The notes beneath the pieces were generated by a model, which had not been told where the DNA came from, made no database searches, and saw nothing but the letters and a program-made list of their open reading frames with translations. A program made the position numbers and the translations under genes. A stretch of 64,000 bases of DNA, from contig JANQPL010000016.1 of the NCBI GenBank assembly GCA_028289425.1, forward strand, positions 62,001 through 126,000, in the 5' to 3' direction. This document shows positions 1 to 64,000 of this stretch, piece after piece (the first letter of the stretch is position 1; every line of letters starts with the position of its first letter). This DNA is from Alphaproteobacteria bacterium (lineage in GTDB: Bacteria; Pseudomonadota; Alphaproteobacteria; JANQMY01).

Positions 1-618
1 GGCGAACGCGGCTTCTATACTCAATTTGGTGGTGTCTAGCAAGTGCGCGTGGGCATCCTGGCGCAAGGGGGATATGTCCCGTTCCGCGTCCCGGCGGTCG
101 CGGGCGACCAGGTCTTGCTTGACCTCGTCACGGGTGACGGGCAGTCCGCGGTCCGCCAATTCCTTGAAACGGCGGTCCGTGCGGGCATCGACCGTGGCCG
201 TAATGAAGAATTTCACCCGCGCATCGGGGCAGACCACGGTCCCGATATCGCGTCCGTCGAGCACCGCGCCCCGAAGCCCGGCGGGCGGATTTGTGGCGAA
301 ATTCCGCTGATAATCGAGGATCGCAGCGCGCACTTCCGGCATGGCGGCAACCACCGACGCGGCCTTGCCGACCTGATCGGTGCGCAGTGCCTCCGACTGC
401 AGCAGATCGGCGTCCAGGGCTGCCGATGCCGCCAGGGCCGCTTCCAGATCTTCCGGATTCGCGCCGTTTTCCAGAACCTTAAAGGCCACGGCCCGGTAGA
501 GCGCGCCCGTATCCAAATGGGCCAGCCCATAATGTTCGGCGATTTTGCGGGCCAGAGTGCCTTTGCCGCTGGCGGCAGGCCCGTCAATCGCGACGACAAA
601 AGCAGGTTGGCCGGTCAC
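1..618 (-). CDS. cmk: Cytidylate kinase, C-terminus cut by window edge
   Basis: Phosphorylates CMP and dCMP with ATP in cytoplasmic pyrimidine nucleotide metabolism. 206 codons are visible. The P-loop GPAASGKGT lies at about residues 13-21, followed by the CMP-binding segment HLDTGALYRA, the DGRDIGTVV motif and the arginine-rich lid DRRDAERD. Only a few C-terminal residues should be missing, since the family is about 210-230 residues. The start is a GTG that overlaps the TGA of aroA (GTGA), which implies translational coupling in an aroA-cmk operon. No frame problems are seen. The identification rests on motifs and on the well-known aroA-cmk gene order. Confidence 0.95.
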   Translation of the reverse strand, partial: MTGQPAFVVAIDGPAASGKGTLARKIAEHYGLAHLDTGALYRAVAFKVLENGANPEDLEAALAASAALDADLLQSEALRTDQVGKAASVVAAMPEVRAAILDYQRNFATNPPAGLRGAVLDGRDIGTVVCPDARVKFFITATVDARTDRRFKELADRGLPVTRDEVKQDLVARDRRDAERDISPLRQDAHAHLLDTTKLSIEAAFA

Positions 619-2009
619 GGGGTCTCTCCTGCAGGTTCAAACTGCGCCCCAAGTGTCTCCATCAAGGGCACGAAATCCGGAAAGCTGGTGGCGATCATGG
701 CGATATCGTCAATTGCGACCGGCTCTTTGGTCGCCAGTCCCAGCACCAAGAACGACATGGCGATGCGATGGTCAAGGAAGGTCTCCACACGGGCCCCTCC
801 GGCACGCAGACTTAGATCCGGCTCGCCCTCGATGATAAGCCCGTCTTCAAGCTCTTGAACATTAATGCCGCAGGCGCTCAGGCCCTGAGCCATGGCGGCC
901 AGGCGGTCACTTTCCTTGACGCGCAATTCCTGAAGACCACGCATCACAGTCTTTCCGCTGGCCGCGGCGGCCAAGACGGCGAGCACGGGATACTCATCGA
1001 TCATCGATGGTGCCCATTCCGGCGGCACCTCAATACTATTGAGAGATCCGGACTTTACTTCCAGATCCGCAACGGTTTCTCCGTTCTGCTCGCGCTTATT
1101 GCGGATCGTCAGGTCGGCGCCCATGGCGTCAATGGCCCGCAAGAACCCATCCCGCAGAGGATTGATCCCCACATTCTCAATGGTGATATGTGATCCCGGC
1201 AGCAACAAGGCTGCCGCGATGGGAAAGGCGGCGGACGAAACATCGCCCGGTACGATCACGTGCGAGGGCTTCAGATCAACTTGTCCGGTCAGGGAAATGG
1301 CTTGGCCGAACGTGGCCTGCTCGCACGTCACTTCCACCCCGAAATGGCGCAGCATGCGTTCCGTGTGATCGCGGGTGGCCTGTTTCTCCAACACCCTTGT
1401 GGTGCCGGGTGTGTTAAGGGCGGCGAGCAGGATGGCCGACTTCACCTGGGCTGAAGCCACCGGCATCTCGTATTCAATGGGCATGGGGTCGGCGGCGCCC
1501 TCTATCGTGATCGGCAGACGGTCGCCGGCGCGGCAGTTAAATTGAGCACCCATCTGCCCTAAGGGGGTCAGCACCCGTTGCATGGGCCGCCGGCTTAAGG
1601 AGGCGTCCCCCGTAAGCGTAGCGGTCAGAGATTGCGGGGTAAGGGCCCCCAGGATCAATCGCGCCGCAGTGCCCGAATTGCCAAGATCGATGACGCCATG
1701 GGGGCTTGTGAGGCCGCCCGTACCGACGCCCCAGATCCGCCACAGACCATTGCCATCTTTGTTTATGTTGGCGCCGCATGCCCGCATCGCGGCGACCGTG
1801 CACAACACGTCCTCCGCCTCGAGCAAGCCTTCCACGGTGGTCTCGCCAACCGCTAACGTGCCGAAGATGATCGACCGGTGCGAGATCGATTTGTCCCCCG
1901 GCACGCGCAGCGTTCCCGCAAGCGGCCCTGCCGCCCTACTACGATAGGGGCCGGAAAGCCGGCGACCGCTCAAGGATGGCCTATCTGTTGTTGTCTCTGC
2001 GGCGGACAT
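615..2009 (-). CDS. aroA: 3-phosphoshikimate 1-carboxyvinyltransferase (EPSP synthase), class II type
   Basis: Transfers the enolpyruvyl group of PEP to shikimate-3-phosphate in the shikimate pathway. The start chosen is the ATG at 2009, with AAGGA about 10 bases upstream; this gives 464 residues. Seen motifs are VPGDKSISHR near residues 36-45, LGNSGTAAR near 109-117, GDASLSRRPM, SAQVKSAILLAAL, RVKESDR and DHRIAMSFLVLGL. The GDASLSRRPM and SAQVKSA blocks resemble class II enzymes such as the CP4 type. At the position where CP4 carries the glyphosate-tolerance alanine this protein has glycine (Gly113). It is the first gene of an aroA-cmk pair. An in-frame upstream extension to 2102 is possible but lacks a better ribosome site. 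Confidence 0.95.
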   Translation of the reverse strand: MSAAETTTDRPSLSGRRLSGPYRSRAAGPLAGTLRVPGDKSISHRSIIFGTLAVGETTVEGLLEAEDVLCTVAAMRACGANINKDGNGLWRIWGVGTGGLTSPHGVIDLGNSGTAARLILGALTPQSLTATLTGDASLSRRPMQRVLTPLGQMGAQFNCRAGDRLPITIEGAADPMPIEYEMPVASAQVKSAILLAALNTPGTTRVLEKQATRDHTERMLRHFGVEVTCEQATFGQAISLTGQVDLKPSHVIVPGDVSSAAFPIAAALLLPGSHITIENVGINPLRDGFLRAIDAMGADLTIRNKREQNGETVADLEVKSGSLNSIEVPPEWAPSMIDEYPVLAVLAAAASGKTVMRGLQELRVKESDRLAAMAQGLSACGINVQELEDGLIIEGEPDLSLRAGGARVETFLDHRIAMSFLVLGLATKEPVAIDDIAMIATSFPDFVPLMETLGAQFEPAGETP

Positions 2010-2176
2010 TCGGTTGCGGAAATCCTTCGAGGGAAGCGAACTGCCATCGTCTAGCTCACTCGGTGGGCGGGCGCAAATTATCCGGTAGGACGCCCGGTGC
2101 ACGAAAGTTTTGACAGGCGCGCGACACCGTGGCAGTAGGGTCGGATTTCTACTTGATCAAACAAGGATAGACATCT

Positions 2177-2719
2177 GTGGGAAGCACGTCTTTGGGGGTG
2201 AAGCGGATTTGTCCGAATTGTTCCGCCAAATTCTACGATCTAGAAAAACGGCCGATCCAGTGTCCCAAATGTGAGCATATCTTCGATCCGGAGGCCATAT
2301 TCAGGCCGCGCACCCGCGGAAAACCTGAACAAGCCGAACCTGAGGCGCCCAAACCCGCCGAAAGCGAGGAGGCTGCCGAAGAGGAGGAAGAGCTTGAGGA
2401 CGAGCTTGAAGAAGATGAAGACGAGCTCGACGGCGAAGAAATCGATCTGGAAGCAGAGCCCGAAGACGACGACATCGACGATGATGACGCAGACGAAGAT
2501 GCCGACGACGAGGATGGCGCGTCTAAGAAGAAGAAAAAGCGCAAGAAAGCACGGAAGGAACCAACGGCCGAGGACGATGAGAACATCATCGACATTGAGG
2601 GGCCGGAGGACGCCGAGCTGGACGATGAGGACGATGATTTCATCGCGGATGATGAAGATGTGGATGACGATATGTCCGATCTGATCGATCCAAACCTGTC
2701 ACCGGACGACGAGACGTGA
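2177..2719 (+). CDS. TIGR02300 (FYDLN acid-rich) zinc-ribbon protein
   Basis: A 180-residue protein of unknown function, conserved next to cmk/aroA in Alphaproteobacteria. Residues 10-40 form a small zinc ribbon: CPNC, then the signature KFYDLEKRP, then CPKC. The rest is extremely acidic, with long runs of Glu and Asp interrupted once by a lysine cluster (SKKKKKRKKARK). The GTG start is supported by AAGGA about 8 bases upstream. The acidic tail is probably disordered. No catalytic motif is visible. A nucleic-acid or protein-binding role is only a guess from the zinc ribbon and charge pattern. Confidence 0.85.
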   Translation: MGSTSLGVKRICPNCSAKFYDLEKRPIQCPKCEHIFDPEAIFRPRTRGKPEQAEPEAPKPAESEEAAEEEEELEDELEEDEDELDGEEIDLEAEPEDDDIDDDDADEDADDEDGASKKKKKRKKARKEPTAEDDENIIDIEGPEDAELDDEDDDFIADDEDVDDDMSDLIDPNLSPDDET

Positions 2720-2747
2720 TGTCGACGGAGGTCCGGCAAACACCCTA

Positions 2748-2776
2748 TTGATCGGCGGCCAATCTCGTCATAGGGT
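2748..2776 (+). promoter_or_regulatory. Possible promoter of tRNA-Ala
   Basis: TTGATC at 2748-2753 and TAGGGT at 2771-2776 are separated by 17 bases, about 43 bases before the tRNA. The -10 match is weak, so this is tentative. Confidence 0.35.
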
Positions 2777-2818
2777 CGGCGGCCCGCGCCCTGCCGAAGG
2801 GCAATTTCAGCGGCTTTA

Positions 2819-2894
<76 letters not shown>

Positions 2895-2911
2895 GCCTTG
2901 GTTCACGGCAA

Positions 2912-3646
2912 ATGACAGACGTTCAGACCCCGCAATGCGCCGTCTGCGGGGCGATGGAATGCGTTCATTTGGTGGACAAGGACGGCTACGCCTTCTCGAA
3001 ATGCGGCAAATGCGGGTTCGTTTTTCTCAACCCCATGCCGTCCCAAACCAATTTGAACGAAATCTACGAAGATCAAGCAGTCACAAGCGGCGGCGACTAC
3101 CCGAAGGCGCGTTCGCGCATGCGCCGGGCCTATGGCCGCGCCTTGCGTTTTGTTCCCTACACCTTTCGAAAAAAGGTGCTGGATATCGGGTGTGGTGGCG
3201 GGTTTATGGTTGGTGCCCTCTCAAAATTGGGCGCCGACGGTTACGGATTTGATGTGGACGAGACGGCCATCGACTACGCGCGCCGGCGTTTCCCCAACTG
3301 TCAGTTCTTTGCCTCCAGCTTCGAAGACTTTCAAGGCCATGAAGGCCAGTACGATTTTGTCTATTCGTCCGAAGTGATCGAGCACGTGGCCGACCTGCCC
3401 ACCTTCATGGATTTGCTCAAACGGGTAACCCGCCCCGGCGGCTATGTGTATATCACCACGCCGGACATCGGCAGCCCGCGGCGGCCGAAAAATCTCGTGG
3501 AGTGGGATGTTTTTTCGCCGCCGATCCATGTTCAGTTCTTCGACGAAAACACGCTTGCCCACGTGTTTGAACAGGCGGGTTTCATCCCCATACGGAGATT
3601 TCCGGATTCCAAGTCCGGGCTTAAGATGTTGTTCAAGAACACCTAA
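2912..3646 (+). CDS. Class I SAM-dependent methyltransferase with N-terminal zinc cysteines
   Basis: Methyltransferase of 244 residues. The N-terminus has two CxxC-like pairs (CAVCGAMEC and CGKCG), typical of the zinc-binding head seen in many sugar or small-molecule methyltransferases. The Rossmann glycine motif VLDIGCGGGFM is followed by YGFDVDETAIDYARRRFP and then by SSEVIEHVADLP, the usual order of motifs I, II and IV. The start is the ATG at 2912; further upstream the frame runs into the tRNA and cannot be coding. The substrate is unknown. Its 3' end overlaps the convergent EthD gene by four bases. Confidence 0.85.
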   Translation: MTDVQTPQCAVCGAMECVHLVDKDGYAFSKCGKCGFVFLNPMPSQTNLNEIYEDQAVTSGGDYPKARSRMRRAYGRALRFVPYTFRKKVLDIGCGGGFMVGALSKLGADGYGFDVDETAIDYARRRFPNCQFFASSFEDFQGHEGQYDFVYSSEVIEHVADLPTFMDLLKRVTRPGGYVYITTPDIGSPRRPKNLVEWDVFSPPIHVQFFDENTLAHVFEQAGFIPIRRFPDSKSGLKMLFKNT

Positions 3647-4377
3647 GCGTGAGTGCTGTTTGGTGCCTTTCCGAAGACGACACCATTTTCCGGCCAATGG
3701 ACGCGCACTTCGTCGACCAGCATACCGGCGCTGCGTGCGCGATCGATTTTAGCTACGGCGGTTTCGGCAAGCGCGCCGGCACCCCAGCTAGCGCCAAACG
3801 CCTCCATATTCGGCCACCAATATTCTTCGACCGCATCGAACAAGGGTTCTTCTTGGTCTGGCTTTAAGGTGAGTGACCGCAGGAAGCGATTGGGCGGGTC
3901 TGCAAGATCGATCAAGGGTTCGCTGCGTGCTTCGTACCAATCCGAAAATTGCTGGAATGAGAAACCTTCAGCGCGTTTGATGAATGCAATCGCTTTGATG
4001 GATTGCTCGCTTCGGTGCAGAGCCGGTTGAACGTTCCCGGGCAACGGCCGGGTGATCACGCCGCGGGAGCGGCCTTCCATGAAGTTTGGTTCGTCCAGAT
4101 AGGCGCCCGTCAAGTATTCGTCACTCGCGCTCATCGCGGCGGTTGTTTCCAGGTCCGGATACCAAAGTTGTGGGATGCCGTCGCAGGGCGCATCAAAGCC
4201 TGGCAGGGGTTCGTCGCGTCGGTGGTTTTGGATGTAGGCCGAAAAGAACTTCGTCAGCTTGAGGGCCTCATCCGCATGAGTGCTGCGCCAATGCAGGCGG
4301 AAGTCGTCAAGTGTTAGATCCTTCCGCCGGTCCAGCAGGCCGAAGACAGTGATCGGACCCAGTTCTTCCCCGATCAT
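3643..4377 (-). CDS. EthD domain protein with two tandem domains
   Basis: A 244-residue protein built from two EthD-like ferredoxin-fold dimeric barrels, one near residues 8-100 (DFRLHWRSTHADEALKLT) and one near 125-225 (QQFSDWYEARSEPLIDLA). EthD-type proteins are often found with ring-cleaving or ether-degrading oxygenases, but their biochemical role is poorly defined. It is the last gene of a three-gene leftward operon, 15 bases after the Rieske oxygenase stop, which suggests a role in the same catabolic step. No clear Shine-Dalgarno sequence precedes the ATG, so translation may be coupled to the upstream gene. Confidence 0.7.
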   Translation of the reverse strand: MIGEELGPITVFGLLDRRKDLTLDDFRLHWRSTHADEALKLTKFFSAYIQNHRRDEPLPGFDAPCDGIPQLWYPDLETTAAMSASDEYLTGAYLDEPNFMEGRSRGVITRPLPGNVQPALHRSEQSIKAIAFIKRAEGFSFQQFSDWYEARSEPLIDLADPPNRFLRSLTLKPDQEEPLFDAVEEYWWPNMEAFGASWGAGALAETAVAKIDRARSAGMLVDEVRVHWPENGVVFGKAPNSTHA

Positions 4378-4392
4378 GGCGCGCGGCGCCCG

Positions 4393-5772
4393 CTAGGCGC
4401 TGAGATATTTGTCTAGCGTCATATGCATGCGGCGCAATCGCACTTCTTGATAATTGCCCAGCGTCTGCCCGGGTTTGCGGCTGGCTTTGATGCCGCGCGT
4501 TTGCATCAGCAGGTTTTGCGTGTCTTGGTCGTAGATGACGGCGAGGCCCGTATCCATTCCTTCGACGGTCGTGAACGACTCTTCGAAGCCAAGTCTCACA
4601 GGGTCGATGGCGTGAGTGGCGTTTTGGCCTTCAGGAAGGGGCCGCAAGAACATTAGATCGAAGATGCAGCTATCCACGTCATCCCCATTCGGCCGGAAGC
4701 GGTACACCATGGGCAGTGAAATTCCCGGGAACAGGAAGAGGTTGGGAAACACGTGGTACTCGATGGAGTCGATCATTTCACTGACGCTGTAGCGGGAAAG
4801 ATCGACACCCATTTCCTTGCCCAAATTCTGGCGCAGATGTTCCGCAAACACCTCACGGGCCGTCTGGCCGTTTTTGACTTTCAGCCCAAGCTGACCGCCG
4901 CCCAATGCGTCAAGGATATCCTGTTGGGACATGTCACGTTCCCAATGGGGACTTGGAAACCCTATCGTATGTACGAAGCGCGTAATATTATCTCCGAACA
5001 CGTCATATTGAGCATTGGCGTCGCCTGCTGTCGGCAATCCTTGCGGGTGCGTGGCCAGCACGTGGTACGCCTCCAAAAAGGCCTCTTGCGCCATCTTCCA
5101 ATTGGCCGGCAATAGCTTCTCAATGTGAAGCGTCAGGTACCGTCGCTCCAACGGCCAATTCTTGAAGTGTTCGGGAACCACTTCAAGATAGGATTCTAAG
5201 GGCGGTGCGTTGTCATCCAAATTGATGAAAACGAACCCGCCCCATCGCGCAATCCGCACTTCGTCAAGACCAAAGTTGTTCTTATCGACGTGCGGAAAAT
5301 CCCAATCGCACGGAATCGATTTCAATGAACCATCCAGGTTCCAGGTAAACCCGTGGAACGGACACCGTATTTGCTTCAGGCAGCCGCGGCTGGCCGACGG
5401 GCGCAGCTGCATGCCGCGATGCTTGCATGAATTGACGTAGGCTTTGATCTGATCCGCTGCGGATCTTACGACGACCACGGAGTATTTATTCACGTCGTAA
5501 ACATAGGTGTCGCCCACATCGGGAATGTGCTCTTCGCGACAGGCGAATTGCCATGTCTTCGACCACATTTTTTCGATTTCCTGATCGAAGAATTCCTGGC
5601 TGGTATATCGGCTATAGGGCAGGTCGCCATCGCCCAGGAATTCGTAGGCTTCGTCGGTCAGGGCTTGGGGCGTCCCGTCCTTGTCATCGAGAATGATGTC
5701 CTTCGTGCTCGGGCCGGGGCAGCGGGCCGCGCCGGGTTGAAGGAGTGTTTGGGAATCTTGGCGTGTCGCCAT
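4393..5772 (-). CDS. Rieske aromatic ring-hydroxylating oxygenase, alpha subunit
   Basis: Catalytic subunit of a Rieske non-heme iron oxygenase, 459 residues, cytoplasmic. The [2Fe-2S] site is CKH at residues 116-118 and CPFH at 137-140. The mononuclear iron site is in EAFLEAYHVLATH, where the usual Asp bridging residue is Glu, a substitution also known in other family branches. The start is the ATG at 5772 with GAGG six bases upstream; a TTG at 5784 in the same frame is less likely. It sits 25 bases after the NTF2-like gene. No ferredoxin or reductase gene is in the cluster, so electrons must come from elsewhere. The substrate cannot be read from sequence. Confidence 0.88.
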   Translation of the reverse strand: MATRQDSQTLLQPGAARCPGPSTKDIILDDKDGTPQALTDEAYEFLGDGDLPYSRYTSQEFFDQEIEKMWSKTWQFACREEHIPDVGDTYVYDVNKYSVVVVRSAADQIKAYVNSCKHRGMQLRPSASRGCLKQIRCPFHGFTWNLDGSLKSIPCDWDFPHVDKNNFGLDEVRIARWGGFVFINLDDNAPPLESYLEVVPEHFKNWPLERRYLTLHIEKLLPANWKMAQEAFLEAYHVLATHPQGLPTAGDANAQYDVFGDNITRFVHTIGFPSPHWERDMSQQDILDALGGGQLGLKVKNGQTAREVFAEHLRQNLGKEMGVDLSRYSVSEMIDSIEYHVFPNLFLFPGISLPMVYRFRPNGDDVDSCIFDLMFLRPLPEGQNATHAIDPVRLGFEESFTTVEGMDTGLAVIYDQDTQNLLMQTRGIKASRKPGQTLGNYQEVRLRRMHMTLDKYLSA

Positions 5773-5797
5773 GGCGTGCCTCAAGCGTGTGGTTTGC

Positions 5798-6328
5798 TCA
5801 GCGGTTTCTCAGTTCATCTCTGCGCGATGAAAGGTCATCCTTGCCCCTCGCGCCGCGCAACGAGTTCGGTGTGTCTTTGAAGAATTGATCCGTCGCCGGA
5901 TCGGTTCGCGCCCAATCGTTCACTTCGGCGCGGAAGGAGATCTTCCAGACGCCGTCCCGTTTTTCGTAGCGGTCAACATAGCGGCCAGCGATGAACAAGT
6001 CTTTTTCCTGGCCGTCCTCAACAATTCTGTGAAACGCCTGGAAATAGATTTCTCCGAACGCAACGTCGCCTTCGACGTCGATTTTCATTTGGCCGATCAT
6101 GTGGTGGTTGGCCAGATGGTCGTTCAATGCCTGCATGGCGAATCCCGCAAAGTCCTTTGGCGGGCCTTGAAAGAACCCATAGTCAGTGTTGGCGTCCTCG
6201 TGAAACACACTCAGCACAAGTTCTTTGTCGAGCCGATCGAGACCGCGCATATAGGTGCAACACAGATCGTATATTTCTTGTTTGTCGACGACGGTTTGCA
6301 TGCGTGCGGCAAAGTCTTGCGACGTCAT
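5798..6328 (-). CDS. SnoaL-like (NTF2-fold) protein, first gene of the Rieske operon
   Basis: A 176-residue NTF2-fold protein of the SnoaL_4 type. The N-terminal helix region KQEIYDLCCTYMRGLDRLD and the strand ending VWKISFRAEVNDW are characteristic. The C-terminus is basic and probably flexible. The start is firm: ATG preceded by AGGAGG. It heads the operon with the Rieske alpha subunit and EthD protein. Beta subunits of Rieske oxygenases share this fold and size, so it may act as a structural partner; it could equally be an isomerase or dehydratase. Both options are inference. Confidence 0.75.
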   Translation of the reverse strand: MTSQDFAARMQTVVDKQEIYDLCCTYMRGLDRLDKELVLSVFHEDANTDYGFFQGPPKDFAGFAMQALNDHLANHHMIGQMKIDVEGDVAFGEIYFQAFHRIVEDGQEKDLFIAGRYVDRYEKRDGVWKISFRAEVNDWARTDPATDQFFKDTPNSLRGARGKDDLSSRRDELRNR

Positions 6329-6491
6329 GGTGCCTCCTGGTCGCCAAATGGCCAGCGTTCACAATTCTCGACCAGTCTAGCTGAGCATTCGGGGAAACGC
6401 GACGCGTTTACGCGACGCCGGCACGGTATCCGCCCCACACCTTGCACCGTGGGCGGAGCAACGAGCAGTTATTGCATCTTCGAGGTGATTG

Positions 6492-8114
6492 TTATCTTTT
6501 TTTGCGCCTGGGACGGCGGAAACGGTTTTTCTTCATACCGTCAAGATTTGGGGTCGGCTCCAGGTCGTCCGCCAGACGGCCACCCCGATAGGCGTGGGCG
6601 CTATGGTGATCTGCAATATCGGTATCGACCGCGGCTTTGTTGTCCTTTGAAAGTGGTTCTGCGCGCAACTGTTGGTCATCCGGGTCGCCGCCTTTCTTGG
6701 ACTTGCGTAATCCGTCTTTGGTGTCGGCATCGTCCATCGATGGCGGTGCTGCTTGATCGCGGTCATCTGCGCCGGTGGTGGCCGACGACGAGGGGGCCGG
6801 CATGGTCAGCAGCATCGCGTCCGCGCCGTCATGCACCGTGCCGGCATGCTGGCCGAACAGCTTCTTCACGAAGTCCACATGATGCCTCAGATGGAACAAA
6901 TCATCCGTGAATGACAGGGGTACATTCACCCGTCCGATCTGCGCTTGCAGGTCGTCCAATTGTTCCAGCGATTCCCGCCGGTCGCCGAACGTGCGTGCGC
7001 GGCGCAAATCCTCTTCGATCCGCATCAGGTCGGCATACCAGCGATAAATCTTTCGGCGGATCCGCCAGCGATAGGTGGGGGGTGCCACCCGCAGCAGCGG
7101 AATAAGCAAGGTCAGCAGCGGCAACAGCAAAATGAACAATCGCTCCGACATGGTGGCTGCCCAGAAGGGCAACACGCTGTGCAGGAAGGTGGGGCCCCGC
7201 TCTAGGAAACGCTTGGCGTCGGCGCTGATCGGAAAATGTACGTAACTGGTAGACGGGAAGGCGCCTGCCCGTTCGAACAGGGTGGCGGGCCCGTGAATGC
7301 GGTCCGCTGCCATCAGCAATAGATCGCCCACGGCCGGGTGCAGCGAATCACGCGCAACCAATTGCGCGGCCGGCGCCAACAAGGTGACATCGTTGCGCGG
7401 CAAGTTTTTGTCCAAATCCAGAATGCCTTGCGGCAGCGATACGTTCGACAAGAACGGGAACAGCCGGTAGTAGGCCTCCGCACGCTCGAAATTCATCAGA
7501 TCAATGTCGGGCGCTTTAAGCAGCGACTGAATCGCTGGCGAGGTTTCGGCTGCTACAAAGATCGCCGCATCGATTTGCCCAGTCAGAAGAGCGTTCGCCG
7601 CTTCTTGTCCGCCAATGGACCAAAGCTCGGTAGCACTGCTACCGATTCCGTTCTTGCGCAAAAGCTTCAAGGCAATGGTGCGTGTGCCGCTGCCTTCCGG
7701 TCCGATCGCAACCCGGTAGGTATCAAGTTCGGCCAGCGATTGCGCCGGCGGGTCGCCGCGCACGAACACCCACATGGGTTCGTGATAGAGGCTTGCGAGC
7801 GACATAAGCGTCGGTGTGGCTTCGGGGTCCCCGATGCCGCCTTGAACGAAGGCCACATCCACACCGGATACGTCTGATGTCAGAAGCGCAAGGTTCTCCT
7901 CCGAGCCGGCGCTTTCCACCAATTCCACCGAGATGCCTGATTTTTCCAAGGTTTCTTTGTATTGCTCGCCAAAGGCGGCATAGGCCCCGTCGGCGGGTCC
8001 GGTTGCAATACGAATACTGTCTGGCGGTGCCGGGTCCACATATTGGTACGTGACCACAAAGGCCACGAACACAAGAATGCTCAGCGGTACATAAATCTTG
8101 AGAAAATCACTCAT
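6492..8114 (-). CDS. TAXI-family TRAP solute-binding protein, membrane-anchored with cytoplasmic tail
   Basis: A 540-residue protein. A transmembrane helix at residues 7-25 is followed by a TAXI-type binding domain from about 32 to 300 (IRIATGPADGAYAAFGE, GPEGSGTRTIALKLL). A second hydrophobic helix lies near 325-343 (LFILLLPLLTLLIPLLRV), then a basic helical segment 345-420 and a low-complexity tail ending RRPRRKKR. Ordinary TAXI receptors are soluble periplasmic proteins that feed a TRAP permease. This one is anchored at both ends of the sensor domain and no permease gene is adjacent. The architecture suggests ligand sensing or a scaffold rather than simple transport, but this is inference. 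Confidence 0.8.
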   Translation of the reverse strand: MSDFLKIYVPLSILVFVAFVVTYQYVDPAPPDSIRIATGPADGAYAAFGEQYKETLEKSGISVELVESAGSEENLALLTSDVSGVDVAFVQGGIGDPEATPTLMSLASLYHEPMWVFVRGDPPAQSLAELDTYRVAIGPEGSGTRTIALKLLRKNGIGSSATELWSIGGQEAANALLTGQIDAAIFVAAETSPAIQSLLKAPDIDLMNFERAEAYYRLFPFLSNVSLPQGILDLDKNLPRNDVTLLAPAAQLVARDSLHPAVGDLLLMAADRIHGPATLFERAGAFPSTSYVHFPISADAKRFLERGPTFLHSVLPFWAATMSERLFILLLPLLTLLIPLLRVAPPTYRWRIRRKIYRWYADLMRIEEDLRRARTFGDRRESLEQLDDLQAQIGRVNVPLSFTDDLFHLRHHVDFVKKLFGQHAGTVHDGADAMLLTMPAPSSSATTGADDRDQAAPPSMDDADTKDGLRKSKKGGDPDDQQLRAEPLSKDNKAAVDTDIADHHSAHAYRGGRLADDLEPTPNLDGMKKNRFRRPRRKKR

Positions 8115-8276
8115 CGCGAGACCAGCGCTACACCATCTTCCGGGCCAAAAATGCCTCAGAAAAAGAAATAAATCCGTGATCTTGAGATGGAGACGCCCAC
8201 CTGAAATTCATTAGTCGACGTATACCCCCCTCCGTCACGAGCAGTCTAAAACAAAACGGGGGGCCGCGTCGATTCT

Positions 8277-8780
8277 TTAAGTCAGCCGTTCTTGGTAAAG
8301 GTCCAAGGTTTTTTGATCGAAGGCCACTAGGATTGCGTCTAGTTCGCCATCAATTATCGCCTTACGGTTGTAGATCGTGGCAACCGCTATATCCGCTGCC
8401 AGATCAGCAGGGAACATATAGACCCCAGTCGAGATCGCCGGGAAGGCGATGGAGCGGGCCCCAATTTCTTCGGCCAGGTCCAGCGCCCGGCTGTAACACT
8501 GGCGCAGCAAGGTTTCTTCGTTGTGTTCACCGCCATGCCAGACCGGACCCACGGTGTGGACCACGTATTTGGCGGGTAGATCGTACCCCGCGGTCAATTT
8601 CGCATCCCCCGTATTGCAGCCGCCCAGCCGGCGGCATTCCTCCAAGAGACCGGGTCCGGCCGCGCCATGGATGGCCCCGTCGACACCGCCGCCGCCCAAC
8701 AACGTGGTGTTGGCGGCGTTGACGATCACGTCGCAGCGGATTTGGGTAATGTCGCCGCGCAAGGCAGTCACGTTTTGCAT
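8277..8780 (-). CDS. Macro domain protein, probable O-acetyl-ADP-ribose deacetylase
   Basis: A 167-residue single macro domain. The ADP-ribose-binding motifs are complete: GDITQIRCDVIVNAAN at the N-terminus, GGGGVDGAIHGAAGP for the first loop, and SIAFPAISTGVYMFP for the second. This pattern matches the bacterial YmdB/MacroD group, which hydrolyses O-acetyl-ADP-ribose and can remove mono-ADP-ribose from proteins. The ATG has no obvious Shine-Dalgarno sequence. It is monocistronic between the TAXI gene and the tad genes, so context gives no extra clue. Confidence 0.88.
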   Translation of the reverse strand: MQNVTALRGDITQIRCDVIVNAANTTLLGGGGVDGAIHGAAGPGLLEECRRLGGCNTGDAKLTAGYDLPAKYVVHTVGPVWHGGEHNEETLLRQCYSRALDLAEEIGARSIAFPAISTGVYMFPADLAADIAVATIYNRKAIIDGELDAILVAFDQKTLDLYQERLT

Positions 8781-8835
8781 GGGAGAAGCTTAGCTCGCTG
8801 CCGCGCCATTTGCGACAGCGAGCTTGTCGCGCGTT

Positions 8836-9369
8836 TTACGGAATGCGCGGGATCTGCAGAACCCGGCGCGGCTTCAAATAAAACGTGTCCGTCAGCACCG
8901 GATTGAGAATATAGAAATCGGCGAAGGGAGAGTCATAGACAAAGGTCACCTCCGCCATGATCACGCTGCCGCCGGGGGTCAACAGGCCGCTCGGCAAATT
9001 GACGGTAGAGCCCACGCCCCGCGGTGTGGTTTGAAAGCCATCACTCCACAACACCGTCGGGACACCGTTATTGTCGGCCACGCTCGACACAACGATTTGA
9101 ATGCCGGCCGCGTTGTAAGGCTGCATGATCGAACTTGCCGCCGTGAAAACGTCGGTAATGTCGTTGTTGTTGATCTGCGTTGCCTGGGCGACGATGTCGG
9201 CGGTGGCCGATGCCACGGTCGTCACGCGCCGGTCGACGGTCATCACATCTGAGATCTCAACGCCGCCGAAATAGAACGCGATCATGATGGGGGAGAGGAT
9301 CGCAAACTCGACGGCCGACAGGCCGCGAACGTCGCGCCAGAATGTGGAAAGTTTTGCCATCTTTCTCAT
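8836..9369 (-). CDS. TadE-like minor pilin
   Basis: A 177-residue pseudopilin-like membrane protein. The N-terminus carries the TadE motif RDVRGLSAVEFAILSPIMI, a hydrophobic segment with the conserved Glu after a Gly, as recognised by the prepilin peptidase of Tad systems. The rest is a periplasmic beta-rich domain. The start ATG overlaps the stop of the upstream TadE-like gene (ATGA), so the two are translated together. It belongs to the tad locus and probably forms part of a pilus tip or initiation complex with TadE and TadG. Confidence 0.82.
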   Translation of the reverse strand: MRKMAKLSTFWRDVRGLSAVEFAILSPIMIAFYFGGVEISDVMTVDRRVTTVASATADIVAQATQINNNDITDVFTAASSIMQPYNAAGIQIVVSSVADNNGVPTVLWSDGFQTTPRGVGSTVNLPSGLLTPGGSVIMAEVTFVYDSPFADFYILNPVLTDTFYLKPRRVLQIPRIP

Positions 9370-9959
9370 TGGACCAAGTCTCCAAATGGCTCGTTCCGGA
9401 AAACCGCGGTCGCAACGAGCAGGCGGTTGTTGCCGGACATGTTGGCCATGCCGGAACCGATGATCGGCAACATGACCGGATAGGAATAAAAGACGCGGAC
9501 AACCACCACGTCGCCTTCCTGACCTGGGTCGAACACATAATTGGTTTGGAATTCGCCCTGCGCATTCAGCGGCGGCGGCATTTGCACGTTGCCGAAACCG
9601 TCAAAAGTGCGCACGTCGAATTCCATGCTGGAACCGCAGTTCAACATGAAGCCCACTTCGTCGCAGATCGCGTTTCGGAAATCTTGCTGCGTAAAGTTTG
9701 CGGCTTGCGCCTGCCCGGTTCTGATGTCGCGCGCCGCTTCGGAAACGCCGTTCTCGAGCGTGAATGTGGCAAAGAACACCAACATTGTTTCGATTAAGGC
9801 GAACAACAATGCAAAGAACGGGGTTGCGACAATCGCAAATTCAAGACTGGCGACACCGCGCTTGTCTTTGCGCAGGCGTCTTGATGACTTTGTCAGTCGG
9901 AAAAGATTGCCAATGCCAGGCGCCCTCATGCTGCGCGCGCATTCGATTAGCTGTTTCAT
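9366..9959 (-). CDS. TadE/TadG-like pilus assembly protein
   Basis: A 197-residue minor pilin-like protein. A basic cytoplasmic stretch precedes the processing region KRGVASLEFAIVATPFFALL, which matches the TadE signature with Gly before the cleavage zone and Glu in the hydrophobic helix. The periplasmic part contains two cysteines (AICDEVGFMLNC) that could form a disulfide. The ATG at 9959 with AGAGA upstream is preferred over the TTG at 9974. It is transcribed divergently from tadG across an AT-rich spacer and coupled to the next TadE-like gene. Confidence 0.82.
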   Translation of the reverse strand: MKQLIECARSMRAPGIGNLFRLTKSSRRLRKDKRGVASLEFAIVATPFFALLFALIETMLVFFATFTLENGVSEAARDIRTGQAQAANFTQQDFRNAICDEVGFMLNCGSSMEFDVRTFDGFGNVQMPPPLNAQGEFQTNYVFDPGQEGDVVVVRVFYSYPVMLPIIGSGMANMSGNNRLLVATAVFRNEPFGDLVQ

Positions 9960-10241
9960 GATCTGTCTCTTCAAGCATATCAGGCGAAGGGCCGGTCAAG
10001 CCCGATCCGGCGCGTCGCGTTTCAGCCATTTCTCCACGCGCTTATATTTTCTCAACAGCTCTCAATATACTCCTTATACAAACGGTCTGAATTATCGAAA
10101 ATTTGAGGAAGCCTTTGATCCAAAAAGAATTTTCGAAAATTTTAAGGTTGGGAGATTGTTAACTTGCCGGGCGGAGACTGCCTTGCGCGGGGGCTGATGT
10201 GCCACGGGGCGGCACAAAGAGTGAGTGAGGCAGTGAAGAAG
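9960..10241. other. AT-rich divergent promoter region between tadE and tadG
   Basis: A 282-bp spacer, markedly AT-richer than its surroundings, that must contain promoters for both the leftward tadE pair and the rightward tadG. It contains a repeated TCGAAAATTT element, listed separately. The part nearest tadG (10164-10241) is open in the tadG frame, so an earlier TTG or GTG start for tadG cannot be excluded. Confidence 0.5.
10095..10142. promoter_or_regulatory. Repeated TCGAAAATTT boxes, one inside a 14-bp palindrome
   Basis: TCGAAAATTT occurs at 10095-10104 and again at 10133-10142. The second copy is part of the perfect palindrome AATTTTCGAAAATT at 10128-10141. Two like-oriented copies 38 bp apart in a divergent promoter region look like an operator for a dimeric regulator, but no regulator is known from the sequence. 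Confidence 0.35.
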
Positions 10242-11828
10242 ATGCGGCAGTTCTGTAGGAGTGCTGTGGCTGATCTTTGGTTATTCTGTACCGGGATCTT
10301 CCGTCAAAAATATCTAACCCCAGCAACAGGTTCTTTGTTTTCCAGATGGCGCCGCTGCCAAAGCGCGAACGTCGCCATGATCTTCGGCCTGAGTCTGGTG
10401 CCGATCATTCTTGCGGCCGGATCTGCGATCGACGTGTCGCGGGCGCTGGTCGTCCGGTCAAGGCTGTCCCAGGCCCTTGACGCGGCGGGCCTCGCGGTTG
10501 GCGGTACGATCGGCCTCAATGAAGCGCAAACGCAACAATTGGCGCAGAATTATTTCGATGCCAATTATCCGGCCGGCGAACTGGGCATTCCCGGCACGCT
10601 GCAAGTGGCGCAATCCGGCAACATTATTTCGTTGAGTGCATCCGCAACGCTGAACACCATGATTATGTCCATTGTCGGCATTCATACGATGACAGTGGGC
10701 GCGGCGGCGGAAATCACACGTGAATCGCGCGGTCTAGAGGTGGCTCTGGTGCTCGACAACACCGGTTCAATGTATTGGAACGGCAAGATCGCGGCTCTGA
10801 GGGATTCCGCAACCAGCCTGATCCATATTTTGTTCGGCGAGAATGCGTTTCCCGAAAATCTGAAAGTGTCGTTGGTACCCTTCGTCACCTCGGTCAATAT
10901 CAATGCCGACAGTTTCGAAATGGACTGGATGGATGTGAACGCCAATGCGCTCCACCATGGTGAGAATTTCGATGAGACCGGCGGCCAAGTGAATCACTTC
11001 GATTTGTTCGATGGCATCGGCAATACGCAATGGAAGGGCTGCGTGGAACTGCGTGCCGATCCGTTCGACACCGAAGACACGGCGCCCGATGTGGGCAATC
11101 CGAACACGCTGTGGGTACCCTATTTTTGGCCGGACGAACCCAGCGGGTTTTCAGGCTACTACAACAGCTATCGCTCTGACGGTGTGAGCGGTACGGTCGA
11201 GGTGCGCCAGGCCAATTGGGCGAAGTATGACGGATCCAACGTGTCGATTGACGAATATCCGTCAAGCACGCGCGGGCCGAACAAAAGCTGCCCGCAAGCC
11301 TTGTTGCCGTTGACCAACGACCGGGACGAAATCCTCGACAACATCGGGGATATGCGTCCCTGGTTTAACAGCGGCACTAACATTGCCGCGGGCCTCGCCT
11401 GGGGCTGGCGGGTGTTGTCGCCGACACTTCCGTTTACGGAAGGTACGGCTTATGACGACGAAGACTGGCAGAAAGCGATTGTGCTGTTGACCGACGGCCG
11501 CAATGAGGTGGTTGCGCAGAGCACCCACAACGTGTCCGATTACACAGGCTACGGATATCTGTCTCAACAGCGTCTTGGAACTCAGGACAATGAGACGGCC
11601 GTCACACGCGTGAATGAGAACGTCTCGGAGATGTGTACGAAGGTGAAGGCCCAGGGCGTTCGCGTCTACACGATCACGTTTCAGCTCACGGATCCCGATG
11701 TGGAGGCGATCTTCGATGCCTGTGCTACCGATCCGGCACTGCACTTCCGCTCGCCGACCAATGCGGAGCTGGAGCTGGCATTCCAGGCGATCGCACAGGA
11801 CCTCAGTAATCTTCGTCTCAGTCAGTAG
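10242..11828 (+). CDS. tadG: TadG-like pilus assembly protein with von Willebrand A domain
   Basis: A 528-residue protein from the ATG chosen at 10242. A transmembrane segment near residues 45-65 (NVAMIFGLSLVPIILAAGSA) precedes the periplasmic part. A von Willebrand A fold begins at VALVLDNTGSM, a metal-ion-dependent adhesion site of DxTGS type, and continues to AIVLLTDGRNE. The C-terminal region includes a Cys pair typical of TadG (CTKVKAQGVRVY, IFDACATDP). In Tad systems TadG is thought to act in pilus initiation or surface attachment. Alternative starts at 10164 (TTG) or 10221 (GTG) cannot be excluded. The gene ends at a strong bidirectional terminator. Confidence 0.85.
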   Translation: MRQFCRSAVADLWLFCTGIFRQKYLTPATGSLFSRWRRCQSANVAMIFGLSLVPIILAAGSAIDVSRALVVRSRLSQALDAAGLAVGGTIGLNEAQTQQLAQNYFDANYPAGELGIPGTLQVAQSGNIISLSASATLNTMIMSIVGIHTMTVGAAAEITRESRGLEVALVLDNTGSMYWNGKIAALRDSATSLIHILFGENAFPENLKVSLVPFVTSVNINADSFEMDWMDVNANALHHGENFDETGGQVNHFDLFDGIGNTQWKGCVELRADPFDTEDTAPDVGNPNTLWVPYFWPDEPSGFSGYYNSYRSDGVSGTVEVRQANWAKYDGSNVSIDEYPSSTRGPNKSCPQALLPLTNDRDEILDNIGDMRPWFNSGTNIAAGLAWGWRVLSPTLPFTEGTAYDDEDWQKAIVLLTDGRNEVVAQSTHNVSDYTGYGYLSQQRLGTQDNETAVTRVNENVSEMCTKVKAQGVRVYTITFQLTDPDVEAIFDACATDPALHFRSPTNAELELAFQAIAQDLSNLRLSQ

Positions 11829-11847
11829 GGCGTAGGCGGATAAAAAG

Positions 11848-11879
11848 AAAGCCCCCATCCGAAATCGGGTGGGGGCTTT
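11848..11879. terminator. Bidirectional intrinsic terminator between tadG and the orphan secretin N-domain gene
   Basis: The arms AAAGCCCCCA and TGGGGGCTTT enclose a further CCG-AAAT-CGG stem. The leftward RNA ends in a clear U-rich tract (CTTTCTTTTT). The rightward tract is weaker (CTTTGTTGTT). It separates two convergent genes. Confidence 0.9.
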
Positions 11880-11900
11880 GTTGTTGGGAAAGGAATTCCG

Positions 11901-12437
11901 TTAGCGTTGGCCGGAAGCTTCCTTGCCGATATTCAACTTGTTACGGACTTGCGCTTCAGCGTCGACGAATTCCTGGTTGAAGTCACCGGGTATCAGAGAC
12001 CGTTCACAACGAGGAGCGCAGGTGAAGCTCACTTGCCCGGCACCGCGATACAATGTCATGTGATGCGGCATGGTCGTCGTGACGCTGATGGGTATATTGG
12101 CAATTTGTTGGTTGCCGCTGTCGAGAGCAATCACATTGGTCGTGCCAAAGTTCCGTCCAAGGACGAAAAGCAGATTGCCCTTTTGAACGGAGACATCCGC
12201 GATAGACGGATTGCCGACGACCACCGTTGCCGCGTTGCGTTCCAGCTCCAGCATGGTCGAGTTGTCGATCGGGACAACGACGATGCTTTGCCGTACTTCT
12301 TCATATTCAAAATCATCGAAGCTGCCGTCCGCTTGCGCGGGCCCGGCGACCGCAAGGGCACACAGGGCTGTTCCGACCGCCCCCCAGACCGCCGCCCGGC
12401 AGGCCTTGGCCGGCTGCTTCCGACTAAGAGTTTTCAT
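11901..12437 (-). CDS. Stand-alone pilus secretin N-terminal domain protein (CpaC N-domain paralogue)
   Basis: A 178-residue exported protein. A basic N-terminus and hydrophobic segment ending AVAGPAQADG form a signal peptide. Residues 50-120 (MLELERNAATVVVGNPSIAD, GNLLFVLGRNFGTTNVIALD) match the N-terminal domain of CpaC in this same locus (ATIIELPVAARDVLVSDPEI, LLGRKVGQTNAFFFDESGNQ). Here there is no secretin barrel. Two cysteines (CAPRC) follow. Such orphan N-domain proteins occur in alphaproteobacterial tad loci, and a periplasmic role in secretin assembly is inferred. It is convergent with tadG. Confidence 0.8.
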   Translation of the reverse strand: MKTLSRKQPAKACRAAVWGAVGTALCALAVAGPAQADGSFDDFEYEEVRQSIVVVPIDNSTMLELERNAATVVVGNPSIADVSVQKGNLLFVLGRNFGTTNVIALDSGNQQIANIPISVTTTMPHHMTLYRGAGQVSFTCAPRCERSLIPGDFNQEFVDAEAQVRNKLNIGKEASGQR

Positions 12438-12718
12438 GCCACGTCCTCACTGTCTTGGCGGCTGTGCGCCCGACGCCCACAGCCGCTTTTGGAGCAAAAT
12501 GGCGGCAATTAATGAACACTTCGCAAAATTGAAGATTTACTTAAAACGCGAATAGTTGCGGCTGACAGTCAAACCGGTTCGTTCAAATTTTAGGCAAATA
12601 AAAGACAAGTATTTAGTACAAGTATATGTAAAAATATAAGTGAAAACAGGGACTTAAGTTACGAAATATTACTGCAATTAAGACCTTCTTAAGATCTTTT
12701 ACTTATCGTGCAATGGAA

Positions 12719-12742
12719 GGTCGCGATGGAAACGTCGCGGCC
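12719..12742 (+). other. Stem-loop in the Flp pilin mRNA leader
   Basis: GGTCGCGA and TCGCGGCC can form an eight-base-pair stem (one T-G pair) around an eight-base loop, 54 bases before the pilin start. It may stabilise the mRNA; this is inference. Confidence 0.45.
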
Positions 12743-12785
12743 ATACGAGACGGAACCTCTCACTTAGATAAGACGTCTTAAATGC

Positions 12786-12791
12786 AGGAGG
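12786..12791 (+). promoter_or_regulatory. Ribosome binding site deciding the Flp start
   Basis: AGGAGG lies five bases before the ATG at 12797. An in-frame ATG at 12782 lies upstream of this site and is therefore not the start. Confidence 0.85.
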
Positions 12792-12796
12792 CAGTA

Positions 12797-12964
12797 ATGA
12801 CTAAAGTTCTTTCACGTTTTTGGCACGACCAAACCGGGGCGACCGCGATCGAGTATGGTCTCATCGCGGCAGGTATCGCCGTTGCGATTATCGGCACCGT
12901 CAACACCCTTGGCGGCGGCTTGAACACCCAGTTCGGTAACGTGAACACCAACCTGGGCGGTTAA
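12797..12964 (+). CDS. flp: Flp-family type IVb prepilin
   Basis: A 55-residue prepilin, the major subunit of the Tad pilus. A short leader MTKVLSRFWHDQTG is followed by ATAIEYGLIAAGIAVAIIG. The Gly before Ala, the Glu at position +5 and the adjacent Tyr are the classic Flp cleavage and assembly residues. The C-terminal part is Gly/Asn-rich (GGGLNTQFGNVNTNLGG). The start is fixed by a perfect AGGAGG. It is transcribed from its own AT-rich promoter region and is followed by hairpins that probably insulate it from the cpaA-tadC operon. Confidence 0.96.
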   Translation: MTKVLSRFWHDQTGATAIEYGLIAAGIAVAIIGTVNTLGGGLNTQFGNVNTNLGG

Positions 12965-12973
12965 TGGCAACCG

Positions 12974-13008
12974 GCTCGACGGCGGTCGCCTAGGCCCGCC
13001 GGTCGAGC
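12974..13008 (+). other. Hairpin directly after the Flp gene
   Basis: GCTCGACGGCGG can pair with CCGCCGGTCGAGC, with a single bulged base, nine bases after the stop. No T-tract follows, so it may protect the 3' end of the pilin mRNA rather than terminate it alone. Confidence 0.55.
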
Positions 13009-13022
13009 GCCCAACCCATTCG

Positions 13023-13062
13023 AGGCCGGATGGCGTCCTTGTGGACCCGCCGGCCTTGTTTG
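13023..13062 (+). terminator. Terminator-like hairpin between flp and cpaA
   Basis: AGGCCGG and CCGGCCT form the base of a hairpin with an inner GTCC-TTGT-GGAC stem. It is followed by TGTTTGATT. Partial read-through into cpaA is possible. Confidence 0.6.
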
Positions 13063-13178
13063 ATTCTAAGGGCTCGTAAAGCCGTTTAAGGGGTCGGTAA
13101 GGCAACTGGGCTAGATTGAGGGCTTGCGGCCAGGCTGTGAACAGGTTGGCGCTTGATTCGTCAATCGAAGTAGTCCCA

Positions 13179-13700
13179 ATGCAAGACCTGATCTCGCCAT
13201 TGTCCCTCGCCGTCCTCACCGTGTTTCCCGGCTGTATGTTGATCGCCGCCTTCACGGATTTGGCCACCATGACGATCCCCAATCGTCTGTCGATTGCATT
13301 GGTCGCTGGCTTTACTGTTCTGGCCCTGTTGACGGGCATGCCGCTTGTGGAAGTCGGGATTCACTTCGCCGTGGGTTTCGGCGTTCTTGTGCTTGGATTT
13401 ATTCTTTTCGCGCTAAACCTGCTCGGAGGCGGCGATGCAAAGTTTGTGGCGGCCACAAGCTTGTGGATGGGGCTGTCGGGCCTGCTTCCCTTCTTCGTCA
13501 CCTTTGCCATGATCGGAGGCCTGTTCGGCTTGCTGATTATTTCTTTTCGGCAATTGCCCTTGCCGTCCTTCTGTGTCCGCTATCAGTGGATCACCCGGCT
13601 GCACGAGCCAAAGGGTGACATTCCCTACGGCGTTGCCCTGTCTATCGGTGGACTGATCGTTTTCCCAGAGACCGCCGTCTTCGCAATGTCTGTCGCTTAA
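13179..13700 (+). CDS. cpaA: Tad prepilin peptidase (CpaA/TadV)
   Basis: A 173-residue integral membrane aspartyl protease that cleaves the Flp leader and probably processes TadE-type pseudopilins. It is highly hydrophobic, with about four to six membrane helices. The two catalytic aspartates of type IV prepilin peptidases are visible in AAFTDLATMTIPN and LGGGDAKFVA. It lacks the N-terminal methylase domain of PilD, as usual for this short form. The ATG at 13179 is chosen because the sequence before it is not hydrophobic and the family starts this close to the first helix. Confidence 0.93.
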   Translation: MQDLISPLSLAVLTVFPGCMLIAAFTDLATMTIPNRLSIALVAGFTVLALLTGMPLVEVGIHFAVGFGVLVLGFILFALNLLGGGDAKFVAATSLWMGLSGLLPFFVTFAMIGGLFGLLIISFRQLPLPSFCVRYQWITRLHEPKGDIPYGVALSIGGLIVFPETAVFAMSVA

Positions 13701-13867
13701 TACTAAAAAGCGACAAATCCAAGAAACTGTATTTTTAATCATCTGTGAATAAATAGTTGCGAGGCGAGGGGCGCGCCAAGTATTCGCGCGTGCCTGCACC
13801 CAAAAAACTTGGGGCTTGTTTGGACCGGAATGGGGCTTGGTCCAAAGCTGGGAAAGGTCAGGAGACC

Positions 13868-14686
13868 ATGAGTGTAATGCGTATCCTAGTGCTCGGCATC
13901 GCTGTCGTGGCAGCTGGTGTTGCGGCTTTTCTTGTCAATACAATGCTCGGCGCCAATAACGGACCCGCGGTGGCAAGTGCGCCGCCGCAAGACTTGGCGG
14001 TCACGCAAGTGCTTGTTGCAAGCCGTAATCTGAGCATCGGCCATGCAGTGGGTTCGAGCGATCTGCGGTGGCAATCCTGGCCGGAAGAGGCGCTGACGGC
14101 CAGCTACATCACCAAGCGCCAGGCGCCTCAAGCGCGTCAAAAGAATGTGGGTGCCACGGTGAGGCAGCCGGTGCTTGCGGGTGAGCCCATCACAACGGCG
14201 AAAGTCATCCGTACAGAGAGCGCCGGGTTCATGGCGGCTCTTCTCGATCCAGGCATGCGCGCGGTTTCCGTGAAGATCTCGCCCGAGACCGGTGCCGGCG
14301 GTTTCATCCTGCCAAACGACCGGGTCGATGTGATCGTCACGCGCCGGACCATGAATGAGAGCGGCACGCGCGAGGGCTTCGAAAGCGAAACCATTCTCTA
14401 CAATGTGCGTGTTTTGGCGATCGACCAGAATTTCCAGGAAGAAGATGACAAGCAAACCGCCGTTGGCCGTATTGCCACGCTGGAGCTCACACCCCAGCAA
14501 GCCGAGACCATCGCGCTCGGCGAAGCCATGGGCGACTTGTCCTTAATCCTGCGCAGCATCGCGGACATGGGTGGTTCTGAAGCGGATCACGCAGGCAGAA
14601 ATCAAGGCAACGAGATCACCACGTCGGTCACGTTGTTACGGTATGGCGCTTCGACGCGCGTCCCAGTTGGAGGAGGTGCACGGTGA
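13868..14686 (+). CDS. cpaB: Flp pilus assembly protein CpaB/RcpC
   Basis: A 272-residue periplasmic protein anchored by an N-terminal helix (MRILVLGIAVVAAGVAAFLV). An SAF domain near residues 45-110 (VLVASRNLSIGHAVGSSDLR) is followed by the RcpC beta-rich domain (GMRAVSVKISPETGAGGFIL, NDRVDVIVTRR). CpaB supports the outer-membrane secretin, possibly by contacting peptidoglycan. AGGAG precedes the ATG. Its stop overlaps the GTG start of cpaC, so the two are coupled. Confidence 0.93.
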   Translation: MSVMRILVLGIAVVAAGVAAFLVNTMLGANNGPAVASAPPQDLAVTQVLVASRNLSIGHAVGSSDLRWQSWPEEALTASYITKRQAPQARQKNVGATVRQPVLAGEPITTAKVIRTESAGFMAALLDPGMRAVSVKISPETGAGGFILPNDRVDVIVTRRTMNESGTREGFESETILYNVRVLAIDQNFQEEDDKQTAVGRIATLELTPQQAETIALGEAMGDLSLILRSIADMGGSEADHAGRNQGNEITTSVTLLRYGASTRVPVGGGAR

Positions 14687-16128
14687 GCGCATTACAGAAA
14701 AACTTCTTGTGGGCTGCCACGACGCTTTTTGTGATGACAGTCCTGATGTGCAGCGCGGCCATGGGTCAAACCGCTGTCACCATCAACAATGGCAACGGCC
14801 CGAAGAGCCGGTCGATCGATATCGCCCTCAATAAGGCTACGATCATCGAATTGCCGGTAGCTGCCCGCGATGTCCTGGTCTCGGATCCTGAAATCGTCGA
14901 TGCGGTGGTGCGCACCTCGCGCCGGACCTATCTGCTAGGCCGTAAGGTAGGCCAGACCAACGCTTTCTTCTTTGATGAATCGGGCAATCAAATCCTCAGC
15001 CTGGAAATCAAAGTGGAACGCGACTTGGCCGGCCTTGAAGCCATGTACAGCCGGTTTATCCCGGATGCCCGCATCAAGATCGAATCCATAAACGACAATA
15101 TTGTGCTGGGCGGATTGGTGCCCAACACCGCGGCCGCCGAACAAGCTCGCGAAATTGCCGCGCGCTATGTGGGCAATGAAGAACAGGTCATGTCCATGCT
15201 GACGGTCGAGGGCGAAGAACAAGTGCTCTTGAAAGTGCGTGTCGCTGAAATGCAGCGCACGCTCGCCAAGCAGTTGGGCGTGGATACCCAAGCCGCCTTC
15301 TCCGTCGGTGAAGTAGCCTTCGACATCTTCACCGCGAACCCCTTCAGTCTTGTGGGTCAGCCCTTAAGCGCCGGCCGGCAGATTGCAAGTTTCACGCCCG
15401 GCGGCGACCAATATGACGCGACCATTCGGGCGCTGGAGCGTACAGGTTTGCTTCGTACCCTGGCGGAGCCAAACTTGACCGCTATCTCCGGCGAAAGCGC
15501 AAATTTCCTTGCCGGCGGTGAGTTTCCGGTGCCGGCATCGCGCGACCGGGACGGCAATGTGATTGTTGTCTTCAAACCGTTCGGTGTGGGCCTTGGTTTC
15601 ACGCCCGTTGTGTTGGGTGAAGGCCGTATTTCGCTGAAGGTGTCGACCGAGGTGAGTGAGTTGTCGAACGAAGGCGCGTTCACCTTGCAAGGCGGCGTGT
15701 TCATAGACCCCACCACGGGTCAGCTTTCCCAAGGTACGGGCATCACCATTCCGGCCCTGAGTGTGCGCCGGGCGGAAACCACCGTAGAGCTGCCCAGCGG
15801 CGGCAGCATCGTCATGGCGGGCCTGTTGGAGGAATCGACGCGCTCGAACATTGACGGTGTGCCGGGAGCGAAAGACCTGCCGGTACTGGGTCAGCTCTTC
15901 CGCAGCCGCGACTATCAGAATTCGGAAACCGAACTGGTTGTCATCGTGACCCCCTATTTGGTCGGCGGCGTCAATCAGGAGCAGCTGGCCAAGCCGACGG
16001 ATGGGTACGCGACCGCATCCGACATCGAAACAGCACTGATTGGCCGATTGAACGCGGTCTACGGCGTTGACAAGAAAGCGCCGCGCACCCGGACCCTTCA
16101 AGGGCCGGTCGGCTACATACTGGATTAG
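14683..16128 (+). CDS. cpaC: Tad pilus secretin CpaC/RcpA
   Basis: Outer-membrane secretin of 481 residues through which the Flp pilus exits. A signal peptide ends near AAMGQ. It is followed by the pilus N-terminal domain (residues 40-115), a BON-like segment (IKIESINDNIVLGGLVPNTA) and the secretin domain from about 180 to 430. That domain includes LLRTLAEPNLTAISGESANF and the C-terminal signature VPGAKDLPVLGQLFRS followed by ELVVIVTPYLV. The GTG start overlaps the cpaB stop. The length is normal for the family. Confidence 0.95.
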   Translation: MSALQKNFLWAATTLFVMTVLMCSAAMGQTAVTINNGNGPKSRSIDIALNKATIIELPVAARDVLVSDPEIVDAVVRTSRRTYLLGRKVGQTNAFFFDESGNQILSLEIKVERDLAGLEAMYSRFIPDARIKIESINDNIVLGGLVPNTAAAEQAREIAARYVGNEEQVMSMLTVEGEEQVLLKVRVAEMQRTLAKQLGVDTQAAFSVGEVAFDIFTANPFSLVGQPLSAGRQIASFTPGGDQYDATIRALERTGLLRTLAEPNLTAISGESANFLAGGEFPVPASRDRDGNVIVVFKPFGVGLGFTPVVLGEGRISLKVSTEVSELSNEGAFTLQGGVFIDPTTGQLSQGTGITIPALSVRRAETTVELPSGGSIVMAGLLEESTRSNIDGVPGAKDLPVLGQLFRSRDYQNSETELVVIVTPYLVGGVNQEQLAKPTDGYATASDIETALIGRLNAVYGVDKKAPRTRTLQGPVGYILD

Positions 16129-16139
16129 AGGGTGCTACC

Positions 16140-16871
16140 ATGAACAGACAAACATCTCGACCAATGATGAGAACCGTCCGTAAGCAAACAAAAGCCGGTG
16201 CGCGCAGCGCAATTCTTGTGGGTGTGGTTGCGGCGCTGGTTGCTTGTTCACCATTGAAAAATGGACCCAAGCAAGCGATCAGCGTGGAAGAAGCTCATCC
16301 CATCCAAGTGGATTCGGAAGTGGCATCCATGATGGTGCCTCTGGATACCAATCCGGGCAAGCTGTCGCCGCAAACGCGCCACGAAGTGCGCGCGTTTTTG
16401 GCCAGCTACAAAAGCCGTGGACACGGCGCATTCAGCATTACCAAGCCCGGCGATGAAACCAGCCGAGGCAATGCGGCACGCGTGGCGCGGGCCATCGACA
16501 AATTGGCCGATGAGCTAGGTGTGGGCGATCATTTGGTGACCCAAGCGTTCTATACGCCCGAGGATGGGCAGAACAACGCGCCGATTATCTTGAGTTATTT
16601 GCGCTATGTGGCCACCGCCAGCGCCTGCGGCGACTGGTCCGACGATGCGGCCACGTCCTACAGCAATACGCGTATGCCCAATTTCGGTTGTGCGACCCAA
16701 AACAATCTGGCGGCGATGGTGATCGATCCGCGCGATCTTCAAGTGCCGCGCACGCTCGATCCGGCCGATGTCAATCGCCGCCAAAAGGTCATCGAAGATT
16801 ACCGTTCGGGTCAGTCGACCGGGTCCGAACGGACCGAACAAGAATCTGGTCAAGTTAGCGAGGTGGAATAA
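16140..16871 (+). CDS. cpaD: Tad pilus lipoprotein CpaD
   Basis: A 243-residue outer-membrane lipoprotein. After a basic stretch and hydrophobic segment, the lipobox LVAC places the lipidated cysteine near residue 36. The body contains CpaD-family blocks such as SACGDWSDDAATSYSN and FGCATQNNLAAMVIDPRDL. It helps localise or stabilise the secretin. It starts 11 bases after cpaC and its last base overlaps the first base of cpaE. Confidence 0.93.
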   Translation: MNRQTSRPMMRTVRKQTKAGARSAILVGVVAALVACSPLKNGPKQAISVEEAHPIQVDSEVASMMVPLDTNPGKLSPQTRHEVRAFLASYKSRGHGAFSITKPGDETSRGNAARVARAIDKLADELGVGDHLVTQAFYTPEDGQNNAPIILSYLRYVATASACGDWSDDAATSYSNTRMPNFGCATQNNLAAMVIDPRDLQVPRTLDPADVNRRQKVIEDYRSGQSTGSERTEQESGQVSEVE

Positions 16872-18253
16872 TGGGCAAGCTCGCATCACAAGAGACGCCA
16901 ACTGAAGTAGATGTGGATGTCGATATTGATATCGAGGACGAAGAACAGGAAAGCCTCGAGAATGAGGACGCCTATGCGTCCCTGTTGCCCGAGACGGTAG
17001 AGGAAGAGGCGCCGCAGATTGCGGAAATCGACTCCGATCAAAACCTGTCGATGGAAGCACGGCCCGTTCCGCGGATCGCCATTCACGCCTTCTGTGCGTC
17101 GCCCGAAACCGGTGTCGTCATCCAGCGTGCGGCATCGGACCGACGGCTCGCAAAGGCGCATGTGACGGTTCACATGGGTGGGCTGCCGGCGGCCATTACT
17201 CAGTACAAGAACTCCACAACGCCGAACTTAGTGGTGGTTGAAGATCATAGTCATCACGAAGAACTGTTCGCAAACCTTTTGAAGTTTGCGGAAGTGTGCG
17301 ATCCCTCCACCAAGGTGATGGTGATCGGCAAAACCAATGATGTGGGCCTGTACCGGGAACTCATCAAACAAGGCGTTAGCGAGTATTTGGTTAGCCCGTT
17401 GACTCCGCTTCAAATAATTGCGTCCGTGTCCTCCATCTATGTGGACCCGGCAGCACCGCCTATCGGCCGTTCCGTTGCGTTTGTGGGTGCCAAGGGCGGT
17501 TCCGGATCGAGCACTATCGCCCATCATGTGGGCTGGTGCATGGCCGACGGCCTCGAAGAAGACGTCACCGTCATCGATCTGGACATTCCCTTCGGAACGG
17601 CGGGGCTTGATTTCAACCAAGACGCAACGCAGGGCATCGCGGATGCTCTTACATCGCCCGAGCGCCTTGACGATGTGTTGCTGGACCGCTTGCTGGTCAA
17701 ATGCTCCGATCATTTGAGTTTATTTGCGTCGCCCAGCGTGCTGGACCGGGACATCGAACTGGATTCCCAAACGTATGAAAGCGTGTTGGAGATCGTTCGC
17801 CAAATGGTTCCCACAGTGGTGCTTGACGTACCCCATGTGTGGGCGCCGTGGACCAAGCATGTGTTGTTCACCTCCGATGAAGTGGTCATCACCGCAACGC
17901 CGGATTTGGCTTCGTTGCGCAATGTGAAGAACATTATCGATTTGGTGAAGGCGGCGCGTCCTAACGATTCACCGCCGCGCATCGTGCTCAATCAAGTAGG
18001 CGTGCCGAAGCGCCCGGAAATTCCGGAGAAGGATTTTGCGGAAGCGACCGGTATCGATCCTTCGCTGGTCATCCCGTTCGATGCGCAACTCTTCGGGACG
18101 GCGGCCAATAACGGCCAAATGGTCACTGAAATTGCCGGCAACAGCAAGATCAAAGAAGGTCTGAAGAAGCTTGCCTATGATGTCAGTGGCCGTGAACCGC
18201 CGGAGGACAAAAACAAAGGGCTGCTGGGCATGCTGGGTATCGGCAGCTCATAA
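16871..18253 (+). CDS. cpaE: Tad pilus localisation ATPase CpaE/TadZ
   Basis: A 460-residue protein with a degenerate receiver-like domain near residues 67-190, containing TPNLVVVED and STKVMVIGKTNDVGLYRELI. A MinD/ParA-type ATPase domain follows, with the deviant P-loop KGGSGSST at 208-215 and DLDIPFGTAGLDF after it. In Tad systems it places the machinery at the cell pole. The first 60 residues are an unusual acidic segment with alternating Asp and Val/Ile (VDVDVDIDIEDEE). It is coupled to cpaD by an overlapping start. Confidence 0.93.
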   Translation: MGKLASQETPTEVDVDVDIDIEDEEQESLENEDAYASLLPETVEEEAPQIAEIDSDQNLSMEARPVPRIAIHAFCASPETGVVIQRAASDRRLAKAHVTVHMGGLPAAITQYKNSTTPNLVVVEDHSHHEELFANLLKFAEVCDPSTKVMVIGKTNDVGLYRELIKQGVSEYLVSPLTPLQIIASVSSIYVDPAAPPIGRSVAFVGAKGGSGSSTIAHHVGWCMADGLEEDVTVIDLDIPFGTAGLDFNQDATQGIADALTSPERLDDVLLDRLLVKCSDHLSLFASPSVLDRDIELDSQTYESVLEIVRQMVPTVVLDVPHVWAPWTKHVLFTSDEVVITATPDLASLRNVKNIIDLVKAARPNDSPPRIVLNQVGVPKRPEIPEKDFAEATGIDPSLVIPFDAQLFGTAANNGQMVTEIAGNSKIKEGLKKLAYDVSGREPPEDKNKGLLGMLGIGSS

Positions 18254-18270
18254 GTTAGTGTACGGATTAT

Positions 18271-19803
18271 ATGTTCGGCAAAAGGTCAAATGCGGGTTTT
18301 GCAGGTGAGGTGAGTCGGCCGCCGGTCCAGCCGGTTGCGCCGCCGCCACCGCCGCCAGCTAAACCTGCCCATGTCAACGGAAATGGGTCCGCCAACGGCA
18401 CCGCCACGAGTGCCGTAAAGCAAGACGTTGCGGAGAAACCCAAGGCCGAACCGAAACCCATCTCGGTGCCAACTCCGCCGGCTTTCAGTGCCGCGCCGGA
18501 AAAAGACACCATGATCATGGCCGAAAAGTCGGAGGAATATTACGAGCTTAAACGGTCCGTGTTCGATGCGCTGATCGACACGATCGATTTGGCCCAATTG
18601 GCCCAGTTGGATACAAAAAGCGCGGCCGACGAAATCAAAGACATCGTCGCCGAAATCATCACCATCAAAAATGTGGTGTTGTCCACCATAGAGCAAGATC
18701 AACTTGTCGAAGACATCTGCAATGATGTTTTGGGATATGGGCCATTGGAACCGCTGCTCGCGCGCGACGACATTGCCGACATCATGGTCAATGGCGCCGA
18801 CAGATGTTTCATCGAAGTGGGTGGACGCATTCAACTGACGCCCATCCGGTTTCGCGACAATGCGCAGCTTATGAACATCTGTCAACGGATCGTGAGTCAG
18901 ATCGGCCGGCGGGTGGATGAATCAAGCCCCATTTGTGATGCCCGTTTGCTGGACGGCAGTCGTGTGAATGTGATCGCGCCGCCACTCGCCATTGACGGTC
19001 CGGCGCTCACCATCCGAAAGTTTAAGCGCGACAAGCTCACCCTGGAGAACCTGGTCAATTTCGGATCGATCACCGCGGAAGGGGCGAAGGTGCTGAGCAT
19101 TATCGGCAATTGCCGCTGTAACGTGCTGATCTCCGGCGGTACGGGTTCCGGTAAAACCACCTTGCTGAATTGCTTGACCGCCTATATCGAAGCGGACGAA
19201 CGCATCGTCACCTGCGAGGACGCAGCCGAACTTCAGCTTCAGCAGCCCCATGTTGTGCGTTTGGAAACGCGCCCCCCCAATCTTGAAGGCAAGGGCGAGA
19301 TCACCATGCGTGATCTGGTCAAAAACTGCCTGCGGATGCGTCCGGAACGGATCATTGTGGGTGAGGTGCGTGGCTCGGAAGCGTTCGATCTGCTACAGGC
19401 CATGAACACCGGCCACGACGGCAGTATGGGCACGCTGCACGCGAACAGCCCGCGCGAAGCGCTCAGCCGTCTGGAAAGCATGATCACCATGGGCGGGTAC
19501 AATCTACCGTCCAAAACGATCCGGGAAATGATCTGCGGTTCCATTGACGTGATCGTTCAAGCCGCGCGCCTGCGTGACGGCTCGCGGCGCATCACGCACA
19601 TAACGGAAGTGATCGGCACGGAAGGCGAGGTGGTGATCACCCAAGACCTGATGGTGTTCGACATCCATGGTGAAGATGAAACCGGCCGTGTCATGGGACG
19701 GCACAAATCCACAGGCATTGCGCGTCCGGCATTCTGGGACCGTGCACGCTATTTCGGTCGCGAGCAAGAACTGGCCGAAGCGCTGGATGCGTCGGCCGAC
19801 TAG
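18271..19803 (+). CDS. cpaF: Tad pilus motor ATPase CpaF/TadA
   Basis: A 510-residue secretion ATPase that powers extension and retraction of Tad pili. A Pro- and Ala-rich linker occupies residues 15-80. An all-alpha N-domain precedes the nucleotide-binding core, with Walker [11 protein letters not shown] at about 289-298, the Asp-box region, Walker [19 protein letters not shown], and the [13 protein letters not shown] box with its conserved histidine. The gene follows cpaE by 17 bases and lies 11 bases before tadB, in a tight operon. Confidence 0.96.
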
Positions 19804-19814
19804 AAAGCAGCAGG

Positions 19815-20813
19815 ATGGATCACGTCACAATAACAATCTTGGTTGCGATGCTGGCGGCCCTCACATTTGGGGGCATCGGGTTTGTGGTGTTCGCGCCTTC
19901 CATGGAACGTCAGTCCCGGGTCAATCGCCGGGTGCAGAACGTTATTCATGGCGCCAAGGTTGCCAAGTCGCGCAAGCGGCAGGACAACGCGGACGTAACG
20001 GCGCAGCGGCGCAAACAGGTTCAGGAAACACTGAAGGATCTCGAGCGTCAGCAAAAGGAAAAGAAGAAGAAACAAACCCTCAAGCATCAGATCGAACAAG
20101 CGGGCATGGAGATATCGCCGCGCCTGTTCATCGTGTTGTCGGGCTTGTTCGGTGTCTTTTTCGGTTTCTGCCTGTTTCTGTCGGGCCAGCCGCCTTATGT
20201 GGCCTTTGGCGCCATGTTTGCGGCAGCCCTGGGGTTGCCCCGTTGGCTCTTGAGCTTCCTTACGGCGCGGCGCCAGAAGGCCTTTTTGGAGGAATTTGCC
20301 AATGCGCTCGATGTGATCGTGCGCGGTGTGAAGGCCGGTCTTCCTATTGGCGAGTGCTTGAAGATCATCGCGCGCGAAAGTGCGGACCCTGTGGGCTCCG
20401 AATTTACCGAGCTGGTGGAAGGGCAGAAGGTCGGCATCTCGCTAGAGCAGGGATTGGAGCGCATGTATGAACGCATGCCGCTGGCCGAAGTGAATTTTTT
20501 CATGATCGTTTTGACCATTCAGCAGAAGTCCGGCGGCAATTTGTCGGAAGCATTGGGCAACCTGTCCAACGTTTTGCGGTCGCGCAAACTGATGCGCAGT
20601 AAGATTCAAGCCATGTCGTCGGAAGCAAAAGCATCCGCCATGATCATTGGCTCCCTTCCGCCCGGCGTGATGACCATGGTCTACATCACGACGCCGGATT
20701 ACATCAATCTTCTGTTCACGGAGCAAGCAGGTAATATCATGCTGGTGGGCGGCATCTTATGGATGGCGACTGGCGTTTTGATCATGAAAAAAATGATTAA
20801 CTTCAACTTCTGA
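19815..20813 (+). CDS. tadB: Tad pilus inner-membrane platform protein TadB
   Basis: A 332-residue inner-membrane protein of the GspF/TadC fold. A single N-terminal helix (MLAALTFGGIGFVVFA) is followed by a charged cytoplasmic stretch rich in Arg, Lys and Gln (residues 50-95), a helix pair near 105-150, and the T2SSF domain. That domain includes ANALDVIVRGVKAGLPIGEC and GLERMYERMPLAEVNFFMI. The final hydrophobic hairpin ends the protein. It probably forms a heteromer with TadC around the CpaF motor. Confidence 0.94.
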   Translation: MDHVTITILVAMLAALTFGGIGFVVFAPSMERQSRVNRRVQNVIHGAKVAKSRKRQDNADVTAQRRKQVQETLKDLERQQKEKKKKQTLKHQIEQAGMEISPRLFIVLSGLFGVFFGFCLFLSGQPPYVAFGAMFAAALGLPRWLLSFLTARRQKAFLEEFANALDVIVRGVKAGLPIGECLKIIARESADPVGSEFTELVEGQKVGISLEQGLERMYERMPLAEVNFFMIVLTIQQKSGGNLSEALGNLSNVLRSRKLMRSKIQAMSSEAKASAMIIGSLPPGVMTMVYITTPDYINLLFTEQAGNIMLVGGILWMATGVLIMKKMINFNF

Positions 20814-20830
20814 CCGGATCGTGGCGCGCT

Positions 20831-21802
20831 ATGTTTGCACTCCTTGAAAAGCTGACGGATCCCGGTTTCATGGTCGCCTGTTTGGTGGCCGTGGCGGCCT
20901 TCGCCACCGTGCTGACCATTGCATTGCCCATGTTGGAAGGCGACCGTTTGGGCGCTCGCCTAAAGTCGGTTACCAACCGACGGGAGGAGCTGCGCCAGAA
21001 GCAGCGCGAAGCGTTCGCGAAAAAGAACAAAGGCCGGCCGCTGCGCTCGACGCCAGTGGGCTTCATGAAAGAAACGGTCGACCGGTTCAACCTGCAGAAG
21101 TTGATGGAATCCGACGACACGAAATCCAAGCTCGTGCAGGCGGGATTTCGCGGCCAAGCGCCGTTGTTCACGTTCCTTTTCTTCCGCCTAGTCATGCCGT
21201 TCATTCTGTTCTTCGCGGCGATGATCTATCTGTTCTTCGTGAACAGTCACGGCATGGAAACGATGGGGCGCGTCCTGGTCTCGTTTGGTGCGGCGTTTGC
21301 CGGCTACTACTTGCCGAACGTGTTCGTGGAAAACATCATTCAGCGGCGCCAGGACTCCATTAACCGCGCCTTCCCGGACGCGCTCGATCTGCTTCTGATC
21401 TGTGTGGAAGCGGGTATGTCCATCGAAGCCGCCTTCAACCGCGTGTCGCAGGAAATCGGACAATCGTCCGTGGAACTTGCAGAGGAGTTGGGTCTGACGA
21501 CAGCCGAATTGTCCTATTTGCAAGACAGGCGGCAGGCATACGAAAATTTGGGACGCCGCTGCGGGACAACAGGCGTCAAAGCAGTGTGTACGTCGCTGAT
21601 CCAGGCGGAACGCTATGGCACGCCGTTGGCACAAGCCTTGCGGGTGCTGGCACAGGAGAATCGCGACCTACGCATGTCTGCGGCTGAAAAGAAGGCCGCC
21701 GCGCTACCTGCAAAGCTCACGGTACCGATGATTGTGTTTTTCTTGCCGGTGCTGTTCGTGGTGATCCTGGGACCGGCGGTGATCAACTACTGGAAAATCT
21801 AA
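20831..21802 (+). CDS. tadC: Tad pilus inner-membrane platform protein TadC
   Basis: A 323-residue partner of TadB with the same fold. The N-terminal helix (MVACLVAVAAFATVLTIALP) precedes a basic cytoplasmic loop. The core segment FPDALDLLLICVEAGMSIEA and the C-terminal LTVPMIVFFLPVLFVVILGP are typical of TadC. It is the last gene of the flp-side operon and is convergent with tadD, separated by only ten bases, so the two transcripts must end within each other's genes or overlap. Confidence 0.94.
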   Translation: MFALLEKLTDPGFMVACLVAVAAFATVLTIALPMLEGDRLGARLKSVTNRREELRQKQREAFAKKNKGRPLRSTPVGFMKETVDRFNLQKLMESDDTKSKLVQAGFRGQAPLFTFLFFRLVMPFILFFAAMIYLFFVNSHGMETMGRVLVSFGAAFAGYYLPNVFVENIIQRRQDSINRAFPDALDLLLICVEAGMSIEAAFNRVSQEIGQSSVELAEELGLTTAELSYLQDRRQAYENLGRRCGTTGVKAVCTSLIQAERYGTPLAQALRVLAQENRDLRMSAAEKKAAALPAKLTVPMIVFFLPVLFVVILGPAVINYWKI

Positions 21803-21812
21803 GCGCCGCTGC

Positions 21813-22631
21813 CTATGGGCCGCTGGTCCGTACGTTGCGCTCTACATTCATGAGGTCGCGCCAGGGGTCGGGCTGGGTCAGCATTTCGCGCAGATAGGCT
21901 ACATTGTTTTCGGCAATTTCCGGCGGTAGATCGGCCCGTGCCATCTGCTCGGCTTCATCGAACTTGCCTTGAAGCCCGATTACAAGGGCCAGATTCTGGC
22001 GCATTTGCGGGGTGGCCTCGCCGGTTTCGACAGCGCGCCTCAGGAAGATCTCGGCTTCGGTCAAATCGCCACCAAGGGCCCGCGACAGACCGTAATTGTT
22101 GAGGACGGTGGCATTGTTAGGCGCCGACGCAAGAGCTGCTTCGTAGTAAAGGCGCGCGCCCGAATGATCGCCGGACTGGTCGAGCGCAATGCCCGTTGCC
22201 GATTGAATTTTCCAGTTTGCCGGCGCCAGTTTCGCTGCCTGTTCCAGAACTGTCACCGCTTCGTTTGTGCGTCCCAGGATCAGCAGTGTCTTGCCATACT
22301 CCGCACGCATGGAAGCGCTTCCCGGATTACGCGCAATGGCCTCCACCAGGATTGAATGCGCTTTGTCGACCGAACCGAGTTTCCGCAGATTCTTGGCGTA
22401 GTTAAGCGCTGCTTCCATATTGCCGGGGTTTTGGTCGTAAAGCGTGCCCCAATACGACGCGGTCTGCACCAGGTCCTGACTGGTTGGTTCCGTTCCATCC
22501 GTGCCGTGCGGCGCGGTAGCAGGCGCTTCGGATTGTCCATTTTCCGCGTCAGTGCCGTCCGAAGGTGGCGTTGCGCACGCCGTGAGGAACGCCAAGACGG
22601 ATACAGAACACAGGAAGGGAACACGATTCAT
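21813..22631 (-). CDS. tadD: Tetratricopeptide lipoprotein TadD
   Basis: A 272-residue lipoprotein with the lipobox LTAC at residues 16-19. After an acidic, Gly/Thr-rich linker come at least four tetratricopeptide-like repeats, for example MEAALNYAKNLRKLGSVDKA, MRAEYGKTLLILGRTNEAVT and TVLNNYGLSRALGGDLTEAE. TadD is a PilF/PilW-like pilotin that assists the secretin CpaC. It is encoded on the opposite strand to the rest of the assembly operon, so it may be controlled separately. Confidence 0.9.
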   Translation of the reverse strand: MNRVPFLCSVSVLAFLTACATPPSDGTDAENGQSEAPATAPHGTDGTEPTSQDLVQTASYWGTLYDQNPGNMEAALNYAKNLRKLGSVDKAHSILVEAIARNPGSASMRAEYGKTLLILGRTNEAVTVLEQAAKLAPANWKIQSATGIALDQSGDHSGARLYYEAALASAPNNATVLNNYGLSRALGGDLTEAEIFLRRAVETGEATPQMRQNLALVIGLQGKFDEAEQMARADLPPEIAENNVAYLREMLTQPDPWRDLMNVERNVRTSGP

Positions 22632-22772
22632 CGTCGACCAACGTCATTCGTTACTTAAGTTTTAAGAAAAGCTAGCAGAACAGCCTGACCGAAATCTTAA
22701 TGGGTCGGCTTCGGTTTGATTGGCTTGCGCTGCACCGTTAATGTTTGTCGGTAAGACTCGAAAGGTGCCCGT

Positions 22773-24158
22773 ATGCTGGATTTGTTTTCGCAAGACACAA
22801 CCGAAAATGCCCGAAAGATCTTTGTGGTCAGCGAAAGCGATGTGCAGAACTGGCGGAAAGACCTGCCGGAAATCCAAGCACAGTGGGCAGAAGGGGCGAA
22901 CTTTAAAGCATCAACGGGTGACGTGCTGCTTCTGCCGGACGAGACCGGCGGAATTGTCGCGGCCGCTGTGGGCACCGGCAAGGGTGAAGAGGCGTTTGCC
23001 CCCGGTGCTATCGCTCACAAACTACCGGAAGGTGTGTGGCAATATGATCCGGCCCTGTCACAGGTTGCGTTGAAGCGGGCCTGCTTGGGATTTGCCCTCC
23101 ATGGCTATCGTTTCGGGCGCTACCGGACGGACAAAAAACCAAAAGCCATGCTGCGTCTGCCGGAAGACATTGCCGACCACATCGACAATCTTGCGCAAGG
23201 GGTTTTCTTGGCGCGTGATCTAATCAATACGCCGCCCAACGATATGGGACCGGACGAATTGGAAGAGGCGGCACTGGCGCTCGCCAAAACGCACAAGGCG
23301 GAAGCCGCGGTGACGCGCGATGCCGAATTGCTCGAACGCGACCTCACACTCATTTATACCGTCGGCCAAGCAAGCGACCGCCGGCCTCGGCTCATCGACA
23401 TTACCTGGGGCCGAAGCGACGCGCCCAAAGTCACGCTTGTGGGCAAGGGTGTTTGTTTTGACAGTGGCGGCCTTGACCTGAAGCCATCGTCGGGCATGGC
23501 GCTTATGAAGAAAGACATGGGGGGTGCGGCTAATGTGTTGGGCCTTGCCGCTATGATCATGGGGGCGGGCATTGATGTGCGTCTTCGGGTGCTGGTGCCC
23601 GCGGTGGAAAACAGTGTCGGGTCCAATGCGTTTCGAACAAGCGATGTGTACACAAGCAAGAAAGGCCTGACCGTAGAAATCGGCAATACGGATGCCGAGG
23701 GGCGGTTGATTTTGGCGGACGCCCTCGCAATTGCCGATGAAGAAGAACCGGAGCTGTTAATCGACATGGCGACCCTTACGGGCGCGGCCCGGTCTGCATT
23801 GGGCCCCGATGTGCCGCCGTTTTATACGTCCGATGAAAATCTCGCCGGGGAAATCGCGGCACATTCAAACGAGGCGGCCGATCCCGTTTGGCGCATGCCG
23901 CTTGTGCCGGCCTACGACAAATGGCTCGACAGTTCCGTGGCGGATCTGAGCAGTACGGGCAGTTTGCCCATGGCGGGATCGATTACGGCGGCGCTGTTTC
24001 TCAAACGGTTTGTCACCAAAACGGCTTCCTATGTCCATTTCGACATTTACGGATGGGCCAATCGCGCCCGCCCGGGCAAGCCGTTAGGCGGAGAGGCCCA
24101 TGGCATACGCGCCCTCTTCAGTCTCCTCGCTGACCGGTACGGTGATAGCAATTCTTGA
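22773..24158 (+). CDS. Leucyl aminopeptidase family (M17) protein
   Basis: A 461-residue cytosolic metallo-aminopeptidase. The two-zinc site is intact: VGKGVCFDSGGLDLKPS, KKDMGGAANVLG and NTDAEGRLILADAL. The N-terminal domain is shorter than in classic PepA, as in the PepA-like enzymes often linked to NlpC/P60 proteins. AAAGG lies upstream of the ATG. The next gene, an NlpC/P60 hydrolase, begins 67 bases downstream on the same strand. This pair is recurrent in Alphaproteobacteria and may act in peptide or cell-wall peptide recycling. Confidence 0.92.
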   Translation: MLDLFSQDTTENARKIFVVSESDVQNWRKDLPEIQAQWAEGANFKASTGDVLLLPDETGGIVAAAVGTGKGEEAFAPGAIAHKLPEGVWQYDPALSQVALKRACLGFALHGYRFGRYRTDKKPKAMLRLPEDIADHIDNLAQGVFLARDLINTPPNDMGPDELEEAALALAKTHKAEAAVTRDAELLERDLTLIYTVGQASDRRPRLIDITWGRSDAPKVTLVGKGVCFDSGGLDLKPSSGMALMKKDMGGAANVLGLAAMIMGAGIDVRLRVLVPAVENSVGSNAFRTSDVYTSKKGLTVEIGNTDAEGRLILADALAIADEEEPELLIDMATLTGAARSALGPDVPPFYTSDENLAGEIAAHSNEAADPVWRMPLVPAYDKWLDSSVADLSSTGSLPMAGSITAALFLKRFVTKTASYVHFDIYGWANRARPGKPLGGEAHGIRALFSLLADRYGDSNS

Positions 24159-24225
24159 GTAACCGGCTGACGTGTAAGCTACTTCTGCAGTCGCAGCGGA
24201 TTTGTTGCGGCGTTTGGAGCCGACT

Positions 24226-25083
24226 ATGCCGTCCTATGACCGCCGTCTGACGCCTGCGCGGGCCGATCTTGCCGCTTCCCATTTGAGGGGCAAAGTCGAC
24301 GCGGACCGTTTTGTCGATGGCATCACCCATCAAGTCAGAAAAGGGCATTGCAATCTCTATGCTCAGCCGCGCGGTGATGATGGTCTCGATACGCAATTGC
24401 ATTGCGGTCAGACGTTTACTGTCTACGAAGAACGCGAGGGTTGGGCTTGGGGCCAGGCGGCGTTTGACGGCTATGTGGGCTACGTGCCCGCCGATGCGCT
24501 CAACAAAGATCCGATTCAAACCACGCACAAGGTCACGGCCCTGCGAAGTTTTGTGTTTCCGGGACCTTCCGTCAAATTCCTGCCCGTCGACACCTTAAGC
24601 CTTAATGCGGAGGTTTTGGTCGAGCGGGAACAAGAGGGGTTCGCGGTCACCCCTGACGGATATGTGTTTTGCGGTCACATTTCGCCGAAAGATCAGTTTA
24701 CGGAAGATGTGGTGGAATGCGCGCTTGATTTTCTCGGAATCCCCTATCTTTGGGGCGGGCGCACGAGTTTGGGGATCGATTGCTCGGGCCTCATTCAGGA
24801 AGCATTCTTGGGCGTCGGCATAACCGTCCCGCGTGACGCGGATCTACAGGAGAAATCGATTGGCGAGCGGATCAACGAAGGTAATTCGCTCGATGGTCTT
24901 CGCAGAGGCGATTTGGTTTTTTGGGATCGACATGTGGGGATCATGGTGGATGGCCAATCTTTGCTCCACGCGAACGCACACCATATGTGTGTCGCCGAAG
25001 AACCGCTCGCCGCGGCAGTCGAGCGAATCGCTTCCGTAGAAGGGCCGGTGACGTCGATCCGACGTCCGGATCTAAGTCCCTAG
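24226..25083 (+). CDS. NlpC/P60 family peptidase with SH3-like domains
   Basis: A 285-residue cysteine peptidase predicted to cleave gamma-D-Glu-meso-DAP type bonds in murein peptides. Two bacterial SH3-like segments cover roughly residues 35-160 (QVRKGHCNLYAQP, GYVGYVPADAL). The catalytic domain has the nucleophile in LGIDCSGLIQEAF, the first His in FWDRHVGIMVDG and the third polar residue in LLHANAH. No signal peptide is visible. The ATG at 24226 with GGAG six bases upstream is preferred to the TTG at 24202. Confidence 0.9.
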   Translation: MPSYDRRLTPARADLAASHLRGKVDADRFVDGITHQVRKGHCNLYAQPRGDDGLDTQLHCGQTFTVYEEREGWAWGQAAFDGYVGYVPADALNKDPIQTTHKVTALRSFVFPGPSVKFLPVDTLSLNAEVLVEREQEGFAVTPDGYVFCGHISPKDQFTEDVVECALDFLGIPYLWGGRTSLGIDCSGLIQEAFLGVGITVPRDADLQEKSIGERINEGNSLDGLRRGDLVFWDRHVGIMVDGQSLLHANAHHMCVAEEPLAAAVERIASVEGPVTSIRRPDLSP

Positions 25084-25096
25084 AACCAAAACTTTG

Positions 25097-25690
25097 CTAG
25101 CCGGCGCTTTCCTCGGCAGGTGCGGTCTCTGCCGCCGGCGCTTCAGGAAGCGGTAACGGGGTGTCCGCTTTGGACCGCATAAACTTGATCAACGCGGCCC
25201 GCTGTTCCGGCTTGTTAAGGCCGGCGAAGTTCATGGAGTTGCCGGGAATGTATCCTTTCGGATTTTCGATGTAGCTGTTGAGCGACTCGTAGTTCCAGAC
25301 CTTGTCCCCCGCGCCGTATTCCTTCAAAGCGGAGGAATAAGAAAACCCGTCGCGCTGCGCTATAGGACTGCCGACGATACCCCACAGATTCGGACCGGTG
25401 CGGCTGGGCCCGCCTTTATCGAAGGTGTGACACGCGGCACAGCGCTTGGAAATTTTCTCGCCGCTGGCTTCCGTGGCAGATGCCAGCAACACAGGTAAAG
25501 GTGTGATTTCGACAACTTCCGGCTCACCGCCGCCATGCCCTTCCTGCTCAACGCCTTCAATAAAGAACCCTTTTGTTTCGGGCGCCTTGGAGGCATAGAC
25601 CTGATCGGCAACTTTGCTCAGCGGACCCCAAACAAATAAAACGGCGCCGAGCACCGCCATAAAGACCATGTTCATTAGTGATGAATGCAT
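25097..25690 (-). CDS. Membrane-anchored cytochrome c (CycM/c552 type)
   Basis: A 197-residue class I cytochrome c. A single N-terminal helix (MVFMAVLGAVLFVWG) anchors it to the periplasmic face. The heme is attached through CAACH, and GNSMNFAGL supplies the axial Met. An Ala/Pro/Glu-rich tail ends the protein. This type shuttles electrons from the bc1 complex to cytochrome c oxidase. The ATG at 25690 is chosen because homologues start just before the helix; the frame stays open to a GTG at 25804. The roughly 290 bp up to the divergent kdsB gene contains an AT-rich patch near 25870-25905 that probably holds both promoters. Confidence 0.88.
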   Translation of the reverse strand: MHSSLMNMVFMAVLGAVLFVWGPLSKVADQVYASKAPETKGFFIEGVEQEGHGGGEPEVVEITPLPVLLASATEASGEKISKRCAACHTFDKGGPSRTGPNLWGIVGSPIAQRDGFSYSSALKEYGAGDKVWNYESLNSYIENPKGYIPGNSMNFAGLNKPEQRAALIKFMRSKADTPLPLPEAPAAETAPAEESAG

Positions 25691-25984
25691 TGAGCCGATT
25701 TCCCGGAAATATGCCTGCTTTGGATGGCGCGATCTAAGACGCTGACCGCCCAAAGAAATAATGGATGAATCACCAATCGCCTGGCGATTTGTCTGCGTGG
25801 ACACTATCGTTTAGACCGTGTGCGCCGCAATGCGGCCCAGGGTCCGCAGCGGTCCGGCGGGAGGTCAATTTATTGTTTAATATCAAATGGTTAATACGGA
25901 TTTGCAAATCTTGCGTCCTTAAGTCGCACAGATCTCGGCCGGTGAAGTCGGCGCGCGATCTGCTGCCCGCCAGCGGCTGGTGCC

Positions 25985-26737
25985 GTGGCTGAAGGACCCA
26001 AATCCATTGTGATACTTCCGGCGCGCTTGGCGTCGGTGAGATTGCCGGACAAACCGCTCGCCGACATTCATGGCCATCCGATGATCGAGCACGTGTGGCG
26101 GCGCGGCTGCGAGGCGGGCGTGGGCGATGTGTTGGTGGCGTCTGCCGACCAGGAAATCTGCGAGGTGATTAGCCGCGCTGGCGGCCGGTCGGTCCTGACG
26201 GATCCAAATCACCCATCGGGATCGGATCGCATTTTCGAGGCGCTGCAAATCATCGACCCGAACGAAGAGGTCGATATTGTTGTTAACCTTCAAGGAGACC
26301 TTCCAATATTGGATCCCGCGCTGATCCGGATCGTGATCGATATATTGGCCGATGGTCGGTTTGACATTTCCACACTGGTGGCCCGCATTACGGACAACCA
26401 AGAACGCCTCAACCCGAATGTGGTGAAGGCGGTGGTGTCTTTCGAAAAGCCCGATGCGGGCGTTGGCGATGTGGGCAAAGCTTTGTACTTTTCCAGGGCT
26501 ACCGTTCCCTATGGGGACGGGCCACTTTACCACCACATTGGTATTTACGGTTATAGACGCGCTGCCCTTGCGCGCTTTGTCGGGCTGCCGCCATCGCCGC
26601 TCGAAACGGCCGAAAGGCTGGAGCAATTGCGCGCGCTCGAAAATGGCATGGCTATCGGTGTGGGTGTCGTTGACACGATTCCCTTCGGTGTCGATACTCC
26701 GGAAGACCTGGAAAAAGCACGTCGACTGATGAAATAG
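25985..26737 (+). CDS. kdsB: 3-deoxy-manno-octulosonate cytidylyltransferase
   Basis: Activates KDO to CMP-KDO for lipopolysaccharide inner-core synthesis, so the organism should make KDO-containing LPS. The 250-residue protein has the nucleotide-binding N-terminus VILPARLASVRLPDKPLADI, followed by HPMIEHVWRR, NHPSGSDRIFEAL and NLQGDLPIL. The start is a GTG with a weak ribosome site; no internal ATG fits, because the conserved strand begins at residue 8. It is followed 27 bases later by pheA, and the cytochrome c gene is divergent upstream, a common alphaproteobacterial block. Confidence 0.95.
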   Translation: MAEGPKSIVILPARLASVRLPDKPLADIHGHPMIEHVWRRGCEAGVGDVLVASADQEICEVISRAGGRSVLTDPNHPSGSDRIFEALQIIDPNEEVDIVVNLQGDLPILDPALIRIVIDILADGRFDISTLVARITDNQERLNPNVVKAVVSFEKPDAGVGDVGKALYFSRATVPYGDGPLYHHIGIYGYRRAALARFVGLPPSPLETAERLEQLRALENGMAIGVGVVDTIPFGVDTPEDLEKARRLMK

Positions 26738-26764
26738 GCGCGCCGGGTACGGAAGATCCGCCTT

Positions 26765-27640
26765 ATGACTGATAGTAACGATAAATTCGCGCATTTGCCG
26801 GAGGGCAAGATTGCCTTCCAGGGCGAGCCCGGCGCCTATTCCCATTTGGCGTGCAAAGAGGTTTTTCCCGAACGGGAAGCGTTGCCGTGCCAGACCTTCG
26901 AAGACGCCTTTGCGGCGGTCAGCGAAGGCAAGGCGGCACTTGCGATGATCGCCATCGAAAACTCGTTGGCGGGCCGGGTGGCCGACGTGCATCATTTGAT
27001 GCCGGAATCAGGCCTCTACATTGTTGGCGAGTATTTTCTGCGCATTCAGCATCAGCTCATGGCACCGCCAAGTGCCACACTAAAGACGGTTAAAACCGTT
27101 CACAGCCATACGATGGCGTTGGGGCAATGCCGCTTTGTGATCCGCGAACTAGGGCTTAAGGCGGTGGTCGAAGCAGATACGGCTGGATCGGCCCGCCGCG
27201 TGTCGCAAGAGAACGATGTAGCGCAAGCGGCGATAGCGTCGAGCCTTGCGGCGGAAATCTATGGGCTCGATATTCTCAAGCCCGATGTTGAGGATGCTAC
27301 CCATAACACCACGCGCTTCTTAATCATGTCCGCGGAACCGGACGATGCGGAACCTGGGTCCGGACCCACCGTTACCAGCTTTGTGTTCCGTGTACGGAAC
27401 GTTCCTGCCGCCCTATATAAAGCCATGGGGGGCTTTGCGACCAACGGGGTCAACATGACCAAGCTGGAAAGTTATCAGTTGGACGGGTCGTTCAATGCCA
27501 CTCAATTTTATGCGGACATTGAAGGCCATCCGCAGGACCGATTGGTGCGGTTGGCACTTGAAGAGCTCGAATTCTTTAGCACCAGCTTAAAGATCTTGGG
27601 CATCTATCACGCGGACAAGTACCGCACTCAAAGCAAGTAG
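26765..27640 (+). CDS. pheA: Prephenate dehydratase
   Basis: Converts prephenate to phenylpyruvate in phenylalanine biosynthesis; 291 residues and monofunctional, with no chorismate mutase domain. Catalytic-domain motifs are FQGEPGAYSHLA, IENSLAGRV and the conserved NTTRFLIM. A C-terminal ACT domain follows (TSFVFRVRNVPAALYKAMGG). The usual phenylalanine-binding ESRP motif reads ESYQ here. GGAAG precedes the ATG. It shares a transcript with kdsB and is convergent with nudC, with only six bases between the stops. Confidence 0.94.
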   Translation: MTDSNDKFAHLPEGKIAFQGEPGAYSHLACKEVFPEREALPCQTFEDAFAAVSEGKAALAMIAIENSLAGRVADVHHLMPESGLYIVGEYFLRIQHQLMAPPSATLKTVKTVHSHTMALGQCRFVIRELGLKAVVEADTAGSARRVSQENDVAQAAIASSLAAEIYGLDILKPDVEDATHNTTRFLIMSAEPDDAEPGSGPTVTSFVFRVRNVPAALYKAMGGFATNGVNMTKLESYQLDGSFNATQFYADIEGHPQDRLVRLALEELEFFSTSLKILGIYHADKYRTQSK

Positions 27641-27646
27641 AAGCGT

Positions 27647-28582
27647 TCAGGAACTCGCCCAGGCTTTCACCAATTGATGGGCAATCGCCATGGGGGGCGG
27701 GACGTAAAGGGAGCCGTCGCCGTTTCCGGCAAGAGCTGCCTGCACGGTCGATTTGTCGAACCAGACGGCTTCTTCAAGTTCCACATCGTCCAGCATGATT
27801 TCCTCGGACTCGGCAGTGGCAAAACAGCCGATCATCAGGGAAGAGGGATAGGGCCACGGCTGGGTCGCAAAGTACTGCACGCCGGACACTTTGATGCCGG
27901 CCTCTTCGTCAAGTTCTCGGGCAACCGCCTCTTCGATGGACTCGCCCGGTTCCACAAAACCTGCCAGTGCTGAATACATTTTGGCAGGCCACGCCTTTTG
28001 CCGTCCGAGCAAGCATTTCTCGCCGCTGATCGCCAGCATGATCACCACCGGGTCGGTCCGGGGGAAATGTTCGGCATTGCAGGACGGGCAAGCGCGTTTG
28101 TATCCCGCATCTCCCGGCTCCGTTGGACTGCCGCAGTTTGCGCAAAAGCGATGGCGGGCATGCCAGTCGATCATCGATTTGGCCTGGGCCAGTATGGCTG
28201 CCACATCGCCGCTCAACTCGCCCGCCATTTGGCGCAGTTCCTCGAACGTCCCCAAACCGGCAAGCGGGCCGCTTTGCTCCGGATTGCGGGCATCTGAAAT
28301 ATCGACGGCAAAATATGCCGTATCGTCTTCAAGACCGAGGAACACGGTCATGGGATTGTCGAGGTTGAGCGCCTTGATGGCCTCGCGGGTAAGCCAACCG
28401 GCCGCCGTGCCGTGGTCCGGGCCTCTGGGCGGAATGATCAGCGGTTTCAAGCGCCACAAAGGAATGAAAAGACTGTCAGGGCTGTCGAGCCTCGATTGCA
28501 GCCAGTCTTGGTCGCCGCGCAGATTTCCCGCCCGATCCAACGGGTTGTTGGCGAAGGTGTTCGGATTGGTCGGAAGTGGCAT
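27647..28582 (-). CDS. nudC: NADH pyrophosphatase (NudC-type Nudix hydrolase)
   Basis: A 311-residue Nudix enzyme that hydrolyses NAD(H) and may decap NAD-capped RNA. An N-terminal domain precedes a zinc ribbon (CANCGSPTEPG, CPSCNAEHFPR). The Nudix box is GFVEPGESIEEAVARELDEE, followed by TQPWPYPSS, the NudC-specific motif with Thr and Tyr in place of Ser and Phe. The ATG at 28582 has GGGG upstream and is preferred to a longer frame that starts in the SRP RNA promoter region. Confidence 0.92.
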   Translation of the reverse strand: MPLPTNPNTFANNPLDRAGNLRGDQDWLQSRLDSPDSLFIPLWRLKPLIIPPRGPDHGTAAGWLTREAIKALNLDNPMTVFLGLEDDTAYFAVDISDARNPEQSGPLAGLGTFEELRQMAGELSGDVAAILAQAKSMIDWHARHRFCANCGSPTEPGDAGYKRACPSCNAEHFPRTDPVVIMLAISGEKCLLGRQKAWPAKMYSALAGFVEPGESIEEAVARELDEEAGIKVSGVQYFATQPWPYPSSLMIGCFATAESEEIMLDDVELEEAVWFDKSTVQAALAGNGDGSLYVPPPMAIAHQLVKAWASS

Positions 28583-28675
28583 CTGGCGTTCCCCATTTTT
28601 TATAGTGGGTCTTGTTTTTGCACATAGTTCCGCATCGCGGCAATGGGCCACGGCAAGACGCCCCGCGCTGACCCC

Positions 28676-28706
28676 TTGCCTGCGCGGGGCCCGCTTCTGC
28701 TATACT
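28676..28706 (+). promoter_or_regulatory. Promoter of the SRP RNA gene
   Basis: TTGCCT at 28676-28681 and TATACT at 28701-28706 are 19 bases apart and place the start of transcription close to the predicted 5' end of the SRP RNA. Confidence 0.6.
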
Positions 28707-28710
28707 CTGT

Positions 28711-28810
28711 CGAGAGAGGTTGGCGGTGGACGAGCCACTCGCCAACCCGGTCAGGTCCGGAAGGAAGCAGCCGTAACGAGCCGGCGCGGGTCGTCGTCCA
28801 GCCTCTCACC
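28711..28810 (+). ncRNA. ffs: Signal recognition particle RNA, small bacterial (4.5S) type
   Basis: About 100 bases that fold into one long hairpin. The terminal stem GAGAGGTTGG pairs with CCAGCCTCTC. The apical conserved region contains GGTCAGGTCCGGAAG followed by GAAGCAGCC, the symmetric and asymmetric loops and GGAA-type tetraloop bound by Ffh. It is transcribed upstream of dnaX with 50 bases between them, the usual ffs-dnaX-ybaB-recR order of Alphaproteobacteria. The ends are estimated to within a few bases. Confidence 0.95.
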
Positions 28811-28861
28811 CATTTGGCGATAGAACCAAATCAACGTCATCGCATAGGCGCGCCTGAGTGC

Positions 28862-30724
28862 ATGTCAGAAGATCAACCAGACATTGACGGCCCATCGCCG
28901 GGGCCGGACGAACCCGGCCTGGGATTGGCCGGCGGCGGCATGAGCGCATCCTCGGATGAGGAATACCGCGTTCTCGCCCGAAAATATCGCCCGTCTAACT
29001 TCGATGAATTGATCGGTCAAGACGCGATGGTGCGCACGCTGCGCAACGCGTTCGAATCGGATCGCATCGCCCACGGTTTCATTCTCACGGGCGTGCGCGG
29101 CATTGGCAAAACCACAACCGCGCGCATTATCGCCAAAGGCCTTAACTGTATGGGGGAGAAGGGGACCGACCGTAATGACGGCGCGCCCACCGTCAGCCCC
29201 TGTGGCGTCTGCCCCAATTGCCAAGCGATTTCGGAATCGCGGCATGTGGATGTGCTGGAAATGGACGCAGCCTCGCGCACCGGCATCGACGACATCCGCG
29301 AAATCATCGAAGGCGTGAAATACGCGCCGGTTTCCGCGCGCTACAAAGTCTACATCATCGACGAAGTGCACATGTTGTCGAAGGCGGCGTTCAACGGTTT
29401 GCTCAAAACGCTGGAAGAGCCGCCGCCCCATGTAAAGTTCATCTTTGCGACGACGGAAATCCGCAAAGTGCCGGTGACCGTTCTGTCCCGCTGTCAGCGG
29501 TTCGATCTGCGGCGCATCCAGTCTGACGAAATGATCGCCCATCTTCAGTCGGTGGCTGCCGCCGAAGGCATCGCTGTCGAACAGGGGGCGCTGCGTATGA
29601 TCGTGCGCGCGGCGGAGGGGTCTGCCCGGGACGCGCTTTCATTGCTTGACCAAGCCATCAGTCATGGCGCCGGCGACAAGGTCGAGGAAGCCTCGGTCCG
29701 CGACATGCTGGGTCTGGTCGATCGCGGCCGCATCTTCGATCTTTTTGAATGTGTCATGTCGGGCGACATTGCCGCGGCCCTTGATCATTTACGGGATCTT
29801 CATGTGGGGGGCGGTGACCCGATCATGATCCTGCAGGATCTGTTGGAGGTGACACACTGGATTACCCGCCTGAAAGTCTCCAAGACCGCTGCCGACAGCG
29901 CGATTGCCACCGAAAACGAAATCACACAAGGGCAGAAGCTTGCGGCGGAATTGCCGATGAACGTGTTGACCCGTAGTTGGTCGATGCTTCTGAAGGGATT
30001 GAGTGAGGTGCAGAGTGCCCCTCAATCTATGGCGGCCGCCGAGATGGTGTTGGTGCGCTTGGCCTATGCGGCTGATCTTCCGTCTCCGGAGGAATTGGTG
30101 CGCACATTGTCGAACCAAGATCCGGATCGTTCGCCGGCGTCCGGCCCTCCGGGTAGCGCGAGCCCGCGCTCGGCTCCATCACGTCCCACATCGGGGGATG
30201 CATCGATAGCGCCGCGCCGCGAACCGGCCCCGGCGCCGCCCCCTTCCGGCAGTGCGCCTGTTGCTCAAGCACAAGCGCAGACCGCTCTGGCGCCCGCAGT
30301 GCCATTGCTGGCCACATTTGAAGAAGTCGTTCTAAAGGCCGAAGGGAACCGAGAGATCGGACTGAAGACTCAGTTGGAGGATTATGTCCATCTGGTGCAC
30401 TTCGAGCCCGGCCGGATAGAATTTCGTCCGGCTGACGGCGCGCCTGCCGATTTGTCGGGGCGCCTTGCGTCAAAACTTCAGGAATGGACGGATACGCGCT
30501 GGGTGGTAACGGTTTCCAATGCGGAAGGGCGTCCCACACTTAGCCAACAAAAAGCGGCTGAAGAAAAGCGCCGCCACGACGATGTGTCGAAAGACCCAAT
30601 TGTCGCGGCATTCTTTGACTCCTTTCCCGAGGGTCGTATTGTCGCCATACGGGACATCCAACCTGAAACAGACGAGAGCGAACTGGATTTCGACGATGAT
30701 CTCGATCTGGAGGACGATGATTGA
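28862..30724 (+). CDS. dnaX: DNA polymerase III subunits gamma/tau
   Basis: The clamp-loader ATPase of 620 residues. An acidic N-terminal extension of about 35 residues precedes the AAA+ core KYRPSNFDELIGQDAMVRTL. Walker A is GVRGIGKTTTA at about 77-87. Zinc cysteines lie near 96 and 114-120 (CGVCPNC). Walker B is VYIIDEVHMLSKAAFNGLL, and sensor 1 is FIFATTEIRKVPVTVLSRC. A Pro/Ala-rich linker near 460-520 leads to the tau-specific C-terminal domain, which ends in an acidic tail. The stop overlaps the start of ybaB. The frame is opened upstream by the SRP RNA, so the ATG at 28862 is the first credible start. Confidence 0.96.
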   Translation: MSEDQPDIDGPSPGPDEPGLGLAGGGMSASSDEEYRVLARKYRPSNFDELIGQDAMVRTLRNAFESDRIAHGFILTGVRGIGKTTTARIIAKGLNCMGEKGTDRNDGAPTVSPCGVCPNCQAISESRHVDVLEMDAASRTGIDDIREIIEGVKYAPVSARYKVYIIDEVHMLSKAAFNGLLKTLEEPPPHVKFIFATTEIRKVPVTVLSRCQRFDLRRIQSDEMIAHLQSVAAAEGIAVEQGALRMIVRAAEGSARDALSLLDQAISHGAGDKVEEASVRDMLGLVDRGRIFDLFECVMSGDIAAALDHLRDLHVGGGDPIMILQDLLEVTHWITRLKVSKTAADSAIATENEITQGQKLAAELPMNVLTRSWSMLLKGLSEVQSAPQSMAAAEMVLVRLAYAADLPSPEELVRTLSNQDPDRSPASGPPGSASPRSAPSRPTSGDASIAPRREPAPAPPPSGSAPVAQAQAQTALAPAVPLLATFEEVVLKAEGNREIGLKTQLEDYVHLVHFEPGRIEFRPADGAPADLSGRLASKLQEWTDTRWVVTVSNAEGRPTLSQQKAAEEKRRHDDVSKDPIVAAFFDSFPEGRIVAIRDIQPETDESELDFDDDLDLEDDD

Positions 30725-31047
30725 TGAAAGACCTAGGCGGCCTATTGAAACAAGCACAAGACCTGCAATCCAAAATGGCCGAAATGCAGGCCAAGCTGGA
30801 CACGCTTGAAGTGGAAGGTCAAAGTGGCGGCGGGATGGTGCGTGTCACGCTCAACGGCAAAAGCGTTATCAAGCGTGTCAGTATTGACGACAGCCTATTG
30901 GTGCCATCCGAGCGCGAGGTGCTTGAAGATCTGATCGCAGCGGCTCACAACGACGCTAAAGCGAAACTCGAGCAGCAAATGGCCGAAGAAATGGCGAATG
31001 TGACCGGCGGGCTGGGTTTGCCGGCGGGTTTGAAATTCCCATTCTGA
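30724..31047 (+). CDS. ybaB: YbaB/EbfC family nucleoid-associated protein
   Basis: A 107-residue DNA-binding protein. The sequence begins MKDLGGLLKQAQDLQSKMAE, a helical dimerisation region, and continues with GMVRVTLNGKSVIKRVSIDD, the beta tweezers. YbaB/EbfC dimers bind DNA and are encoded with dnaX and recR in most bacteria. The ATG overlaps the dnaX stop (TGATG), so the genes are coupled. A function in DNA repair or recombination is suggested by the operon but not proven. Confidence 0.95.
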   Translation: MKDLGGLLKQAQDLQSKMAEMQAKLDTLEVEGQSGGGMVRVTLNGKSVIKRVSIDDSLLVPSEREVLEDLIAAAHNDAKAKLEQQMAEEMANVTGGLGLPAGLKFPF

Positions 31048-31073
31048 CGTAACGGCGCCCGGTAAACATCATC

Positions 31074-31703
31074 ATGGCCCCTGATGTGACGGACCGCATG
31101 TCCGACTCTTCCTCTGGACGCGAGATAGACCGACTCATTCAACTGCTTGCCAAACTGCCGGGTCTGGGGCCGCGTTCCGCGCGGCGCGCGGCGCTCGACC
31201 TGATCAAAAAACGGGACTCGTTGCTGGTGCCGCTGGCCGATGCGTTGAACAAGACGGCAGCGCAGGTCAAGATTTGTTCCGTATGCGGAAATATTGATAC
31301 AATCGATCCCTGCGGTATTTGTGCGGACGGGCGGCGTGACGGCGGTTCTATTTGCGTGGTGGAAGAGGTCGGCGATCTGTGGGCACTTGAGCGTGCGTCG
31401 GTGTTTCGCGGCCGCTATCATGTGCTGGGCGGCATTCTTTCTGCTCTCGATGGCGTTGGCCCCGACGATCTCAACATCGAGTCGCTGATGTCGCGTGTTG
31501 CAAAGGGCGGTGTGAAGGAAGTGGTCCTTGCCATGAATGCCACAGTAGACGGTCAGGCCACGGCCCACTATTTGGCGGACAGGTTGAGCGGCACGGGCGT
31601 CCAAACATCCCGATTGGCCCACGGCGTGCCGGTCGGCGGGGAACTCGATTATCTGGATGACGGAACCTTGGCAGCGGCGTTCAAATCTCGCCGGCCTACT
31701 TAG
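31074..31703 (+). CDS. recR: Recombination mediator protein RecR
   Basis: A 209-residue DNA-binding ring protein of the RecFOR gap-repair pathway. The helix-hairpin-helix [20 protein letters not shown] is followed by the zinc finger [16 protein letters not shown]. The Toprim domain contains [16 protein letters not shown], and the end carries the Walker B-like segment [21 protein letters not shown] second in-frame ATG at 31098 is an alternative start. It closes the dnaX-ybaB-recR operon and is convergent with the small membrane protein gene, overlapping it by four bases. Confidence 0.96.
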
Positions 31704-31900
31704 CTGTTCGGGACAGACTTCTCGCTCGCAACCGAAACGACCTTAATCGCCGGATCGGCGGCGGCCACACCCTCGGTATTCGACAGGGTGTAAGTGTCGG
31801 ACACGACGGACATGCCGATCAGGGCCAAAAACCAAAAACCGGCCAACGCCCAAGACGCAACGATACGATTGAATATTTTTCGGTTCGTTTGCATCACCAT
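31700..31900 (-). CDS. Small single-pass membrane protein, unknown function
   Basis: A 66-residue protein. The ATG at 31900 has a perfect AGGAGG four bases upstream, the best argument that the gene is real. A basic N-terminus ([10 protein letters not shown]) precedes one transmembrane helix ([19 protein letters not shown]). A short outer segment follows, with [15 protein letters not shown] do not recognise the family. It overlaps the end of recR by four bases on the opposite strand and follows rmuC on the same strand. Confidence 0.6.
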
Positions 31901-32014
31901 TGCGCCTCCTGCCCGCGCAATCGATTTCGCTCTGCCTGCCAAATAGGGATTGGCGTTAACTTTTCAAAGTGCGGTCTGTCACAGTTTCGTGTTGTTGTTG
32001 CATTTCTGCCGGCG

Positions 32015-32040
32015 AATTAGGCCGGGATTACGGCCTAATT
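32015..32040 (-). terminator. Hairpin overlapping the rmuC stop codon
   Basis: AATTAGGCCG and CGGCCTAATT form a perfect ten-base-pair stem with a six-base loop; the TAG of rmuC lies in the first arm. No U-tract follows, so termination would be inefficient or Rho-assisted. Confidence 0.5.
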
Positions 32041-33222
32041 GAGGGCTTGTTTGGGCTTTTCGGCCCCATTTTCGGCTAAATCGGGGATCTGTACCGGACC
32101 TTCAAGCACAGCGGGTGTGTTTTCTTGTTCGATTTGCAGGGTTTCGATGCGTTCGGATCGGGTGGCGATTTTCGACGTGGAAGTATCGATCTTGTCGATG
32201 TCTTGCTGCGCGCCCCTGAAATGCTTCTTCAGATCTTCGACCCGGTTCTGCAACCGCCCCACATCCTGAAGCAGCATGCCCACTTCCTTCTGGATGACGT
32301 GGGCTTGTTCCCGCATCTGAGCATCTTTCAACACGGCGCGAACTGTGTTGAGGGTTGCCATAAGCGTCGTCGGCGACACGATCCAGACGCGGGCGCGATA
32401 GCTTTCTTGCACTATGTCCGGGAAGTTGGCGTGCAGTTCTGCGTACACGGCTTCCGACGGCAGGAACATCAGAGCCGATTCCGCCGTTTCTCCCGGCACG
32501 ATGTAGCGGGCCTGTATGTCCTGCACGTGTTTCAGCGTGGACGTTCGAAAGGCCCGTTCAGCGGTCTTCGTGGCCGCTTCATCGTCGGCGCTTTTCATGG
32601 CCTGATACGCTTCAAGGGGAAATTTGGCGTCGATCACGATGGGGCCAGGGGGCATGGGCATCTTGATCAGGCAATCGGGGCGCTTGCCGTTGCCGAGGGA
32701 GGCTTGAAACTCGAAGGCTGCAGGCGGCAGCGCGTCGCGCACAATGTCCTCCATGCGCACTTGGCCGAAGGCGCCGCGGGCTTGTTTGTTGGCGAGGATC
32801 TGCTGCAGGCCCACCACATTGCCTGATAGTTCGTTGATGGTCTGTTGCGCCTTGTCGATCACGCCCAATCTGGTCTGCAGTTCGCCAAGAGATTTCGCCG
32901 TCTTGCTCGAGCTTTCATGCAAATTGTCGCTGACCCGCTTGGTGAGCGCATCGAGCCTTTCTTCCAGCGATTTCGACACGGCCGTTTGGCCGGCCGCCTG
33001 GCTTTGCGCAAGCTGACTGAGCCGCCCGCCGAGTTCCGATTGCTGCTGGGCAAGCGCCGTAAGGGTATCTTTCAAGCCATCGAGCTGTTTGTCCTGATCC
33101 ACCGACAGGCGTGCTAATTCATCAGACTGCCGCGCGGTGGCGCCGCCGATCCTGACGACGAACAGGATGAGGCCAAGCCCCACAAGAAGAACCACGCCGA
33201 GCGTTAAGAGCTCAATCTCCAT
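32035..33222 (-). CDS. rmuC: DNA recombination protein RmuC
   Basis: A 395-residue protein with an N-terminal membrane helix ([20 protein letters not shown]), a long coiled coil near residues 35-135 rich in Gln, Leu and Ser, and the RmuC nuclease-like domain. That domain holds [37 protein letters not shown] and [13 protein letters not shown]. The family limits inversion and rearrangement at short inverted repeats and shows a PD-(D/E)xK-like fold. It is divergent from def across 82 bases. Confidence 0.92.
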
Positions 33223-33304
33223 GACCGTTTCCTTTCGAATCAGGCCGAATCATACCACCCGTGCGGATCTTGACGGGGCTTCGGCCGTCGCCTATGTGGA
33301 CGCC

Positions 33305-33823
33305 ATGGCGATCTTACCCATCATCACCGCCCCAGATCCGCGGCTTAAGGTGACCTCCGAGCCCGTAGATCAGGTGGACGACGGCCTGCGTAAGCTCATG
33401 GATGACATGCTGGAAACCATGTATGACGCGCCGGGCATTGGCCTTGCGGCGGTGCAGGTGGGCGTCCCGAAGCGCGTGATCGTGATGGATCTGGCGAAGG
33501 AAGACGAGCCGCCCGCGCCTCGCTTTTTCGTGAACCCGGAGATCTCTCAACACTCGGAGGAACTGGCGACCTATGAAGAGGGCTGCCTGTCCGTTCCGGA
33601 CATGTATGAAGAGGTGGAACGTCCCGCCCGCGCCCATGTGACCTATCTCGACTATGACGGCAATCCGCAATCGGAAGATATTGAGGGCATGCTGGCCACC
33701 TGCCTTCAGCACGAAATGGACCATTTGAACGGCGTTCTGTTTATCGATCATCTCTCGAAGCTGAAGCGGGATATGATCATTCGGAAGCTGCTGAAATTGC
33801 GCCGCCAGAAAGAAACAGCTTAG
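33305..33823 (+). CDS. def: Peptide deformylase
   Basis: Removes the N-formyl group from nascent proteins. The 172-residue enzyme has all three family motifs: [19 protein letters not shown] and [12 protein letters not shown], which provide the Cys and two His metal ligands and the catalytic Glu. The ATG at 33305 is chosen because the family begins a few residues before the conserved ILPI segment. fmt follows after nine bases, the normal def-fmt pair. Confidence 0.97.
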
Positions 33824-33832
33824 CGACAGCCT

Positions 33833-34771
33833 ATGTGCGCCTTGCGCCTTGCCTTTATGGGTACGCCCGAATTTTCCGTTCCCACATTGTCGGAACTATT
33901 GGGGGCAGGGCATGATATTGCCGCGGTTTACACCCAACCGCCGCGCAAGGCAGGGCGCGGACAGAAAGTGCAGTTGTCGCCGGTACATTCTTTCGCCGAA
34001 AATGCCGGCATCCCGGTATTCACCCCGCTGAACTTCAAAGCCGAGGAAGACAAAGCACAGTTCGAAGCACTGGCGCTCGATGTGGCGGTTGTGGTGGCCT
34101 ACGGATTAATCCTGCCGCGGCGTATTTTGGCAGCTCCCCGGCTCGGTTGTCTCAATCTGCACGGATCCCTCTTGCCCCGTTGGCGTGGTGCTGCGCCCAT
34201 CCAGCGGGCGATCATGGCCGGCGATAAAGAAACCGGCGTGATGGTCATGCAAATGGAGCGCGGGTTGGATACGGGACCCGTACTTCTGGCCGAACGCACC
34301 GACATTGGCCCCACTATGACGGCGGGCGCGTTGCACGACCAATTGTCCCATATCGGTGCCTCGCTTATGGTGCGTGCCCTTGCGGCGCTCGAACGCGGCG
34401 GATTGACGCCAACGCCCCAACCGGAAAAGGGCGTGACCTACGCGGACAAAATTTCGAAGGAAGAAGCGCAAATCGATTGGGTAAAACCGGCCACTCAATT
34501 GGATTGCGAAATCAGGGGCCTGACACCGTTCCCGGGCGCGTGGTTCGATTTGGAAGGACAACGCATTAAAGTGCTTGAAGCGCGCCCCGTCGATCTTGAG
34601 GGCGCCCCCGGAACCGTGTTGGATGACCAATTGACCATTGCGTGCGGTAGCGGTGCCTTATCGATCCGCCGCGTCCAGCGGGAAGGCCGCAGTGCGGCGG
34701 ATACCGAGGAATTCTTGCGGGGGCGGCCCGTGCCAAAGGGGACGCTCTTGCGCGTCGCCGGCGATGCCTAG
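33833..34771 (+). CDS. fmt: Methionyl-tRNA formyltransferase
   Basis: Formylates initiator Met-tRNA with 10-formyl-THF. The 312-residue protein begins [15 protein letters not shown]. The catalytic region shows [20 protein letters not shown] with the active Asn, His and nearby residues, and [12 protein letters not shown]. The C-terminal tRNA-binding domain includes [10 protein letters not shown]. Its last eight bases overlap the start of truA, so translation is probably coupled. Confidence 0.97.
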
Positions 34772-35519
34772 ATACAAGATCGTCATCGAATATGACGGTG
34801 GACCTTTTGTCGGCTGGCAACGCCAGGCAAGCGGTGCCTCGATACAGGGCGAGATCGAAGAAGCGATCAAAAAGTTTTGCGGCGAGCACGTGACGTTGCA
34901 GGCCGCGGGACGCACGGATTCAGGCGTTCATGCGTTGGGTCAGGTGGCGCATTTCGATCTTGAAAAAGAACAGCGTGCGGACAAAATTCGAGATGCGGTC
35001 AACTTCCATCTTAAACCCCAACCTATCGCAATCATTTCGGCGGAGCCTGTGCCCGACGACTTTGAAGCACGCTTTTCGGCGACCGCCCGGCACTACCGGT
35101 ATGTGATCGAAAATCGCCGCGCGCCGCTGGCGCTTGAAAAAGGCCGCGCTTGGCTGGTGCCCCAGCCGCTCGATGCGGACCTTATGCATGAGGCGGCTCA
35201 ATACTTAATCGGCAAGCATGACTTCACCACCTTTCGTGCCAGCCAGTGCCAAGCCAAATCCCCAATACGCACACTCGACCGGCTGGATGTTAGGCGGTTC
35301 GGCACAACGATCGAGATTACCGCCAGTGCCTTGTCATTTCTGCACCATCAGGTGCGTTCCATGGTGGGCAGTCTCAAGATGGTGGGGGCGGGCAAGTGGC
35401 CGCCGGTGAAAATCCGGAAAGTGTTGGAAGCCAAAGATCGCGCCCAATGTGGCGCGATTGCGCCGGCGGATGGGCTTTATTTGGTGTCGGTCGACTATGA
35501 AGTGCGCCCTACGAAATAA
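34764..35519 (+). CDS. truA: tRNA pseudouridine(38-40) synthase
   Basis: Forms pseudouridine at positions 38-40 of the anticodon arm. The 251-residue enzyme begins [19 protein letters not shown]. The catalytic aspartate is in [16 protein letters not shown], followed by [16 protein letters not shown] and [13 protein letters not shown]. The ATG lies inside the end of fmt. The 3' end overlaps the convergent membrane-protein gene by 11 bases. Confidence 0.97.
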
Positions 35520-36132
35520 ACAGGGCGTTGGCCCCCACTTGAATGATCACGCTCACGACGAAGTCCAGCGTAACAAACCCCAAACAGGCGACGGCCGGCA
35601 GGCCGAGGGCTGCGTAGGCCACATACCAACGGTAAATCACAACAACCAGCAAGATCGACAGGAGCGGCGCAATCGCACCTACAATTCCAACCAGTCCGAA
35701 GTAGTACAACGCAAATGGCGGAAGGTAGACGGTCATGACGGCCACGGTCGACCAATTGTACGCTACAACGAACGGAATGTACTTGTCCTGTATATTGATG
35801 AGTCGCGTCGCCCACAGCATGACGATCGGGAAGGCCGCCCACAACGCCACATAGGCAATGCCTTGGGCAAGCAAATAGTCACTCAAATCCGGAATCTGGG
35901 CGACGGTAGGCGTTGCCGGATTTTGTTCCAGATCAATCTTTTGGACTTCCCGGTTGAGTTTATATTGCGCCAGCAGAACGAAAAAATAGATCGGCGCCAA
36001 AATGATTGCGGCGAAAAAGGAATTCCAGAACCCGACCGCCGACAAGTTGAACTGGCTCATACCCCGCGGGTCCATCACGAAAAGCTGCCATGCCCCGCGA
36101 ATGGAAGAAGATATTTCGCCGTAAGACGGCAT
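35509..36132 (-). CDS. Integral membrane protein, possibly Yip1-like
   Basis: A 207-residue protein with about five hydrophobic segments, including [53 protein letters not shown] and [20 protein letters not shown]. The overall layout, with a soluble start ([20 protein letters not shown]), resembles the Yip1/DUF1282 membrane families, but I cannot confirm membership. It begins two bases after the dapE stop, so it is cotranscribed with dapE and dapD. No function can be read from the sequence. Confidence 0.65.
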
Positions 36133-36134
36133 GG

Positions 36135-37295
36135 TCAGCCCGCCGCGCTGAAATAGCGGGCGAGAATCTCGCGGTAGACTTCGGTCAGTGCCTCCATATC
36201 CTCCAATCGGCATTGTTCGTCGATTTTGTGCATGGTCTTGCCGACCAAACCAAACTCTGCCACGGCACAATGGTCTTTGATAAAGCGCGCATCGGACGTG
36301 CCGCCGCTGGTGGAAAGTTCGGGCTTGCGGCCGGTTACTTTCTCGATGGCCCCCGAAATCAAATCGGTGAACATGCCGGGCTGGGTGACGAACGCACCGC
36401 CCGATGAAACGCATTTGAGATCATAGGTGCCGGCGGACTGATCGCATACCCCCCGTATCCACGTTTCGAGAGATGTGGCCGTATGCTGATCATTGAAGCG
36501 GATGTTGAATCGTGCCGTCGCAGAGGCGGGGATGACATTGGTCGCATTATTGCCGATGTCGATGCTGGTGATTTCCAAATTGGACGGTTGGAAATGGGGC
36601 GTCCCCTCATCGAGCACCTTGGCATCCAAGGCAGACAGGGTCTCAAGCAGGCGCGGCACCGGATTATCGGACAAATGGGGATAGGCCACATGACCTTGCG
36701 TGCCCTGCACGGTCAGCACACCGTTCAAACTGCCGCGGCGGCCAATCTTGACCATTTCGCCGAATTCGAGCGGGTTCGTGGGTTCGCCCACAACACAATG
36801 GTCGAGTTGCTCGCCCTTTTGCGCCATCCACTCCAGCACTTTGACCGTGCCATTTGTGGCGACGCCCTCTTCATCGCCGGTGATCAACAGGGCGATCGAT
36901 CCTTTGGATGAAAGGTCTGTCGTGGGCAGGAAACGGGCGACAGCGGCGACAAAGGCAGCGATGGCGCTTTTCATGTCGGACGCGCCGCGGCCGATGAGCA
37001 GCCCGTCTTCGACTTTTGCTTCGAAGGGATCTACCGACCAGCCGCTTCTGTCCCCCACCGGCACCACATCCGTGTGGCCTGCGAAACAAAAAACCGGCGC
37101 TTTAGCGCCTAAACGCGCGTAGAGATTGTCCACATCGCCGAACGGCAGCCGGTGGCAGTCAAATCCCAGCGCCGTCAAACCGGACTGAAGTACGTCCAAA
37201 GCACCTTCGTCGGCAGGGGTTACACTGGGGCAGCGGATCAGATCCGTTGCCAGCGGCAAGGGTGCTTTCAGAGAATCCGGATCGTGGGGCGCCAT
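36135..37295 (-). CDS. dapE: Succinyl-diaminopimelate desuccinylase
   Basis: Hydrolyses N-succinyl-L,L-diaminopimelate in the succinylase route to meso-DAP and lysine. The 386-residue M20 metallohydrolase shows [13 protein letters not shown] (metal His and Asp), [28 protein letters not shown] (catalytic Glu pair) and [12 protein letters not shown]. The ATG at 37295 with AAGAAGAG upstream is chosen over a longer in-frame extension. It follows dapD by 53 bases, so two successive steps of the pathway are encoded together. Confidence 0.96.
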
Positions 37296-37348
37296 ATGGC
37301 TCTTCTTGGGTTTGCTTTGTGCGCTTCTATGGTCGCGCAATTCTTTTG

Positions 37349-38176
37349 TCAGTCCCTCAACAACTCGTTGATGGACGTCTTGGACCGCGTGCGCTCGTCG
37401 ACCGTCTTTACAATGACAACGCAGTATAAGGACGGTTTGCCAGGATCGCCCGGCAGCGAACCGGGGACAATGACAGAGTAAGGCGGCACGCGGCCATAAT
37501 AGATTTCGCCGCTGGCCCGATCCACTATTTTGGTCGATGCGCCAATGTACACGCCCATGGATAGCACGCTGCCTTCGCCCACAATCACCCCTTCGGCAAC
37601 TTCCGAGCGCGCGCCAATGAAGCAGTTATCCTCGATGATTACCGGATTGGCCTGCAGCGGCTCCAGAACCCCGCCAATGCCGGCGCCGCCGGAGATATGG
37701 CAATTCTTGCCGATTTGCGCGCACGACCCCACCGTTGCCCATGTGTCGACCATGGTGCCTTCGTCCACATAGGCGCCGAGATTGACGAAGCTCGGCATTA
37801 GCACAACGCCTTTTGCAATATGGGCTGAATGGCGAACGATGGCCCCCGGCACGGCGCGGAAGCCCGCGGCGCGAAACCTGTTTTCGCCCCAGCCTTCGAA
37901 TTTAGACGACACCTTGTCGAACCAATTGGTGGAAACGCCAGGGCCACCTTCTATGGGCGCCATATCGTTCAGCCGAAAGGAAAGAAGCACGGCCTTCTTG
38001 GCCCATTGGTTGACGTGCCAGTCGGTTCCCGTCTTCTCCGCCACGCGCAGTGTTCCGCCATCTAGATCGCTGAGAGTTTGGTCCACGGCGTCGCGCACCT
38101 CGCCCCGGGTTGAGGACGAAATGTCGTCGCGATTTTCCCATGCCGCTTCGATGGCCGTTTGCAGAGATGACGTCAT
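37349..38176 (-). CDS. dapD: Tetrahydrodipicolinate N-succinyltransferase
   Basis: Transfers succinyl from succinyl-CoA to tetrahydrodipicolinate. The 275-residue enzyme starts with a helical domain ([17 protein letters not shown]). The left-handed beta-helix repeats follow, for example [20 protein letters not shown] and [16 protein letters not shown], with the DapD signature in [20 protein letters not shown]. The ATG at 38176 matches the usual family length. It heads the dapD-dapE-membrane protein operon. Confidence 0.96.
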
Positions 38177-38241
38177 TGAAAATTCCCAGTTAAGTGCGTA
38201 TCGGGGCGGCACCATACAAGGGGCCAAAGGTCAGTCAACCG

Positions 38242-38934
38242 CTATCTCCCGCGGCGCCCGTTCAGTTCGGCTAGAAAATCAGTCAGATTTTCCGTGGCGT
38301 GGTCCACATGGGGCGGGGCTTCGGATCCGGTATCTCCCTTGCCATTGGACCAATCTTTGTGGGTTTTGAGCCAAACGGTGGTCATGCCCAATTGCTTCGC
38401 TGGAGCAAGATTGCTGTGCAGATCGTCGAACATGGCCGACCGGGTTGGATCAATCGATGCGTGTTCCAGCAGCTTGTCAAACGCGCGCGGTTGGGATTTG
38501 GGGATGTAGTCCGATGCCGCAATATCGACAATGACCTCGAAGTGATGGGTGATGCTCAGATGCCGAAGCACGTTTTCCGCATGCCCCATGGACCCATTGG
38601 TAAAGACCACTTTGCGCCCCGGGAGCGTATCGAGTTCAAGGTTTAGTTGGGGGTTGGGCGGCACGGGCGACAGATCGATGTCGTGCACATATTCAAGGAA
38701 CAAGTCGGGAGACAGGCCGTGCAGTTTCATGAGGCCCGATAGTGTCGTGCCGTGATCGTAATAGTATTGCTTCTGTATGCGGCGCGCTTCATCGAGATCC
38801 ATGTCAAGATAGTCCGCCACGAACTCGCTCATGCGGCGGTCGATTTGCGCGAACAGATCGCACTCGGACGGGTAAAGCGTGTTGTCCAGGTCGAAGACCC
38901 AAGTCTCTATGTGATCGAACCCGCCGGACTTCAT
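38242..38934 (-). CDS. HAD-family pyrimidine 5'-nucleotidase-like phosphatase
   Basis: A 230-residue HAD hydrolase. Motif I is VFDLDNTLYPSECDLF, and a helical cap follows (RRMSEFVADYLDMDLDEARR). Motif II is VVFTNGSMGHAENVL, and motif IV includes AMFDDLHSNLAPAKQLGMT. This arrangement matches the yeast Sdt1/Phm8-like pyrimidine nucleotidase group widespread in Alphaproteobacteria. GGGAG precedes the ATG. It lies upstream of dapD on the same strand, 65 bases away, and may share its transcript. Confidence 0.88.
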   Translation of the reverse strand: MKSGGFDHIETWVFDLDNTLYPSECDLFAQIDRRMSEFVADYLDMDLDEARRIQKQYYYDHGTTLSGLMKLHGLSPDLFLEYVHDIDLSPVPPNPQLNLELDTLPGRKVVFTNGSMGHAENVLRHLSITHHFEVIVDIAASDYIPKSQPRAFDKLLEHASIDPTRSAMFDDLHSNLAPAKQLGMTTVWLKTHKDWSNGKGDTGSEAPPHVDHATENLTDFLAELNGRRGR

Positions 38935-39116
38935 GTGTCTCCCATTTCGGCGCCAATTGAAAAACAGCGCCCGACATTGACCGCGTTTGCCACGAAAGGC
39001 AAGGGCGCCGCCGCGGCATAGGCTTAACGGCTATTTAATGGCCTTTCACCTAGAGTTGTTTCAACCAAAGTCTGATTTTAGCGCTAATTCATTCGGCCCA
39101 CTGACGAGTGACGGGC

Positions 39117-40406
39117 ATGGTAAACGCTCTGTTAAACCGACTGATGCCTTGGCGGCGCGAACGCCAAGTTCTACCGGAAAAGCTCACCTATCAGGAAGCG
39201 CGCGACGCGTTGCAGTCGCATTCCAATCAGGTGCGCCGCGAATTGGCGAGCCGCGAAGAAGTCGAGCCGGAGATCCTGTACTATTTGGCCGAAGATGGAT
39301 CGCCAGACGTGCGCGCCTTGGTGGCCGGCAATCCAAGCGCTCCGCAGCAAGCCAATCTGATTCTGGCAGATGACGAAGACGAAGAGGTGCGTTGCGAGCT
39401 CGCCATGAAGATCTCGCGTTTGGTCCCGCATTTATCCGAAAATGAAACCGCCAAGACGCGTGATCTTGCGATCGAAGTCATCTCCAAGCTGGCATCGGAT
39501 CACCTGACGCGGGTGAGACAGATCCTCGCAGAGGAAATCAAAGACTCGCAGTTGGTGCCACCTCATATCGTCCGCAAAATGGCGTATGATTTGGAAGAAA
39601 TCGTCAGTATTCCGATTATTCAGTATTCGCCGCTCTTGTCTGATCGGGATCTTCTGGAAATCATTTCAAGCGCGCCGAACAAGGGGACCGTTGCGGCGGT
39701 CGCCCGTCGTGCCGATGTCAGCGAAGACGTGTCGGATGCGATTGCCGCCAGCGGTGATGTGCCCGCGGTGTGTGCCCTGTTGGAGAACCGCAGCGCATCC
39801 ATCGGCAAAGGCACACTGGACACAATTGCCGAACAGGCAGAGGCAATCGAGTCCTGGCACGAACCCCTCGCCTTGCGCCCGGAACTTTCCATGCGCGCCA
39901 TCCGCCGCATCGCCAGCTTCGTAAGTCTGTCCCTCATCAATGAGCTCTCCGAGCGCAATGCATTGGATGGCGGTGTTGAAACCTATTTGCGCCGCCGGGT
40001 GCGGGCACGCATCGACAAGGAACAGCTCGCGGGCGAAGATGTGGACGAACGCGAGTCGCACGCCTCCATGGTTGATCTGGCGCAGGACCGCGGCGAGCTC
40101 GACGACGGATTTGTGCTCGACGCAATCGAGGACGGCAATCGTCAGCTTGTGCTGATTTCTCTCCAATCCTTGTCCGGATTGTCCGACGAGACTGTCGAAC
40201 GGATGGTCGCGTCGAAAAATGCCAGCTTCGTCACCGCACTTGCGTGGAAATCAGGTCTGTCGATGCGGGTGGCCTATGCCCTTCAGCACCGGATCGCGAA
40301 GATCCATCATTCCGAATTGCTGACCGCGAAGAATGGCGTGGACTATCCATTGTCCGCCGAAGAAATGAAACTGCATCTGGAACATTTCGGTGTGCCGTCC
40401 GACTAA
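39117..40406 (+). CDS. DUF2336 domain protein
   Basis: A 429-residue, mostly helical cytoplasmic protein of the alphaproteobacterial DUF2336 family. It reads as a string of HEAT-like helical pairs, such as EILYYLAEDGSPDVRALVAG, EDEEVRCELAMKISRLVPHL and TRVRQILAEEIKDSQLVPPH. The C-terminal third contains a charged segment followed by SASNASFVTALAWK-like repeats. The biochemical function is unknown; such repeat proteins usually bind other proteins. The start could also be the GTG at 39108. It is convergent with the DUF1036 gene. Confidence 0.8.
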   Translation: MVNALLNRLMPWRRERQVLPEKLTYQEARDALQSHSNQVRRELASREEVEPEILYYLAEDGSPDVRALVAGNPSAPQQANLILADDEDEEVRCELAMKISRLVPHLSENETAKTRDLAIEVISKLASDHLTRVRQILAEEIKDSQLVPPHIVRKMAYDLEEIVSIPIIQYSPLLSDRDLLEIISSAPNKGTVAAVARRADVSEDVSDAIAASGDVPAVCALLENRSASIGKGTLDTIAEQAEAIESWHEPLALRPELSMRAIRRIASFVSLSLINELSERNALDGGVETYLRRRVRARIDKEQLAGEDVDERESHASMVDLAQDRGELDDGFVLDAIEDGNRQLVLISLQSLSGLSDETVERMVASKNASFVTALAWKSGLSMRVAYALQHRIAKIHHSELLTAKNGVDYPLSAEEMKLHLEHFGVPSD

Positions 40407-40407
40407 G

Positions 40408-40440
40408 GCATGATCGTTTTTCATGCAAAGACGATCGTGC
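40408..40440. terminator. Palindromic hairpin between convergent DUF2336 and DUF1036 genes
   Basis: GCATGATCGT and ACGATCGTGC form a ten-base-pair stem with one T-G pair around a 13-base loop. Either transcript could use it, but no strong U-tract follows. Palindromes of this GCATGATC...GATCATGC kind are also common as scattered repeats in alphaproteobacterial genomes. Confidence 0.55.
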
Positions 40441-40441
40441 T

Positions 40442-41479
40442 CTAGCTGGGCTCTTCAGACAGGGTAAAGGTCTGTGTCCATCCGGACTCGGCTCCCGTGT
40501 CGATCCGTTCGAAACCGGTTTTTCGGAAGCCGCGTTTTTCGCAATCATCCCGCCCGACGATGGTGAACCTATTGTCCATGGTACACAGCATATGGGGCCC
40601 GCCCCAGGCAATGCGTTTGCCGCCCGTGCCCTGCGCCTCGGCATAGGTGTAGAACACATTCGTGACCAGCTTGTCCTTGATTGCTTTCGTGCATGTGTCC
40701 GGATCGAGACGGAACCACCCGGTTGAAACAAGATCGTCCTCGACCTGCCGGCCAATCGCCGCCCAAACCAGAAAGTCGGTTTCGTTGCACATATTGTAGC
40801 CGGTGGCATCTTGGATTTTCCCAGCTTCTTCGAGCAGGGACGTATAAAGTTCGACGGTCAATTCTTGATTCACCTTGAGCCCGTGGTCCCGCTTGAATTT
40901 GTAAATACCGTTGCGCGTGCGCCTTCCCATCAGGCCGTCAATGCGGCCCGGCCGGAAACCAAGATCAGTCAACAAACGCTGCACACCGGCAATGCGCGCG
41001 CGCTCGAGCGTGAAGTCTGCGGTCTCGGTAAAGCTGGTTGTCCATTTGTCGTTGTTGCCCACATCGATGCGGGCGAACAGACGTTCGATCGCGCCGCGGC
41101 GTTCGCAGTCGTCCCGGCCTTCAAGGCGGAATTTGTCTTGCTGCACACAAAGCCGTTGATTGCCCGCGAAGTACTTAATGCCGCCCTTGTGGGCTGCGAC
41201 CGATCTGGCGAAGGTGTAATAGGTCGGCTTGTCGAGTGCATCGGCAATGACTGTTTCGCATCGGCCTGGCTGCAACAGCCACCACCCTTCGGAAATCCAT
41301 CGCCCCCGGTCTTGATAACCGATGGCTGACATCAACACGTAACTGGTCTTGTTGCAGAACTGGTATTCGGCCTTCGCATTTGTGGCAGCGAGGCTACTGG
41401 CGACGGCGGCGATCACCGCAATTAAGAGGCCGGGCACACGTTGCCCCACACCATATTTCAAACAGGATACTCCGGGCAT
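40442..41479 (-). CDS. Exported DUF1036 - peptidoglycan-binding - DUF1036 protein
   Basis: A 345-residue protein with a signal peptide of about 37 residues (VPGLLIAVIAAVASSLAATN, then AKAEY). Two DUF1036 domains flank the centre. The first contains YQFCNKTSYVLMSAIGYQD and WWLLQPGRCETVI; the second repeats the pattern with YNMCNETDFLVWAAIGRQ and GWFRLDPDTCTKAI. Each has matching cysteines and a GRDDCE motif. Between them, residues 163-205 (VQRLLTDLGFRPGRIDGLMG, RRTRNGIYKF) form a peptidoglycan-binding-type repeat. A periplasmic, wall-associated role is inferred. Confidence 0.82.
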   Translation of the reverse strand: MPGVSCLKYGVGQRVPGLLIAVIAAVASSLAATNAKAEYQFCNKTSYVLMSAIGYQDRGRWISEGWWLLQPGRCETVIADALDKPTYYTFARSVAAHKGGIKYFAGNQRLCVQQDKFRLEGRDDCERRGAIERLFARIDVGNNDKWTTSFTETADFTLERARIAGVQRLLTDLGFRPGRIDGLMGRRTRNGIYKFKRDHGLKVNQELTVELYTSLLEEAGKIQDATGYNMCNETDFLVWAAIGRQVEDDLVSTGWFRLDPDTCTKAIKDKLVTNVFYTYAEAQGTGGKRIAWGGPHMLCTMDNRFTIVGRDDCEKRGFRKTGFERIDTGAESGWTQTFTLSEEPS

Positions 41480-41588
41480 GAAAACGATAGCCTCGAACGA
41501 CGCTTTCTACAGACCGTTGGAAGGATGTGTTGGATCCCCAAACTTGGCCCAATCTACAGGAAGTAAAACCGTCTCGTCGAGATCCGTT

Positions 41589-42521
41589 TTAGCTATCCCG
41601 CAAAATCAGGGTTCCGGCGCCGCGATCCGTAAATAACTCCAGCAAAACCGCGTGTGGCACCCGTCCGTCCAGAATGGCGACCCCTTCCACGCCGGCATCG
41701 ATGGCGGCCATGCAGGTCTCGATTTTAGGGATCATGCCGCCGGAAATCGTGCCGTCTTCAATCAGCTTTCGCGCCTCGGATACCGTCAGTTTTGGGATGA
41801 GCTCGCCGTCTTTGTCAAGCACGCCGGTCACATCAGTCAGCATGATCAAGCGCGACGCGCCCATGGCGCCGGCCACGGCCCCTGCCGCCGTATCCGCATT
41901 GATATTGTAGGTTTCGCCCGCTTCGCCGATGCCGATGGGCGCGACAACGGGGATGAGGTCGGAGGACAGGATCGTTTCCAGCACATGGGGGCTGACTTTG
42001 TGGGGTTCGCCCACAAAGCCCAAATCCAGCACTTTCTCGATGTTCGAGGATGGGTCTTTGCGTGGCCGCTCCAGTTTGCGCGCGACGATTAGATTGCCGT
42101 CCTTGCCCGACAGGCCGACCGCGCGGCCGCCCGCGTGATTGATGTCCGACACCAGCCCCTTGTTGATGGTGCCCGACAACACCATTTCGACCACTTCCAC
42201 GGTGGCGGCGTCCGTCACCCGCAATCCGTCGACAAAGGATGAGGTGATCTTGAGGCGGTCCAGCAGATCCGCGATTTGGGGGCCGCCGCCATGAACGACG
42301 ATCGGGTTCAGGCCAACCTGTTTGATGAGCACGATGTCGCGCGCAAAGTCCTGCGCCAATTGCCGGTCGCCCATGGCATGGCCGCCATATTTGATCAGCA
42401 CCGTCTTGCCGTCATAGCGCAAAATGAACGGCAGCGCTTCCGTCAGTATACGGCCGGTCGCCAGCCATTCCCGCGGCATTCTCGTCTGTTTCTTGGCGTC
42501 TTTGCTTTTGGAGTCCGACAT
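41589..42521 (-). CDS. argB: Acetylglutamate kinase
   Basis: Second enzyme of arginine biosynthesis, phosphorylating N-acetylglutamate. The 310-residue protein has the glycine motif [32 protein letters not shown], and [20 protein letters not shown]. The C-terminus shows [20 protein letters not shown]. The extended N-terminus, with the helix [20 protein letters not shown], resembles arginine-inhibited hexameric enzymes, so feedback control by arginine is likely. It is the last gene of the rpmH-rnpA-yidD-yidC-engB-argB series. Confidence 0.96.
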
Positions 42522-42576
42522 CGGATGATTTCGTGGATTGGGGTGCGAACGGGGAGGGCTGTCTCTGTGCGTCTGA

Positions 42577-43266
42577 TTATGCTGACGGGTTATAGCCGAT
42601 CGGATCGAATTCCGCTACTTGGGCAAGCTGGGCCCGCAATTCTTCCAGACCAAGCGATTTGACGGCGGACGTTGCGATGGTTGTGGGAAAGGCTGCGGCA
42701 CGCTTGCGCAGGGCCGTTGCGGTCCGCTCTTCCAGGGCGGTTAGTTCGTTCGGCTTAATCTTGTCCGTCTTTGTGAACACGATCTGGTAGGAGACAGCGG
42801 CGATGTCGAGCGCCTCCATAATGTCTTCATCGACTTTTTTGAGACCGTGCCGCGCATCGATCAGCATGCAAGCGCGGCGCAAATTGGGCCGGCCGCGCAG
42901 ATAATGATCGATCAGCTTGGTCCAACTATGGATTTTCGATTTCGACGCCTTGGCGTAGCCATACCCCGGCAGATCCACCAGCCTGCATTGGCTGCCGAGT
43001 AGGAAAAAGTTGATTTGTTGGGTGCGCCCCGGCGTGTTGGACGTGCGCGCGAGCGATTTGTGATTGGTGAGCGCGTTGATCAGGCTGGACTTGCCCACAT
43101 TGGAGCGGCCGCAAAAGGCAAACTCGGGTAGGTCCGGCGGCGGAAAATCAGCAACGCTTACGGCACTCAGAAGAAAGGTGCATTCCTGGGCAAACAGCCG
43201 ACGCCCTGCCTCGAGAAGTCTCTGCCGGTCGGCGTTTGCGGTCGCCTCGCCAGGGTCAGTCGGCAC
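42577..43266 (-). CDS. engB: Ribosome biogenesis GTPase EngB/YsxC
   Basis: A 229-residue small GTPase needed for assembly of the large ribosomal subunit. The G motifs are complete: [16 protein letters not shown] (G1), [11 protein letters not shown] (G2), [12 protein letters not shown] (G3), [12 protein letters not shown] (G4) and [13 protein letters not shown] (G5). The GTG start lies inside the end of yidC with an 11-base overlap. The position between yidC and argB is conserved in Alphaproteobacteria. Confidence 0.95.
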
Positions 43267-45160
43267 GGGGCTTCTTTGAGGTGCTTTCGGCCTCGCCCTC
43301 CGCGGGTTCGGCCCCCGTTTCGGAAGCGCTCACGGCGGGGGCGGCAAGCTCTTCTTTCGTTTTTCCCGTCATCTGTGTGAACAGGCTGACAATTTTTTTA
43401 TCCCATTCTGGATCGACGCCGTTACGCCGCATAATGATGTATTGCTGGGCGATGGACAGCACATTGTTCCAAGCCCAATAAATCACCAGGCCCGCCGGGA
43501 AGCTTGCCAGCACGAAGGTGAATACGATCGGCATGTACAGGAAGATTTTTTCCTGCATCGGGTCGTTGGGCGCTGGGTTCATCTTTGTTTGAAGGAACAT
43601 GGTGGCGCCCATGATGATCGGCCAAATACCCACCATCAGAATTTGCGGCAGATCAATCGGGATCAATCCGAACAGATTGAAAATGGAGGTGGGATCGGGC
43701 GCCGCCAGATCCTGAATCCAGCCGAAGAACGGCGCGTGCCGCATTTCGATGGTCACGAACAGCACTTTGTAGAGCGCGAAAAAGACCGGGATTTGGATGA
43801 GGACCGGCAAACACCCGGCCAGCGGATTGATCTTTTCCTTTTTGTACAGCTCCATCAGCTCTTGCTGCTGTTTCATCTTGTCGTCTTTGTACCGGTCGCG
43901 CAGCCTAATCATCTCCGGCTGCAGCTTCTTCATCTTGCTCATGGCCTCGTAGGACTTGTTGGCAAGCGGGAAGAAGGCGATCTTGATGAGAACGGTGAGG
44001 AGCAGAATGGCCACGCCGAAATTGCCGGTGGCGTTGTTCGACCAATCGAGAATGTAGAAAAGCGGTTTGGTGATGAAATAGAACCAGCCCCAGTCAATGG
44101 CCAAATCGAACCGGTCGATGTTGAGGTCGGCGCGATACTGATCGATGAGCGAGACCTTTTTGGCGCCGGCAAAGAAATGGGTGACGTTTTCGGTGTTTGT
44201 GCCGGGGGCGATCGTTAGGCCGTTTTGGACGAAGTCAGCCTGATAGCTGTCGCTGGGGTCTCTTGCGTTTTCGATGAACCGCCCGAAAAATGTCTTGGTT
44301 TGATCGGGGATGAGCGCCGTCATCCAGTATTTGTCGGTGATGCCGAGCCAGCCGCCGGTGGTCTCCTGTTTGAAGGTCTCCCCGTCTTTCAGGGAGCTGT
44401 AGCCATAGGTTTCGAGCGTTTCGTTGAAAACACCGATCAGACCTTCATGCAAAATCCAGATGCCGGTGATGTTCGGCGTCCCCTTGCGGTTGATGATGGC
44501 GTACGGGTAGAGCGTGACCTCCGCGCCGCTGTTATTCTGTACACGGTCGGTGACGGTAAACAGGTAATTGTCGTCGAGGGCGATTTCCCGCTCAAAGGTG
44601 AGGCCCTGTCCGTTCGCCCAGGTGAGTGTTACCGGGGCACCCGGCGCCAATGTGCTATTGCCGCTGACCGTCCAAAGTGTCTCGTCCGTGGGGACGATGA
44701 CATTTGAGTCTTCGGGCCCGCGCCAACTGAACTTCGCAAAGTACGGGGTTTGCGATTGCACGGGAGAAAGCAGAGTGATGATGTTGCTGCTTTCATCCAG
44801 CGTCTCGCGATATCGCAACAGGCGCAGATCGTCGAAGAAAGCACCCTTAAGCGCGATGGACCCATCAACCGTGTCCGACTTGATGGCAACGCGCGGGCTG
44901 AGCGCCAGGGCTTCCTCCCGCGGTAGCGCTTGCGCGGATGGGTCCAGCCCTTCAACAAGATCTGCGGCGCGATTTGTTGCGCCCGGCGCCGGAATGTCCG
45001 TGTTGCTGACCGTTTGTTCCGTTTCGGCGTTACGAAGCGCTTCTGCCTCTTGGATTTGTTTTTGGCGTTCCATTTGCGGGATCGCATAAAAGAACTGCCA
45101 ACCAAGAAGCACCATGATGCACAGCGTGGCGGCGAGAATGAAATTGCGTTGGTCTTCCAT
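43256..45160 (-). CDS. yidC: Membrane protein insertase YidC
   Basis: A 634-residue inner-membrane insertase, long Gram-negative form. An N-terminal helix (NFILAATLCIMVLLGWQFFY) is followed by the large periplasmic domain (residues 60-360). The conserved insertase core near 380-590 contains the hydrophilic groove region with KMKKLQPEMIRLRDRYKDDK, NPLAGCLPVLIQIPVFFALY and PNDPMQEKIFLYMPIVFTFV. A charged, Glu-rich tail ends the protein. It follows yidD by 20 bases and overlaps engB. Confidence 0.97.
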   Translation of the reverse strand: MEDQRNFILAATLCIMVLLGWQFFYAIPQMERQKQIQEAEALRNAETEQTVSNTDIPAPGATNRAADLVEGLDPSAQALPREEALALSPRVAIKSDTVDGSIALKGAFFDDLRLLRYRETLDESSNIITLLSPVQSQTPYFAKFSWRGPEDSNVIVPTDETLWTVSGNSTLAPGAPVTLTWANGQGLTFEREIALDDNYLFTVTDRVQNNSGAEVTLYPYAIINRKGTPNITGIWILHEGLIGVFNETLETYGYSSLKDGETFKQETTGGWLGITDKYWMTALIPDQTKTFFGRFIENARDPSDSYQADFVQNGLTIAPGTNTENVTHFFAGAKKVSLIDQYRADLNIDRFDLAIDWGWFYFITKPLFYILDWSNNATGNFGVAILLLTVLIKIAFFPLANKSYEAMSKMKKLQPEMIRLRDRYKDDKMKQQQELMELYKKEKINPLAGCLPVLIQIPVFFALYKVLFVTIEMRHAPFFGWIQDLAAPDPTSIFNLFGLIPIDLPQILMVGIWPIIMGATMFLQTKMNPAPNDPMQEKIFLYMPIVFTFVLASFPAGLVIYWAWNNVLSIAQQYIIMRRNGVDPEWDKKIVSLFTQMTGKTKEELAAPAVSASETGAEPAEGEAESTSKKPRAD

Positions 45161-45180
45161 CTATCGAAACGATCCCATGA

Positions 45181-45513
45181 TCAGAATTTCTCGTGCATCG
45201 GCGTGCCGCGCGCGTCGTGTAGTGATTTGCCGGGGCCATCGCAGGCACAATTCGCCGCGCTCGACGGTCTTGGCACCGGATCGAAGCCGGAGCTGCCGCC
45301 TAGGAGTTTGATTGGATGGCAGCGCGCGAGCCGCCGCGCGGCAAGATAAGCGCCACGAAGGGGACCATGCACCTCGATCGCTTCCAGGGCGTATTCCGAG
45401 CATGTAGGCGTGAACCGGCACGACGGCGGAAAAAGTGGAGACAGCCCATAGCGATAGGCCAAAATGAGACCCTTCAGGACGTATGTGAGGCTTTTTCTTA
45501 GTGCTGCGATCAT
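45181..45513 (-). CDS. yidD: Membrane protein insertion efficiency factor YidD
   Basis: A 110-residue peripheral inner-membrane protein that assists YidC. The family core is unmistakable: [20 protein letters not shown], then [20 protein letters not shown] and RRLARCHP. The start overlaps the rnpA stop (ATGA). The C-terminal extension after [10 protein letters not shown] is longer than average and has no recognisable motif. Confidence 0.95.
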
Positions 45514-45950
45514 TGATCCGCTTGTTTCCGTTGCCCGCCCGCATGTGCGCGGCGGCCGCGTCCCCCAGACGGCGATTTGCCGTGCACCCTCTTAAGCGCT
45601 TCTTTTACATCATCCAACAGAAGCGTGAAGGGCTGCGTCAATGCGCCGGGCCTGGCGATCAATACATAGTCAAAGCCGTGCCGTCCATGTAGGGGAAAAA
45701 CCGCCGCCGCGGCGGCCCGGAGCCGTCTTTTTGCGCGATTTCTGGCAACCGCGTTGCCCAGCCGCTTCGTTGCTGTAAATCCCAACCGGATCGGGTGGTC
45801 GCTTTGGTCCGCGGGTTTTCTTGCCTGAAGCTGCACCGTTTTGGTGTTCCACTTGTGGCCGCCCGCCACCCAGACAAACTCTTTGCGTTTTTTGAGGCGT
45901 CCAAGCGCCGGTTTTTCAGCAATTTCGGAGGTGCGGTTGGGATCGGTCAT
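45510..45950 (-). CDS. rnpA: Ribonuclease P protein component
   Basis: Protein subunit of RNase P, which matures tRNA 5' ends. The 146-residue protein has the basic signature [20 protein letters not shown] and the family start [16 protein letters not shown]. The C-terminus is a basic, Gly-rich extension ([16 protein letters not shown]). It lies between rpmH and yidD, as in nearly all bacteria. Confidence 0.95.
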
Positions 45951-46009
45951 TTAAGCTGCCCGTCAGGGCCCGCTTGACCGCATGCGCAGATAACGTTCCC
46001 GATGGAATG

Positions 46010-46144
46010 CTACGCGCTTAGTTTCTTGCGGCCTTTAGCACGGCGCTTTGAGATGATGGCCCGGCCGGCCTTGGTCGCCATGCGGGAACGAAAGCCATGG
46101 CGGCGCTTGCGCACAAGCTTACTGGGTTGAAATGTCCGTTTCAC
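46010..46144 (-). CDS. rpmH: 50S ribosomal protein L34
   Basis: A 44-residue basic ribosomal protein. Translation reads [20 protein letters not shown], then [20 protein letters not shown] and KLSA, a perfect L34. The start is a GTG preceded by GGAGACCACGAC. It is the first gene of the rpmH-rnpA-yidD-yidC-engB-argB series and is driven by a near-consensus promoter 65 bases upstream. Confidence 0.97.
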
Positions 46145-46463
46145 GTCGTGGTCTCCTCAGGCTGCACGCCGTTTTTCAGGCGCAGCGCCGGGTCGTTAGC
46201 GAGCGCGCTGTATACGCAGTCCGCCGCCCCAAGTCAATGTAATCCCTCGAAAATCGGCGGTCGAGGCGTGTGTCATCCTATCGGATGCCGCGGGGCCAAA
46301 TGTTAACGCGGGGATCGTGGAGTGATCGGCCGGGTCACGCTGTTTCACAATCCCTTGACTTGCCGTCGAAAACGCTTCCGTCCGGCAATACTTGAGCTCT
46401 ACCAAACGCAGGCGGTGGGGCACACCCGTTCCCAATCCGCCGAGGGGCTTGAGGAGGCTGTCG
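46145..46463. other. Divergent intergenic region between rpmH and the DUF547 gene
   Basis: About 320 bp. The rpmH promoter occupies 46209-46237. The remainder, up to the AGGAGG at 46452-46457 that starts the DUF547 gene, shows no further feature I can support. Confidence 0.5.
46209..46237 (-). promoter_or_regulatory. Near-consensus housekeeping promoter of rpmH
   Basis: Reading leftward, TTGACT (46237-46232) and TATACA (46214-46209) are separated by exactly 17 bases. This is the strongest sigma-70-like promoter I can see in the window, fitting a ribosomal protein operon. Confidence 0.85.
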
Positions 46464-47324
46464 ATGAGGATGAAGCACGTACAATGCAATGGCGTCGCAA
46501 GGCAAAGAGGCGATATCGTTGCCTTTCTTGCGGGATGCGCGCTCTTTGCCGCCCTTATCATTTCTCAGCCCGCGGCGGCCCTGGACGTGAGCCACTGGCA
46601 GAAAAAGGACGAAACCAGCTCCATGGCAATCGATCACGCAAAATGGGCCGATATTCTCGAGGCCTATTTGGTGCCGGACGACGACGGTGTCAGCCGCTTC
46701 GACTACGGGGCCGTGAGAGATGCTGACCGGGCCAAACTCAAAGCCTATTTGGCGGATTTGCAAGCGGTGACGGTCACCAGCCTCAATCAAGACGAACAAT
46801 TCGCCTATTGGATGAACCTATATAACGCGCTCACCATCGATGTGGTCCTCGACCACTATCCGGTCCGATCCATTCGTAATATCTCCCTGTCCGGGTTTTT
46901 CTCGATTGGGCCGTGGAAGGCGCCATTAGTGACCGTCGAGGGGCAAGACCTGTCCCTGGACGACATCGAGCACGGCATTTTGCGGGCGCTGTGGAGAGAT
47001 CCGCGCATTCACTACGGGGTTAATTGCGCTTCGATCGGCTGTCCGAACCTTCAGCCTCAGCCGTTTAGCGCAGACACTGTGCATGAGGTGTTGGACCAAG
47101 CCGCTCGGGAATATGTCAATCATTCGCGCGGGGCACGCATCGAAAATGGCCGGCTTAAGGTTTCCAGCATCTACTCATGGTTCAAAGAGGACTTCGGCAA
47201 TAACGACGCAGGCGTGATCGCCCACTTAACACAGTATGCAAACGACGATCTTAAGGCCAAACTGGCGGACATTTCGCGGGTGAACGGCTACGACTACGAC
47301 TGGACGTTAAACGACGTTGAATAA
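46464..47324 (+). CDS. DUF547 domain protein, exported
   Basis: A 286-residue protein with an N-terminal signal sequence (IVAFLAGCALFAALIISQPA, then AALDV). The DUF547 domain covers residues 80-265: DEQFAYWMNLYNALTIDVVL, DDIEHGILRALWRDPRIHYG and VNCASIGCPNLQPQPF. It has conserved Tyr, Asn, His and Cys residues that look like a hydrolase site, although no reaction is established. AGGAGG six bases before the ATG at 46464 fixes the start. It precedes the TVP38 gene by 36 bases and is probably cotranscribed. Confidence 0.87.
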   Translation: MRMKHVQCNGVARQRGDIVAFLAGCALFAALIISQPAAALDVSHWQKKDETSSMAIDHAKWADILEAYLVPDDDGVSRFDYGAVRDADRAKLKAYLADLQAVTVTSLNQDEQFAYWMNLYNALTIDVVLDHYPVRSIRNISLSGFFSIGPWKAPLVTVEGQDLSLDDIEHGILRALWRDPRIHYGVNCASIGCPNLQPQPFSADTVHEVLDQAAREYVNHSRGARIENGRLKVSSIYSWFKEDFGNNDAGVIAHLTQYANDDLKAKLADISRVNGYDYDWTLNDVE

Positions 47325-47360
47325 GCGTGCGGCCGCCAATGCCGAGCGAAGGAGACAGGG

Positions 47361-48173
47361 ATGAATAACCCGCAGATCGAAGAGGCTGACGATAAAGCCG
47401 CCTTCTCCGTACAAAGACTATTGCCGCTTGTCATATTGCTTGGCTTCGTGGTGCTTGTGTTTTCCATGGGGTGGCATCGCTATCTTTCCTTTGAAGTACT
47501 GGCGGACAATCGGGACCGCCTGAAAGATTTTGTTTCTGAGAACTTCTTTCTGGCAGCCCTGGCCTATGTTGCGGTTTACGCGGCGGCCATCGCGCTCTCC
47601 GTACCGGGAGGGTTGATCCTCACGGTGACGGGCGGATTTGTCTTCGGCATTTGGATCGGCCCGCCACTTGCAGTGATTGCGGCAACCATCGGCGCCACCG
47701 TCATCTTCCTGGTAGCAAAGACCTCGCTGGGCGATACGCTAGCGGAACGTGCGGGCCCGGCCATTGAAAACTTCCGCCGCGGCTTCCAGGAAAACGCCCT
47801 GAGCTATCTGTTGTTCTTGCGTCTGGTTCCGCTGTTTCCCTTCTTTCTGGTCAATGTGGCGCCCGCCTTTCTGGGCGTGAATTTGCGCACCTATGTGATC
47901 GGCACATTTGTTGGCATTATCCCCGGCACGTTTGCTTATGCCTTTGCGGGCGCCGGGCTCGACAGTGTCATCGAAAAACAGCGCGAGCTTTACGACGCCT
48001 GTCTGGCGAAGGAGCAGTCCGGCACATTGCCTGCGGGGGAAACCTGCAGTTTTACGATTGAGCCGAGCGCCCTGGTGACGACCGAGCTGATCTTCGCCTT
48101 TGCCGCGCTTGGCCTGGTGGCGCTGATCCCTGTGGTGGCGAAGCGTTTCTCTAAAAACAACACATCGAACTAA
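47361..48173 (+). CDS. TVP38/TMEM64 family (DedA-like) membrane protein
   Basis: A 270-residue inner-membrane protein with about six helices. The SNARE-associated Golgi (VTT) domain is visible as ALSVPGGLILTVTGGFVFGI, followed by LSYLLFLRLVPLFPFFLVN and RTYVIGTFVGIIPGTFAYAF. Members of this fold act as lipid scramblases or transport undecaprenyl phosphate. AAGGAG precedes the ATG. A flavoprotein disulfide reductase follows 37 bases later, a neighbourhood often seen with this family. Confidence 0.9.
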   Translation: MNNPQIEEADDKAAFSVQRLLPLVILLGFVVLVFSMGWHRYLSFEVLADNRDRLKDFVSENFFLAALAYVAVYAAAIALSVPGGLILTVTGGFVFGIWIGPPLAVIAATIGATVIFLVAKTSLGDTLAERAGPAIENFRRGFQENALSYLLFLRLVPLFPFFLVNVAPAFLGVNLRTYVIGTFVGIIPGTFAYAFAGAGLDSVIEKQRELYDACLAKEQSGTLPAGETCSFTIEPSALVTTELIFAFAALGLVALIPVVAKRFSKNNTSN

Positions 48174-48210
48174 TCACTCAATATCGGAACAAAGAAGGGG
48201 CGCGGGCACG

Positions 48211-49635
48211 ATGGCGCAGCACGTCAAAGCGGATATTTGTGTAATCGGCGGTGGGTCCGGCGGCCTTGCGGTGGCCGCAGGCGCCGCCATGCTGGGGCGC
48301 AAAACCGTTCTTATCGAAAAAGGCAAAATGGGGGGCGATTGCCTCAACTATGGGTGCGTTCCTTCGAAAGCGTTGCTGTCCGCCGCCAAGCACGCCAAGA
48401 ACATGTCCACGGGTGAACCGTTCGGCGTTGCGCCGCAGCCTGCCGATGTGGATTTCCAAGCGGTCCACGACCACGTGCACGGAGTGATCGAAGAGATCGC
48501 GCCGATCGATTCCGTTGAACGGTTCGAAGGGCTGGGCGTTCACGTCATTCAAGCGCCTGCGAAATTCAAGAACAAAAGCCAAGTGGAAGCCGGCGATTAT
48601 ATCGTCAGTGCACGCCGTTTTGTTGTTTCGACCGGATCGACGCCCGCGATCCCGCCTATCCCTGGGCTCGGCGACGTCCCTTACTTCACCAACGAAGTCA
48701 TTTTCGACAACACAGTGCGCCCCGACCATTTGGTGATCATCGGCGGTGGGCCCATCGGCATGGAGATGGCGCAGGCCCATCGCCGGCTCGGTTCCCGGGT
48801 GACGGTGGTCGAAGGCAACAGGGCATTTGCCAAAGACGACCCCGAGATGAGCGCTATCGTGTTGGACGAGATGCGCAAGGAAGGGATCGATATCCTGGAA
48901 GGCCTGCCGGTGACCGGCGTCGAAAAGGACGGCGACGGCGTGGCCGTCCTGGTGGGCGAGGCTGGGGCACAGCAAAGAATCACTGGCTCTCACCTGCTGG
49001 TGGCTGCCGGCCGGGCACCGACGGTCGACGGCCTCAGTCTGGAGGCGGCAGGCGTCAAGTACACAAAGCGCGGTATCGAGGTGGATGCCCGCCTGCGCAC
49101 CAGCAACAAGCGGATTTTTGCCATCGGCGACGTGGCCGGCGGCCTGCAATTCACTCATGTGGCCGGATATCACTCGGGAATCGTCATCCGCAATGCATTG
49201 TTTCGGGTCCCGGCCAAGGCCGATCACTCCGCCGTGCCTTGGGTGACATACACCGACCCGGAATTGGCCCATGTGGGCCAGTCCGAAGAACAAGCGATCG
49301 CCGGGGGCGAAAAAATCCGCGTGCTGCGTTGGCCCCTTGCGGAAAACGACCGCGCCCAGGCCGAGCGCAAGACGGTCGGCATGATCAAAGTGGTGACAGC
49401 TACGAACGGCAAGATCCTCGGCGCGACCATTGTCGCCCCGAATGCCGGCGACCTGCTTCAGCCCTGGATTCTGGCGGTGTCCCAAAAAATGAAAATTTCC
49501 GCGTTCGCTAATATGATTGCGCCTTACCCGACGATGGGCGAAATCAGCAAGCGAGCGGCGGGTTCCTATTACACGCCGACCTTGTTCAGCCCACGGGTGC
49601 GTCGCCTTGTAGCGTTTTTGAGCTGGTTCGGCTGA
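48211..49635 (+). CDS. FAD-dependent pyridine nucleotide-disulfide oxidoreductase (mercuric reductase-like)
   Basis: A 474-residue flavoprotein. The FAD motif CVIGGGSGGLAVAAGA opens the protein. The redox-active pair is in GGDCLNYGCVPSKALL (Cys44 and Cys49). The NAD(P)H motif is VIIGGGPIGMEMAQAHRRLG, and IFAIGDVAGGLQFTHVAGYH closes the FAD site. The C-terminal dimerisation domain has APYPTMGEISKRAAGSYY but lacks the paired cysteines of mercuric reductases and the HAHPTLSE motif of lipoamide dehydrogenases. The substrate is unknown. Confidence 0.88.
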   Translation: MAQHVKADICVIGGGSGGLAVAAGAAMLGRKTVLIEKGKMGGDCLNYGCVPSKALLSAAKHAKNMSTGEPFGVAPQPADVDFQAVHDHVHGVIEEIAPIDSVERFEGLGVHVIQAPAKFKNKSQVEAGDYIVSARRFVVSTGSTPAIPPIPGLGDVPYFTNEVIFDNTVRPDHLVIIGGGPIGMEMAQAHRRLGSRVTVVEGNRAFAKDDPEMSAIVLDEMRKEGIDILEGLPVTGVEKDGDGVAVLVGEAGAQQRITGSHLLVAAGRAPTVDGLSLEAAGVKYTKRGIEVDARLRTSNKRIFAIGDVAGGLQFTHVAGYHSGIVIRNALFRVPAKADHSAVPWVTYTDPELAHVGQSEEQAIAGGEKIRVLRWPLAENDRAQAERKTVGMIKVVTATNGKILGATIVAPNAGDLLQPWILAVSQKMKISAFANMIAPYPTMGEISKRAAGSYYTPTLFSPRVRRLVAFLSWFG

Positions 49636-49763
49636 TCACATTTGCGGCTTGCCTTCTTTCCAATCTGACTGGTTGCGCTAATTTGGGAGGAGAGCGGCAG
49701 AAATTGGAAGTGTTTTGACCTTATGTCCGGTTTTGAACGCACAGCGTCCGGATCTCGGCAGGT

Positions 49764-51188
49764 GTGGCAGTGCTAGGCAGGGCCCTTGGCTGGATCCGGA
49801 GTCTGCCCAACAGTCTTTCCGGCCGCCTGTTGGTGCTGACCATCATTGTGGTGATGATTGTCGAAGTGGTGGTTTTTCTGCCCTCGGTCGCGCGCCATCG
49901 GGACGAATGGCTCATGGAGCGCATCGGCGCGGCGCAAATCGCCACACTGTCCCTTGAAGTGGCCGGCGAGCAGGCAATCATTTCAGATGAACTGCGCCGC
50001 CAAATCCTCGCGAAAGCGGAAGTGGAAGGCGTGTCTGTCAAACGCGACGGGACGCGCCAGCTGATATTGCGGCCGGATATGGAATCGCCCATCGACGTGC
50101 AATACGACCTGCGCGAAGAGGGGGTCGTGGACATGATCCTGGCGGCGATGGGCAGTTTGATGTCTCAAGAAAACCGAGCATTGCGGGTGGTTGCCGGCGG
50201 CCGCTATGGGGGCGATGACACGATCGAGATTATCCTGCATGAAGAGCCGCTCCAGCGCGAGCTGCGGGAATTCGCGGTTCGCATCTTCTGGCTGTCGCTG
50301 TTTATTTCCGTTGCAACTGGCACGGCAATTTTCTTTGTACTGAGTTACATGATGGTGCGCCCCATTCAACGGATCACCGACAACATGGTGGCGTTTCGCG
50401 CCAACCCGGAAGACGCGGGCCGCGTCATCGCGCCGTCCGACAGCCATCATGAAATCGGCGTCGCGGAACGCGAGCTTGCTCAGATGCAGTTCAAAATTCG
50501 CGAGGCGCTCAATCAGAAGAACCGCCTTGCCGCCCTGGGAACCGCCGTCAGCAAGATCAATCACGATCTGCGGAACATCTTGTCGTCCAGTCAGCTTGTG
50601 GTGGACCGGCTTGCCGGAATTACCGACCCGACGGTTCAGAAGCTCGCGCCCCGGCTGCTCAAGACCATCGACCGGGCCGTCCACCTCACGACGGAAACAC
50701 TCAAATATGGGCGGTCCGAAGAAGCAGCGCCTGTTCTGCGGCCTGTCTGTGTGTGCGAAGTGGTTGAGGAAGTGATCACGTCCACTCCCGTGCCCGACGG
50801 CAAGATGATCGACTGGTCCAATGAAGTGCCAAAAGAGGTGCAGGTCCATGCGGACCCCGACCATCTCTTCCGCATTTTGATGAATTTGTGCCGCAATGCC
50901 ATCCAGGCATTAGAGACACAAGATCAGCCCGGAACGCTAAAACTGCGGGCAGAGGCCACGGGCACCATGGTTGCAATCGATGTGGCTGACAACGGGCCGG
51001 GGATCCCGGAACGTGCCCGCGAGCATCTTTTCGAGGCTTTTGCGGGAAGCGTACGGCCCGGCGGTACGGGACTTGGGCTGGCGATCGCCCAAGAATTGGC
51101 GCGCGCCCAAGGGGGCAATGTTGCCTTGGTGACGACCGGCGACGAAGGGACTGTGTTCCGCATCGAACTGCCGCCGGCACCGCACTGA
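49764..51188 (+). CDS. Orphan sensor histidine kinase
   Basis: A 474-residue membrane kinase. Two transmembrane helices (about 21-41 and 173-197) flank a periplasmic sensor of some 130 residues. A HAMP domain follows, then the dimerisation helix with LGTAVSKINHDLRNILSSSQ, whose His267 is the predicted phosphorylation site. The ATPase domain shows MNLCRNAIQAL (N box), DNGPGIPERARE (G1) and GGTGLGLAIAQEL (G2). No response regulator gene is adjacent. The start is a GTG with a weak ribosome site. Confidence 0.9.
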   Translation: MAVLGRALGWIRSLPNSLSGRLLVLTIIVVMIVEVVVFLPSVARHRDEWLMERIGAAQIATLSLEVAGEQAIISDELRRQILAKAEVEGVSVKRDGTRQLILRPDMESPIDVQYDLREEGVVDMILAAMGSLMSQENRALRVVAGGRYGGDDTIEIILHEEPLQRELREFAVRIFWLSLFISVATGTAIFFVLSYMMVRPIQRITDNMVAFRANPEDAGRVIAPSDSHHEIGVAERELAQMQFKIREALNQKNRLAALGTAVSKINHDLRNILSSSQLVVDRLAGITDPTVQKLAPRLLKTIDRAVHLTTETLKYGRSEEAAPVLRPVCVCEVVEEVITSTPVPDGKMIDWSNEVPKEVQVHADPDHLFRILMNLCRNAIQALETQDQPGTLKLRAEATGTMVAIDVADNGPGIPERAREHLFEAFAGSVRPGGTGLGLAIAQELARAQGGNVALVTTGDEGTVFRIELPPAPH

Positions 51189-51307
51189 GCCGCTGCTGTA
51201 ATTCGCCAGCGAAATCAAGTGCTTGAGTCAAACCACGACTCGCCGTAAAGCTAAGCCAACAGGACAAATGGGTGACCTACACCAGCTTAGCTGCAGGAGG
51301 CGTTTCG

Positions 51308-51985
51308 ATGGCTAAGGTAATCACCATTGCCCAGCAAAAAGGCGGTGCTGGCAAGACTTCGTTGGCGGCGCATTTGGCGGCCTATTGGGCGTCGAATACC
51401 AATGGCATTCCAAAGAACGGCGCAATACGCGATGACCCTAAGCATCGTTCCATTACGCTTGTGGATTTGGACCCCCAAGGCAGCCTGTCCACTTGGTATC
51501 AAACCCGCGAAGAAAAAGGCGTCGACTTAGACGCCATGTCGCTGCGCACAGGCGCCGGGTGGAAAGTGAACTCCGAAATCCAAAGCGCTCAAAAAGATTC
51601 GGATCTCATCATCATCGACAGTCCGCCCCATTCGGAAACGTCGACGCGCATCGGCATTCGGCACGCCGACATTGTGGTGGTACCGTTGCAGTTGAGCCCC
51701 ATGGACATTTGGGCAACCCGGTCCACAATGGATCTCATCAAGAAAGAACGGCGGCCGGTTTTGATGGTCTTCAACCGCGTGCCGGCCCGAGGCAAATTGG
51801 CGGCCAATCTGAAGGATCGTCTGCAAGGGGAAGATCTCCCCATTGCGCGCTCGACGCTGGGCAATCGCACGGCCTATGCGTCAAGCCTCATGACGGGGAA
51901 GGGCGTTACGGAAACCGAACCAAGCTCCGTTGCAGCCTCCGAAATTCGCGATTTGGCACAGGAACTGTTAAAGCGAATCCAGTAA
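51308..51985 (+). CDS. ParA/MinD-family ATPase without a ParB partner
   Basis: A 225-residue deviant Walker ATPase. The P-loop is QQKGGAGKTS, switch I lies around DLDPQGSLSTWY, and switch II is IIIDSPPHSETSTRIG. An insertion of about 20 residues follows the first helix (SNTNGIPKNGAIRDDPKHRS). AGGAGG precedes the ATG at 51308. Stand-alone ParA proteins position chemoreceptor arrays, pili or other cargo in Alphaproteobacteria; the cargo cannot be told here. It sits 119 bases after the histidine kinase on the same strand. Confidence 0.88.
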   Translation: MAKVITIAQQKGGAGKTSLAAHLAAYWASNTNGIPKNGAIRDDPKHRSITLVDLDPQGSLSTWYQTREEKGVDLDAMSLRTGAGWKVNSEIQSAQKDSDLIIIDSPPHSETSTRIGIRHADIVVVPLQLSPMDIWATRSTMDLIKKERRPVLMVFNRVPARGKLAANLKDRLQGEDLPIARSTLGNRTAYASSLMTGKGVTETEPSSVAASEIRDLAQELLKRIQ

Positions 51986-52046
51986 CATCTGGCAGCTTGG
52001 CGCGTTATGGTGCCAGTGGTGAACGATTTAGTGTGTATGAACGCCC

Positions 52047-52790
52047 ATGTTGCCCTTGCCAACTGCGCCTTCTTCATGGGCGTTGTTTCTCGATTTTGAT
52101 GGCACACTGACGGAAATCGCGGCGACGCCCGATGCCGTCAAGATCCATCAAGACCTTCCCGCGCTTTTGCAGCAGCTTTCGGCCGCGATGGATGGTGCGC
52201 TGGCCATCGTTTCCGGCCGCGGCATTTCGCAAATCGATGCATTTCTCGCGCCGGCTCGATTGGCGGTGGCGGGCCTGCATGGTCTTGAAACACGCAAGGC
52301 CGAGGAGGGGATCAAACAGATCGACCGCCACCGGCCCGAGCTTGAAGACGTCAAACAAGCGATGGCGGGTTTGGTCGCTGGAGATAGCCGGCTTCTTCTG
52401 GAGGACAAGCAATTAACGGTTGCTTTGCACTTTCGAAACGCCCCGGACAGGGCAGAGGACTGCCGAAAAACTGTGCAATCGGTGATCTCGGCCCGCCCAG
52501 CCCTTGAGCTTCTGGAAGGCAAAATGGTGCTGGAAGCGCGACCGTGCGGCATGAATAAAGGTAAGGCAATCCAAGCGTTTATGCAGGCTTCCCCCTTCCG
52601 CGGACGCCGGCCGGTGATGGTGGGCGACGACGTCACCGATGAAGACGGCTTCAAAGTGGTCAACGATTTGCAAGGTCTCACCATAAAGGTCGGACCGGGC
52701 CCAACGTCAGCCCGGCATCGGCTGGCCACGGTGGGCGATGTCTTAATTTGGCTTAAGCAAATGCGTGATACCTTCGGCTCCGTGGCATAG
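52047..52790 (+). CDS. otsB: Trehalose-6-phosphate phosphatase
   Basis: Dephosphorylates trehalose-6-phosphate to trehalose. The 247-residue HAD enzyme has motif I in LFLDFDGTLTEIAATPDAVK, motif II IVSGRGISQID, a cap, and the final metal site VGDDVTDEDGFKVVNDL. It opens a compact rightward cluster of four genes, otsB-GH15-otsA-glk, so trehalose synthesis and sugar recycling appear to be expressed together. Confidence 0.95.
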   Translation: MLPLPTAPSSWALFLDFDGTLTEIAATPDAVKIHQDLPALLQQLSAAMDGALAIVSGRGISQIDAFLAPARLAVAGLHGLETRKAEEGIKQIDRHRPELEDVKQAMAGLVAGDSRLLLEDKQLTVALHFRNAPDRAEDCRKTVQSVISARPALELLEGKMVLEARPCGMNKGKAIQAFMQASPFRGRRPVMVGDDVTDEDGFKVVNDLQGLTIKVGPGPTSARHRLATVGDVLIWLKQMRDTFGSVA

Positions 52791-52822
52791 ATAAGAAGGC
52801 GAGACGAAGGGGAAATGTCCGT

Positions 52823-54607
52823 ATGGCGACACTTAATCTCGGTGTCATCGGGAACTGCTCATTCAGTGCGCTGATCGACGAGAAGGCGCGGATCGTTTGG
52901 TCCTGCATGCCTCGGTTTGACGGCGACCCGGTCTTCCATGAACTGATCAATAGCAATGGCGCCGACAGCGGCTTTTACGAAGTCGTCCTCGAAAATTTTG
53001 CCCGGTCGGAACAATCTTATTTGCGCAACACGGCCATTCTGCGCACCGTCTTGCATGACAATAATGGCGGCAGCGTTGAGGTCATCGATTTCGCGCCACG
53101 CTTCTACAATCGTGGACGCATGTTCCGTCCCACGACCCTTGTGCGGCGTGTCAGGGCGCTCCATGGCAACCCGCGCATTCGCATTCACGTACGCCCGCGT
53201 TTCAACTACGGTGCCGTCGCGCCGCAGATCACCCATGGCAGCAATCACATCCGCTATGTGTCCAGTGGACAAACGCTGCGGCTCACCACATCGGCACCGA
53301 TCTCCTATGTGCTGCAGGAAACACCCTTCGTCCTGCAGCGCCCGATCGATTTGATCTTGGGGCCGGATGAAACGCTTCAATCGGGCATTGAAGACACGGC
53401 GCGCGATTTCGAAGAACGCACGGTGGACTATTGGCGCATCTGGGTGCGGCGCCTCGCCCTGCCGCTGGAATGGCAAGAAGCGGTGATCCGAGCCGCCATC
53501 ACCCTCAAGCTGTGTGAGTTCGAAGAAACCGGCGCGATCATCGCCGCCATGACCACCAGCATTCCCGAGGCGCCCGATACAGAGCGCAATTGGGATTACC
53601 GTTATTGCTGGCTGCGCGATGCGTTTTTTGTGGTGCGCGCGCTCAACGCCCTGTCGGAAGTGGAAACGATGGAACACTTCCACCGTTACATGACCAACAT
53701 TGTGGGCATGGCGCGGGAAGACGGCCATTTGCAGCCCGTCTATGGGATCGGTCTTGAATCCGAATTGACCGAACGCACCATCGATCATCTTGCGGGCTAT
53801 CGGGGCATGGGGCCGGTGCGGGTGGGCAATCAGGCCTATGAACACTATCAGCATGACGTTTACGGCAACGTCATCTTGGCGGAATCCCAAGCCTTCTTTG
53901 ACAGCCGGCTGCTTAAATCCACTTCTTATGACGATTTTTGGCGGCTGGAGACCGTGGGTGAGCAAGCGTTTCGCCTGCATGACCAGCCTGATGCGGGCAT
54001 GTGGGAACTGCGCACCCGCGCGCGCGTTCACACCTCATCGAGCCTGATGTGTTGGGCGGCTTGCGACCGCCTCGCCAAGATCGCCGCGCATATCAAACAA
54101 AAAGACCGGGCGGTCTTTTGGCGCCACCGGGCCGACACCATCAAGGAAACTATTCTCAAACGCAGCTGGAACGACAAAGTCGGCGCCTTTGTGGAGAGTT
54201 TTGACGGCGATGGTCTGGACGCAAGCCTGTTGCTGATGGGCGAAGTGGGCTTTATCGACCCCATGGATCCGCGCTTTCAATCGACCATCGCGGCGGTGGA
54301 AAACGGCCTCAAAAAAGGGCACCACCTGTTCCGCTACCAAATTGCCGATGATTTCGGTGTGCCGGAAAACGCCTTCAATATCTGCACATTTTGGTACATC
54401 GACGCGCTGGTGCGAACAGGCCGCACACAAGAAGCCCGCGATATCTTCGAAACCATGTTATCCTGTCGCAATCATCTCGGGTTACTGTCCGAAGACGTCA
54501 ATCCCCAAACCGGCGAGTTGTGGGGCAATTTTCCCCAAACGTACTCTCTCGTCGGGATCATAAACGCCGCGCGCGGTTTGAGCGCGCGATGGGAGGAGCG
54601 TGTATGA
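52823..54607 (+). CDS. Glycoside hydrolase family 15 protein (glucoamylase or trehalase type)
   Basis: A 594-residue enzyme with an N-terminal beta-sandwich domain (LGVIGNCSFSALIDEKARIV) and the (alpha/alpha)6 catalytic barrel. The family signature is NWDYRYCWLRDAFFVVRAL; later blocks are SSLMCWAACDRLAKIAAHIK and ENAFNICTFWYIDALVRTGR. Family 15 includes glucoamylases, glucodextranases and trehalases. Being placed between otsB and otsA argues for an alpha-glucoside such as trehalose or a short glucan as substrate. No signal peptide is seen, so it should be cytoplasmic. The stop overlaps the otsA start. Confidence 0.88.
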   Translation: MATLNLGVIGNCSFSALIDEKARIVWSCMPRFDGDPVFHELINSNGADSGFYEVVLENFARSEQSYLRNTAILRTVLHDNNGGSVEVIDFAPRFYNRGRMFRPTTLVRRVRALHGNPRIRIHVRPRFNYGAVAPQITHGSNHIRYVSSGQTLRLTTSAPISYVLQETPFVLQRPIDLILGPDETLQSGIEDTARDFEERTVDYWRIWVRRLALPLEWQEAVIRAAITLKLCEFEETGAIIAAMTTSIPEAPDTERNWDYRYCWLRDAFFVVRALNALSEVETMEHFHRYMTNIVGMAREDGHLQPVYGIGLESELTERTIDHLAGYRGMGPVRVGNQAYEHYQHDVYGNVILAESQAFFDSRLLKSTSYDDFWRLETVGEQAFRLHDQPDAGMWELRTRARVHTSSSLMCWAACDRLAKIAAHIKQKDRAVFWRHRADTIKETILKRSWNDKVGAFVESFDGDGLDASLLLMGEVGFIDPMDPRFQSTIAAVENGLKKGHHLFRYQIADDFGVPENAFNICTFWYIDALVRTGRTQEARDIFETMLSCRNHLGLLSEDVNPQTGELWGNFPQTYSLVGIINAARGLSARWEERV

Positions 54608-55986
54608 GCCGCTTGGTTGTGGTGTCGAACAGAGTTGGGCCGGTGAAAGACGCCGCCCGCGCCGGCGGTTTGGCCGTGGCGCTGGTGGAAGCCCTGACTG
54701 CCTGCGGCGGCTTGTGGTACGGCTGGAGTGGTGAGATTTCCAACGACTCCGATGGCCGCTTGCGTATGACCCAGGATGGCGACGTGACGCTCGCCACCGT
54801 TGATCTGTCCGAACAGGGCTACGATCAATATTATAACGGCTTTGCCAACCGCACCTTGTGGCCGCTTTTTCATTACCGGCTCGATCTCACAAGTTACGAC
54901 CGCCGGTATTATGAAACCTATCAGCAGGTGAACGCCCAATTTGCGGAAGGCTTGGTGCCGCTGTTGCAGCCTAACGACCTTATTTGGGTGCACGATTATC
55001 ATTTTCTGGCATTCGGCGAAGAACTGCGGCGGATGAAATGCGATCAATCGATCGGATTCTTTCTGCACATCCCATTCCCGGCGCGCGAAGTGTTCATCAC
55101 CTTGCCGCGCCACGATAAGCTGGTGGAGGCTTTGTTCGCCTACGATGTTTTGGGCTTTCAGACCGACCGGGACCGCCGCATGTTTCAGGATTATGTTTCG
55201 CGGGAACTTGGCGGTGAGGTTTGGGAGAACAAGGCGCGCGCTTTTGGACGCACCATTGAAGTGCGCACCTTTCCCATCGGCATCGACACCAGGCACTTTG
55301 TGGGTGCCTCGGAATCGCCGGAAGCCGTTAATCAGTACACCAGCATGCGGGAAATGCTGAAAGGGCGCCACCAGATCATCGGCGTCGATCGTTTGGATTA
55401 CACCAAGGGCTTGCCCGAACGGTTCGAAGCTTTTGAACGGCTGCTGGAGGATTACACGGACATTCACCGCAAGGTGAGCTTTATGCAAGTCGCGCCCGTG
55501 TCCCGGACCGAAGTGGAAGAGTATGTGGACATTCGTCAGAAGCTTGAAGGGGCGTCGGGCCGCATCAATGGGCGATTTGCGGAATTCGATTGGACGCCGT
55601 TGCGCTATCTCAACCGAAGCTTTTCGCGCCATCAATTGGCGGGCCTCTACCGGGCAAGCCGAATTGGCCTGGTAACGCCCTTGCGCGACGGCATGAATTT
55701 GGTGGCCAAGGAATACGTCGCCGCGCAGGATCCGGAAGATCCCGGCGTGTTGGTGTTGTCCCGCTTTGCCGGGGCGGCCAGTCAATTACGCTCGGCCTTG
55801 ATCGTCAATCCCTATGATGTGAAAGGGGTTGCCGACGCCGTTTATGACGCGCTCCATATGACCCAGCAGGAACGGCGCGACCGCCACCAAACCATGATGC
55901 CCGACTTGCTCGCCCATGACGTGAACATCTGGCGCGACAACTTCATCGACGCCATGCGGTCGATCGAGCGGCGCGAGGCCGCCTAG
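54604..55986 (+). CDS. otsA: Trehalose-6-phosphate synthase
   Basis: Joins UDP-glucose (or another NDP-glucose) and glucose-6-phosphate. The 460-residue GT20 enzyme begins LVVVSNRVGPVKDAARAGGL and carries IWVHDYHFLAFGEELRRM, HIPFPAREVFITLPRHD, GVDRLDYTKGLPERFEAFER and TPLRDGMNLVAKEYVAAQ. The ATG overlaps the GH15 stop (ATGA). glk follows after eight bases and could supply its acceptor, glucose-6-phosphate. Confidence 0.96.
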   Translation: MSRLVVVSNRVGPVKDAARAGGLAVALVEALTACGGLWYGWSGEISNDSDGRLRMTQDGDVTLATVDLSEQGYDQYYNGFANRTLWPLFHYRLDLTSYDRRYYETYQQVNAQFAEGLVPLLQPNDLIWVHDYHFLAFGEELRRMKCDQSIGFFLHIPFPAREVFITLPRHDKLVEALFAYDVLGFQTDRDRRMFQDYVSRELGGEVWENKARAFGRTIEVRTFPIGIDTRHFVGASESPEAVNQYTSMREMLKGRHQIIGVDRLDYTKGLPERFEAFERLLEDYTDIHRKVSFMQVAPVSRTEVEEYVDIRQKLEGASGRINGRFAEFDWTPLRYLNRSFSRHQLAGLYRASRIGLVTPLRDGMNLVAKEYVAAQDPEDPGVLVLSRFAGAASQLRSALIVNPYDVKGVADAVYDALHMTQQERRDRHQTMMPDLLAHDVNIWRDNFIDAMRSIERREAA

Positions 55987-55994
55987 ATTCCCAA

Positions 55995-56963
55995 ATGTCC
56001 GAACCTCAAATTCTTGTTGCCGATATTGGGGGAACCCACGCGCGCTTTGCGCTTGCGCCTGAAGACGGCCGACCCGGCGAGCCGTCGGTGTGGCTCACCG
56101 CCATGTATGAAAGTTTGGGCGCGGCGCTTGCGGATTTTGTCTCGCGTCATCCCGGTGTTTCAATCACGGCAGCCGCCGTCTGCGCGGCCGGGCCTGTGAT
56201 CGACAATCAGATCCATATGACCAATTGTCCGTGGACGGTCAAACGGGACGAAATCGCGGATATTCTTGGGACGGAACAGGTCTTTCTGTTGAACGATTTT
56301 GCAGCCATTGCGGTGGCACTGCCCGGGGTGACCGGTGACGACCTGACGCCGTTGGGGGCGCCCGATGCCACTATGGGGCCGGGACCCAAAGTGGTGCTGG
56401 GGCCGGGCACCGGATTGGGCGTGGCGGCCCTGGTACCGGATGGCAAGGGCGGCTGGATCCCGGTCTCCGGCGAAGGCGGCCATGTGGACCTTGCGCCGGC
56501 AAGTAACCGCGAGATCTCCATCATCTACCAGCTTGCACAGGAATTCGGCCATGTATCGCCGGAACGGGTGGTGTCGGGCCCCGGGCTTGAGACGCTTTAT
56601 GCGGCGCTGTCGGCCCTTGATGGCCAAACACGCGATTCGCGCCCCAGCGCCGTCGACATTGTTGGCGCGGCGCGCCGCGGCACCGACCCGATGGCTCTGG
56701 AGGCGGTGCAGTTGTTCACCGGCTGGCTTGGGGCGCTTGCGGGCGATCTAGCCCTCACGTTTGGTGCCACCGGAGGGGTTTACATCGCGGGCGGCATTGT
56801 TCCTCAGTGGGGGGATCTTTTCGATGCTACTCTGTTCCGCCGCCGCTTCGAGCTCAAAGGCCGGTTCGATAAATATCTGGCGCCCATGCCCACATATCTC
56901 ATCACGGCCAAAGATGTGGCTCTGCGGGGGCTCGCGACGGTTGCCTTTCGTCGACAAAATTAG
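55995..56963 (+). CDS. glk: Glucokinase
   Basis: Phosphorylates glucose with ATP. The 322-residue protein belongs to the bacterial Glk family (not ROK). It shows VADIGGTHARFALAPEDG for phosphate binding, VFLLNDFAAIAVALPGV for the sugar site, VVLGPGTGLGVAALVPDG and GEGGHVDLAP. It is the last gene of the trehalose cluster. Glucose released by the GH15 enzyme would be recaptured here as glucose-6-phosphate. Confidence 0.95.
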   Translation: MSEPQILVADIGGTHARFALAPEDGRPGEPSVWLTAMYESLGAALADFVSRHPGVSITAAAVCAAGPVIDNQIHMTNCPWTVKRDEIADILGTEQVFLLNDFAAIAVALPGVTGDDLTPLGAPDATMGPGPKVVLGPGTGLGVAALVPDGKGGWIPVSGEGGHVDLAPASNREISIIYQLAQEFGHVSPERVVSGPGLETLYAALSALDGQTRDSRPSAVDIVGAARRGTDPMALEAVQLFTGWLGALAGDLALTFGATGGVYIAGGIVPQWGDLFDATLFRRRFELKGRFDKYLAPMPTYLITAKDVALRGLATVAFRRQN

Positions 56964-57365
56964 TCGCCCAATCGCTCACCAAATAGTTTTTTCTGTGGTT
57001 GGCAAAAGTAAGAACCCTCTAGCTTGTCATTTCCGATTTGAAATCGCGTAAAAAGTGACTTCTAGAGCTCAATTAACCATAGGTTTGGATTTTCCATTTG
57101 AAGACTTGAATTGCGATTATGTATTCCCAGCTAAGAGACCTACAAAGGTGCCTACGCACGCTGAAGTAGCTTGTCGTTTACTTTGTCAAGTTGGCAGGAC
57201 AGGTATTTGTGCAGGATTATCTGCATTGCTTGTCTCCAGTTTGCCTTCGGCTTACGCCAGAGGCGGATGACTGTTATGACAGTATAAACGATAACGTACG
57301 TATGTGGTGTGGACGTCGCCAAAATGGACATCGATGTCCCTAGTCGTTGAATGGGGAAGTAAAGC
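56964..57365. other. Non-coding, palindrome-rich leader upstream of the reverse transcriptase
   Basis: About 400 bp that is AT-richer than the neighbouring glk gene and has no credible protein gene. Small inverted repeats are frequent: CGATTT-G-AAATCG (57034-57046), TGCAG-GATTAT-CTGCA (57210-57225) inside a GACAGG/CTTGTC stem (57198-57234), ACTGT-TATG-ACAGT (57270-57283), ACGTACGT (57294-57301) and the 14-bp palindrome GGACATCGATGTCC (57326-57339). A weak promoter-like pair, TTGAAG and TGTATT spaced by 16 bases, lies near 57100-57125. Confidence 0.6.
57126..57365 (+). ncRNA. Candidate structured RNA preceding the reverse transcriptase
   Basis: A proposed transcript that would start shortly after the TGTATT element and run to the TTG start of the reverse transcriptase, about 240 bases. 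It would contain three well-formed stem-loops: 57198-57234, 57270-57283 and 57326-57339. Several solitary bacterial reverse transcriptases use an RNA encoded in this position as template or cofactor. No sequence match to a known RNA family was recognised; the boundaries and existence are inferred. Confidence 0.35.
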
Positions 57366-58919
57366 TTGAGCAAAGCCACTTGCGATTTTGCTTCCCCTAA
57401 CACCGATCCAGAGAATTCGATTGACTATTGGGAACCCTCCGTTCGGGACCTGAAGACCTATAGCCACTTCGACGCTGTCCTTCCAATTGATAAAATAAAG
57501 AAACTTGTTAGGGACCCGAAAGCTGTCTCACGACATTCATTCCGGCCCCTTCTTCAATTTGAAAAAAGATGGAGACGAGCACCAAAGAACGGCAAAGCAC
57601 GTCCCCCAAAAGTGAGGCCAATATCTTATGCGTGTCGAAAGGACGCTTACATATACAAGCATTATCGAGACTTATTGTCCCGACGATATGAAAGGAAATT
57701 GGCAGCTGCGAATTTGGGAGACGTAGTGCTGGCCTATCGCCGAATTCCGTCCGGAAAAACAGGTCGCTCAAACAAATCTAATATTCATTTCGCAAGAGAC
57801 GCGTTCGATGCGATTAATTCGGCCGGAAAATGTTGCGCGGTTGCAATTGACATCTCTGATTACTTCGGTTCGATCAATCACGAGAAGCTTAAGGGTTGTT
57901 GGGCTGAGCTAATTGGTCAAAGTCGGCTACCGCCAGACCATTATGCCGTATTTCGCTCCGTAACTCAGTATCGTTACGCAAATTTGGATGAGGTCCTTTT
58001 GGCACTAGGCTACTCGGAAATTGACAACTCCGGTGCGAAAAGATTCTCGATCCGTCCAAAAGAAATTCCGATTCAACTTTGCACGCCGGAGAACTATCGA
58101 ACTCATATCGTCGACCGAGGCTTGGTTCGCAAACATTCAAAGAGATCCGGTATTCCCCAAGGTACCCCAATATCCGACCTTCTGTCGAATTTGTTTCTAT
58201 TTGAGTTCGATCGAAAAATGCGCGACTACGCAAAAAATCGCAATGGTTATTATTTTCGGTATTCAGACGACATATTAATAATACTGCCCGGCGACGGTCG
58301 AGCCGGCAGTGGAGCGTTGCGAACAGTCTGTCGAGAGATACGCCTCGCGGGGGAAGAGCTGCAGATCAAACCAGAGAAAACGGACATCGTTTGTTTTCTG
58401 GGGAGAAGCGGTAGTCGCAGGTGCTACTCAATCGGACATTCGCGTGATCAGACTAGACGGGGTAGAAATTCACCAAACGAGGGGCTGTCGTACTTGGGGT
58501 TCAGATATGATGGAAAGCGCGTGTATTTACGGAACAGTACCATCACTAATCTGCGCGGAAAAATCGCTCGAGCATGCAAAGCGGCTGCTTTTCGCCACGT
58601 CCGGCGTCATCAAGAAAAGAACTTGGTTTGGTTGTTGGCGAACCGACCGTCAAACCAGCTTAAGCAAGAATTCATGAATGTTGAAGATTTCGATGAAGTG
58701 GTTAGCGAATCTCTGTTGAGTGGCGAAACGCCATTCAAGCACATGACATTTTGGAGCTACGTGAAAAGAGCCCGGAAGGTTTTTGGCGAGCGTGGCGGAC
58801 ACATGATGAAGCAGCTCGCAGGGATCGAAGACACTATTGAGACGACTTTTAAAAAGGAAATCCAAAAAAAGTATAAGAACGCAAAACGAAAGAAACACCG
58901 CACAACAGCGTTTAGGTGA
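57366..58919 (+). CDS. Solitary reverse transcriptase, likely defence-associated (UG/DRT-like)
   Basis: A 517-residue reverse transcriptase. Finger motifs include RPISYACRKDAYIYKHYRDL (84-103). Motif A is AVAIDISDYFGSI with Asp162, motif B is GIPQGTPISDLLSNLF (262-277), and motif C is YFRYSDDILIIL with Asp301/Asp302. Motif D is LQIKPEKTD, and motif E/thumb is LSYLGFRYDGKRVYLRNSTI. The C-terminal block TFWSYVKRARKVFG and a Lys/Arg-rich tail follow. No maturase, HNH, integrase or retron-type motif is seen. The start is a TTG with GGGGAAG upstream; no ATG is available before the core. The codons are AT-richer than its neighbours (many AGA, CGA, ATA), suggesting acquisition by transfer. The subgroup cannot be fixed by eye. 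Confidence 0.88.
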   Translation: MSKATCDFASPNTDPENSIDYWEPSVRDLKTYSHFDAVLPIDKIKKLVRDPKAVSRHSFRPLLQFEKRWRRAPKNGKARPPKVRPISYACRKDAYIYKHYRDLLSRRYERKLAAANLGDVVLAYRRIPSGKTGRSNKSNIHFARDAFDAINSAGKCCAVAIDISDYFGSINHEKLKGCWAELIGQSRLPPDHYAVFRSVTQYRYANLDEVLLALGYSEIDNSGAKRFSIRPKEIPIQLCTPENYRTHIVDRGLVRKHSKRSGIPQGTPISDLLSNLFLFEFDRKMRDYAKNRNGYYFRYSDDILIILPGDGRAGSGALRTVCREIRLAGEELQIKPEKTDIVCFLGRSGSRRCYSIGHSRDQTRRGRNSPNEGLSYLGFRYDGKRVYLRNSTITNLRGKIARACKAAAFRHVRRHQEKNLVWLLANRPSNQLKQEFMNVEDFDEVVSESLLSGETPFKHMTFWSYVKRARKVFGERGGHMMKQLAGIEDTIETTFKKEIQKKYKNAKRKKHRTTAFR

Positions 58920-59015
58920 TTTCCAGATTCTCTAGAATATCGTTGCATCAAAGAAATAGTCTATGCGTCCACTGACGATTTTGTTTGATGTGACGAACTG
59001 AGGTGCCGATAGTTG

Positions 59016-59423
59016 CTAGAAGAAGTCTTCCGGCTCGAATTCGTCGAAGCTTGGGGGCTGGTCTGTAATCTCGTGCCACGGCGCTTTGGAACCCGCAAAG
59101 ATCTGAACCTGCGGGGCGATCCCCGGGTCGTCGTCGAAAGTGCCGGCGGGTATGCACACATAGTCGTCGTCCGCGTCCGACACCGGAAGGTTGGCACCGC
59201 AGATCTTGCAGAAGGCGCGAAAATTACCGGGCGACGATTCATACCGCGTGATCTCAGCGTCCCCCCTCGTCCATCGAAATTGGCCGCGTTTAATGTGAGC
59301 AAACGTGCCGTAGGATGATCCGCTTGCTTTCCGGCACATAGAGCAATGGCACAGATTCATAATTTCCGGCGCTTGCGCTAACTCAAAGGCGACCGCGCCG
59401 CATAGGCAACTTCCTCTAATCAT
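59016..59423 (-). CDS. GFA family (glutathione-dependent formaldehyde-activating enzyme-like) protein
   Basis: A 135-residue zinc protein of the GFA/CENP-V fold. The metal-binding cysteines are in GSCLCGAVAFEL, NLCHCSMCRKASGSSYGTFA and FRAFCKICGANLPV. The ATG at 59423 has AGAGG eight bases upstream. Despite the family name, most members have no proven formaldehyde activity. It lies on the opposite strand to the reverse transcriptase and marks the return to GC-rich chromosomal sequence. Confidence 0.88.
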   Translation of the reverse strand: MIRGSCLCGAVAFELAQAPEIMNLCHCSMCRKASGSSYGTFAHIKRGQFRWTRGDAEITRYESSPGNFRAFCKICGANLPVSDADDDYVCIPAGTFDDDPGIAPQVQIFAGSKAPWHEITDQPPSFDEFEPEDFF

Positions 59424-59451
59424 CCCAACGCCTCTCTCAGAAGCCACACAT

Positions 59452-60714
59452 TTATTTGATCGGTTCTACAATGGGTGCCGGTTCCGAAATGATCTCCGGT
59501 TCGATGATCGGCTCGGTCATCGGGGCGGCCTCGGCTTCAAGAGCTGGCGCAGCTTCTATGACCGTGTTGGGAGTGACCGCAACTTGCTCCGGCGCGATGT
59601 GGTAAATCGCGTAAGGGCCGCGCTCGCGCATGGTCGCTTCGTCGGCGGGCTGGGCGAATTGGTCAATCAAATCGGTCAAGCGGCTGTCTGTAAACCAAAT
59701 GGCGCCGGAGGTATCGACGGTCACGCTATCTGCCCAATCCACGTTTGGATCAGCGGTCAGTGTGCTGAGCGTTCCGTCAGGGGCTAAGGCGGCAAGTCCG
59801 CCATTTTCCACATCGGTCAAGATCACCGTGTTGTCCGGCAGCAACTCAATGCCGTCACTCAACGGTTTGTTGCCGATAAATTCAATCTGCACGTCTAAAT
59901 CCGCATCCGTAAGGCTCGCATCGAGAAGTGCTGCGGTGGGGATGCGATAGACGCTGTCATGTGACATGGTGGCGTAATAAAGCCACGCCCCGTCCTGGGT
60001 CAACGCAATGCCGTCAACGCCTACAACGAAAGTGAGCAGACCGAAGGCCAGCCGGTACCAATCTCCATTGGTTTTGCGCATGACCCAGTCCTGTGCACTA
60101 ACCGAGGGATGTCCCCTGAGCACTGTTCGTGCCGATTGGCTATCCACATCGAACACAATCAGATTGGCTTCCGTGAATTTGAATAGACCAGTATCCGCCA
60201 GGAAGACCGTCTTGCCGTTGGGGGACACGCGCATGTCCTGGGCAAAACCGGCCTCGCCGTCGGCAAATTTGTGCTCGATGAGCAATTCGCCACTGTCCCG
60301 GTCAATCGCCAGCAATTCGGTGCGGCGCCCGTCCAAGGCGCCGGGCTTGATCACCCAGAGCCGCCCCTGACCGTCGGCCGTAATGCCCATGGCGCCATGG
60401 AATTTGACCTGCATCTCTTTGTCGGGGAACGGCACGCCTTTGCCGTCTACCCATTCGAACACGGTTGCATCTACGAATCTCTCGGGCCGGTGCAGCATAT
60501 GATAGGTGTAGAAAATCCTTCCGTCGGGTGATGCTGCCACCATGCCGGGCGGGAAGGGCAATTGAATGGGCGCGCTGATGCGGTCGTCCGGCACGGTCGG
60601 TGCTGTGCTCACATTGGGATATGGCTCACCGCCGCCATACATTAGCTTGAGGACAAGATAAGTACCTCCGACTAGCGCCACCAAAAGCACCAATGTGCGG
60701 CCGATCCATTTCAT
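59452..60714 (-). CDS. Membrane-anchored beta-propeller of the major royal jelly (yellow) family
   Basis: A 420-residue protein with an N-terminal anchor (IGRTLVLLVALVGGTYLVLK) and an outside beta-propeller. MRJP-type blocks are MGITADGQGRLWVIKPGALD, GVDGIALTQDGAWLYYATMS, SVYRIPTAALLD and NVDWADSVTVDTSGAIWFTD. The C-terminal 50 residues are a Pro/Glu/Ile repeat-like tail (EPIIEPEIISEPAPIVEPIK). Bacterial members are uncharacterised or act as lactonase-like enzymes. SMP-30-type propellers are a less likely alternative. Confidence 0.78.
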   Translation of the reverse strand: MKWIGRTLVLLVALVGGTYLVLKLMYGGGEPYPNVSTAPTVPDDRISAPIQLPFPPGMVAASPDGRIFYTYHMLHRPERFVDATVFEWVDGKGVPFPDKEMQVKFHGAMGITADGQGRLWVIKPGALDGRRTELLAIDRDSGELLIEHKFADGEAGFAQDMRVSPNGKTVFLADTGLFKFTEANLIVFDVDSQSARTVLRGHPSVSAQDWVMRKTNGDWYRLAFGLLTFVVGVDGIALTQDGAWLYYATMSHDSVYRIPTAALLDASLTDADLDVQIEFIGNKPLSDGIELLPDNTVILTDVENGGLAALAPDGTLSTLTADPNVDWADSVTVDTSGAIWFTDSRLTDLIDQFAQPADEATMRERGPYAIYHIAPEQVAVTPNTVIEAAPALEAEAAPMTEPIIEPEIISEPAPIVEPIK

Positions 60715-60841
60715 GTGTGTCCCCCAACAAGCTACTCTTACCGGTAAATGCCCGATCCAAGCAGACTATGCCTGCCGAGGAAAAGTGCTGCAATCAAAGA
60801 TAGGTGAGGGATTATGCCTGTGATGGGGCATCCCATTTGTG

Positions 60842-62593
60842 TTAGTCGCCGAGCGCTACGCCTTCCCGGCGGGGGTCGGCGCCACCGTCAAGCGTGCCGT
60901 CCGGCAGGATGCGAATGCCGTGCAATCCACTGTTCAGAGGGCGGACTTTCACCTCATGGCCTAAGCGTTCAAGTTCCGGCGCAAGATCCACCAGGGTGGA
61001 CCCTTCTTCCAGTTCCAACAAGCCGTTGCGGTTCACGTGATGGGGGAGGGAAACGGCAGACTGCATATCAAGTTGCCAATCCATCAGCCCCACCAGTGTG
61101 TTGGCCACATAGGCGATGATACGGCTGCCGCCGGGGGAGCCCACAAGCGCGTAGAGCTTTCCCTCATCATCGAAGATGAGGGTAGGCGACATGGAACTGC
61201 GGGGGCGCTTGCCGCCATCGGGCGCATTTGCCACTTGCCTGCCATCGATCACCGGCTGCCGTGAAAAGTCCGTTAGCTGATTGTTGAGGATGAACCCGCC
61301 GGCGATCAAATTGCTGCCGAACACAAACTCCACCGTCGTGGTCATGGACACTGCATTGCCGTCCCCGTCCACAACACTGAAATGGCTGGTGGATGGCGCT
61401 TCGCGGGAAATCTGTGGGCTAAGATTGGTGTCTTTCTTAAGCGGCGTGCCCGGCTTGGCAATACCCATGGACCGGCGCGTGTCGATCAGTCGAGCCCGCT
61501 CCGCCAGATAGGTTTTGTCCAGCAGGGCATCGAGCGGAATGTCCACAAAGTCGCTGTCCGCCAGATACATGGCACGATCCGCGTAGGCGAGGCGGGAGGC
61601 CTCCGATACCAAATGCACGGCTTCAGTGGACGAAGGCTTCAGCGATGCCATATCAAACCCTTCCAGAAGCGATAGGATTTGCATCACCGTCGTGCCGCCG
61701 GACGACGGTGGCGGCATGCCGCACACCGTCCAGGTGCGATAGGGCCTGCAGATCGCCTCGCGGATCTTGGGCTGATATGCCGCCAAATCCGCCAGCGTCA
61801 TGGCGCCGGGATTGATCGGGGCGTTTTGCACCGCCTGGATAATCTGGTCGGCGATGACGCCCTTGTAAAACCCCTCAGGCCCCTGGGCCGCGATGATCCG
61901 TAATGACGATGCGAGTTCCGGATTCTTCAGCAAATGTCCTGCCGGAAGCGGCGTCCCACCGGCGTCGAAGTATAACGCCTGTCCGGCCGGGCTTTCATTG
62001 AAGGCCGGCGTCAGCGTGATCATCCGATGAAGCCGCGGCGATACTTCAAATCCGTTTTCGGACAGAAGGATCGCCGGCTCAAAAAGTTCCGCCCAAGGCA
62101 AACGCCCATGCTCCTGATGGGCCTGCCACAACATGGCGATGGCGCCGGGCACCCCGACCGATCGGCCACTTTTGACGGCGGTCAGAAAATCAAAAGGTTG
62201 GCCGTTGTCGTCCAGAAACAGTTCCGGCGTTGCCGCCGCCGGTGCCGTTTCCCGCCCGTCATAGGCAATCACTTTTTCCGTCTTGGGCGACCAATGCATG
62301 AGGAACGCGCCGCCGCCAATGCCGGACGATTGTGGTTCCACCAGGGTCAGGACGGCTTGGATCGCAATGGCGGCATCTACCGCCGACCCGCCCTTTTTGA
62401 GGATGTCGATGCCGGCTTGGCTTGCCAACGGATTGGCGGAACTGACCATTTGCGGCCCGTCGCCTTTCGGGGCGGCCGACGCCCCCTGAAACGGAACCCA
62501 ATCTGGAATACCGCGGCCGTTGCTGCAGGCGGTAATGGCAAAAGCAATGAGCAGCGCCGCCAAAAGCCGAATCGAACTGTTGAGTTTGGTCAT
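60842..62593 (-). CDS. ggt: Gamma-glutamyltransferase, lipoprotein form
   Basis: A 583-residue N-terminal nucleophile hydrolase that cleaves glutathione and other gamma-glutamyl compounds in the periplasm. The lipobox ITAC places the lipidated Cys at residue 23. Autocleavage should occur before the catalytic Thr in APSTSHFSVVDGDGNAVSMT. Other motifs are EPQSSGIGGGAFLMHW, GMPPPSSGGTTVMQIL and RPRSSMSPTLIF. The ATG at 62593 is chosen because the signal peptide starts there; the frame is open further upstream, into the divergent P1 peptidase gene. Confidence 0.93.
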   Translation of the reverse strand: MTKLNSSIRLLAALLIAFAITACSNGRGIPDWVPFQGASAAPKGDGPQMVSSANPLASQAGIDILKKGGSAVDAAIAIQAVLTLVEPQSSGIGGGAFLMHWSPKTEKVIAYDGRETAPAAATPELFLDDNGQPFDFLTAVKSGRSVGVPGAIAMLWQAHQEHGRLPWAELFEPAILLSENGFEVSPRLHRMITLTPAFNESPAGQALYFDAGGTPLPAGHLLKNPELASSLRIIAAQGPEGFYKGVIADQIIQAVQNAPINPGAMTLADLAAYQPKIREAICRPYRTWTVCGMPPPSSGGTTVMQILSLLEGFDMASLKPSSTEAVHLVSEASRLAYADRAMYLADSDFVDIPLDALLDKTYLAERARLIDTRRSMGIAKPGTPLKKDTNLSPQISREAPSTSHFSVVDGDGNAVSMTTTVEFVFGSNLIAGGFILNNQLTDFSRQPVIDGRQVANAPDGGKRPRSSMSPTLIFDDEGKLYALVGSPGGSRIIAYVANTLVGLMDWQLDMQSAVSLPHHVNRNGLLELEEGSTLVDLAPELERLGHEVKVRPLNSGLHGIRILPDGTLDGGADPRREGVALGD

Positions 62594-62648
62594 GAGTGTT
62601 TTTTCCGCCTGAGTTGACCGGGGCCTGCGCCCTGCCTTATATGCGCCC

Positions 62649-63668
62649 ATGTTTGACGTAGGACCGCGCAACCTTATCACCGATGTGAATGGGATAAAGG
62701 TGGGCCATGCGCAAGACGCAAATGCGCTCACTGGCACCACCGTTCTTGCATCGGCCGGGCGCCTGGTCGCGGCTGTGGATGTGCGCGGCGGCGGGCCCGG
62801 CACACGGGAGACCGATGCGCTCGACGCCAGCAATCTGGTGGACGCGCTGGATGCAATCGTGCTGTCGGGCGGCTCATCCTATGGCCTTGCCGCTGCGTCA
62901 GGCGTGGCGGCCAAGCTGGGGGCTCAGGGGCAAGGCTATCAAATTCCCGGCGCACCGCTTGTGTCGCCCATCGTGCCGGCGGCAATTTTGTTTGACCTTT
63001 CTAACGGCGGAAACAAGGAGTGGGGCGAAGATCCGCCCTATGACCGGCTTGGGCGCGAGGCGTTCGACGCCTTGGCGGTCGACTTCCCTCTGGGCAATGT
63101 GGGCGCCGGATTGGGGGCCAAGGCCGGCGCCTATAAAGGGGGTGTCGGCAGCGCCTCCGCCGTCAATGACGCGGGCGTTCAGGTTGGCGCTTTGGTTGCG
63201 GTCAATCCGTTCGGCTCCCCGGTGATGCCCGGCTGTTCGGCGTTTTGGGCTTGGCCGTTTGAGCGGGATAAGGAATTCGGCGGCGCCCGCCCGCCGGCCG
63301 ATTATGACCCGGTGCAGTCGGGACTGCCCCAAGACACAAAGGCAGGGCCCATTCCCGGCGCGAACACCACCATCGGTATTGTTGCCACCAATGTGGCGCT
63401 GTCGCCGGCACAGATGAAACGGGTCGCCATGATGGCGCAGGACGGCTATGCCCGCGCCATTCGGCCGATCCACACCATGGGCGACGGTGATGTTGTGTTT
63501 TCGGTGACCACTGGCGAGTTGGTGCCCGATGACTCCCAACCGGGCATCGTCTCCCTTGTCGGATCGGTGGCGGCTGATTGCATGGCCCGCGCGATTGCAC
63601 GCGGCGTCTATGCGGCGGAAAGCATCGGTGCGATGAAAAGCTACCGCGATGTTTTTGGTGTTTCGTGA
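62649..63668 (+). CDS. P1 family peptidase (DmpA/L-aminopeptidase-like)
   Basis: A 339-residue N-terminal nucleophile hydrolase of family S58. The N-terminal part shows GPRNLITDVNGIKVGHAQDA and AVDVRGGGPGTRETDALDAS. The self-cleavage and nucleophile region is PGANTTIGIVATNVALSPAQ. The end contains FSVTTGELVPD. Family members release N-terminal residues or cleave beta-peptides. It is transcribed divergently from ggt across 55 bp, and both products act on small peptides, so joint control is possible. Confidence 0.9.
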   Translation: MFDVGPRNLITDVNGIKVGHAQDANALTGTTVLASAGRLVAAVDVRGGGPGTRETDALDASNLVDALDAIVLSGGSSYGLAAASGVAAKLGAQGQGYQIPGAPLVSPIVPAAILFDLSNGGNKEWGEDPPYDRLGREAFDALAVDFPLGNVGAGLGAKAGAYKGGVGSASAVNDAGVQVGALVAVNPFGSPVMPGCSAFWAWPFERDKEFGGARPPADYDPVQSGLPQDTKAGPIPGANTTIGIVATNVALSPAQMKRVAMMAQDGYARAIRPIHTMGDGDVVFSVTTGELVPDDSQPGIVSLVGSVAADCMARAIARGVYAAESIGAMKSYRDVFGVS

Positions 63669-63705
63669 AAACCGCGTTGCCGATTAGAGACCGTCAACTA
63701 CTTTG

Positions 63706-63811
63706 CCGCTCATCCCGGTCGCGCATGAAATGCGCGCACCGGGATCTCGCCGTATGACAGAGTGAGGTCCCGGATCTGCGCGACCTTCGGCCGCTAGTTC
63801 GGGACGAGCGG
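63706..63811. repeat. Palindromic repeat element with imperfect 12-bp terminal inverted repeats
   Basis: The ends CCGCTCATCCCG and CGGGACGAGCGG are inverted repeats with one mismatch. Inside, CCCGGTCGCGCAT and ATGCGCGCACCGGG form a strong hairpin with one bulge, and a second half around TCCCGG...TTCG...CGGGA forms another. The layout matches the REP/BIME-like palindromic units that are scattered in many alphaproteobacterial genomes. It also could act as a terminator for the P1 peptidase and the convergent transporter gene. Confidence 0.7.
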
Positions 63812-63834
63812 ATTACTCATCACTATATCTTCAA

Positions 63835-64000
63835 TCAAAAAATAATCGGTACAAGGATCGTTGCGGCGGCGCCGATCGCCAACAGTCCCAGCAGGTTCAT
63901 GTAGATACCCGCGCGCATCATGTCGCGGATCTGCAATCGTTCTGAGCCGAACACAATCGCATTGGGTGGTGTGGCCACGGGCAGCATAAAGGCGCAACTT
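63835..64000 (-). CDS. C-terminus of an SLC13/DASS-type anion transporter (cut by window edge)
   Basis: The last 55 residues of an inner-membrane sodium- or proton-coupled dicarboxylate/sulfate transporter. The visible sequence contains [20 protein letters not shown], the second SNT-type substrate motif of this superfamily. [18 protein letters not shown] and the final helix ending LVPIIF then stop follow. The rest of the gene lies beyond the right edge. It is convergent with the P1 peptidase, with the palindromic repeat between them. Confidence 0.88.

Follow-up and report, generated by a model that had tools for sequence, protein, structure and literature searches.

A divergent DRT2-type reverse transcriptase locus with a structured upstream RNA and a predicted template for a concatemeric gene in an alphaproteobacterium

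Introduction

The DRT2 (UG2) systems defend by way of a gene that is present only after reverse transcription (PMC11100668). Upon phage infection a concatemeric cDNA is made, primed from the 3' end of a non-coding RNA (ncRNA) that carries a 3' pseudoknot, and the resulting protein, Neo, is toxic. The published accounts, drawn on here in part (PMC12039810, PMC11100668), describe an ncRNA of ~280 nt upstream of the reverse transcriptase (RT) and a 120-nt template with ACA motifs at its borders; the first motif is itself part of the template. Junctions between cDNA repeats put a -35 element within 17 bp of a -10 element; the neo frame is antisense and stop-free, and its units are divisible by three. 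In the published set, as far as the parts of PMC12039810 considered here go, the conserved Neo sequence is largely forced by the promoter hexamers. In divergent DRT2 clades ncRNAs were found but Neo was not readily found, and a different way of working was left open in the portions of PMC11100668 drawn on.

DRT9 and DRT10, the latter equated with UG17 in the same literature, are likewise antiviral RTs that copy part of a neighbouring ncRNA repeatedly, but according to the parts of the reports used here their products are homopolymers or short tandem repeats, without an assembled gene (PMC12483538, PMC12632851).

Described here is a locus within a stretch of 64,000 nucleotides (the window) of contig JANQPL010000016.1, from an alphaproteobacterial assembly. 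The preferred reading, held with a probability of roughly 0.86 on sequence comparison and analogy, is that of a DRT2-type phage-defence locus, in which a structured ncRNA (about 57147-57425) and its RT would turn the template at 57176-57295 into a neo concatemer. How closely does the locus resemble the described systems, and where does it depart from them?

The reverse transcriptase

57366-58919, plus strand: open reading frame of the DRT2-family RT, TTG start, 517 aa, YSDD

The predicted RT matches the PADLOC Drt2 profile with an E value of 2.3e-129, and the same protein is far weaker against other profiles (Drt9, E 2.1e-14; UG17, E 3.3e-23). Solved DRT2 structures are matched at E 3e-61 by the single sequence and at 1.1e-87 with a four-sequence profile. 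By these comparisons the RT is a member of the DRT2 (UG2) family, and a divergent one, since at 346 bits it does not attain the 390 bits of the NCBIfam Drt2 equivalog cut-off. With 517 aa and a YSDD motif it also differs from the RT of KpnDRT2 (Klebsiella pneumoniae), for which the published portions give 425 aa and YCDD.

Where translation begins is a separate question. The TTG at 57366 lies in an RNA hairpin, and no in-frame ATG, GTG or TTG follows it before the codon of the conserved W at 57429. From the sequence, the true start may be near 57420, at a non-standard ATT.

The upstream RNA

57147-57425 (both ends approximate), plus strand: predicted DRT2-type ncRNA, placed by fold, covariance model and the length of the KpnDRT2 RNA
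57326-57339, plus strand: small 3' hairpin (buttress-like), GGACA-UCGA-UGUCC, the third stem-loop of the preliminary description
57353-57399, plus strand: large 3' hairpin (tower-like), with covariation in the window's clade and an equivalent in 45 relatives

Folding and comparison with relatives predict a structured ncRNA directly upstream of the RT; its ends are inferred from the 281-nt KpnDRT2 RNA, as given in the part of PMC11100668 drawn on. A preliminary description, made from the letters alone, had singled out 57126-57365 as dense in palindromes and structured. This is borne out by a predicted fold of -85.7 kcal/mol (z -3.98), with none of 200 shuffles as low; a fuller 281-nt estimate of the RNA, 57145-57425, folds at -104.5 kcal/mol (z -5.06), again with 0/200 shuffles as low. 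Two of the three stem-loops proposed there stand: 57198-57234 is present in the sequence and formed in the predicted fold, and 57326-57339 recurs in relatives. The third, an inverted repeat at 57270-57283 (ACTGT-TATG-ACAGT), does exist in the sequence, but the predicted fold pairs its bases elsewhere and it is probably not a hairpin.

Covariation among relatives had been named beforehand as support for such an RNA, and it is found in both 3' hairpins. All four clade members (window, L012, L013 and L015) have the small hairpin, with a stem of 4-5 bp and a 4-nt loop, and all the stems are different (GGACA/TGTCC, TGGAT/ATCCA, GGGTG/CACCC and GGGC/GCCC); in each of the four it stands 3-5 nt ahead of the conserved TCGTTGAATG. 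The large hairpin shows compensatory changes. Within the window's clade (four sequences) 95.3% of cells are paired and both sides have changed in 5 of 16 pairs, and for the equivalent hairpin in 45 loci the figures are 86.1% and seven of seven pairs, a score matched by 0/500 shuffles and by no slid version. The KpnDRT2 RNA, in the published portions, likewise has a 3' scaffold of one small and one large hairpin.

For the 3' part of the RNA, 45 loci were used to build a covariance model, with the window, L012, L013, L015, the outgroup and mis-picked loci omitted. Its match in the window is weak (15.2 bits, E 0.078) and lies in the expected place, 57279-57431; no second match in the window is listed up to E 5. 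Close kin are matched at E 0.017 (L015), 0.14 (L012) and 0.29 (L013). A GGUGU/ACACC pairing, to be compared with the DRT2 3' pseudoknot, is seen in the 3' fold of the window and was not found in a by-eye look at the clade members. Rfam, searched at gathering thresholds over the whole window, yields only tRNA and small SRP RNA, none of them near the RT.

The borders that the preliminary description gave to the RNA have to be redrawn. It had the RNA end at the TTG; since in the predicted fold the large hairpin spans the annotated TTG at 57366, and since 57343-57405 is 89% identical to L012 over its 63 nt, that end comes too early, and the conserved RNA runs on to about 57425. The ncRNA therefore overlaps the annotated RT open reading frame, unlike that of KpnDRT2 as published in the portions used. 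At the other border a weak promoter-like site had been proposed. The sole sigma-70-like site in 56900-57450 is at 57191-57220 on the plus strand; it falls inside the template and does not exceed chance, since the single site found compares with 0.6 expected in shuffles.

The predicted template, junction promoter and antisense frame

57176-57295, plus strand: predicted RT template, 120 nt, GT at both ends, with the promoter elements in the arrangement shared by 65 of 90 loci
57176-57177, plus strand: jump motif copy 1, GT, the first bases of the template, register -8 from the complement of the -35
57296-57297, plus strand: jump motif copy 2, GT just past the template, identical to copy 1
57184-57189, minus strand: -35 element TTGACA of the junction promoter, TGTCAA on the plus strand
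57281-57286, minus strand: -10 element TATACT of the junction promoter, AGTATA on the plus strand
57176-57295, minus strand: predicted neo repeat unit of 40 codons, VIVYTVITVIRLWRKPKANWRQAMQIILHKYLSCQLDKVN, whose frame stays open from one repeat to the next
57234-57237, minus strand: ribosome-binding-site-like GGAG of neo, GGAGACAAGCAATG in the neo frame
57224-57226, minus strand: ATG predicted to start neo, 54 nt past the -10

The first GT sits 8 nt upstream of TGTCAA, and the second begins after 9 nt downstream of AGTATA. A -35 to -10 spacing of 17 bp (8+9 nt) thus arises only across a repeat junction of 57176-57295. When antisense copies of the 120-nt template are joined, one frame (frame 0) is free of stops and reads as 40-residue repeats, VIVYTVITVIRLWRKPKANWRQAMQIILHKYLSCQLDKVN. 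Much of this predicted Neo peptide is dictated by the promoter hexamers.

The likeness to KpnDRT2, as described in the parts of PMC12039810 and PMC11100668 considered, extends over the RT family, an ncRNA directly upstream, a 120-nt template, permuted TTGACA and TATA-type hexamers that make a 17-bp promoter only across junctions, and an antisense endless open reading frame in units divisible by three. There are also differences. No ACA pair flanks the promoter hexamers of the window, so that ACA-1 and ACA-2 of KpnDRT2 are missing; the window-type GT (or CT) is 8 nt from the -35, compared with 6 nt; and the predicted neo start is placed mid-unit, 54 nt past the -10, whereas the published distance in KpnDRT2 is 13 nt. 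Judged by sequence, then, the locus agrees with DRT2 in its RT, its ncRNA, its junction promoter and its antisense frame, and lacks the ACA trait.

A template or cofactor RNA had been suggested from the analogy of DRT2, DRT3 and DRT9, and the combination of a DRT2-family RT with a predicted DRT2-type template, junction promoter and antisense frame argues for that suggestion. The accompanying statement that no protein gene explains the region holds for ordinary genes only: the antisense strand is open over 57152-57403 and encodes the predicted Neo repeat. A 71-aa open reading frame at 57055-57270 has no match to any family in the profile searches.

Relatives and the proposed jump motif

Single-sequence searches for relatives in genome contigs and viral contigs found none. 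A four-sequence profile then gave 80 loci in genome contigs and one in viral contigs, and other loci came from further searches. The closest relatives, L012 and L013 (54% identity), are from Caulobacterales/Hyphomonadaceae metagenome bins. With L001, a second copy of the window's locus, left out, 77 of 92 loci have an exact TGTCAA that precedes the RT by 105-235 nt.

Several relatives are of interest in themselves. In L003/L006 (G360, an 8-Mb genome) the family RT is in two pieces with an internal TGA, a broken copy. L092, from an IMG/VR viral contig, is a DRT2 of the GT type whose unit measures 141 nt; it is close to L049, a Sulfitobacter chromosomal copy, and may be carried by a prophage. 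Acidobacteriota records hold the relatives L078 and L050; the 96-nt unit of L050 is the shortest selected, in phase and open, and L078 has no clear unit under the unit rule.

Units were delimited by rules that are motif scores only, blind to length and reading phase, with equal end dinucleotides rewarded. A first rule mis-chose the -10 in some loci (e.g. L017, L033, L074 and L030) and was replaced by a relaxed one, in which variants of the -35 are allowed. The latter was applied to 90 loci (L028 and L068 were skipped, their upstream sequence being too short) and gave 73 non-redundant units; it still mis-picks L030, L074, L072 and L017, and the counts below are without hand correction. At a score cut-off of 21, 49 of the 73 units are selected and 24 fall below, among them the ACA-type outgroup. 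A score of at least 21 is reached by 65 of 90 real upstream regions, by 0/1080 shuffled regions and by 0/1500 shuffles of the window's own region.

What takes the place of the ACA motifs? All 49 selected units have G or C followed by T at copy 1 and the identical dinucleotide at copy 2, GT/GT in 46 and CT/CT in three, although the selection favoured both features. As the rule rewarded equal dinucleotides, this 49/49 identity is partly built in and is not independent evidence. An ACA/ACA pair in that register is seen in none of the 49. To test the method, the ACA rule was also run on eight outgroup loci; four of them gave units of 117, 120, 129 and 120 nt, and the other four gave nothing. The ACA-type loci L085, L086, L089 and L091 (Vibrio, Aliivibrio, Marinobacterium and Psychromonas) share the -35/-10 layout of the window and have units of 117-129 nt, all multiples of three; they differ in their ACA motifs and in belonging to a sister clade of the GT/CT type.

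The tree behind this placement is a quick search on 90 RTs. In it the GT/CT type forms one clade of 79 rows (SH-aLRT 99), and an adjoining clade of eight outgroup rows (SH-aLRT 98) includes the four ACA-type loci. The ACA/ACA pair defines a KpnDRT2-like subgroup, not the RT family. Within the GT/CT type, CT stands at both ends in L052, L059, L063, L065, L073 and L081, which belong to a nested, Rhizobiales-rich RT clade. Since the CT rows share one nested clade of eight (SH-aLRT 98), the double switch from GT to CT was probably one event. The literature, taken as titles and abstract openings together with parts of PMC12596737 and PMC12632851, yielded no GT- or CT-type DRT2 ncRNA or Neo in Alphaproteobacteria; the clade may be partly described in the supplements of the DRT2 papers.

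Reading phase, and whether Neo is made

With the first rule, 52 of 60 non-redundant units are multiples of three, and an open antisense frame is found in 50 of the 60, an open sense frame in 22. For the 52 in-phase units, antisense frames 0, 1 and 2 are open in 50, 2 and 0, and the sense frames in 16, 10 and 3. The relaxed rule gives 46 multiples of three among the 49 units scoring at least 21, a result that is not built into the rule. Antisense frame 0 is open in every one of these 46, antisense frame 1 in two, frame 2 in one, and the sense frames in 15, 10 and 3. Over 89 aligned pairs the neo frame has the best similarity of the six frames (2.98 versus 2.27-2.58).

Could a DRT2-like ncRNA be copied and yet give no Neo protein, with the cDNA or an RNA-protein complex as effector and the open frame incidental? 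The 46 of 49 units in phase, every one of them open in the same antisense frame, speak against this, as does the placement of start signals: under the first rule a Shine-Dalgarno sequence with ATG (SD+ATG) is found in the neo frame of 33/50 units, in none for either of the other antisense frames, and in 0, 2 and 0 for the sense frames. The proposal does draw some strength from the codon positions of neo, which evolve almost evenly (1031/1025/1124 substitutions), so that protein-level constraint on neo appears weak. It is also favoured by a conserved Neo sequence that is largely forced by the promoter hexamers, as in the published set (PMC12039810, in the part used), and by a phase that is broken in three loci, two of them close relatives. 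On balance it is considered improbable.

Still less likely is a purely regulatory role, with the hairpins belonging to an ordinary leader or attenuator in the mRNA of the RT gene. The position of the region upstream of the open reading frame suits such a role, and the 3' hairpin could also affect translation because it covers the annotated TTG start, but a leader would not account for a junction promoter with a fixed spacing of 17 bp, for units that are multiples of three or for the antisense frame. In the DRT2-type reading, RT membership, RNA structure, template layout, the junction promoter and the open antisense frame are shown by comparison of sequences.

Loci out of phase

Three selected units are not multiples of three: 130 nt in L013, 125 nt in L015 and 142 nt in L023, with ends in the family's phase. 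L013 and L015 are two of the window's three closest relatives. These units sit at about L013:2301-2450, L015:2284-2440 and L023:2260-2400. In all three the first stop falls -1 to +11 nt from the ATG of the next unit. Are these constructs separate cistrons? With the middle shuffled, such a stop has a probability of 0.57 (L013), 0.44 (L015) or 0.21 (L023); as this null is not small, the discrete-cistron reading is not adopted as the main account. The three loci may be decayed, may be assembly errors or, on weak support, may encode discrete proteins.

A repeat that is out of phase does make an array of discrete proteins possible in some members, and a broader proposal can be framed, though it is put forward as speculative and rather doubtful. 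In the large, mostly alphaproteobacterial DRT2 clade an evolvable two-nucleotide jump code (GT/GT, with CT/CT in a Rhizobiales subclade) would replace ACA/ACA, and out-of-phase members may encode arrays of discrete, translationally coupled proteins of 42-50 residues, not one endless protein.

That the window's own system has decayed, its RNA a relic that is inactive in this genome, is hardly credible: the RT has no ATG start and its clade has out-of-phase members, but the RT open reading frame is intact over its 517 aa, YSDD included, and the window's own unit, likewise intact, keeps its phase, its open frame, its promoter and its Shine-Dalgarno sequence.

Genomic setting

The genus is represented in the comparison by one further genome, G123 (L093). 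There the glucokinase-side gene is followed, 92 nt on, by the gene that starts near 60845 in the window, and 56946-60844 is wholly absent. GC content is 0.44-0.50 over about 56950-59000, compared with 0.56-0.68 upstream. The absence from G123 and the drop in GC fit a mobile defence cargo. Besides the predicted ncRNA and the RT, the segment 56946-60844 encodes a GFA-like protein (59016-59447) and a protein of 420 aa (59452-60714).

Proposed mechanism and significance

How might the DRT2-type locus work? By analogy with KpnDRT2, the RT would bind the 3' hairpins of the ncRNA and copy the 120-nt template at 57176-57295. On reaching the 5' end of the template, the nascent cDNA, which would end in the complement of GT, could slip back to the second GT, which adjoins the template on its 3' side, and restart; the register of GT suggests that it is here that the cDNA would re-anneal. 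Repeated restarts would build a concatemer. Once double-stranded, each of its junctions would set TTGACA 17 bp from TATACT, and because every junction would form this promoter, the antisense strand could be transcribed and translated. The product, an endless protein built of 40-residue repeats, would arrest the infected cell. That the locus is expressed and reverse transcribed, that the cDNA jumps at GT, and that the product is toxic and gives defence are all expected here from what is described for known DRT2 systems.

If the GT/CT jump rule is true, a template in which both ends are changed together should keep its function, and one changed at one end alone should lose it. The finding that 46 of 49 GT/CT-type units show a Neo frame once a GT/CT jump motif is allowed suggests that this mechanism of gene assembly may be older and wider than the ACA-type systems.

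Follow-up and report, generated by a model that had tools for sequence, protein, structure and literature searches.

The stretch of DNA analysed here (the window; 64,000 nucleotides of an alphaproteobacterial contig) very probably carries an anti-phage system of the DRT2 type, which belongs to a divergent and mainly alphaproteobacterial clade and would produce an endless protein (Neo) from a 120-nt template. In the Klebsiella system KpnDRT2 an upstream 280-nt ncRNA contains a central 120-nt template, stop codons in the neo gene abolish defence, and the conservation of the template is low (PMC12039810, PMC11100668). For the window the conservation and structure of the ncRNA, the template boundaries, the junction promoter, the stop-free frame and the ribosome site are predicted from sequence. 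RNA binding, priming, jumping, second-strand synthesis, the toxicity of Neo and phage defence itself are transferred from KpnDRT2 by analogy.

The gene of the reverse transcriptase (RT) is located on the forward strand at 57366–58919. It is an open frame of 517 amino acids from TTG at 57366, an annotated start that is uncertain, to a stop codon ending at 58919, and it occurs in one copy in its genome. The catalytic YSDD motif lies within FRYSDDILIILP, and Y299, D301 and D302 are invariant in 44 aligned sequences. The Pfam model RVT_1 is matched with 54.4 bits (cut-off 29.6), residues from about 461 to 471 read TFWSYVKRARK, and the tail is basic. An earlier note, made from the letters alone, had described a reverse transcriptase with intact catalytic core, this C-terminal block and a basic tail and had seen in it the traits of the UG/DRT reverse transcriptases; all of this is borne out, and the open frame is real. 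The PADLOC model PDLC03757 (Drt2) reaches 430.6 bits (next family 80.2). The NCBIfam equivalog model for Drt2, NF041746, is likewise the best match by far, with 346.2 bits, but stays below its cut-off of 390; therefore the enzyme is classed as a divergent variant of the Drt2 type and not as an equivalog. By sequence the nearest solved chain is DRT2 9c0i (E 3e-61; next distinct molecule 6e-5), and the AlphaFold model, built from the 44 aligned sequences (pLDDT 89), matches the same structure with Z 34.3 (412 of 425 residues aligned, rmsd 2.7; Foldseek 4e-32), followed in rank by the RT of a diversity-generating retroelement (DGR) with Z 22.3. Group II intron maturases (TIGR04416, 64.9 bits versus a cut-off of 300) and retron RTs (NF038233, 53.1 versus 235), two assignments which the earlier note had named as incompatible with its reading, were rejected because both cut-offs are missed. 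Assignment to DRT9 (UG28) was also rejected, as only 51 bits are obtained with the DRT9 profile.

In a quick tree of 87 RTs, in which several long branches outside the main clades are unsure, the window RT groups with those of L033, L034 and L036 (support 98). The larger clade comprises 72 mostly alphaproteobacterial RTs (support 99, stem 0.66), and the clade with the canonical gammaproteobacterial DRT2 loci is separate from it. Judged by profiles, structural model and tree, the RT is a divergent member of the known DRT2 type and not of an unnamed UG branch, and the phylogeny indicates a deep split between its clade and Klebsiella-type DRT2. The proposal of an undescribed system, to be recognized by placement on an unnamed UG branch, has to be given up, since by profile and structure the RT matches the characterised DRT2. 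What the earlier note had held to speak against its reading, a DRT type already characterised that has the same RNA upstream, is largely what was found; the predicted jump signal differs.

This RNA is predicted as a DRT2-type ncRNA of about 260 nt at 57140–57397 (forward strand, ends approximate), based on its fold and on the order of its elements, which is the same among relatives. The region 57140–57412 folds at z −5.4 versus shuffles. A 5′ handle hairpin is predicted at 57140–57169 (forward) from the fold of this piece alone, and its position matches that in relatives; the ends of the template are paired together in the predicted fold. The terminal hairpin of the scaffold (57353–57397, forward) overlaps the annotated RT start and is supported by compensatory changes, 8 of its 9 consensus pairs being changed on both sides among relatives. 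Rfam gave no match within 56500–59600, and the exact ncRNA pattern was not found in viral contigs. Scans of genome contigs and viral contigs with single-protein queries gave no match, but an alignment query did. The alternative formulated in the earlier note, an RT acting alone or with an RNA, holds as an either/or; it overlooked the upstream region, where the predicted RNA partner sits.

Two upstream motifs are prominent in the clade, TGTCAAG and ACAGTATA, which are reverse complements of sequences containing TTGACA and TATACT. The template was cut at the GT located 8 nt before TGTCAAG and at the GT 9 nt after ACAGTATA. This rule together with clade alignment and a profile scan predicts a reverse-transcription template of 120 nt at 57176–57295 (forward strand). 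By the cut rule and clade comparison the two copies of the jump motif, both on the forward strand, are GT at 57176–57177 and GT at 57296–57297, each extended to CGT by a preceding C (57175 and 57295). The motif reads GTT/GTA in the window and GTT/GTY in the clade. In head-to-tail joined repeats TTGACA (57184–57189, reverse strand) and TATACT (57281–57286, reverse strand) form, in the cDNA reading, the putative −35 and −10 elements of a promoter that spans the junction with a spacing of 17 nt; in the genomic order of the window template this promoter is not found. The only ACA copies of the window locus stand at 57142, 57199, 57279 and 57328, and none flanks the predicted template. An ACA-1/ACA-2 bracket of the KpnDRT2 type was rejected, since GTT/GTA is found at the template ends instead. 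A search for template ends with equal triplets in 57020–57130 yielded chance frames only. A standard DRT2 of the Klebsiella type, in which ACA directs the jump and the GT match is incidental, would fit the RT family and the overall layout of the ncRNA, but with no flanking ACA, a GT conserved at both template ends at 94–100% in the clade and a separate RT clade we regard it as highly improbable.

The proposed jump rule was evaluated across the clade. In an unbiased set of 35 loci, which were chosen by exact motifs alone with no GT or frame rule, the distance from −35 to −10 falls in one class modulo 3 in 34 loci, and the strongest letters common to both template ends are GT (34/35 and 32/35), placed exactly where the spacer measures 17 nt. 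Among the rule-found loci, all 54 whose length is a multiple of 3 share one open register, where shuffles predict 14, and the remaining antisense frames are open in two and one of them. With a profile scan, trained on divisible-by-3 loci and run without a length term, template lengths from 96 to 150 nt were obtained; in 65 of 68 relatives the length is a multiple of 3, and each of these 65 templates has its open frame in the same register. Since the loci are related and cannot be treated as independent, two more cautious counts were added. Among the 15 distinct template lengths 12 are multiples of 3 (binomial P 3e-4), and near neighbours differ in length by multiples of 3 in 35 of 41 cases. 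An in-frame start with Shine–Dalgarno sequence is present in 57 of the 65 loci (7.1 expected), and the hydrophobicity of Neo is above that of its own shuffles in every one of the 65. The jump motif pairs among the 68 loci are GT/GT (59), CT/CT (5) and mismatched (4); in most loci the match is just 2–3 nt long, and those four have none at the predicted point. The CT/CT loci, changed together on both sides, represent one rhizobial lineage, so this double change from GT may be a single event. As positive control, six canonical loci all gave ACA and open units divisible by 3 (111–132 nt), and the motif pair did not occur in 279 kb of background. A search of whole genomes and plasmids for further held-out loci yielded a single new one, G360, which fits with an open template of 123 nt.

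A few loci need separate mention. In G360 (L003, L144) the RT is split in two frames, with ncRNA template and neo frame intact, and L143 is apparently the same locus as L081. No site above the threshold of the profile scan was found in L041, L092, L093 and L096; in L041 the template ends are apparently present with TGTCAA (−35) lost, so that the junction promoter is possibly lost. For L049 and L089 the upstream sequence is truncated.

In the 120-nt repeat of the window a single antisense frame is stop-free. Translation of the joined repeat gives a putative neo unit of 40 codons without stop, VIVYTVITVIRLWRKPKANWRQAMQIILHKYLSCQLDKVN, at 57176–57295 (reverse strand). The frame and Shine–Dalgarno scan predicts an ATG start at 57224–57226 and a GGAG at 57234–57237 (both reverse strand), i.e. 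GGAG-N7-ATG inside the open frame. The resulting protein would be weakly hydrophobic (GRAVY 0.13). In the neo frame third codon positions are not enriched in substitutions, and codon-position as well as synonymous/nonsynonymous counts give no support for conservation of the amino acids of Neo. Selection on the exact protein sequence is therefore not clear; what looks constrained is its frame and composition, which agrees with the low conservation of the template in KpnDRT2.

Three relatives have templates not divisible by 3, namely L034 (130 nt), L036 (125 nt) and L044 (142 nt), the first two of which belong to the four-row subclade of the window. In all three the frame that begins with Shine–Dalgarno sequence and ATG crosses the junction and stops after 42–50 residues; a jump at CTC with a 16-nt spacer would make that of L034 endless. 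A finite neo, a shifted junction or an assembly error are possible origins of these lengths. That, in a clade using a 2-nt jump code (GU/CU), some members, i.e. these three, make a finite gene with its own stop in every repeat is a rather unlikely variant. The same three relatives without endless frame and the missing third-position excess would also suit an RT that makes repetitive DNA acting by itself, as in DRT9 or DRT10, with an incidental open frame. Yet frame, Shine–Dalgarno–ATG, hydrophobicity and junction promoter far exceed shuffles and match the features of KpnDRT2, where stop codons in neo abolish defence, and we judge such a DNA-based action to be improbable.

The TTG at 57366 lies in the loop of the predicted terminal hairpin, and residues 1–14 have pLDDT below 50 in the AlphaFold model, so translation probably begins downstream of the annotated start. 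In L034 an ATG is located after the terminal hairpin; accordingly the first residues of the window RT may go untranslated. The RTs of relatives begin past this hairpin, and start codons may thus be misannotated within the clade. Past the hairpin, no in-frame ATG, GTG or TTG is found near the N-terminus of the window RT. This, the position of TTG 57366 and the odd template lengths of the near relatives L034 and L036 could point to a decayed or domesticated copy that has an intact RT frame but has lost defence, e.g. for want of a good start codon. Against this, the 517-residue frame keeps all catalytic residues, and the window has an intact 120-nt neo frame with promoter and Shine–Dalgarno sequence; decay is unlikely, if slightly less so than an RT whose DNA product acts itself.

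The RT has metabolic genes as neighbours, with glucokinase upstream and genes for a GFA-family and an MRJP/SMP-30-like protein downstream. No protein partner is attached, in agreement with the earlier note, which had seen no partner genes. In a second genome of this genus, the one genome compared, the gap between glk and ggt is about 93 bp, so that the RT sits in a 3.9-kb stretch (56946–60844) missing there, which carries the ncRNA–RT unit, the GFA gene and the MRJP/SMP-30-like gene. From this genome comparison the glk–ggt interval is a variable slot; no integrase was seen in 56946–60844. The GC content near the RT is 46% versus 57.5% for the window. The order of this genome has two genomes only in the collection, and the window genome thus represents a poorly sampled alphaproteobacterial lineage.

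By analogy with KpnDRT2 the RT would bind its own upstream ncRNA and, once triggered (in the Klebsiella system by phage infection), would copy the 120-nt template repeatedly head to tail. The cDNA concatemer would become double-stranded, and with TTGACA placed 17 nt from TATACT at each junction RNA polymerase would transcribe a repetitive mRNA. Translation from the internal GGAG–ATG would give an endless protein of 40-residue repeats, and this Neo would halt growth and limit the spread of the phage.

With KpnDRT2 (PDB 9c0i) the window locus shares RT family and fold, a lone RT gene with an upstream ncRNA (about 260 versus 280 nt), the 120-nt template, TTGACA and −10 element spaced 17 across the junction, and a stop-free antisense frame with ribosome binding site and start. 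It differs in the jump motif (ACA there, GU(U)/GU(Y) in the window clade), in the position of the junction within the promoter, which is moved by 2 nt (8+9 versus 6+11 in KpnDRT2), and in an RT that is about 90 residues longer with 33% identity over the structure alignment. Full-length RT relatives are found in Azospirillum brasilense (L031), Paracoccus ferrooxidans (L032) and a Caulobacterales MAG (L033), with the same ncRNA elements, jump motif and Neo register; the alphaproteobacterial Drt2-like relatives differ from the window in template length (96–150 nt) and Neo sequence. The distant Drt2 locus on Rhizobium beringeri pRlX2 (L119; named drt2 by PGAP) has a 129-nt endless frame and a CGTT microhomology at the same place, but the RT tree places it outside the window clade, and its next neighbour is an FRG-domain gene. 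DRT9 (UG28) is also a class 2 DRT with RT, upstream ncRNA and repetitive copying; its product, however, is poly-dA made from a U tract (PMC12483538). Among the papers searched, which cover the DRT2 study as a preprint, no description of the jump motif of this clade and no paper combining DRT2, alphaproteobacteria and reverse transcriptase was found. As far as sequences tell, the kind of system is already known as DRT2, and new are the deep separation of the clade and an RNA with another template-jump signal.

DRT2 creates a gene that is absent from the genome. For divergent DRT2 clades ncRNAs were described as predictable but the annotation of Neo as “more challenging”, and other mechanisms were suggested (PMC11100668). 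For one such clade an answer is offered here, since about 65 loci give a consistent predicted Neo when a 2-nt match of GU or CU is taken in place of the ACA rule. The jump point shifts by 2 nt, and the promoter is still rebuilt with its 17-nt spacer. If true, the jump signal would be free to change provided that both copies match, and rolling-circle gene synthesis would extend to much of the Alphaproteobacteria.
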